Source of the DNA: Deltaproteobacteria bacterium RIFOXYA12_FULL_61_11
Lineage (GTDB): Bacteria; Bdellovibrionota_F; JAHFAK01; YA12-FULL-61-11
Direction of reading: 5' to 3'
NCBI GenBank assembly: GCA_001799195.1
Contig: MGSU01000019.1
Coordinates: 1-20,788, forward strand
DNA: 20,788 nucleotides
Shown: piece after piece, positions 1-20,788 of the stretch
Numbering within the stretch: position 1 is the first letter of the stretch
Layout of the letters: every line of letters begins with the position of its first letter
Translations under genes and position numbers: made by a program
The notes under the pieces: generated by a model
Seen by the model: the letters and a program-made list of their open reading frames with translations, nothing else
Databases searched by the model: none
What the model was told of the DNA's origin: nothing

Positions 1-1
1 C

Positions 2-502
2 GGCGCCACCGCTGACGACGTCGCCCAGCTCGCCATAGTCACCGGCGTAGCAGTCTCCGGCGTGCACGCTGCCTCGGTCAAGCTGACCTCGGACGACAAC
101 TTCACCGTGGCTCAAGGTACCGGCGGCGGCACCGCCACGGCCACCGTCTTCGGCGTGACCTCGGGGGCCTACTCGACCTCCTCGACCACGTCGATTTCGA
201 CCATGACCCTGCTCACGCAGGACGACGCGGCCAACGCGATCGAGATTCTGGACAACACGCTGCGGCAGCTTAACTCCCGCCGAGCCACCCTGGGCGCCAC
301 CCAGAACCGGCTCGAGTCCACGATCAAGAACCTGTCGACCACGGTCGAGAACCTCTCGGCCGCGAACTCGCGGGTGCGCGACGCGGACATCGCCGAGGAG
401 ACCGGCAACCTGACCAAGATGCAGATCCTGCAACAGGCGGGCATCTCGGTCTTGGCCCAGGCCAATGTCTCCACCCAGGCGGTGCTGTCCTTGCTGCAAT
501 GA
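2..502 (+). CDS. fliC: Flagellin, C-terminal part (5' end outside window)
   Basis: This is the structural subunit of the flagellar filament, exported through the flagellar type III apparatus and polymerised at the tip. Only the last 166 or so residues are visible; the frame is open from base 2 with no start, so the gene begins upstream. A low-complexity Thr/Ser/Gly stretch (the variable surface region) is followed by the conserved helical D1/D0 tail. That tail contains the flagellin signatures RVRDADIAEETGNLTK and ILQQAGISVLAQAN, and ends in VLSLLQ, the usual flagellin terminus. A strong hairpin terminator lies 24 bases after the stop, so flagellin is probably transcribed separately from flaG. 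The gene name follows general usage; the organism may have several flagellins. Confidence 0.95.
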   Translation, partial: GATADDVAQLAIVTGVAVSGVHAASVKLTSDDNFTVAQGTGGGTATATVFGVTSGAYSTSSTTSISTMTLLTQDDAANAIEILDNTLRQLNSRRATLGATQNRLESTIKNLSTTVENLSAANSRVRDADIAEETGNLTKMQILQQAGISVLAQANVSTQAVLSLLQ

Positions 503-526
503 GTGAGGCGAGTTGCTAGGACCATG

Positions 527-560
527 ACGGGTGGGGCGCTCCCTCGCTCCACCCGTTTTC
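527..560 (+). terminator. Rho-independent terminator after flagellin
   Basis: A 12-bp stem (527-538 with 545-556, one G-T wobble) encloses a 6-nt loop and is followed by a short T run (TTTTC). It lies between the flagellin stop at 502 and the flaG start at 633, which fits termination of an abundant flagellin transcript. Confidence 0.85.
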
Positions 561-632
561 GACGAACACAACCAGGGCGGTGGCCAGGGAGGGTGAGAGC
601 CGAACCGCCCGTAACAATACGAGGTTATTGCG

Positions 633-1004
633 ATGGACTGCAAGGTCAACGAAACCGCGCAAGGGCAGGGTCGCCCGAGCGGCGGGGCGCTCAAGGCGCT
701 CGAAGACCCCTTCCAGGTCGTCGCGCATCGCTCCGAACCCCCGAAACGGGACAACTACATCAGGGGGCCGGACGCGAGGCGGCTGCAACGGGAAGAGGCC
801 GTCGAGTTCACCGCCGAACTGAACAAGGTCTTCGACCAGACCAAGCTGAGCTTCCAGGTCGACGACCGGTCGGAGAAGGTGGTGATCAAGGTCATTGATA
901 AGGAGTCGAACGAGGTGATACGGCAGATACCCAGTGAAGAGGTCGTGGCCCTGCGGGAGCGGGTGGAACACCTCCGAGGGATGCTGTTCAACCAGAAAGT
1001 GTAA
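633..1004 (+). CDS. flaG: FlaG family flagellar protein
   Basis: This is a 123-residue FlaG-family protein. FlaG proteins are small flagellar accessory proteins encoded next to flagellin and fliD; they influence filament length or assembly, but their biochemical action is not settled. The conserved FlaG core occupies about residues 55-118: the FTAELNKVF helix, the strand pair SFQVDDRSEKVVIKVID and the hallmark NEVIRQIPSEEVVALRERV. The first 45 residues are polar and poorly conserved, as is usual for this family. The ATG at 633 is preceded by GAGGTT at a normal distance. It lies between the flagellin terminator and its own downstream hairpin, so it may be a monocistronic unit; no clear promoter was found in 561-632. 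Confidence 0.9.
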   Translation: MDCKVNETAQGQGRPSGGALKALEDPFQVVAHRSEPPKRDNYIRGPDARRLQREEAVEFTAELNKVFDQTKLSFQVDDRSEKVVIKVIDKESNEVIRQIPSEEVVALRERVEHLRGMLFNQKV

Positions 1005-1017
1005 CGGGCAAAGGATG

Positions 1018-1053
1018 AAGGGTCCGGTGACGGTTCGCCGCACCGGGCCCTTT
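1018..1053 (+). terminator. Terminator hairpin after flaG
   Basis: A long GC-rich stem (about 15 bp, with one wobble and one bulged A) with a TTCG tetraloop ends in TTT. It starts 14 bases after the flaG stop and separates flaG from fliD. Confidence 0.8.
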
Positions 1054-1088
1054 CGATAACGTTCACCCCTGACGACTCCATTTCCTTC

Positions 1089-1116
1089 TTCAGTTTTTTC
1101 CCCATCCTTCCGATGA
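1089..1116 (+). promoter_or_regulatory. Candidate sigma-28 (FliA) type promoter for fliD
   Basis: TTCAGTTT at 1089-1096 and TCCGATGA at 1109-1116 match the sigma-28 consensus TAAAGTTT / GCCGATAA at 6 of 8 positions each. The spacer is 12 nt against the usual 11. The element sits about 33 bases before the fliD start, and late flagellar genes such as fliD are often FliA-dependent. The match was found by eye and is not statistically tested. Confidence 0.4.
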
Positions 1117-1148
1117 ATACTCTGTCAGGGTTTTTTGCGAGGTTCTCG

Positions 1149-2642
1149 ATGTCTTCCATGGGTAGCGTCTCCTTCGGCGGGTTGATGTCGGGTATGGACA
1201 CGCGCGGCCTGATCGATAAATTGGTCAACGCCTCGAGTCGCCCCATCCTCCTCATGCAGCGCGAGCAAGTGATCCTCCAGGGCAAGAAATCGCTCATCAC
1301 GGACATCACCTCGAAGCTCGAAGCCCTTGGCAACGCCTCCCGCGTGTTGACCCTCGACACCACCTTCCAGGCCTTCAAGTCCACCTCGAGTGACACCTCG
1401 GTCATCGACGCCTCGGTGGCTTCGACCTACGGGGTGCAGGAAGGGGCCATCACCATCGACAACATCACTTCGCAGGCCTCGTTCCAGCGTCAGGTGATCA
1501 GCTCGACGGGCACGCCGATCAGCGATGCCGACGCCTACCTCGACTATGCCGACGCCACCACCCTGACCATCACCTCCTATACGTCTGAGGTGAGCGATGT
1601 TTCTATTTCGGTCGACTCCACCACCACGCTCAACGAACTGGCCGCGGCCATCAACAACGCCGCCGGCAACAGCCTGGTCAGCGCCAGCGTGATCAACATC
1701 TCGGCCGACGAGGACAACCCCGAGTACAAGCTGATCCTCAAGGCCAAGAACACCGGGCTCTCGGATTTCGGCGGCGCCCAGACCCGCGGTTTCGACGCGA
1801 GCGAGCTCGAGACCCAGAGCACCCTGTTCGACACCGTCTCCAACAGCAACGGCACCGACGCCCAACTCGACATCGACGGCGTGACCGTGACCCGTTCGAC
1901 CAACACCTTCACCAACGTGCTCAACGGGCTGACCTTCACCCTGAAGGACCTACCGGCTGCGGGCACCCAGGTCCAGGTCACCACCAGCCGCGATACCGAC
2001 GCGCTGGTCAGCAAGATCAACACGCTGGTCGACGCGTATAACAACGTGGTCACCACCATCGGCGAGCAGTACAAGCTCGACGAAGAGACCGAATCCCTGG
2101 GGCTGCTCGGCGGCGACAACTCCTTCAAACGCATCCAGAAAGACATTCAGATGATGATCACCGGGTATGCCGGCGGGCTGCGGCCGGGCTATCACGCGGT
2201 GACCGGCTTCGCCGACATCGGCTTCGAGACCGACGAGGAGACCGGCGAGGTCAGCTTCAACTCCAGCACCTTCACTAGCCTCTACGGCAGCGAGCGCGAG
2301 CTGGTCGAGGCCCTCTTCCTCGAGGAGAGCAGTATCGGGGGCATCGCCACCGAGGGTATCGCCGAGAAGGTCTATTCCTATGTGTCGGGTCTGACCGAAG
2401 GCTTCAACGACCCGATCTATGCCAAGACCCACGAGAGCATCATGGATGCCAAGGTCACTTCGCTCGAACGCGAGATGGAGGACATCGAGGAGCGCATCGC
2501 CCGGCAACAGAGTTCCCTCGAGGCCATGCGCGAGCGCCTGACCGCGCAGTTCAATGCCATGGAATCGCTCATCAGCGGCATGCAGAGTCAGGGTAACATG
2601 CTGAATTCGTTCTTCAGTAGTCTTTCCAATAATCAGAAGTGA
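1149..2642 (+). CDS. fliD: Flagellar filament cap protein FliD (hook-associated protein 2)
   Basis: FliD forms the cap at the distal end of the filament, where it promotes folding and insertion of flagellin subunits. The 497-residue product has the FliD N-terminal signature FGGLMSGMDTRGLIDKL at residues 8-24. A beta-rich central region contains AAINNAAGNSLVSASV and the FliD_C-type segment DALVSKINTLVDAYNNVV. The C-terminal helical region (about residues 430-490, with MDAKVTSLEREMEDIEERI) is predicted coiled coil, matching D0/D1 of the cap. Length is typical. An in-frame ATG at 1113 exists, but 1149 is preferred because GAGG lies 6 bases before it and the product then begins at the conserved FliD N-terminus. 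fliS follows after 24 bases, the usual fliD-fliS pairing. Confidence 0.95.
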   Translation: MSSMGSVSFGGLMSGMDTRGLIDKLVNASSRPILLMQREQVILQGKKSLITDITSKLEALGNASRVLTLDTTFQAFKSTSSDTSVIDASVASTYGVQEGAITIDNITSQASFQRQVISSTGTPISDADAYLDYADATTLTITSYTSEVSDVSISVDSTTTLNELAAAINNAAGNSLVSASVINISADEDNPEYKLILKAKNTGLSDFGGAQTRGFDASELETQSTLFDTVSNSNGTDAQLDIDGVTVTRSTNTFTNVLNGLTFTLKDLPAAGTQVQVTTSRDTDALVSKINTLVDAYNNVVTTIGEQYKLDEETESLGLLGGDNSFKRIQKDIQMMITGYAGGLRPGYHAVTGFADIGFETDEETGEVSFNSSTFTSLYGSERELVEALFLEESSIGGIATEGIAEKVYSYVSGLTEGFNDPIYAKTHESIMDAKVTSLEREMEDIEERIARQQSSLEAMRERLTAQFNAMESLISGMQSQGNMLNSFFSSLSNNQK

Positions 2643-2666
2643 GATGGTCTCACCACGGAGGGGAAC

Positions 2667-3143
2667 ATGACCATGTTGAACAACAATCCCTATCTCAAGG
2701 CCAAGGGCCTGGGATCCTACGGGGCCGGGAAAGTGGCGGGCAATTACGCCAGCACCCAGGTCACGACCGCCTCTCCGCAGAAATTGGTTCTCATGCTCTA
2801 CGATGGAGCGGTGCGCTTCCTGCAAAGCGCGAAGGGCCATCTCGAACGCAAGGACCACGCTGCCTACGGCGAGAACATCCTCAAGGCCCAGCGCATCTTC
2901 ATCGAGCTGAAGAAGGGGCTCGACCATCGCCAGGGCGGGGAGATCTCGGCCAACCTCGAGCGGCTCTACGATTTTGTCGATTACCAGTTGGGCATCGCCA
3001 GTATCCGCAAGGATGCCAGTATGGTCGATGAGGCGCTCAAGGTCGTCCTCGAGCTGCGCTCGGCCTGGGGCGAGATCTGCAGCCGCCCGAACATGGAAGA
3101 AGAGGTCGCGCGGTATCGTGCCGGAGCAGTGGCCGCCGGTTGA
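2667..3143 (+). CDS. fliS: Flagellar export chaperone FliS
   Basis: FliS is the cytoplasmic chaperone that binds the C-terminal helix of flagellin, prevents premature polymerisation and delivers it to the export gate. The 158-residue product has a short extra N-terminus (about 20 residues) and then the FliS four-helix domain. Visible signatures are NYASTQVTTASPQKLVLMLY, DGAVRFLQSA, a helix with AQRIFIELKKGLD, and GGEISANLERLYDFVDYQL. The ATG at 2667 has a strong GGAGGGG ribosome binding site; a second ATG at 2673 is possible. It is the last gene of the plus-strand flagellar cluster and converges on hemD with only 7 bases between the stops. No hairpin terminator was seen in that gap. Confidence 0.95.
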   Translation: MTMLNNNPYLKAKGLGSYGAGKVAGNYASTQVTTASPQKLVLMLYDGAVRFLQSAKGHLERKDHAAYGENILKAQRIFIELKKGLDHRQGGEISANLERLYDFVDYQLGIASIRKDASMVDEALKVVLELRSAWGEICSRPNMEEEVARYRAGAVAAG

Positions 3144-3150
3144 CGAGAGT

Positions 3151-3897
3151 TTATCGACCGCCGAGGAGTTTGCTCGCGAGCAGGTCGATCATGGAACGCA
3201 AGGCGATGTGCGGGGCTTGGAGAACCGTCGTGAAGTGCCGCTTCGCCTCGGTCGTGGTGGTCGGTCCGATACTGGCCGCGACGAGCTGGTTGAGGGGTTT
3301 CCCCGCCGCCAGGGTGATCAGATTCCGCACGGTGGACGGACTGGTGAAGGTCACGGCCGCAAGGCTCGGCAACAGGGCGTGCAAGCGCTCGGTGTCGCTC
3401 ATGGCCGGAATGACCGTACGGTAACAGAGCAGGGCCGAGGCCTCGGCCCCGTGATCCCGCAAGAACTTTGCAAGTTTCCCACTGCCCAGATCCCCCTTGG
3501 GGAGGAGGAAGGTCCGACCGACGAGGGGTTCGCCGGCCAGGGTCTCGATGAGCGAGGCCTCGGTCGAGCCCGGGGCCAGACGGTCGACCCGGACGCCCAG
3601 GTCCCTGCACAGGGCCGCGGTCTCGCTGCCGATACAGGTGACCTGCGTGCGTGGGTCGAGGCGCTGTTTGCGGTGGTGGGCCAACTGGAAAAAATACCTG
3701 ACGCAGTTGCGGCTGGGAAAGACGATCTCGTCGACCCTGTCGAGTCCGAAGAGCAAGGTCCTGCCGCGTTCGTCCGGTTCCACGGTCTCGATGGCTATGG
3801 TCGGGAAGGGAATCCCCTCGCAACCGGCAGTCGCGAGCAGGGCGAGTTGCCGTTCGGGATCGGGTTGGGTTACCAGCACCTTGGGCATCGCGCTCAT
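3151..3897 (-). CDS. hemD: Uroporphyrinogen-III synthase
   Basis: HemD cyclises hydroxymethylbilane to uroporphyrinogen III, inverting ring D, at the entry to heme, siroheme and cobalamin synthesis; it is a cytosolic two-domain enzyme. The 248-residue product has typical length and family signatures: FPSRNCVRYFF (residues 60-70), the linker motif CIGSETA (88-94), GAEASALLCYRTV (150-162), TFTSPSTVRNL (183-193) and IGPTTTTEA (210-218). HemD is poorly conserved in sequence, but the TFTSPSTV and YRT elements are characteristic. The start at 3897 overlaps the stop of the upstream ArsA-like gene as ATGA, so a longer in-frame extension to 4062 is rejected. Other tetrapyrrole genes (hemC, hemB) are absent nearby; it closes the hldE-arsA-arsA operon. 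Confidence 0.88.
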   Translation of the reverse strand: MSAMPKVLVTQPDPERQLALLATAGCEGIPFPTIAIETVEPDERGRTLLFGLDRVDEIVFPSRNCVRYFFQLAHHRKQRLDPRTQVTCIGSETAALCRDLGVRVDRLAPGSTEASLIETLAGEPLVGRTFLLPKGDLGSGKLAKFLRDHGAEASALLCYRTVIPAMSDTERLHALLPSLAAVTFTSPSTVRNLITLAAGKPLNQLVAASIGPTTTTEAKRHFTTVLQAPHIALRSMIDLLASKLLGGR

Positions 3898-5015
3898 AGT
3901 CGACTCGTCGGGATCTGCCTGGAGAGGAGTTCGAGGGCTTGAATATCCGAAACGTCCCGAGGAAGCAAGGAAAAGGTATGGAGGAATTCCCCGGGGTCGA
4001 GTTGTGCGGCCAGCTCTTCCACGACCGTGCGCTCGTGCCGGAGCAGGTTCTCCCCAAGACAATAGACGTGTGCAAGGGCTTGTTCCGCCGGGTTGGAGCC
4101 AGGCTGCCGCTCGGCAAGCTCCTCGGCCAAGGAGGCCGGGGCGCCGTCTCTCGGGAAGGTCTTGTTGACCAGTACGCCGCAGCAGTGCAAGTGACGCTCA
4201 CGTAGCTCACGCCGGAAGTAGAGGGCATCGCGCACATTACTGCGGGTCGGCGTGGTCACGATGACGAATCCCGTGGCCTCCGAATGGAGGAGATCCATGA
4301 TCGCGCCGATGTTGTGCCGCAGGGCATGTTGATCGAAGAGACCGTCGATGGCCTCACCGAACTCGACCAAGCGGCGGAGGGGGGTCAGGCCGATGACCGT
4401 ATCGAAGGCAGCCATCACGGTCCTGAGGCCGAGGCGGAAGGGATTGAAGGTCCTGGCGTTCGGAGGACTGCCGAACAGCCCGCTGAAGAAGCGGCGGATG
4501 CGTTCGCTGCTGTCGAAGAATTCGATCAATCGGGTTGGTGAGGAGAGGAAGCTGAGCGCATCCTTGGTCGGAGGGGTATCGACGATCACCTTGTGATAGT
4601 TCTTGGTGTTGACGATGGTGATGAGCTCGCGCAAGGCCAAGAATTCTTGTGCGCCGACAAGGGCTTGGAGGGCGTCGCCGAAGATCTCGTGCGAGAAGAT
4701 CGGGGAGAGCCGCGGGAGTTCGGCGAGATACCGTTTGATGACACTGTCGGGATTGACCATGAAGAAGCGCAACGGCAGGGCACCGACCGGGCTTTCGTCG
4801 GCGTTGGCCGAGTCGTTCATGCCGAGGGTGTCGAGCAAGCGGCGAGCAGGGTCGATGGTGATACAGGCGCTCAGCCCCGCGGTCTTTGCCTGATGGACGG
4901 CAAGGGTGGCGGCGAGGCTGGTTTTGCCCACGCCCCCGCTGCCGCAGCAGACCACGATGCGTTTCTCGAAAAGGACCTCGGCGAGCGAGGGCCTTCGTTC
5001 AGTCGAACCTGGCAT
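3894..5015 (-). CDS. ArsA/Get3-family ATPase, second copy (signature Lys replaced by Ser)
   Basis: This is a SIMIBI-class P-loop ATPase of the ArsA/Get3 family (anion-pump or tail-anchored-protein-targeting ATPases); the substrate here is unknown. The 373-residue product has a deviant Walker A GSGGVGKTS at residues 25-33, in which the signature lysine at 26, present in canonical GKGGVGKT, is serine. It is followed by TIDPARRL (53-60), an ArsA-like segment, and a switch II-like DTPPTKDALSFL (146-157). No CxxC zinc motif typical of Get3 dimers was seen. The ATG at 5015 has GAGGAGA about 10 bases upstream and overlaps the preceding gene by 17 nt; a TTG at 5036 is possible but lacks a ribosome site. 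Actinobacterial heterodimeric ArsA-like pairs are the nearest analogy; a heterodimer with the upstream copy is inference. Confidence 0.85.
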   Translation of the reverse strand: MPGSTERRPSLAEVLFEKRIVVCCGSGGVGKTSLAATLAVHQAKTAGLSACITIDPARRLLDTLGMNDSANADESPVGALPLRFFMVNPDSVIKRYLAELPRLSPIFSHEIFGDALQALVGAQEFLALRELITIVNTKNYHKVIVDTPPTKDALSFLSSPTRLIEFFDSSERIRRFFSGLFGSPPNARTFNPFRLGLRTVMAAFDTVIGLTPLRRLVEFGEAIDGLFDQHALRHNIGAIMDLLHSEATGFVIVTTPTRSNVRDALYFRRELRERHLHCCGVLVNKTFPRDGAPASLAEELAERQPGSNPAEQALAHVYCLGENLLRHERTVVEELAAQLDPGEFLHTFSLLPRDVSDIQALELLSRQIPTSRL

Positions 5016-5997
5016 GATCCGAAATTCTCCTCGCAAGTGCGTCGATGATCTGTTCCAGACCTTGGCCGGGGGTCGGCACCATCAGGGGTAGCCCGAGCAC
5101 CGGTACTCCGGTGGGCGCGGACAGACGTTCCAGTTGCCGCATGGCCGAGCGGTAGCGGTCCTCGAGGAGCCGCGCCCGGCCCAGGACTAGGCCCTGCTGG
5201 TCGGGGTCAGGGGTCAGGGCTCGGACCAGGTCCTCGAGGGTTCGGCCGTCCTCCTCCCGGGTCCGGAGCGACCACTCGACCGTCTCGAGAACTTTATTCG
5301 CGAGTACCCCGCCGAGCTTCACCACGGTGCGCTTCCTCAATTCCTCCTGTAATTGATTGGCTTCATTCACCGCCAAGGCTTCGGCCAGGGTCACGACCAG
5401 CGCTTTGCAGCGCTCCGGAGAGCCGAGATCGGCGAGCATGCGACGGCAATTGGAAGCGATCGGTCCGATGCGCAGGGCACTCTCCATCAGGGAAGGTATG
5501 GTCAGGTAGAAGGCGATCTGGCCCGAGGGCGGAGCGTCCCAGACGACCAGGTCGTACGCGTTGAACTGGAAGGCCTCGCTCCAGACCTTGCCGATGATGA
5601 AGATCTCGCGCACACCGGGTATGGCGTTGAAGAGGGCCCGGCTGAGCCGCCGCCGGAACACTCCCTCGAAGATCAGGTTCGGCACCTTGAGGATCTCGGT
5701 GAACATCTCCCGCATCGCGCTCTCGGGGTCGATCTTGACGAGGCTCACGCCTGCGCTCACGGCCAGCGGTTCGTAATAGATGGTGTCGAGTTGGTAATAG
5801 CCCAAGAGGGAGCTGTGGGTGGTCGGTTCGAAGTCGTCCTGGATCAACAGCACCTTCTTGCCCGCTCGCTCGGCTGCAACGGCAATGGCCAGGGCCACGG
5901 TGGTCTTGCCTACACCGCCCTTGCCGGTGACAACCAACAGCCGACCGCGCAGGTCGAGGTCCGAGGAAGCGGGGAGTTGCGGCACCGGTTCGCTCAC
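4999..5997 (-). CDS. ArsA/Get3-family ATPase, first copy (canonical P-loop)
   Basis: This ArsA-like ATPase of 332 residues carries the complete deviant Walker A GKGGVGKTT at residues 25-33, with both the signature lysine (K26) and the P-loop lysine (K31). A switch I-like QDDFEPTTHSSLLG (53-66) and the switch II-like DAPPSGQIAFYL (154-165) follow. It is shorter than its neighbour, and the two proteins share little beyond the fold. The P-loops start at exactly the same residue number, which suggests an ancient duplication. The start is GTG at 5997, overlapping the hldE stop as GTGA, with GAGG four bases upstream, so translation is probably coupled. Arsenite export is not supported: no arsB, arsD or arsR is nearby and no arsenite-binding cysteine cluster was seen. 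Confidence 0.87.
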   Translation of the reverse strand: MSEPVPQLPASSDLDLRGRLLVVTGKGGVGKTTVALAIAVAAERAGKKVLLIQDDFEPTTHSSLLGYYQLDTIYYEPLAVSAGVSLVKIDPESAMREMFTEILKVPNLIFEGVFRRRLSRALFNAIPGVREIFIIGKVWSEAFQFNAYDLVVWDAPPSGQIAFYLTIPSLMESALRIGPIASNCRRMLADLGSPERCKALVVTLAEALAVNEANQLQEELRKRTVVKLGGVLANKVLETVEWSLRTREEDGRTLEDLVRALTPDPDQQGLVLGRARLLEDRYRSAMRQLERLSAPTGVPVLGLPLMVPTPGQGLEQIIDALARRISDHARFD

Positions 5998-7433
5998 AGG
6001 TCCTCGATGGAGGTAAGGGTGGGCTCTCGATCCTCGAGCCCCGGCAAGGGGAGGGAGAACGCCTGGCCTCCGTAACCTCTGACCAACTCGGCGCCGACGA
6101 TATCCTGGTGTCCCGCCTTGACGAGGATCTGGGGTCTGAGGGCTTCGAGCAGGCGGAGAGGGGTCTCGTCATCGAAGAGGATGAGGTGGTCGATACAATC
6201 GATACTGGCCAGGAGGTAGAGCCGTTGACGTTCGCGAATATGGGGGCGGTTCTGGCCCTTGATCGCGCGGATCGAACGGTCGGAGTTGGTCGCCACGACG
6301 AGGAGATCCCCCAGGGCTCGGGCTTGGCGGAAGAACTCGATGTGCCCGAAATGGAGCATGTCGAAGCACCCATTGGTGAAAATGACGCGCAAGCCTTGGG
6401 CCGAGGCTTCCTTCACAAGGCCGGTCAATTCCTCCAACTGCTTAATTTTCTTCGAAATGAAATGTTTGTGTTCCAACTCGAACCGCACCTCGTCCAGATT
6501 GACGGTGGCGGCTCCGAACTTGGTCACGGCCAACCCACCGGCGAGGTTGGCGAGGAAGGCGAGTTCTTCGAGGGGGACGCGATTCAGCAGGTTGACCGCC
6601 GCGTGCGCCAGGATGGTATCTCCGGCACCGGTCACGTCATAGACCTCGCGCGGTTCGGCCGGGAAGGAGCGGAGGGGACCTGCTTTCGGCTGGAGGGCGA
6701 CCCCCTGCTCTCCGAGGGTGACGAGCACCGCACCACCGATGAGTTCGGCGAGGTCGAGCAGCGCGGTGTGCAGGGAAGGTGCATCGGGGAGTGGCCTCCC
6801 GAGAAGGGCCCCGACTTCGTTGCGGTTGGGGGTGAGGAGGTCCACTCCCGCGTACTTGCGCGGATCGGTTCCCTTGGGATCGGCCAGGATTGGTTTGTGG
6901 TGGCTGCGGGCGAGTTCGATCAAGGCTTGGCAGAGCGATGCGGAGAGGACCCCTTTGCCATAATCGGAGAGGACCACGCCGTCGACGTGCTGCATTCGTT
7001 CGCGAGCTAGCTCGAGGAGGCGGTCCGCGAGGGCCGGGTCGAGCCCGGTTTCGGTTTCGCGATCGAGGCGCAGGACTTGGTAGCGACGGGAGATGAACCG
7101 GGTCTTGGTCGTGGTCGGGCGGGTAGGGTCGACGAGACAACCCGCCGCTTCGATGTGCAGATCCTCAAGCAGTTCCATTACCTTATGTCCCGAGGGGTCC
7201 TCGCCGAGCACTCCGAGCAGGGAAACGCGTTGTTCGAGCGCGCGGAGATTGCGGGCGACGTTGGCCGCACCTCCCAGATTGAAATGATGGTCGCGGTAGC
7301 GCAAGACCGGCACCGGGGCTTCTGGGGACAAGCGTTCGGTCGAGACCTGGACGTACTCGTCGCACATGAGGTCGCCGATGACGAGGACGGATCGGGGGGT
7401 GAGTGCGCCGAGGGTGGCGAGGTGGTCGAGCAT
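5994..7433 (-). CDS. hldE: Bifunctional heptose-7-phosphate kinase / heptose-1-phosphate adenylyltransferase
   Basis: HldE supplies ADP-heptose for the LPS inner core. Its N-terminal kinase phosphorylates D-glycero-beta-D-manno-heptose 7-phosphate at C1, and its C-terminal domain transfers AMP. The 479-residue length matches the fused enzyme. The ribokinase/PfkB domain (about 1-320) shows GGAANVARNL (54-63), SDYGKG (156-161) and the catalytic DVTGAGDT (266-273). The cytidylyltransferase-like domain (about 345-479) shows NGCFDMLHFGH (354-364), containing the HxGH nucleotide motif, and ATNSDRSIRAIKG. The domain order is that of E. coli HldE. It is the first gene of a four-gene coupled minus-strand operon. 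The ribosome site before the ATG at 7433 is weak (GAGAG about 14 bases upstream). Confidence 0.95.
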   Translation of the reverse strand: MLDHLATLGALTPRSVLVIGDLMCDEYVQVSTERLSPEAPVPVLRYRDHHFNLGGAANVARNLRALEQRVSLLGVLGEDPSGHKVMELLEDLHIEAAGCLVDPTRPTTTKTRFISRRYQVLRLDRETETGLDPALADRLLELARERMQHVDGVVLSDYGKGVLSASLCQALIELARSHHKPILADPKGTDPRKYAGVDLLTPNRNEVGALLGRPLPDAPSLHTALLDLAELIGGAVLVTLGEQGVALQPKAGPLRSFPAEPREVYDVTGAGDTILAHAAVNLLNRVPLEELAFLANLAGGLAVTKFGAATVNLDEVRFELEHKHFISKKIKQLEELTGLVKEASAQGLRVIFTNGCFDMLHFGHIEFFRQARALGDLLVVATNSDRSIRAIKGQNRPHIRERQRLYLLASIDCIDHLILFDDETPLRLLEALRPQILVKAGHQDIVGAELVRGYGGQAFSLPLPGLEDREPTLTSIEDL

Positions 7434-7466
7434 GGGCGGATTTGCTCTCAGGTCCAGGTCCGAGGT

Positions 7467-7494
7467 ATCTTACTCGCCTCGGCGGAGGGTGCAA
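7467..7494 (-). promoter_or_regulatory. Candidate sigma-70 promoter for the hldE operon
   Basis: Read on the minus strand, TTGCAC (7494-7489) and TAAGAT (7472-7467) are separated by 16 nt. The predicted transcript would start near 7460, about 27 bases before hldE. Both boxes are partial matches, and there is no independent support. Confidence 0.35.
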
Positions 7495-7641
7495 GACCTT
7501 TCCCTCTCCCTTCGTATATGCGGTCATGGTCCGGATATTGCTGAAGCTCTCATCCGGGAACTGGGTATGCTCCCGGAGAAGTTGCAAGTGTTTGAAACTC
7601 CCAGGACCCACGGTGCTTCATTGAGGCTGCGAGGTACGGAC

Positions 7642-8226
7642 ATGTCCCATGAACGTCTCAGGTTGCTCGTCTGCACGCTCTTGACCTTTGCCGTGCTCCG
7701 AGCCGAGGCGACGACCTTCGTCGGGCAGGACCTGCCCACCTTCGTTCGGGATGCCGACCTAGTGGTGGTCGGTAAGGTCAAACAGTTACGTGCCGGACGT
7801 CTTGGGACGATGATTTACACCTATGCCCGGGTCCAGGTCGAAGAAACGGTCACCGGTGAGAACCGAGGGACCGAGGTCGTACTCGTCCTTCCCGGCGGGG
7901 TGAGCGGGGACCAGGGTATTCGCATCCACGGTTCTCCTCCGTTGCGCCTCGATGAGCGTTGCGTTTTCTTCCTCGAAGGCATGACCCATCAGCCACCGCC
8001 CGAGCTCGGGTTCGAGGGTCCGTATTTCCGGATTCTCGGTCTCGGCACCGGCCGCTATCGCATTGTCACTGATCCCGCGACCGGAGAGGACGTGGTGGTG
8101 GCCGCCGATCCCCAGACGCAAGGGAATACTGCGGGGGTCAAGGCCATGAGGACAGAGCAGAAAGGTGCCAGGCGTTTGACTGACTTGGTCCAGGAGATCA
8201 AGGGCACGAACGGAGGTTCCCGATGA
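7642..8226 (+). CDS. Exported protein of unknown function, coupled to a matrixin protease
   Basis: The 194-residue product begins with a signal peptide: a basic stretch, then a hydrophobic core of about residues 8-18, with likely cleavage after AEA at residue 23. The mature part is beta-rich. It opens with TFVGQDLPTFVRDADLVVVGKV and contains an IYTYARVQVEETVTG strand pair, VVLVLPGGVSGDQG and RLDERCVFFLEG. Similar small exported proteins are, as I recall, common beside matrixin proteases in myxobacteria-like genomes, but I cannot name a function. The ATG at 7642 has GAGGT six bases upstream and starts at the signal peptide; a longer in-frame extension into the hldE region is rejected. Its stop overlaps the protease start as ATGA, so the two are probably made together, perhaps as inhibitor, chaperone or partner. 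Confidence 0.8.
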   Translation: MSHERLRLLVCTLLTFAVLRAEATTFVGQDLPTFVRDADLVVVGKVKQLRAGRLGTMIYTYARVQVEETVTGENRGTEVVLVLPGGVSGDQGIRIHGSPPLRLDERCVFFLEGMTHQPPPELGFEGPYFRILGLGTGRYRIVTDPATGEDVVVAADPQTQGNTAGVKAMRTEQKGARRLTDLVQEIKGTNGGSR

Positions 8227-9404
8227 AGGACCGAACGCTGCGGTCAGGCTATCTGATAGGGCTGCTGCTGGCCGTCTTCTGTTCCACGCCGGTCAGCGCC
8301 TACAAGGTGATCTCCCAGAACGGCAACGAGGTGCGTTGGAACGGCGACAAGGTCCGTTTCGTGGTCAGCGCCAATGGTTCCGACGACTTCCACAACGGCC
8401 GCGATGGCGCCGGCAGTGAGCTCGACGAATTCACGGTGATCAACCGTTCGTTCGGCACCTGGCAGACCCTGGTCGGCAACGAGTTGAGCATTCTCGACGG
8501 TGGAAAGGTCAATGCAGTCGAGACCGGTATGGACGGCGAGAACACGATCGTCTTCGTCGAGAATAATTGGCGCGGGCTGCCGTTCCATCCACCGGAGGGG
8601 GCGCTGGCGGTGACGATCTCCAGTTTCGACTTCTCCAAGGGGCGCATCGTCGATAGCGACATCCACTTCAACGGGGAGTATTTCGATTGGGCCCTGGTCG
8701 ATGATCCCTCGGAGCAAGGTGCCGTGGATCTTGCCAGCATCGCCACGCACGAGATCGGCCACTTCCTGGGCTTGGAACATTCGTCCGAAGACCCGGGTGA
8801 ACGCAACGTCGTCTTGCGCGACGCGGCCATGTATTACAGCTCCCGACCGGGGGATATCAGCCAACGCGAGCTCAATGACGATGACCGCAAGGGTGTGACC
8901 CACATCTATCCGAGCAACGAAGCCGCGGTGCTCCAGCCTGCCCTGTACCAGGTTTCTCCTTCGAGTCTCGTCAACAGCTACCAGGGAGGCGTGGTCGAGC
9001 TGAGCATCAGCGGCGCCAATTTCCGGGCCAATTGCTCCTTCAAGCTGGTCAAGACCCGTTGCTCCAATTGCAGCGACATCACCGCGGTCGCGGTCAATAC
9101 CAACGGTTCCACGGCCACGGCTTGGTTCGATGTGACCGGTCAACCGGCGGGAAGCTATGATCTGATGGTGTACAACACCACCCAGAAGACCGACAACCTG
9201 CCCAACGCCGTCGAGATCCTGGAAGGCAATTACCGAAATTTCGGCTATAATGTCAATCAGGTGCAGCCTGCCGCCGAGCCTGTCGAGGAATATACCTATA
9301 CGGGTTGCGGGTTGGTTCGCGGGGTTGAGGCCAATACTGGGAACTGGGGCTGGCTGCTTGCCCTCGGGGCAGTGGCGTGGAGCTGGCGCCGTCGCCGCGG
9401 CTGA
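8223..9404 (+). CDS. Secreted matrixin-type zinc metalloprotease with MYXO-CTERM-like tail
   Basis: This 393-residue protein is predicted to be exported and envelope-anchored. A signal peptide spans residues 1-26 (cleavage after VSA). The catalytic domain (about 27-232) contains the full metzincin zinc site HEIGHFLGLEH (176-186), with three histidines and the catalytic glutamate, and a likely Met-turn methionine at 203 (AAMYYSS). Residues 240-335 form a beta-rich IPT/TIG-like domain with four cysteines (271, 280, 283 and nearby). The C-terminus has a cysteine at 362, a hydrophobic helix (about 375-387) and RRRR (389-392): the Cys/transmembrane/basic tripartite layout of MYXO-CTERM sorting signals. 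No obvious pro-domain cysteine switch was seen. It is coupled to the preceding exported protein by ATGA. Confidence 0.9.
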   Translation: MKDRTLRSGYLIGLLLAVFCSTPVSAYKVISQNGNEVRWNGDKVRFVVSANGSDDFHNGRDGAGSELDEFTVINRSFGTWQTLVGNELSILDGGKVNAVETGMDGENTIVFVENNWRGLPFHPPEGALAVTISSFDFSKGRIVDSDIHFNGEYFDWALVDDPSEQGAVDLASIATHEIGHFLGLEHSSEDPGERNVVLRDAAMYYSSRPGDISQRELNDDDRKGVTHIYPSNEAAVLQPALYQVSPSSLVNSYQGGVVELSISGANFRANCSFKLVKTRCSNCSDITAVAVNTNGSTATAWFDVTGQPAGSYDLMVYNTTQKTDNLPNAVEILEGNYRNFGYNVNQVQPAAEPVEEYTYTGCGLVRGVEANTGNWGWLLALGAVAWSWRRRRG

Positions 9405-10229
9405 CTATCCCTCACTCCTCTCTTTCCCGAAATCTCCGAACAGATCCGCCCGCACATGCTCGAGTACCGGGAGCGAGGCCCGTAGCTGAGTCTGGTAGGC
9501 GAGGTCGATAATGCCGAGCACGCTGGTCTCGCGGTCCTCGGCCCTGACCAAGACCTCTCCCCAGGGAGAGACGATCATTGAACGCCCGTGCGAGAGCCTT
9601 CCCTTGTAATGTTGGCCGAATTGGTTGCAGGCCACGAGGAAGACCTGGTTCTCGATCGCCCTGGCCCGCAAAAGTGGTTCCCAGTGGTCTTTGCCGGTGT
9701 GTTCGAGGAAGGCCGCGCTGAGGAGGATGACCTGAGCCCCTCGCAGGGTGAGAGCGCGGAAGAGTTCCGGGAAGCGTAGATCGTAGCAGGTCGCCAACCC
9801 GAGCCGGGCTCCCAGGGCCTCCACGGTGACGAGGGTCGAACCGGCCTCGATATGGGCAGATTCCATGACGCCTTTGCCCACGTAATCGAAGAGATGGATC
9901 TTGTCGTAGCGGGCCAGCACCTCGCCGGTCGGCCCGAGGAGGAACGTCGAATTCGTCCCGCGGCCTTCCGAGGAGCGGATCGCGATACCGCCGACCAGGA
10001 GGTGGATCCCGGTGAATTTAGCCAGGCGGCGCAGGGCCGAGAGAGTCGGCCCGTCCAGTTCTTCGATGTTCGCGGGGATCTCATGTTGCGGCACGATACG
10101 GTTGACGTTTTCGGGGAGGCAGATCAGCTCCGCACCGCGCTCGGCCAGGTCCTCGACGAACCCCGAGACCCGGCGCAGGTTGTCCTCGCAGCTCGCATTG
10201 GCGGTGAGTTGGACCAGACCTACGCGCAT
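9405..10229 (-). CDS. Carbon-nitrogen hydrolase (nitrilase superfamily, Nit1-like)
   Basis: This cytosolic amidase-type enzyme of 274 residues is the usual length for the Nit branch. The Glu-Lys-Cys triad is visible: E40 in LICLPEN, K110 in YDKIHLFD and C148 in CYDLRFPEL. The KIHLFD and CYDLRFPEL forms are typical of the Nit1/NitFhit group, whose characterised members hydrolyse deaminated glutathione; that activity is the best guess but not proven, and omega-amidase is the alternative. The ATG at 10229 has an excellent AGGAGG six bases upstream, so a TTG two codons earlier is rejected. It stands alone on the minus strand. Its stop codon directly abuts the stop of the convergent protease gene with no spacer. 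Confidence 0.9.
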   Translation of the reverse strand: MRVGLVQLTANASCEDNLRRVSGFVEDLAERGAELICLPENVNRIVPQHEIPANIEELDGPTLSALRRLAKFTGIHLLVGGIAIRSSEGRGTNSTFLLGPTGEVLARYDKIHLFDYVGKGVMESAHIEAGSTLVTVEALGARLGLATCYDLRFPELFRALTLRGAQVILLSAAFLEHTGKDHWEPLLRARAIENQVFLVACNQFGQHYKGRLSHGRSMIVSPWGEVLVRAEDRETSVLGIIDLAYQTQLRASLPVLEHVRADLFGDFGKERSEG

Positions 10230-10345
10230 GGGCAACCTCCTCGTTGGTGCTTCTTCGCCGGGGAGAGCCTAGGTTGCCGGCAACCCCTTGTCAACGAGGT
10301 CCTGCACGAGCCTTGGACAGGGAATTCCTACGGTGATTTTTCCCA

Positions 10346-10375
10346 TTGCCAAACCGGGTCGTTGGCTGCTATATC
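10346..10375 (+). promoter_or_regulatory. Promoter for tRNA-Thr
   Basis: TTGCCA (10346-10351) and TATATC (10370-10375) are separated by 18 nt. This predicts a start near 10382, about five bases before the mature tRNA 5' end, a sensible leader length. Confidence 0.6.
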
Positions 10376-10386
10376 GCCCCGTCTGG

Positions 10387-10462
10387 GCCAGGATAGCTCA
10401 GCTGGTAGAGCAGCTGATTCGTAATCAGCAGGTCGAGGGTTCGAGTCCCTTTCCTGGCTCCA
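10387..10462 (+). tRNA. tRNA-Thr (anticodon CGT)
   Basis: This is a 76-nt tRNA folded by hand. The acceptor stem is GCCAGGA/TCCTGGC; the D stem GCTC/GAGC has the AGCTGGTA loop. The anticodon stem GCTGA/TCAGC encloses the loop TTCGTAA, with CGT at 10420-10422 reading ACG (threonine). The variable loop is AGGTC, and the T arm has TTCGAGT. The discriminator is T and the CCA is encoded (10460-10462). All stems pair, with one G-T in the T stem. Confidence 0.97.
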
Positions 10463-10487
10463 TTCTTTCTTTTCCCAGCACTCATCC

Positions 10488-11534
10488 TTATTTCGCTCGC
10501 ATGCGCCGGACCAATTCGGCGGCGAGGGCGTCGCTGCCGTCGACCAGGGGGTCGTAGACCGGCAGGCCGAAGCGGCGGCGGTAGTCGAGGAAGAGGGACT
10601 CGCGTTCCGCGGGTGCGAGCTTCCGGCCGTTCACCGCGAAGCCGAGGTACTGCGGCACGCGCAGGTGGGAGAGGAGGTCGACATAGGTCTCGAGGATCGT
10701 CTCCAGTTCGGGGAGGTGCACCTGGGTGTCTTTGCAGCACAGGCGGGAGGGTTCGTGGCAGAAGAGCAGGTAGTGCGGCAGGGTGCCGTGGAGCAGACCC
10801 AGGGTCACCGCACCGTAGCCGGGATGGTGGATACCTCCCTGGCCTTCCACGACCAACACCTCCGCGTCTCGGTGCTCTTCCAGGAGGAGCGTTTCGACGG
10901 CTCCGGAGACGAAATCCGAGACTACGCTGTCCACGGCGAGGCCGTACCCGGCGATCATCATGCCGGTCTGGCCGGTGGGAAGGAAGCGAGCGTTGACGCC
11001 GAGGCGTTGCAGCGCAAAGGTCAATTCCAGGGCCGCGGTCATCTTGCCCAGGGCGCAGTCCGAGCCCACGGTCAAGACGATGGTGCAGGGGAGGTCGAGC
11101 GCTCTACAGGTGCCGACCGGATAGGTCCTGCTGTGCCGGCGGGTATCCCAAACCTTGCCGCCGTTCCTCGCCGCGGCGGCGGCTATGTCCGGTACGTCCA
11201 GGAGATGGTGGTGCAGGCCGTTCCAGATTTCCAGGCCGAGGTCGAGCGCCCGGACGAGGTCGGTGATCCACGTTGTCGGGAGGCTGCCGCCGCGAGGCGC
11301 GACGCCGAGGATCAGGAGATCGGGTTGCTCGGGCAGGAAGTCGTCTAAGCTCGCCTTGATCGGGGCTTCCGGGGAGCCGTGAGACCAGAGGTCCCCCACC
11401 CGCCGGCCTGCCAGGCTGCGATCCACGACTCCCAGGATGCGACCCGGTGGGTAGCGGAGCAGGCTCAGGGCGGTCTTCGCGAAGCGCCCACCAAACTCGT
11501 CCTGCGCATAGATGACGATGCGCCGCTCGGCCAT
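10488..11534 (-). CDS. DUF1611 (DgcN-like) P-loop protein
   Basis: This 348-residue protein of the DUF1611 family has an N-terminal Rossmann-like domain (about 1-145, RIVIYAQDEFGGRFAKTAL) and a C-terminal P-loop NTPase-like domain. The latter shows GSDCALGKMT (157-166), FLPTGQTGMMIAGYG (184-198) and VVEGQGGIHHPGYGAVTLGL (228-247). DgcN members of this family act with the epimerase DgcA in D-glutamate catabolism through N-acetylation. No dgcA is adjacent here, so that role is only a possibility and ligase or acyltransferase activity on another amino acid is equally open. The ATG at 11534 has AGAGGA just upstream. It follows the degenerate GGDEF gene by 9 bases and is probably cotranscribed with it. 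Confidence 0.85.
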   Translation of the reverse strand: MAERRIVIYAQDEFGGRFAKTALSLLRYPPGRILGVVDRSLAGRRVGDLWSHGSPEAPIKASLDDFLPEQPDLLILGVAPRGGSLPTTWITDLVRALDLGLEIWNGLHHHLLDVPDIAAAAARNGGKVWDTRRHSRTYPVGTCRALDLPCTIVLTVGSDCALGKMTAALELTFALQRLGVNARFLPTGQTGMMIAGYGLAVDSVVSDFVSGAVETLLLEEHRDAEVLVVEGQGGIHHPGYGAVTLGLLHGTLPHYLLFCHEPSRLCCKDTQVHLPELETILETYVDLLSHLRVPQYLGFAVNGRKLAPAERESLFLDYRRRFGLPVYDPLVDGSDALAAELVRRMRAK

Positions 11535-11543
11535 TCCGTCCTC

Positions 11544-12440
11544 TCAGTGGGTGTGCCGGAGGGGGAGGTTCTTCTCGAGCTCAGTGGTCGCCAGGGCAAG
11601 CATGGCCGCTGGGTCGACCACGGAAGGGTCGAAGAGTACCGACCCGAGGGTGCAACCGAGATGGAGCCGCCGACCCATGAAGGTGTACGTACGCTCCTGA
11701 AGGCGTTGGCGAATCTTCTCCCCCACGACGGCGGCACCTTCGGGTTTTGTACTGAGGAGGAGCAGGGCATAGCGATCGGGGGCCAGCGCACACGCGACGT
11801 CACTCTTGCGGATACAGGAGGTGAGCAGGCCGGCAAGGTCGCGTAACACCCTGGACCTCGCGGCGAGACCGAAACTCTGAACCAGGACCTCGAGGTCCTG
11901 GACCTGGACCAGGACGAGGGCGAAGCACTCGCCATGGCGCCGGGCCTTGGATAATTCCGTCGACAGGCGTTGCTGGAAATAACGGCCATTGTACAAGGTG
12001 GTTTCGGCGTCGAGCATGGCCAAACGCTCGAGTTCGCCACGCAGCAGGTGGGTTTCGGAATGAAGGCGTTGATTGACCCTGAGTACTTGCAGGAGGGACA
12101 GGGCCGTACCTTCTTCCCCCGACCCTACCCTCAGAAAACCTGTGTTGAACCGTTGGAACAGAGAAGTCAGTTCTTCGAGGGGCGGCTGGTTCTCGGCGAA
12201 GAGTACCAGGGGAAGATGAGCGTATTCGTCGACTTTTCGGAGTTCCACCAGGCTTCGGAAATCGTCCAACCTCGCCAGTTCCAAGCCCAAGAAGAGCGCT
12301 TCGACCGGTTGAGTGGCCAGTTCGAGCAAGAGGAGTTTGTAGTTACCGCTCGACGAGACCGTGCAGCCATCAGGAGCCAGAGCACGCTCGAAGAAGGCGA
12401 ACCATGTCTTGCTGCTGTCGACAACGAGGATCGAACCCAT
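11544..12440 (-). CDS. Degenerate receiver + degenerate GGDEF protein
   Basis: This 298-residue signalling-type protein has two domains, both apparently inactive. The receiver-like N-terminus (about 1-125) begins SILVVDSS, but the strand that should end in the phosphoacceptor aspartate reads ALFLGLEL, and the position expected to hold the conserved lysine reads GFLRVG. The C-terminal GGDEF-like domain (about 135-290) keeps the opening TLYNGRYF (148-154) and the terminal strand/helix pattern, but the GGDEF signature is replaced by APDRY (220-224). The usual DxD metal region is VQVQD (178-182). Diguanylate cyclase activity is therefore unlikely; a scaffold or effector role is inferred. The ATG at 12440 is used; a GTG immediately before it is equally possible. 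DUF1611 follows after 9 bases. Confidence 0.82.
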   Translation of the reverse strand: MGSILVVDSSKTWFAFFERALAPDGCTVSSSGNYKLLLLELATQPVEALFLGLELARLDDFRSLVELRKVDEYAHLPLVLFAENQPPLEELTSLFQRFNTGFLRVGSGEEGTALSLLQVLRVNQRLHSETHLLRGELERLAMLDAETTLYNGRYFQQRLSTELSKARRHGECFALVLVQVQDLEVLVQSFGLAARSRVLRDLAGLLTSCIRKSDVACALAPDRYALLLLSTKPEGAAVVGEKIRQRLQERTYTFMGRRLHLGCTLGSVLFDPSVVDPAAMLALATTELEKNLPLRHTH

Positions 12441-12482
12441 CACCCACCCGGACTACGCATGCTATCAGCAGAATGCCCTGCA

Positions 12483-12511
12483 ACTGTAATCGGGGCCTCG
12501 GGGAAATGCAA
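12483..12511 (-). promoter_or_regulatory. Candidate sigma-70 promoter for the receiver/GGDEF-DUF1611 pair
   Basis: On the minus strand, TTGCAT (12511-12506) and TACAGT (12488-12483) lie 17 nt apart, about 43 bases upstream of the gene start. The match is moderate. Confidence 0.35.
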
Positions 12512-12588
12512 TGAGGGATCGCCTGGGGAGGAAGCCACTCCGCAGCGTGACGTTCGGTGAATGCGGGAGCGGAGGTTCCGGTAGGACG

Positions 12589-12750
12589 TTAGCTGCGTTT
12601 GGCGCAGAACTCGGAGCGGGGTTTCTCGGCCAAGCGATCGTTGACCCGTTTCTCGAAGAATTTCACGAATTCGGAGAACTGGTCGAAGACGCTGGTGTAC
12701 TCCTTGTCCGTGAGGGTGTTGAACAGGTGGAAGGTCTTTTTGATGTCCAT
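12589..12750 (-). CDS. Small 53-residue protein of unknown function
   Basis: A short reading frame begins MDIKKTFHLFNTLTDKEY and ends CAKRS. Its ATG at 12750 is preceded by AGAGGTGA, a credible though closely spaced ribosome site. The composition is protein-like: a charged, amphipathic helical pattern with Phe repeated at intervals (TFHLF, SVFDQFSEFVKFFEKRV), as in small helical adaptor or dimerising proteins. It lies alone between rho (200 bases upstream) and the receiver/GGDEF gene, with no overlapping plausible gene. I do not recognise a family. The main doubt is length: a 53-codon frame can occur by chance in GC-rich DNA. Confidence 0.55.
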   Translation of the reverse strand: MDIKKTFHLFNTLTDKEYTSVFDQFSEFVKFFEKRVNDRLAEKPRSEFCAKRS

Positions 12751-12950
12751 GGTCACCTCTGCTCACTAGAGCGATGGCCTGGGCATGAAGAAGCAACAAG
12801 TGTTCCATTTGTTGTGATAAGCAAGAACAATTAGTTGGGTGCTGTCTATGATGCGGAGCACAACACTTTTCAGAGCCCATTGTGCAGAAATTCGGCAGAT
12901 GGACCAAACGATGAGGGCAGGTCGGACGTGGGGAGTGGGCGAGTAGTGGA

Positions 12951-14198
12951 TTATTGGTTCATGGAGAAGAGGAACTCGTCGTTGGTCTTGGTCTTGCCGA
13001 ATTTGTCGAGCAGGAATTCCATGCTGTCGATGGCGTTCAAGGGATGCAGGACCTTGCGCAGGACCCAGACCTTGTTGAGCACTTCCGGGGTCTGGAGCAG
13101 TTCTTCCTTCCGGGTCCCGGATTTATTGATATCCATGCAGGGGAAGATACGCTTTTCCATCAGTTTGCGGTCGAGGTGGATCTCGAGGTTTCCGGTTCCC
13201 TTGAATTCCTCGAAGATGACCTCGTCCATGCGGCTGCCGGTGTCGATCAGGGCCGTGGCCACGATGGTCAGGCTACCGCCTTCCTCTATATTACGAGCCG
13301 CTCCGAAGAAGCGTTTCGGGCGGTGCAGGGCATTGGAGTCGACACCGCCGGAGAGGATCTTGCCGCTGGGGGGCACCACCGTGTTGTAGGCTCGGGCCAA
13401 GCGGGTGATGCTGTCGAGCAGGATGACCACATCGCGTTTGTGCTCGACCAGGCGTTTGGCTTTCTCGATGACCATTTCAGCGACCTGGACGTGGCGTTGG
13501 GCCGGTTCGTCGAACGTGGAACTGACGACCTCGCCCTTGACCGTGCGTTCCATATCGGTGACTTCCTCGGGCCGTTCGTCGATGAGGAGCACCATCAGGA
13601 CGACTTCCGGATGATTGGTGGCGATAGAATTAGCCAATTCTTGCAACATCATGGTTTTGCCGGTCCTGGGCGGAGCGACGATGAGCGCGCGCTGGCCCTT
13701 GCCGATGGGGGTGAGGAGATCCATGATCCGCGTGGAGTACTTGGTCGGTTGGAACTCGAGCTTGAATTTCTCATCCGGGTACAGAGGCACCAAGTTGTCG
13801 AAAAGGACCTTCTGCCTGGCAGCCTCGGGTCCCTCGAAATTGATGTTCTCGACCTTGAGCAGGGCAAAATAACGCTCTGATTCTTTTGGTTGTCTGATTT
13901 GGCCTGACACCGTATCCCCGGTGCGCAGGTTGAACTTGCGTATCTGCGAAGGAGAAACGTAGATGTCGTCAGGACCCGGCAGGTAATTGGCGATGGGGGA
14001 GCGGAGGAAGCCGAAACCATCGGGGAGGGTTTCGAGCACACCGTCGCCGAAAATGTTGCCATCGCGTTCGCCGTTGGCCTGGAGAATGGCGAAGATCAGT
14101 TCCTGCTTCTTCAGGTTCGCCGTGTTCTCGATGTTGAAATCCCTGGCGAGTTGGGCCAATTCGGCGACCTTCATCTGCTTGAGTTCGTTGAGATTCAT
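12951..14198 (-). CDS. rho: Transcription termination factor Rho
   Basis: Rho is the hexameric RNA-dependent ATPase/helicase that ends transcription of untranslated RNA. The 415-residue product is of standard length. It has the Rho_N helical domain (1-45, [20 protein letters not shown]), the cold-shock-like RNA-binding domain (about 48-125, with GFGFLRSP and [18 protein letters not shown]), Walker A APPRTGKT (175-182), Walker B VVILLD (257-262) and the Q-loop region around [22 protein letters not shown]-loop and C-terminal elements such as [11 protein letters not shown] are present. The only unusual residue noted is T in APPRTGKT where many Rho proteins have A. The ATG at 14198 has a purine-rich AAGGAAAGCAGG leader. 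It is preceded by an approximately 240-nt leader, in keeping with genes whose Rho is autoregulated. Confidence 0.97.
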
Positions 14199-14444
14199 CC
14201 TGCTTTCCTTCCTCTTTGTTGTGTCGTGGTTGTACTATCGATCCTCGAATTCGTTGCGGCTGTGACTGCATGCTGCTTCTGGTCGATGAACATGGAACGA
14301 GCCGGGACCGGCTTCGCTCGCGGAACCCCCGTGCTTCACACAATGATCATATGGTCCTTGGCGCCAATCCCAGGCATTCGGCGTTACCTTGGTGGGTGTA
14401 GTGATCAGATGCCCCGAGGACAGGGACTTCGATGATCGGGACAT

Positions 14445-14473
14445 CCTCTACACCGCATGACACCCCCTGTCAA
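14445..14473 (-). promoter_or_regulatory. Candidate sigma-70 promoter for rho
   Basis: On the minus strand a perfect TTGACA (14473-14468) is followed after 17 nt by TAGAGG (14450-14445), a partial -10. The start would be near 14438, giving a leader of about 240 nt before rho. Confidence 0.5.
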
Positions 14474-14500
14474 GCGAAAAGATCGAGGTTCCTCGAGAGG

Positions 14501-14529
14501 TTGACAAGGTCCGACTGGCGGGCCATGAG
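14501..14529 (+). promoter_or_regulatory. Candidate sigma-70 promoter for the BamD-like gene
   Basis: A perfect TTGACA (14501-14506), a 17-nt spacer and CATGAG (14524-14529), a weak -10 matching three of six bases, lie 41 bases before the gene start. Confidence 0.4.
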
Positions 14530-14570
14530 TCCCGGCAGTGGTCACCGAACCTACAAGGATCGTGTTTCTT

Positions 14571-15311
14571 ATGCGCTTCCTTATCCTTGGTATAATCATG
14601 GTGTTGTTCTTTTCTGCATGTGGGGGTCCCAAGCAGGATCCGACCATCCCCGGCGATCAAGTGCTCTACGAACGCGCTATGAGCCTGTATGGAGAGGAGA
14701 GTTACGAGGAAGCCCTGACCGTGTTCGAGCAACTCCTCCACGAACATCCGACCAGTCACTATGCGGCCAATGCCGAACTGCGCTCGGGCGATTGCTATTT
14801 CCAGCGCGAGAAATATGTCGAGGCTGCCGAAACCTTCAAGAATTTCGTCAAGCTCCATCCCGCCCATGTCCAGCTCGATTATGCCTATTTCAAGGCGGGC
14901 GAGTCGTATTTTCACCTTGCACCCTCGGCCATCGATCGGGATCTCGGTCATGCCGCGTCCAGCTTGGACAATTTCTCGAAACTGCGGGAATGTTGTCCCC
15001 AGAGTTCCTTCCTCGAACAGGCCGAGCCCATGGCCCGCGAGAACCTCAGCAAGCTGGCTCGAAGGATCCTGTACATCGGTGATTTCTATGCCAAGCGGGA
15101 CCAGCCCAAGGCCGCGTTGAACCGGTATCGACAAGTCCTGCGGGAATATCCCGGTCTCGGTCTCGAGGAGGAAACCGGCTGGAAGATCGGCCAATGCCTT
15201 CAGCAGCTCGGAGAGCGCCGGGAATTGGTCGAGCACGTCAAAGTCTTTTCCGAACAGCACCCGGCAAGTCCCTATCGGCAACGTCTCGAGGCGATGCTGG
15301 GTCCTCGTTGA
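14571..15311 (+). CDS. bamD: BamD-like outer-membrane assembly lipoprotein (TPR repeats)
   Basis: BamD is the lipoprotein of the BAM complex that binds BamA and nascent outer-membrane proteins at the periplasmic face of the outer membrane. The 246-residue product has a lipoprotein signal (residues 1-16, lipobox FSAC, lipidated C17) followed by tandem TPR-like helices. Residues 32-62 (YERAMSLYGEESYEEALTVF), 68-98 (LRSGDCYFQREKYVEAAETF), 103-140 and 163-195 (LARRILYIGDFYAKRDQPKAALNRY) match the BamD/YfiO arrangement closely, including the LA-IGDFY-KR segment. The start chosen is the ATG at 14571 with AAGGA about 11 bases upstream, since a GTG at 14538 would add residues before the signal peptide. 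Another exported TPR lipoprotein such as a YbgF relative is less likely. Confidence 0.85.
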   Translation: MRFLILGIIMVLFFSACGGPKQDPTIPGDQVLYERAMSLYGEESYEEALTVFEQLLHEHPTSHYAANAELRSGDCYFQREKYVEAAETFKNFVKLHPAHVQLDYAYFKAGESYFHLAPSAIDRDLGHAASSLDNFSKLRECCPQSSFLEQAEPMARENLSKLARRILYIGDFYAKRDQPKAALNRYRQVLREYPGLGLEEETGWKIGQCLQQLGERRELVEHVKVFSEQHPASPYRQRLEAMLGPR

Positions 15312-15340
15312 CTCCCGCCCGAGGCTCTCGATCCGGAAAG

Positions 15341-15379
15341 TAGGGGAACCTGGGGGCGTTCGAGTTCCCGTCTCCCCTA
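15341..15379 (+). terminator. Possible terminator hairpin after the BamD-like gene
   Basis: A perfect 7-bp inverted repeat TAGGGGA (15341-15347) / TCCCCTA (15373-15379) has a further inner G/C pairing and begins 29 bases after the stop. There is no T run after it, so intrinsic termination is uncertain. Confidence 0.4.
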
Positions 15380-15397
15380 TGAGGTCGTGCAGCTTGC

Positions 15398-15426
15398 TGG
15401 ACAAGGGCGATGGCTTCGCCTATCAT
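15398..15426 (+). promoter_or_regulatory. Sigma-70 promoter of the cNMP-motAB operon
   Basis: TGGACA (15398-15403) and TATCAT (15421-15426) each match consensus at five of six bases and are separated by an ideal 17 nt. The predicted start near 15433 leaves a 38-base leader to the ATG at 15471. It lies within the upstream extension of the reading frame, which argues that the extension is not translated. Confidence 0.7.
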
Positions 15427-15470
15427 GGCCCCTCGTTCTCAGCATGAAGCAACAGCGGGTTGGCGAGAGC

Positions 15471-15944
15471 ATGACCATCGAGGATACGTTCCGACCGAAG
15501 TTGCGCGCGGCCTCCTTGTTCGAGGATCTTACCGACGAGGAAATAGACCGGGTCTGTGAGGTTTCGAGGATAGAACATTTCCGGGAAGGGGATCTGGTCA
15601 TCAGGGAAGGGGATGCCCTGGACAAGAACATTTACGTCTTGCTCGAAGGGCAGGTCCACGCCTTCATCGAGGGGAAGACCAAGCGCATCGTGGTGGCGAT
15701 CATCGAAGACACCGGGGTGTTCGGGGAGTTGATGAGCATTTTCCCGAGCGGCAAGCGCGTCGCCTCGATCATGGCCAACGGGGAGAGTTCCATCCTGATC
15801 ATCGACGACCACCGTTTCAAACAGCTCGTACGGCAGGAAACGCGTATCGGCATGATCATCTACCGAAACCTGTGCCGTATTATTGCGGACAAGTTGATCA
15901 AAACCGACATCCTCCTCCGGCACACCATCGAGTGGGGCTGGTAA
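15471..15944 (+). CDS. Cyclic nucleotide-binding domain protein
   Basis: This stand-alone cNMP-binding (CAP_ED/Crp fold) protein of about 157 residues has no DNA-binding domain. The fold opens with LFEDLTDEEIDRVCEV, continues with FREGDLVIREGDALDKNIYVLLEGQV (beta-roll) and has the phosphate-binding cassette FGELMSIFPSGKRVAS at 84-99, with the expected glutamate (E86) and arginine (R96). Nucleotide binding is therefore plausible, though the cassette is not classical. A C-terminal helix (RIGMIIYRNLCRIIADKLIKTDILL) may contact a partner. The ATG at 15471 is chosen because the promoter excludes the longer frame; an ATG at 15444, eleven bases after the predicted transcription start, is an alternative. 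It is the first gene of the operon, 28 bases before motA, which suggests control of the motor by cAMP, cGMP or a related ligand. Confidence 0.85.
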   Translation: MTIEDTFRPKLRAASLFEDLTDEEIDRVCEVSRIEHFREGDLVIREGDALDKNIYVLLEGQVHAFIEGKTKRIVVAIIEDTGVFGELMSIFPSGKRVASIMANGESSILIIDDHRFKQLVRQETRIGMIIYRNLCRIIADKLIKTDILLRHTIEWGW

Positions 15945-15972
15945 CCACCTTTCGGGAGCGCGAGGTACACAC

Positions 15973-16791
15973 ATGGACGATTTCAGCGGCGGGATCACCT
16001 ACTACGCCAAGAAGCGTAGCATGGGCGACATCGCCTCGATCGTCGGTATTCTGGGCGGCTTCTCCCTGCTGTTCTATGCCATTTACGATGGGGGCGGGTT
16101 CGAGATCTTCCTTGATGCCAACTCGGCCATGATCACCATCGGCGGTACCCTGGCCGCGACCTTCATCAGTTTTCCGATGGGCGAGGTCTTCAAAATCTTC
16201 CTCTTAGCCATCAAAGTCTTCTATAAACAAGTGCGCAACCCGGAAGAGCTGGCCAAGGACATCGTCCAGCTCGCCTACCTGTCGCGCAAGGGGGGGAACA
16301 TCACCCTCGGCCGCGAGGAGAACCAGATCGGCGATAGTTTTCTGCGATACTGCATCGCTTTGGTGGTCGATGGGGTCGATCCGGTCATCATGAAGGAATT
16401 GATGGAGATCGAAATAGACTCTATCCGCACCAGGCACATGAAGGGCCAGAAGATCTTCCGCTCCATGGCGGCCTTTGCTCCGGCCTTCGGCCTGGTCGGC
16501 ACGTTGATCGGCTTGATCGCCATGCTGAAAAATCTCCAGGACGCGACCAAGATCGGACCGGCCATGGCCGTGGCCATGATCACCACCTTCTATGGCGCGA
16601 TCATGGCCAACCTGATCCTCTTGCCGATCGCCGAGAAGTTGGAGGATAAAATGGAGGAAGAGGTCTTCCTGATGAAACTCGTTTCCGAGGGAGTGGTTTC
16701 GCTGCGGAGGAACATCAATCCCAAGATCATCGAGAAGAAACTCAATGCCTTCCTGCGAACCTCCAAGCGTTTCAGCTTGAAAGGCAAATAA
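15973..16791 (+). CDS. motA: Flagellar motor stator protein MotA
   Basis: MotA is the ion-channel and force-generating half of the stator, which pushes on the FliG ring. The 272-residue product has four hydrophobic segments (about 21-40, 51-70, 168-190, 201-221) and a large cytoplasmic loop between the second and third, where rotor-contact charges reside. Signatures include ITIGGTLAATFISFP, FRSMAAFAPAFGLVGTLIGLI and MLKNLQDATKIGPAMAVAMITTFYG, all typical of MotA/PomA. The ATG at 15973 has GAGGT six bases upstream; it gives about 17 residues before the usual MGDIASIVG start, and an internal ATG there is possible. motB follows after 4 bases. The coupling ion (proton or sodium) cannot be decided with confidence. 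Confidence 0.95.
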   Translation: MDDFSGGITYYAKKRSMGDIASIVGILGGFSLLFYAIYDGGGFEIFLDANSAMITIGGTLAATFISFPMGEVFKIFLLAIKVFYKQVRNPEELAKDIVQLAYLSRKGGNITLGREENQIGDSFLRYCIALVVDGVDPVIMKELMEIEIDSIRTRHMKGQKIFRSMAAFAPAFGLVGTLIGLIAMLKNLQDATKIGPAMAVAMITTFYGAIMANLILLPIAEKLEDKMEEEVFLMKLVSEGVVSLRRNINPKIIEKKLNAFLRTSKRFSLKGK

Positions 16792-16795
16792 CGAG

Positions 16796-17551
16796 ATGAC
16801 CGACGTCGCGGACATCATCAAGAAATTCAAAGAGAAGCAAGCCGGGGCCGGTTCCAAGGCCGCACCCGCGGCCAAAGACGTCCCGACCATAATCCGCGAA
16901 GCCAGCCGCGCCCCTCGAAAGGAAAATCTCACCTGGATCTTCATGTACGGCGACCTGATGTCGCTGTTGTTGATCTTCTTCATCCTGTTGTTCTCGATGA
17001 GCACCATCAACAAGGCCATGTTCGACGAGGCCATGATCTCGGTGAAGGACGCCATCAGCGGCAAGCGGGAACATCCGCAGTCCAAGGTCAAGGTAGCCCC
17101 GCTGGAACAGGTCAAAGCGGATATCGAAGCCATCGTAGAGAAGGAAAAGCTGACCGAGGCCGTGGAAATCACCTCCTCGTTCAAAGGGGTGTTGATCTCG
17201 GTCGGTGACAGGGTTCTCTTCGCCCAAGGGAGTGCCGAGTTGAAACGTCCGGCGAAGTTAGTCCTGAACCGTCTGGGAAAGGCGTTTTCCGCGTTGCCTT
17301 ACAAGATCGAGGTTTCCGGACATACCGATAATCTACCGATCAAGTCCCGGCTGTATCCGACAAACTGGGAGCTCTCTACCGCTCGGGCCTGCAGCGTGGT
17401 GCGCTACCTGGTCGATTATTGCAAGCTCGATCCGGGCAAGCTCGTGGCCCAGGGATTCGCCGAGTTCTCGCCGCTCTCGCCCAACACGAGCAGAACGGCG
17501 AGGGCTGCGAATAGACGCATTGAGATCCTCATTTCACAGAGGAAGGAATGA
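16796..17551 (+). CDS. motB: Flagellar motor stator protein MotB
   Basis: MotB is the peptidoglycan-anchored stator partner of MotA. The 251-residue product has a charged 40-residue cytoplasmic N-terminus and one transmembrane helix (about 48-68, FMYGDLMSLLLIFFILLFS), in which D53 is the expected ion-carrying aspartate. A plug/linker region follows. The OmpA-like domain (about 125-248) has the peptidoglycan-binding motif SGHTDNLPI (174-182), NWELSTARA and RAANRRIEI (237-245). The YGDLMSLLLIFF form of the helix resembles the MotB/PomB of many deltaproteobacteria. The start lies 4 bases after motA, and its stop overlaps the next gene as ATGA, placing motAB inside a larger coupled operon. Confidence 0.95.
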   Translation: MTDVADIIKKFKEKQAGAGSKAAPAAKDVPTIIREASRAPRKENLTWIFMYGDLMSLLLIFFILLFSMSTINKAMFDEAMISVKDAISGKREHPQSKVKVAPLEQVKADIEAIVEKEKLTEAVEITSSFKGVLISVGDRVLFAQGSAELKRPAKLVLNRLGKAFSALPYKIEVSGHTDNLPIKSRLYPTNWELSTARACSVVRYLVDYCKLDPGKLVAQGFAEFSPLSPNTSRTARAANRRIEILISQRKE

Positions 17552-18345
17552 ACTCGTACCTGCTGAGCCGCAGGGAACTGCTGTTCCGCACCATCGTGGA
17601 ACACCTCAACTGCGGGGTGATCCTCCTCGACACCGAGAGGGTCTATTTCCTCAACCGCGCGGCGATCTCGCTGTTCGACCTCGAAGGGGTGGATCGCGCG
17701 ACTCTGCGTCCGGGCGATTTTCTCGATCCGAGGATCCTCGCCGAAGAACGGCCTCTCGAGCGCATCCTCGAACAGGGAGAGGGCACGGTCCACCTCCGCT
17801 ATCAGCTCGGTACTCTGGAAGTGGTCTTAACCTTTCTCAGATTTCCCAATACTGTCAAGAAGCTGTTGCTCCTCGTGGATTTTGGGGCGCATCTGGCGAG
17901 CGAGTTCCGGCCAACCCTTCTCGACGGGGAACACCTCGAGGTGGTGACCTTCTTCGGAACCGTGCTCGACAACCTGCGCGAACTGTCCTGGGCCAAGAAC
18001 ATTCCCGTACGCATGGCCGCGGACCAGAAGGTCGTCGGCATCTACGGCAACCGCCCTGAACTCGAATACATCTTCACCAACATGGCCGGCAAACTCATCA
18101 AGTTCAGCCATCGGGGTGAGGTCGTGGTCTCGGTCACCGAGCGCGAGAGCGGGGAGGCTCATCAGATCAGCCTCGAGAACGCGGCCTGTACCATCGCAGA
18201 GGACGATTACACCCGGCTCACGAGCCGGTTCGACCAAGAGGCGGACAAGGCGAAGAAACTGATCGAGAAACACGGTGGACGCTTCTGGGTCGACTTCGAA
18301 CCCGGACTCTCGTTCCACTTCACCTTGCCCAAGGACATGAAATGA
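17548..18345 (+). CDS. PAS-like plus degenerate histidine-kinase-like protein
   Basis: This 265-residue cytoplasmic protein has no signal or membrane segment. Residues 10-110 resemble a PAS fold (RTIVEHLNCGVILLDTERVYFLNRAAISLF). Residues 125-262 resemble the second half of a sensor kinase: DNLRELSWAKNIPVRM, then GNRPELEYIFTNMAGKLIKFS where an N box would read NLL-NA, and a C-terminal KKLIEKHGGRFWVDFEPGLSFHFTLP typical of the G2/end region. There is no H-box histidine motif, no DxGxG G1 box, and the N-box asparagine pattern is lost, so autokinase activity is unlikely. It may act as an adaptor or pseudokinase. The start ATG at 17548 overlaps the motB stop and has a GGAAGGA site; the gene overlaps the HDOD gene by 4 nt. 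Confidence 0.75.
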   Translation: MNSYLLSRRELLFRTIVEHLNCGVILLDTERVYFLNRAAISLFDLEGVDRATLRPGDFLDPRILAEERPLERILEQGEGTVHLRYQLGTLEVVLTFLRFPNTVKKLLLLVDFGAHLASEFRPTLLDGEHLEVVTFFGTVLDNLRELSWAKNIPVRMAADQKVVGIYGNRPELEYIFTNMAGKLIKFSHRGEVVVSVTERESGEAHQISLENAACTIAEDDYTRLTSRFDQEADKAKKLIEKHGGRFWVDFEPGLSFHFTLPKDMK

Positions 18346-19199
18346 ATCCGGGCGAGAACTCCACACTCGGCAAGCACCTGGTCGAGGGCACGGAACTCAA
18401 GGTCATGCCCACGGTGGCCCAACGGGTCATCCAGATGGTCAACGGTGATACGGCCACGGCCGAACAACTCGAACGCGTCCTGATCGGTGATCCGGGACTC
18501 ACCGCGACGATCCTGCGCATTGCCAATTCGCCCTACTACGGGTTGCCCAAGGAAATCCGGACCATTTCGATGGCCATCGTGGTGTTGGGTTTCAAAACGC
18601 TGCGCCGCATCGTCCTGGCGGCCGCGACTCGCAATATCTACACGAACCCCGGGCCGGAGGAACAACGCCTCTGGGAGCATTCCCTCGGAGTAGCCATCGC
18701 TTGCCGCGAGTGTTGCCGGAAGCGCAAGCTCATCACGCCCGATGAAGCCTTCATTGCCGGTCTTTTCCATGATATCGGCAAGGTCATCATCAATAACCTC
18801 GAGCCACGCAAGTACCGGCTCATCCTGACCAAGATCGCCAAGACGGGGCGCCCCTTCGAGGAGCTGGCAAAAAAGCTGGTCGGCCTTTCGCAGCAGGAAC
18901 TGGGGAGTATGTTGATCCGCAACTGGCAGATCGATGACGATATCGCCCTTGCGCTGAGCCAGGCCGCAACCCCGCCGGTCGTTCTCACCGAGCGCTGGCA
19001 ACTGCTCCTCGCCCTGCTCCACGTCGGGGAGTACGCGTGTCAGTTCCTGGGTATCGGCTATGAGCAGCCCGATGAGCAGGTGGAGGTAGGCCGCTACCCT
19101 GCCATGGCTCCTCTCGGTCTCAGCGAGCAAGAACTGAACTCCCTCATCGAAGAGGTGGACAAGACGTTCGCCATAGAAAAAGCCTTCTTCGCGTATTGA
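18342..19199 (+). CDS. HDOD domain signalling protein
   Basis: This 285-residue protein is built mainly of one HDOD domain (about 15-215). Signatures are VMPTVAQRVIQMV, the HDOD core IGDPGLTATILRIANSPYYG (48-67), ISMAIVVLGFKTLRRIVL and WEHSLGVAIA. Unlike many HDOD proteins, FHDIGK (142-147) keeps the HD metal-ligand pair, so residual phosphohydrolase chemistry cannot be excluded. Most HDOD proteins, however, are non-catalytic output or regulatory modules that act in motility, chemotaxis or biofilm control. The last about 70 residues are a variable tail. Its ATG overlaps the preceding stop, and AAGGA lies just upstream. It probably ends the motAB operon. No terminator was seen after it. Confidence 0.88.
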   Translation: MNPGENSTLGKHLVEGTELKVMPTVAQRVIQMVNGDTATAEQLERVLIGDPGLTATILRIANSPYYGLPKEIRTISMAIVVLGFKTLRRIVLAAATRNIYTNPGPEEQRLWEHSLGVAIACRECCRKRKLITPDEAFIAGLFHDIGKVIINNLEPRKYRLILTKIAKTGRPFEELAKKLVGLSQQELGSMLIRNWQIDDDIALALSQAATPPVVLTERWQLLLALLHVGEYACQFLGIGYEQPDEQVEVGRYPAMAPLGLSEQELNSLIEEVDKTFAIEKAFFAY

Positions 19200-19321
19200 C
19201 CCCGATGCGGGCCGTTGCCTCGTCCTCCTGGCCGTGCTATGCACACTTCGAGAATGATAGAGGATGGCGGTATCCTAGCGGTCCCCATCCCGTGCGATAG
19301 GTTTTTGCCGTGAGGTGCTCG

Positions 19322-19915
19322 ATGCGGTGTTCGCTCGCGTGCGTGGGGCTGATCCTCTGCTGTCTCTCCTGTGGGCCGAAGCAGTATGCGGTCGTCGGCA
19401 ATTTCGAGAGCTTTCATCATTCCCAGGTCGAGGACCTCATTGCCTCTGGGTACAACCGTTGTCAGGAACCCAATCAGGCCGCACGCCCTCATCCCCATGT
19501 CACGCTCAAGTATACCTTTGAATTCGAGGATATCGGTGCAGTCGAACGGATCATAGAGGAAGTGGCGCACCAACAGCCCCCCTTCTCCATCACCTTGACC
19601 GGCTATGACGAGTTCGCGCACTTCGAAGTGTTGTACCTCAAAGTAATGTCGGATCTCCTGTTCGACCTACACATCCATCTACTCGCTCGGCTCAATGCCC
19701 TAGGGGTTTCCAGCCTCGCGTACGATACCGACTATATTCCCCACCTGACCATTGCCCAAGAAACTGAGAATAAAGCCTGTTTTATCGAGTGGTTCAATGA
19801 ATTGCGGGCCAAGGACGAACCGTGGCCGTCCTTGACGGTCAACAGCATCTCCCTCGGCTATTACGACGAGTCCCACTGGGTTGAACTCAAGCGCTATCCC
19901 TTGCGCGAGCACTGA
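19322..19915 (+). CDS. 2H phosphoesterase-like protein with N-terminal signal-like segment
   Basis: This 197-residue protein shows the two HxTx motifs of the 2H phosphoesterase (2'-5' RNA ligase-like) superfamily: HVTL at 59-62 in PHPHVTLKYTF and HLTI at 141-144 in YIPHLTIAQE. The spacing and strand pattern (QYAVVGNF before the first, SLGYYDESHWVELKRYPL after the second) fit a full 2H fold, whose members act on 2',3'-cyclic or linear phosphodiesters; the true substrate is unknown. The first 17 residues are hydrophobic and cysteine-rich, ending LSC followed by GPK, like a signal or lipoprotein leader, although the lipobox is imperfect. The ATG at 19322 has GAGGT five bases upstream. The next gene follows at once. 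Confidence 0.8.
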   Translation: MRCSLACVGLILCCLSCGPKQYAVVGNFESFHHSQVEDLIASGYNRCQEPNQAARPHPHVTLKYTFEFEDIGAVERIIEEVAHQQPPFSITLTGYDEFAHFEVLYLKVMSDLLFDLHIHLLARLNALGVSSLAYDTDYIPHLTIAQETENKACFIEWFNELRAKDEPWPSLTVNSISLGYYDESHWVELKRYPLREH

Positions 19916-20698
19916 GTGTCGCCGGCAGGACGCATGCAGCAGGCGCACACGACCTTCCTGACCTCGCTCCCCCACTACCCAGACGAACGGATCCGTTTGG
20001 CCAAGGTTGTCGAACACCTCCATTCCTGCGAGGACTCTGCGGTGGTCGGCTTCTTCTCCTTGCTCCTCGAACGCGCCCCGGCGCATGCGCTCGAGGCCGA
20101 CCTCTTGATCACCCTCGTCCTGCACCGCGACGTACTCCATACGACCCTCGGCCAGGGGCGTTTCTGGGCGTTCTCAACGCTTGCGCACCGAGAGGGTGAG
20201 CCGTTGACTCGGCTCTACGTGCGCTCCTTCGTTCTCAGCACCCATTATGCCGAGGGGCGAGCCTCTTGCGAACGACGGAGGTACGATCCTCACGAGGTAC
20301 CGCTCGGAGTGCGTACCGAGACCGCTCGTACCACCGGGTGTCAGGACACCCTCGAGCGATTGCTCCTCGATCCTTCTGCGAGGGTAGTTCAAAATGTCCT
20401 GCGCAATGTCCACCTGCGCGAAGAACAAGTGCTGCGCATACTTGGTGCTCCTGGGTGCAACCAGGAAACAGTGCTCGCGGTCCTGGCTGATCGGCGCTGG
20501 AGAAGACGGCGACGCGTGCGTATTTCTTTGGCCGGGAATCCCCATGTCCCTTTGGTACTGGCGGCGGTCCTGTTGCTCACCTGCAACAGGGCAGAGCGGA
20601 GGGATGTGCTCCAGCGAGCGTCCCTGCCGATGACCCTGGTCGACTTGATCACCGAGCTCGACCGTCAATCCCTGGAGCCCGAAGACCGATGTTCCTGA
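19916..20698 (+). CDS. HEAT/LRV-like conserved hypothetical protein
   Basis: This protein of 260 residues has no signal peptide or membrane helix and is rich in Leu and Arg. The C-terminal half has a repeat-like pattern: LERLLLDPSARVVQNVLRN (146-164), HLREEQVLRIL (166-176), VLADRRWRRRRRVRISLAGNP (189-209) and VPLVLAAVLLLT. This matches a family I recall from Geobacter- and myxobacteria-like genomes that resembles leucine-rich-variant or HEAT repeats. No function is established. The GTG at 19916 immediately follows the previous stop; an ATG at 19934 with AGGA close upstream is a credible alternative start. The gene overlaps the start of the following lipid-kinase gene by 10 nt, so the last three genes form a coupled cluster. 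Confidence 0.75.
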   Translation: MSPAGRMQQAHTTFLTSLPHYPDERIRLAKVVEHLHSCEDSAVVGFFSLLLERAPAHALEADLLITLVLHRDVLHTTLGQGRFWAFSTLAHREGEPLTRLYVRSFVLSTHYAEGRASCERRRYDPHEVPLGVRTETARTTGCQDTLERLLLDPSARVVQNVLRNVHLREEQVLRILGAPGCNQETVLAVLADRRWRRRRRVRISLAGNPHVPLVLAAVLLLTCNRAERRDVLQRASLPMTLVDLITELDRQSLEPEDRCS

Positions 20699-20788
20699 TC
20701 GTGAATCCGGAAGCCGGGGCCAAGAGTGCCTCGGACCGCTTTGCCCGCCTCCTCCCCCGGTTGATTGAAGGCGGTCGGTTGCAGGGGT
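20689..20788 (+). CDS. Diacylglycerol/lipid kinase family protein, N-terminal fragment (3' end outside window)
   Basis: The first 33 codons of a gene that runs off the window are visible. The product begins MFLIVNPEAGAKSASDRF. A hydrophobic strand followed by NPxAG at the very N-terminus is the opening motif of the DAGK catalytic (YegS/BmrU-like lipid kinase) family, which phosphorylates diacylglycerol or related lipids and sugars at the membrane. The ATG at 20689 overlaps the end of the preceding gene by 10 nt and GGAG lies 11 bases upstream. The identification rests on one motif, so a different P-loop-like family is possible. Confidence 0.65.
   Translation, partial: MFLIVNPEAGAKSASDRFARLLPRLIEGGRLQG

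Follow-up and report, generated by a model that had tools for sequence, protein, structure and literature searches.

The window analyzed here, a 20,788 nt stretch of contig MGSU01000019.1 on the forward strand (positions below are window coordinates), carries five adjacent + strand genes in which a flagellar stator pair is flanked by genes of signaling proteins. The first gene encodes a single-domain cyclic nucleotide-binding (CNB) protein (15471..15944; 157 aa when read from the ATG at 15471; PF00027, 54 bits). It is followed by motA, which encodes a PomA-like stator A subunit of 272 aa (15973..16791; MotA_ExbB domain PF01618, 101 bits), and by motB, which encodes the B subunit with a plug-region transmembrane helix and an OmpA domain (16796..17551; PF13677 and PF00691). 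The last two genes encode a protein with a PAS and a degenerate HATPase domain (17548..18345; PF13188, 22.8 bits, and PF02518, 34.1 bits) and an HDOD-domain protein (18342..19199; PF08668, 175 bits). A preliminary description of this DNA had reported this order, with a gene of the ligand-sensor type before motAB and two signaling genes after it, and the coordinates bear it out. They also agree with the spacings it gave: 28 bases separate the CNB gene from motA and four separate motA from motB, and four-base ATGA overlaps join motB to the PAS/HATPase gene and the latter to the HDOD gene. All five genes score as coding in a codon-usage model, which was trained on the genes of the window, these five included. 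The arrangement supports a single, tightly packed operon whose genes are predicted to be cotranscribed.

The preliminary description also credited the operon with a good promoter, a claim that does not survive comparison with shuffled sequence. The promoter-like site TGGACA-17-TATCAT (15398..15426, + strand) is the one 10/12 match to the sigma-70 consensus, against a mean of 1.4 in shuffles, and is no better than chance. A sigma-28 or sigma-54 promoter for the operon was rejected; the search returned no sigma-28 match, and sigma-54 matches were fewer than the chance mean, with none near the operon. The start of the CNB gene is ambiguous among GTG 15387, which lies upstream of the promoter-like site, and ATG 15444 and ATG 15471, which lie downstream of it.

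The Stator Pair and Its Place in the Genome

Residues 19–266 of the operon MotA align with Vibrio PomA (8bri/8brd; E about 1e-54), and the closest solved relatives of the pair are PomA and flagellar MotA/MotB, not ExbB/TolQ. MotB retains the transmembrane Asp (D53, invariant in the alignment) and an OmpA peptidoglycan-binding domain. On their sequences, the two are flagellar, PomAB-like stator proteins and would be expected to power rotation. The threonines in the GTLIG and TTFYG motifs of MotA match those of PomA. Threonines at these positions go with sodium-driven stators, and the operon stator is predicted to be probably sodium driven.

The alignment of MotA with PomA over its full length, together with the transmembrane Asp and OmpA domain of MotB, likens the pair to the PomAB-type stators of the TGI4 group (PMC12505986). 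From that full-length alignment, we infer that the operon MotA belongs to the TGI4 type, with a torque-generating interface of four helices. It differs from this group in an 18-residue N-terminal extension, which also sets it apart from its paralogues in the alignment, in its divergence and lack of a firm sister, and in the identity of its operon partners. In a quick tree, the operon MotA grouped with PilZ-linked MotAs (SH-aLRT of 90). In careful trees, support for this grouping dropped to 52/41 and a different group then became sister; across trees, the protein is a long, unstable branch without a firm sister group. Kinship with the motAB-PilZ clade was dropped, and because support is low and the sister unstable, we make no claim that it descends from a PilZ-linked stator.

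The genome, a 4.6 Mb draft that is 87% complete and represents a very poorly sampled lineage, encodes four flagellar-type MotA proteins, each followed by a MotB. One pair, C309, has two MotBs and clusters with fliO, fliP, and fliR as read from sequence; because of this location, it is probably the standard stator. Another, C104, is the counterpart of the sole MotAB pair in the relative G001. Since the probable standard pair is at C309 and the counterpart of the G001 pair at C104, the evidence supports viewing the window motAB as an extra, auxiliary stator set and not the core one. The window itself also encodes fliD and fliS, and fliG and fliO/P/R are located elsewhere in the genome.

Signaling Proteins of the Operon

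Matches to the CNB protein in the PDB are the CNB domains of PKG, PKA, and CRP-type proteins, and no HTH or other DNA-binding domain was detected in it with Pfam. As in cyclic nucleotide receptors, the PF00027 domain is accompanied by the Glu and Arg of the phosphate-binding cassette: FGE and the Arg are retained, with one residue inserted between them and a Val following the Arg. With these residues in place, cyclic nucleotide binding is the most likely role of the protein, and a ligand of this type is made possible by the nine matches to class III cyclase domains that the genome contains.

The whole genome also has 16 CNB and 16 HDOD matches, which make the adjacency of such genes to motAB less surprising. 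The nearest CNB paralogue adjoins TldD/PmbA-like proteases (as read from sequence) and another adjoins hemB, not motor genes, suggesting that small CNB proteins of this genome are general regulators. The main rival to a role in stator control follows from this pattern. The signaling proteins could share a transcript with motAB, for example within a joint surface and motility regulon, while acting on other targets or on transcription. The abundance of CNB and HDOD proteins, the unrelated neighbors of the nearest CNB paralogues, and the absence of a conserved five-gene order (see below) are all consistent with such coexpression. However, tight spacing and overlaps on both sides of motAB are less easily reconciled with it, as is the recurrence of second-messenger genes beside motAB in other genomes, including a fusion of CNB to a rotor domain. 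We consider coexpression without action on the stator to be possible, albeit on the doubtful side.

The PAS/HATPase protein does not qualify as a histidine kinase. In alignments with solved kinases, the N-box Asn is replaced by Lys and DxGxG reads NAACT, and a Pfam search at E up to 0.5 found no HisKA/DHp phospho-acceptor domain. That it is a pseudo histidine kinase with no usable ATP site is well founded on these motifs. A single-sequence structure model had a mean pLDDT of 34, too low for use. Histidine pseudo-kinases of the DivL type in Caulobacter are likewise described as having a kinase fold without normal kinase output (PMC4211667); the operon protein differs from them in being short, with a single PAS domain and no recognizable DHp domain. 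The HDOD protein clearly belongs to its family and aligns with two solved members, 3hc1 and 3m1t (E about 1e-26). Inspected by eye, it keeps the HD pair and lacks the later histidines, a pattern that makes catalysis doubtful, not likely but possible. The two had been described as a noncatalytic signaling pair. This holds for the kinase, whose motifs are lost, and is weakened to doubtful catalysis for the HDOD protein, in which the HD pair is kept.

A protein pair of this kind could also act as a partner switch, in which binding between the degenerate HATPase and HDOD proteins determines whether the CNB protein is held or set free. Such an anti-sigma-like or scaffold circuit would work on flagellar gene expression and not on the motor. 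It would fit a degenerate HATPase that has no phospho-acceptor domain. It would also fit reports that the HDOD proteins GsmR and SadB affect motility in other bacteria, GsmR via flagellum synthesis (PMC11004494). But no sigma or anti-sigma gene is adjacent, and the CNB protein has no DNA-binding domain; we regard a partner switch as very unlikely.

Conservation of the Gene Order

The five-gene order was searched for in 51 MotA loci from named genomes and in ∼120 MotAB neighborhoods from 290 genomes spread over bacterial families, and domains of mechanically chosen same-strand neighbors were scanned with Pfam (134 upstream of motA and 145 downstream of motB). Neighbors were picked by longest open frame and a few are in the wrong frame, so their counts are lower bounds. 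The order is absent from all of these loci, neighborhoods, and neighbors. G001 is the only class-level relative in the sample and the closest one compared; it carries only the C104 orthologue, and its motAB lacks neighbors of this kind. A conserved five-gene stator-control module, which the preliminary description had proposed to look for in other genomes, is rejected on this sample, since the order was seen in no other genome examined. The broader reading of the locus as one of stator control fares better in its other parts: the operon, the extra stator set, the CNB residues, the dead ATP site, and parallels elsewhere are in its favor, whereas conservation of order is against it.

The surroundings of motAB in this sample differ from the expectation in the preliminary description that stator genes usually stand alone or with chemotaxis genes. 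Downstream of motB, the next position is taken by FliL in 74 of 145 loci; upstream of motA, hook-protein (FlgE-type) domains are found in ∼43 and FlbD in 17 of 134.

An arrangement that occurs once in the sample could reflect chance or a recent rearrangement, in which a CNB gene and a pseudo-kinase/HDOD pair moved beside motAB in one lineage and have functions unrelated to it. This would be in keeping with the long, unstable MotA branch and with the rarity of PilZ, CNB, HDOD, and kinase genes, each, as neighbors of motAB. Yet neighbors that are not under selection would seldom show two stop–start overlaps and a gap of 28 bases, and the regulator genes flank the pair on both sides. We consider this scenario unlikely.

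Parallels in Other Genomes

Parts of the operon recur separately, in a minority of loci. PilZ genes directly follow motB in G079, G235, and eight genomes of the phylum of G138. HD-GYP-type domains directly precede motA in several Desulfobacter-type loci and one Neomarinimicrobiota locus. In G043, an HDOD gene directly precedes motA and follows flhF, flhG, and fliA (as read from sequence), and in two loci, a PAS histidine kinase gene directly follows motB. Given such second-messenger sensors beside motor genes in other bacteria, a small signal molecule may tune the motor.

CNB genes are found before motA in 2 of 134 loci, a count near chance (P of 0.03–0.10 under the assumption that 0.2–0.4% of genes carry CNB); fusion of CNB to a rotor domain carries more weight. 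Two other lineages have CNB next to motA. In G032, motA is preceded at a distance of 206 nt by a single-domain CNB gene. The gene directly before motA in G289 encodes a protein of 404 aa with CNB at residues 9–91 and FliG_C at residues 307–392. The same protein is present in G151, of the same family, where a contig end divides it: the C-terminal part comes right before motA, and the N-terminal part with the CNB domain sits on the edge of a different contig. The FliG_C part is 32% identical over 53 residues to FliG of the genome of the window. In our alignment, it keeps an Arg at the position of Escherichia coli Arg281 and has Gln at that of Asp289.

Among these comparisons, the lead of greatest interest is the CNB–FliG_C–motA–motB order, which comes from a different phylum. 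It resembles the window operon in that a CNB domain is encoded directly upstream of motA. It differs in that CNB is fused to FliG_C, in that neither an HDOD nor a pseudo-kinase gene is present, and in that a SulP–CNB gene follows motB. In both G151 and G289, the large CNB protein encoded after motB is a SulP transporter and was excluded as a parallel. The window CNB gene is no orthologue of those in G032 and G289; its resemblance is to the paralogue beside the TldD/PmbA-like proteases. If CNB and stators are linked, the link therefore arose more than once.

A Possible Stator-Control Operon

Known proteins that brake or disengage stators provide a precedent for an operon of this kind. PilZ brakes and clutches (YcgR, MotI/DgrA, FlgZ, and MotL) are small second-messenger binders that work on a particular stator or motor; the targets of YcgR, MotI, and FlgZ are MotA or MotC, and in response to c-di-GMP, stators are braked or disengaged, whereas the MotL gene lies within the flagellar cluster belonging to the system under its control (PMC8203827). 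For HDOD proteins, too, mutants with altered motility and effects on swimming are reported from several bacteria (PMC11004494). The placement of PilZ genes directly after motB in several sampled lineages strengthens the likeness. At the window locus, the sensor is instead a CNB domain encoded upstream of motA, to which a brake role might be assigned by analogy, and no PilZ domain was matched in the five proteins of the operon (Pfam, E up to 0.5).

By this analogy, we tentatively favor, at not quite an even chance, an auxiliary PomAB-type stator operon with signaling proteins of its own, in which the CNB protein acts on the stator in a PilZ-like manner. In this reading, the ligand of the CNB protein would be a cyclic nucleotide, and the protein, in one of its states, would contact the cytoplasmic part of MotA or the MotA–FliG interface. 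Through such contact, the auxiliary stator may be allowed to engage with the motor, to slip, or to leave it, much as PilZ proteins bring about with c-di-GMP, and motility could thereby change. The pseudo-kinase and HDOD proteins, with translation predicted to be coupled to that of motB, would be a probable noncatalytic sensing or scaffold pair that sets when the stator is made or used.

A wider proposal is that cyclic nucleotide-gated stators exist as a class. CNB, alone or fused to a FliG_C-like domain, would bind MotA in a cAMP- or cGMP-dependent manner and serve either as a clutch or as a decoy rotor surface; it would parallel the c-di-GMP/PilZ brakes and would have arisen more than once. 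We consider this generalization unlikely. Nothing relevant to CNB–FliG or CNB–stator proteins was present in the papers searched, among which we found neither a CNB protein described as a stator regulator nor a CNB–FliG_C fusion beside motAB.

Both the possession of several stator sets and the control of stators by second messengers have precedents, and small-molecule control of stators is known for c-di-GMP via PilZ proteins. Independently of the window, the CNB–FliG_C fusion beside motAB offers a compact protein in which a link between CNB and stators can be tested. If stator control by CNB proteins is true, cAMP or cGMP would be added as a second messenger in direct control of the motor, and genomes with several stators would gain a way to choose among their stator sets.

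Other Genes in the Window

Downstream of the HDOD gene (18342-19199), a gene for a 2H-phosphoesterase (LigT-like) protein follows on the forward strand after 110 bases and is itself immediately followed by a 260-aa ORF to which no family was matched (together 19310-20698). The N-terminus of the phosphoesterase is lipoprotein-like. Both genes could be on the same transcript as the HDOD gene. On the reverse strand, a GGDEF-family protein (11544-12443; 74.7 bits) has APDRY in place of the GGDEF signature and is probably an inactive diguanylate cyclase. Two adjacent ArsA/Get3-like ATPase genes, also on the reverse strand (3894-5997), overlap by ∼38 bases in the initial gene calls.

Genes Found with motAB at Other Loci

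Another contig of the window genome, C186, carries a further motAB pair and a gene for a small FliG_C-like protein (L073:7855-8271, forward strand; PF01706, 37 bits), in which the domain is stand-alone and an N-terminal membrane helix was predicted by eye. In two genera of one family (genomes G289 and G151), motA-motB are directly downstream of a gene fusing a CNB domain to the FliG C-terminal (torque) domain (L178:5489-6700, reverse strand, in G289; L265/L266 in G151), and a SulP-CNB transporter gene comes after motB. At six loci, Desulfobacter-type and one from Neomarinimicrobiota (L024, L026, L029, L033, L041, and L042), an HD-GYP-type (HD_5) protein gene directly precedes motA. An HDOD gene lies between fliA and motA in genome G043 (L179:2776-5220), in an apparent flhF-flhG-fliA-HDOD-motA-motB run.

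A PilZ-domain gene directly follows motB across the phylum of genome G138 (L251-L255 and L257-L259), where this adjacency is conserved, and in two further genomes (L132 and L147). The encoded PilZ protein is likely a dedicated c-di-GMP stator regulator.
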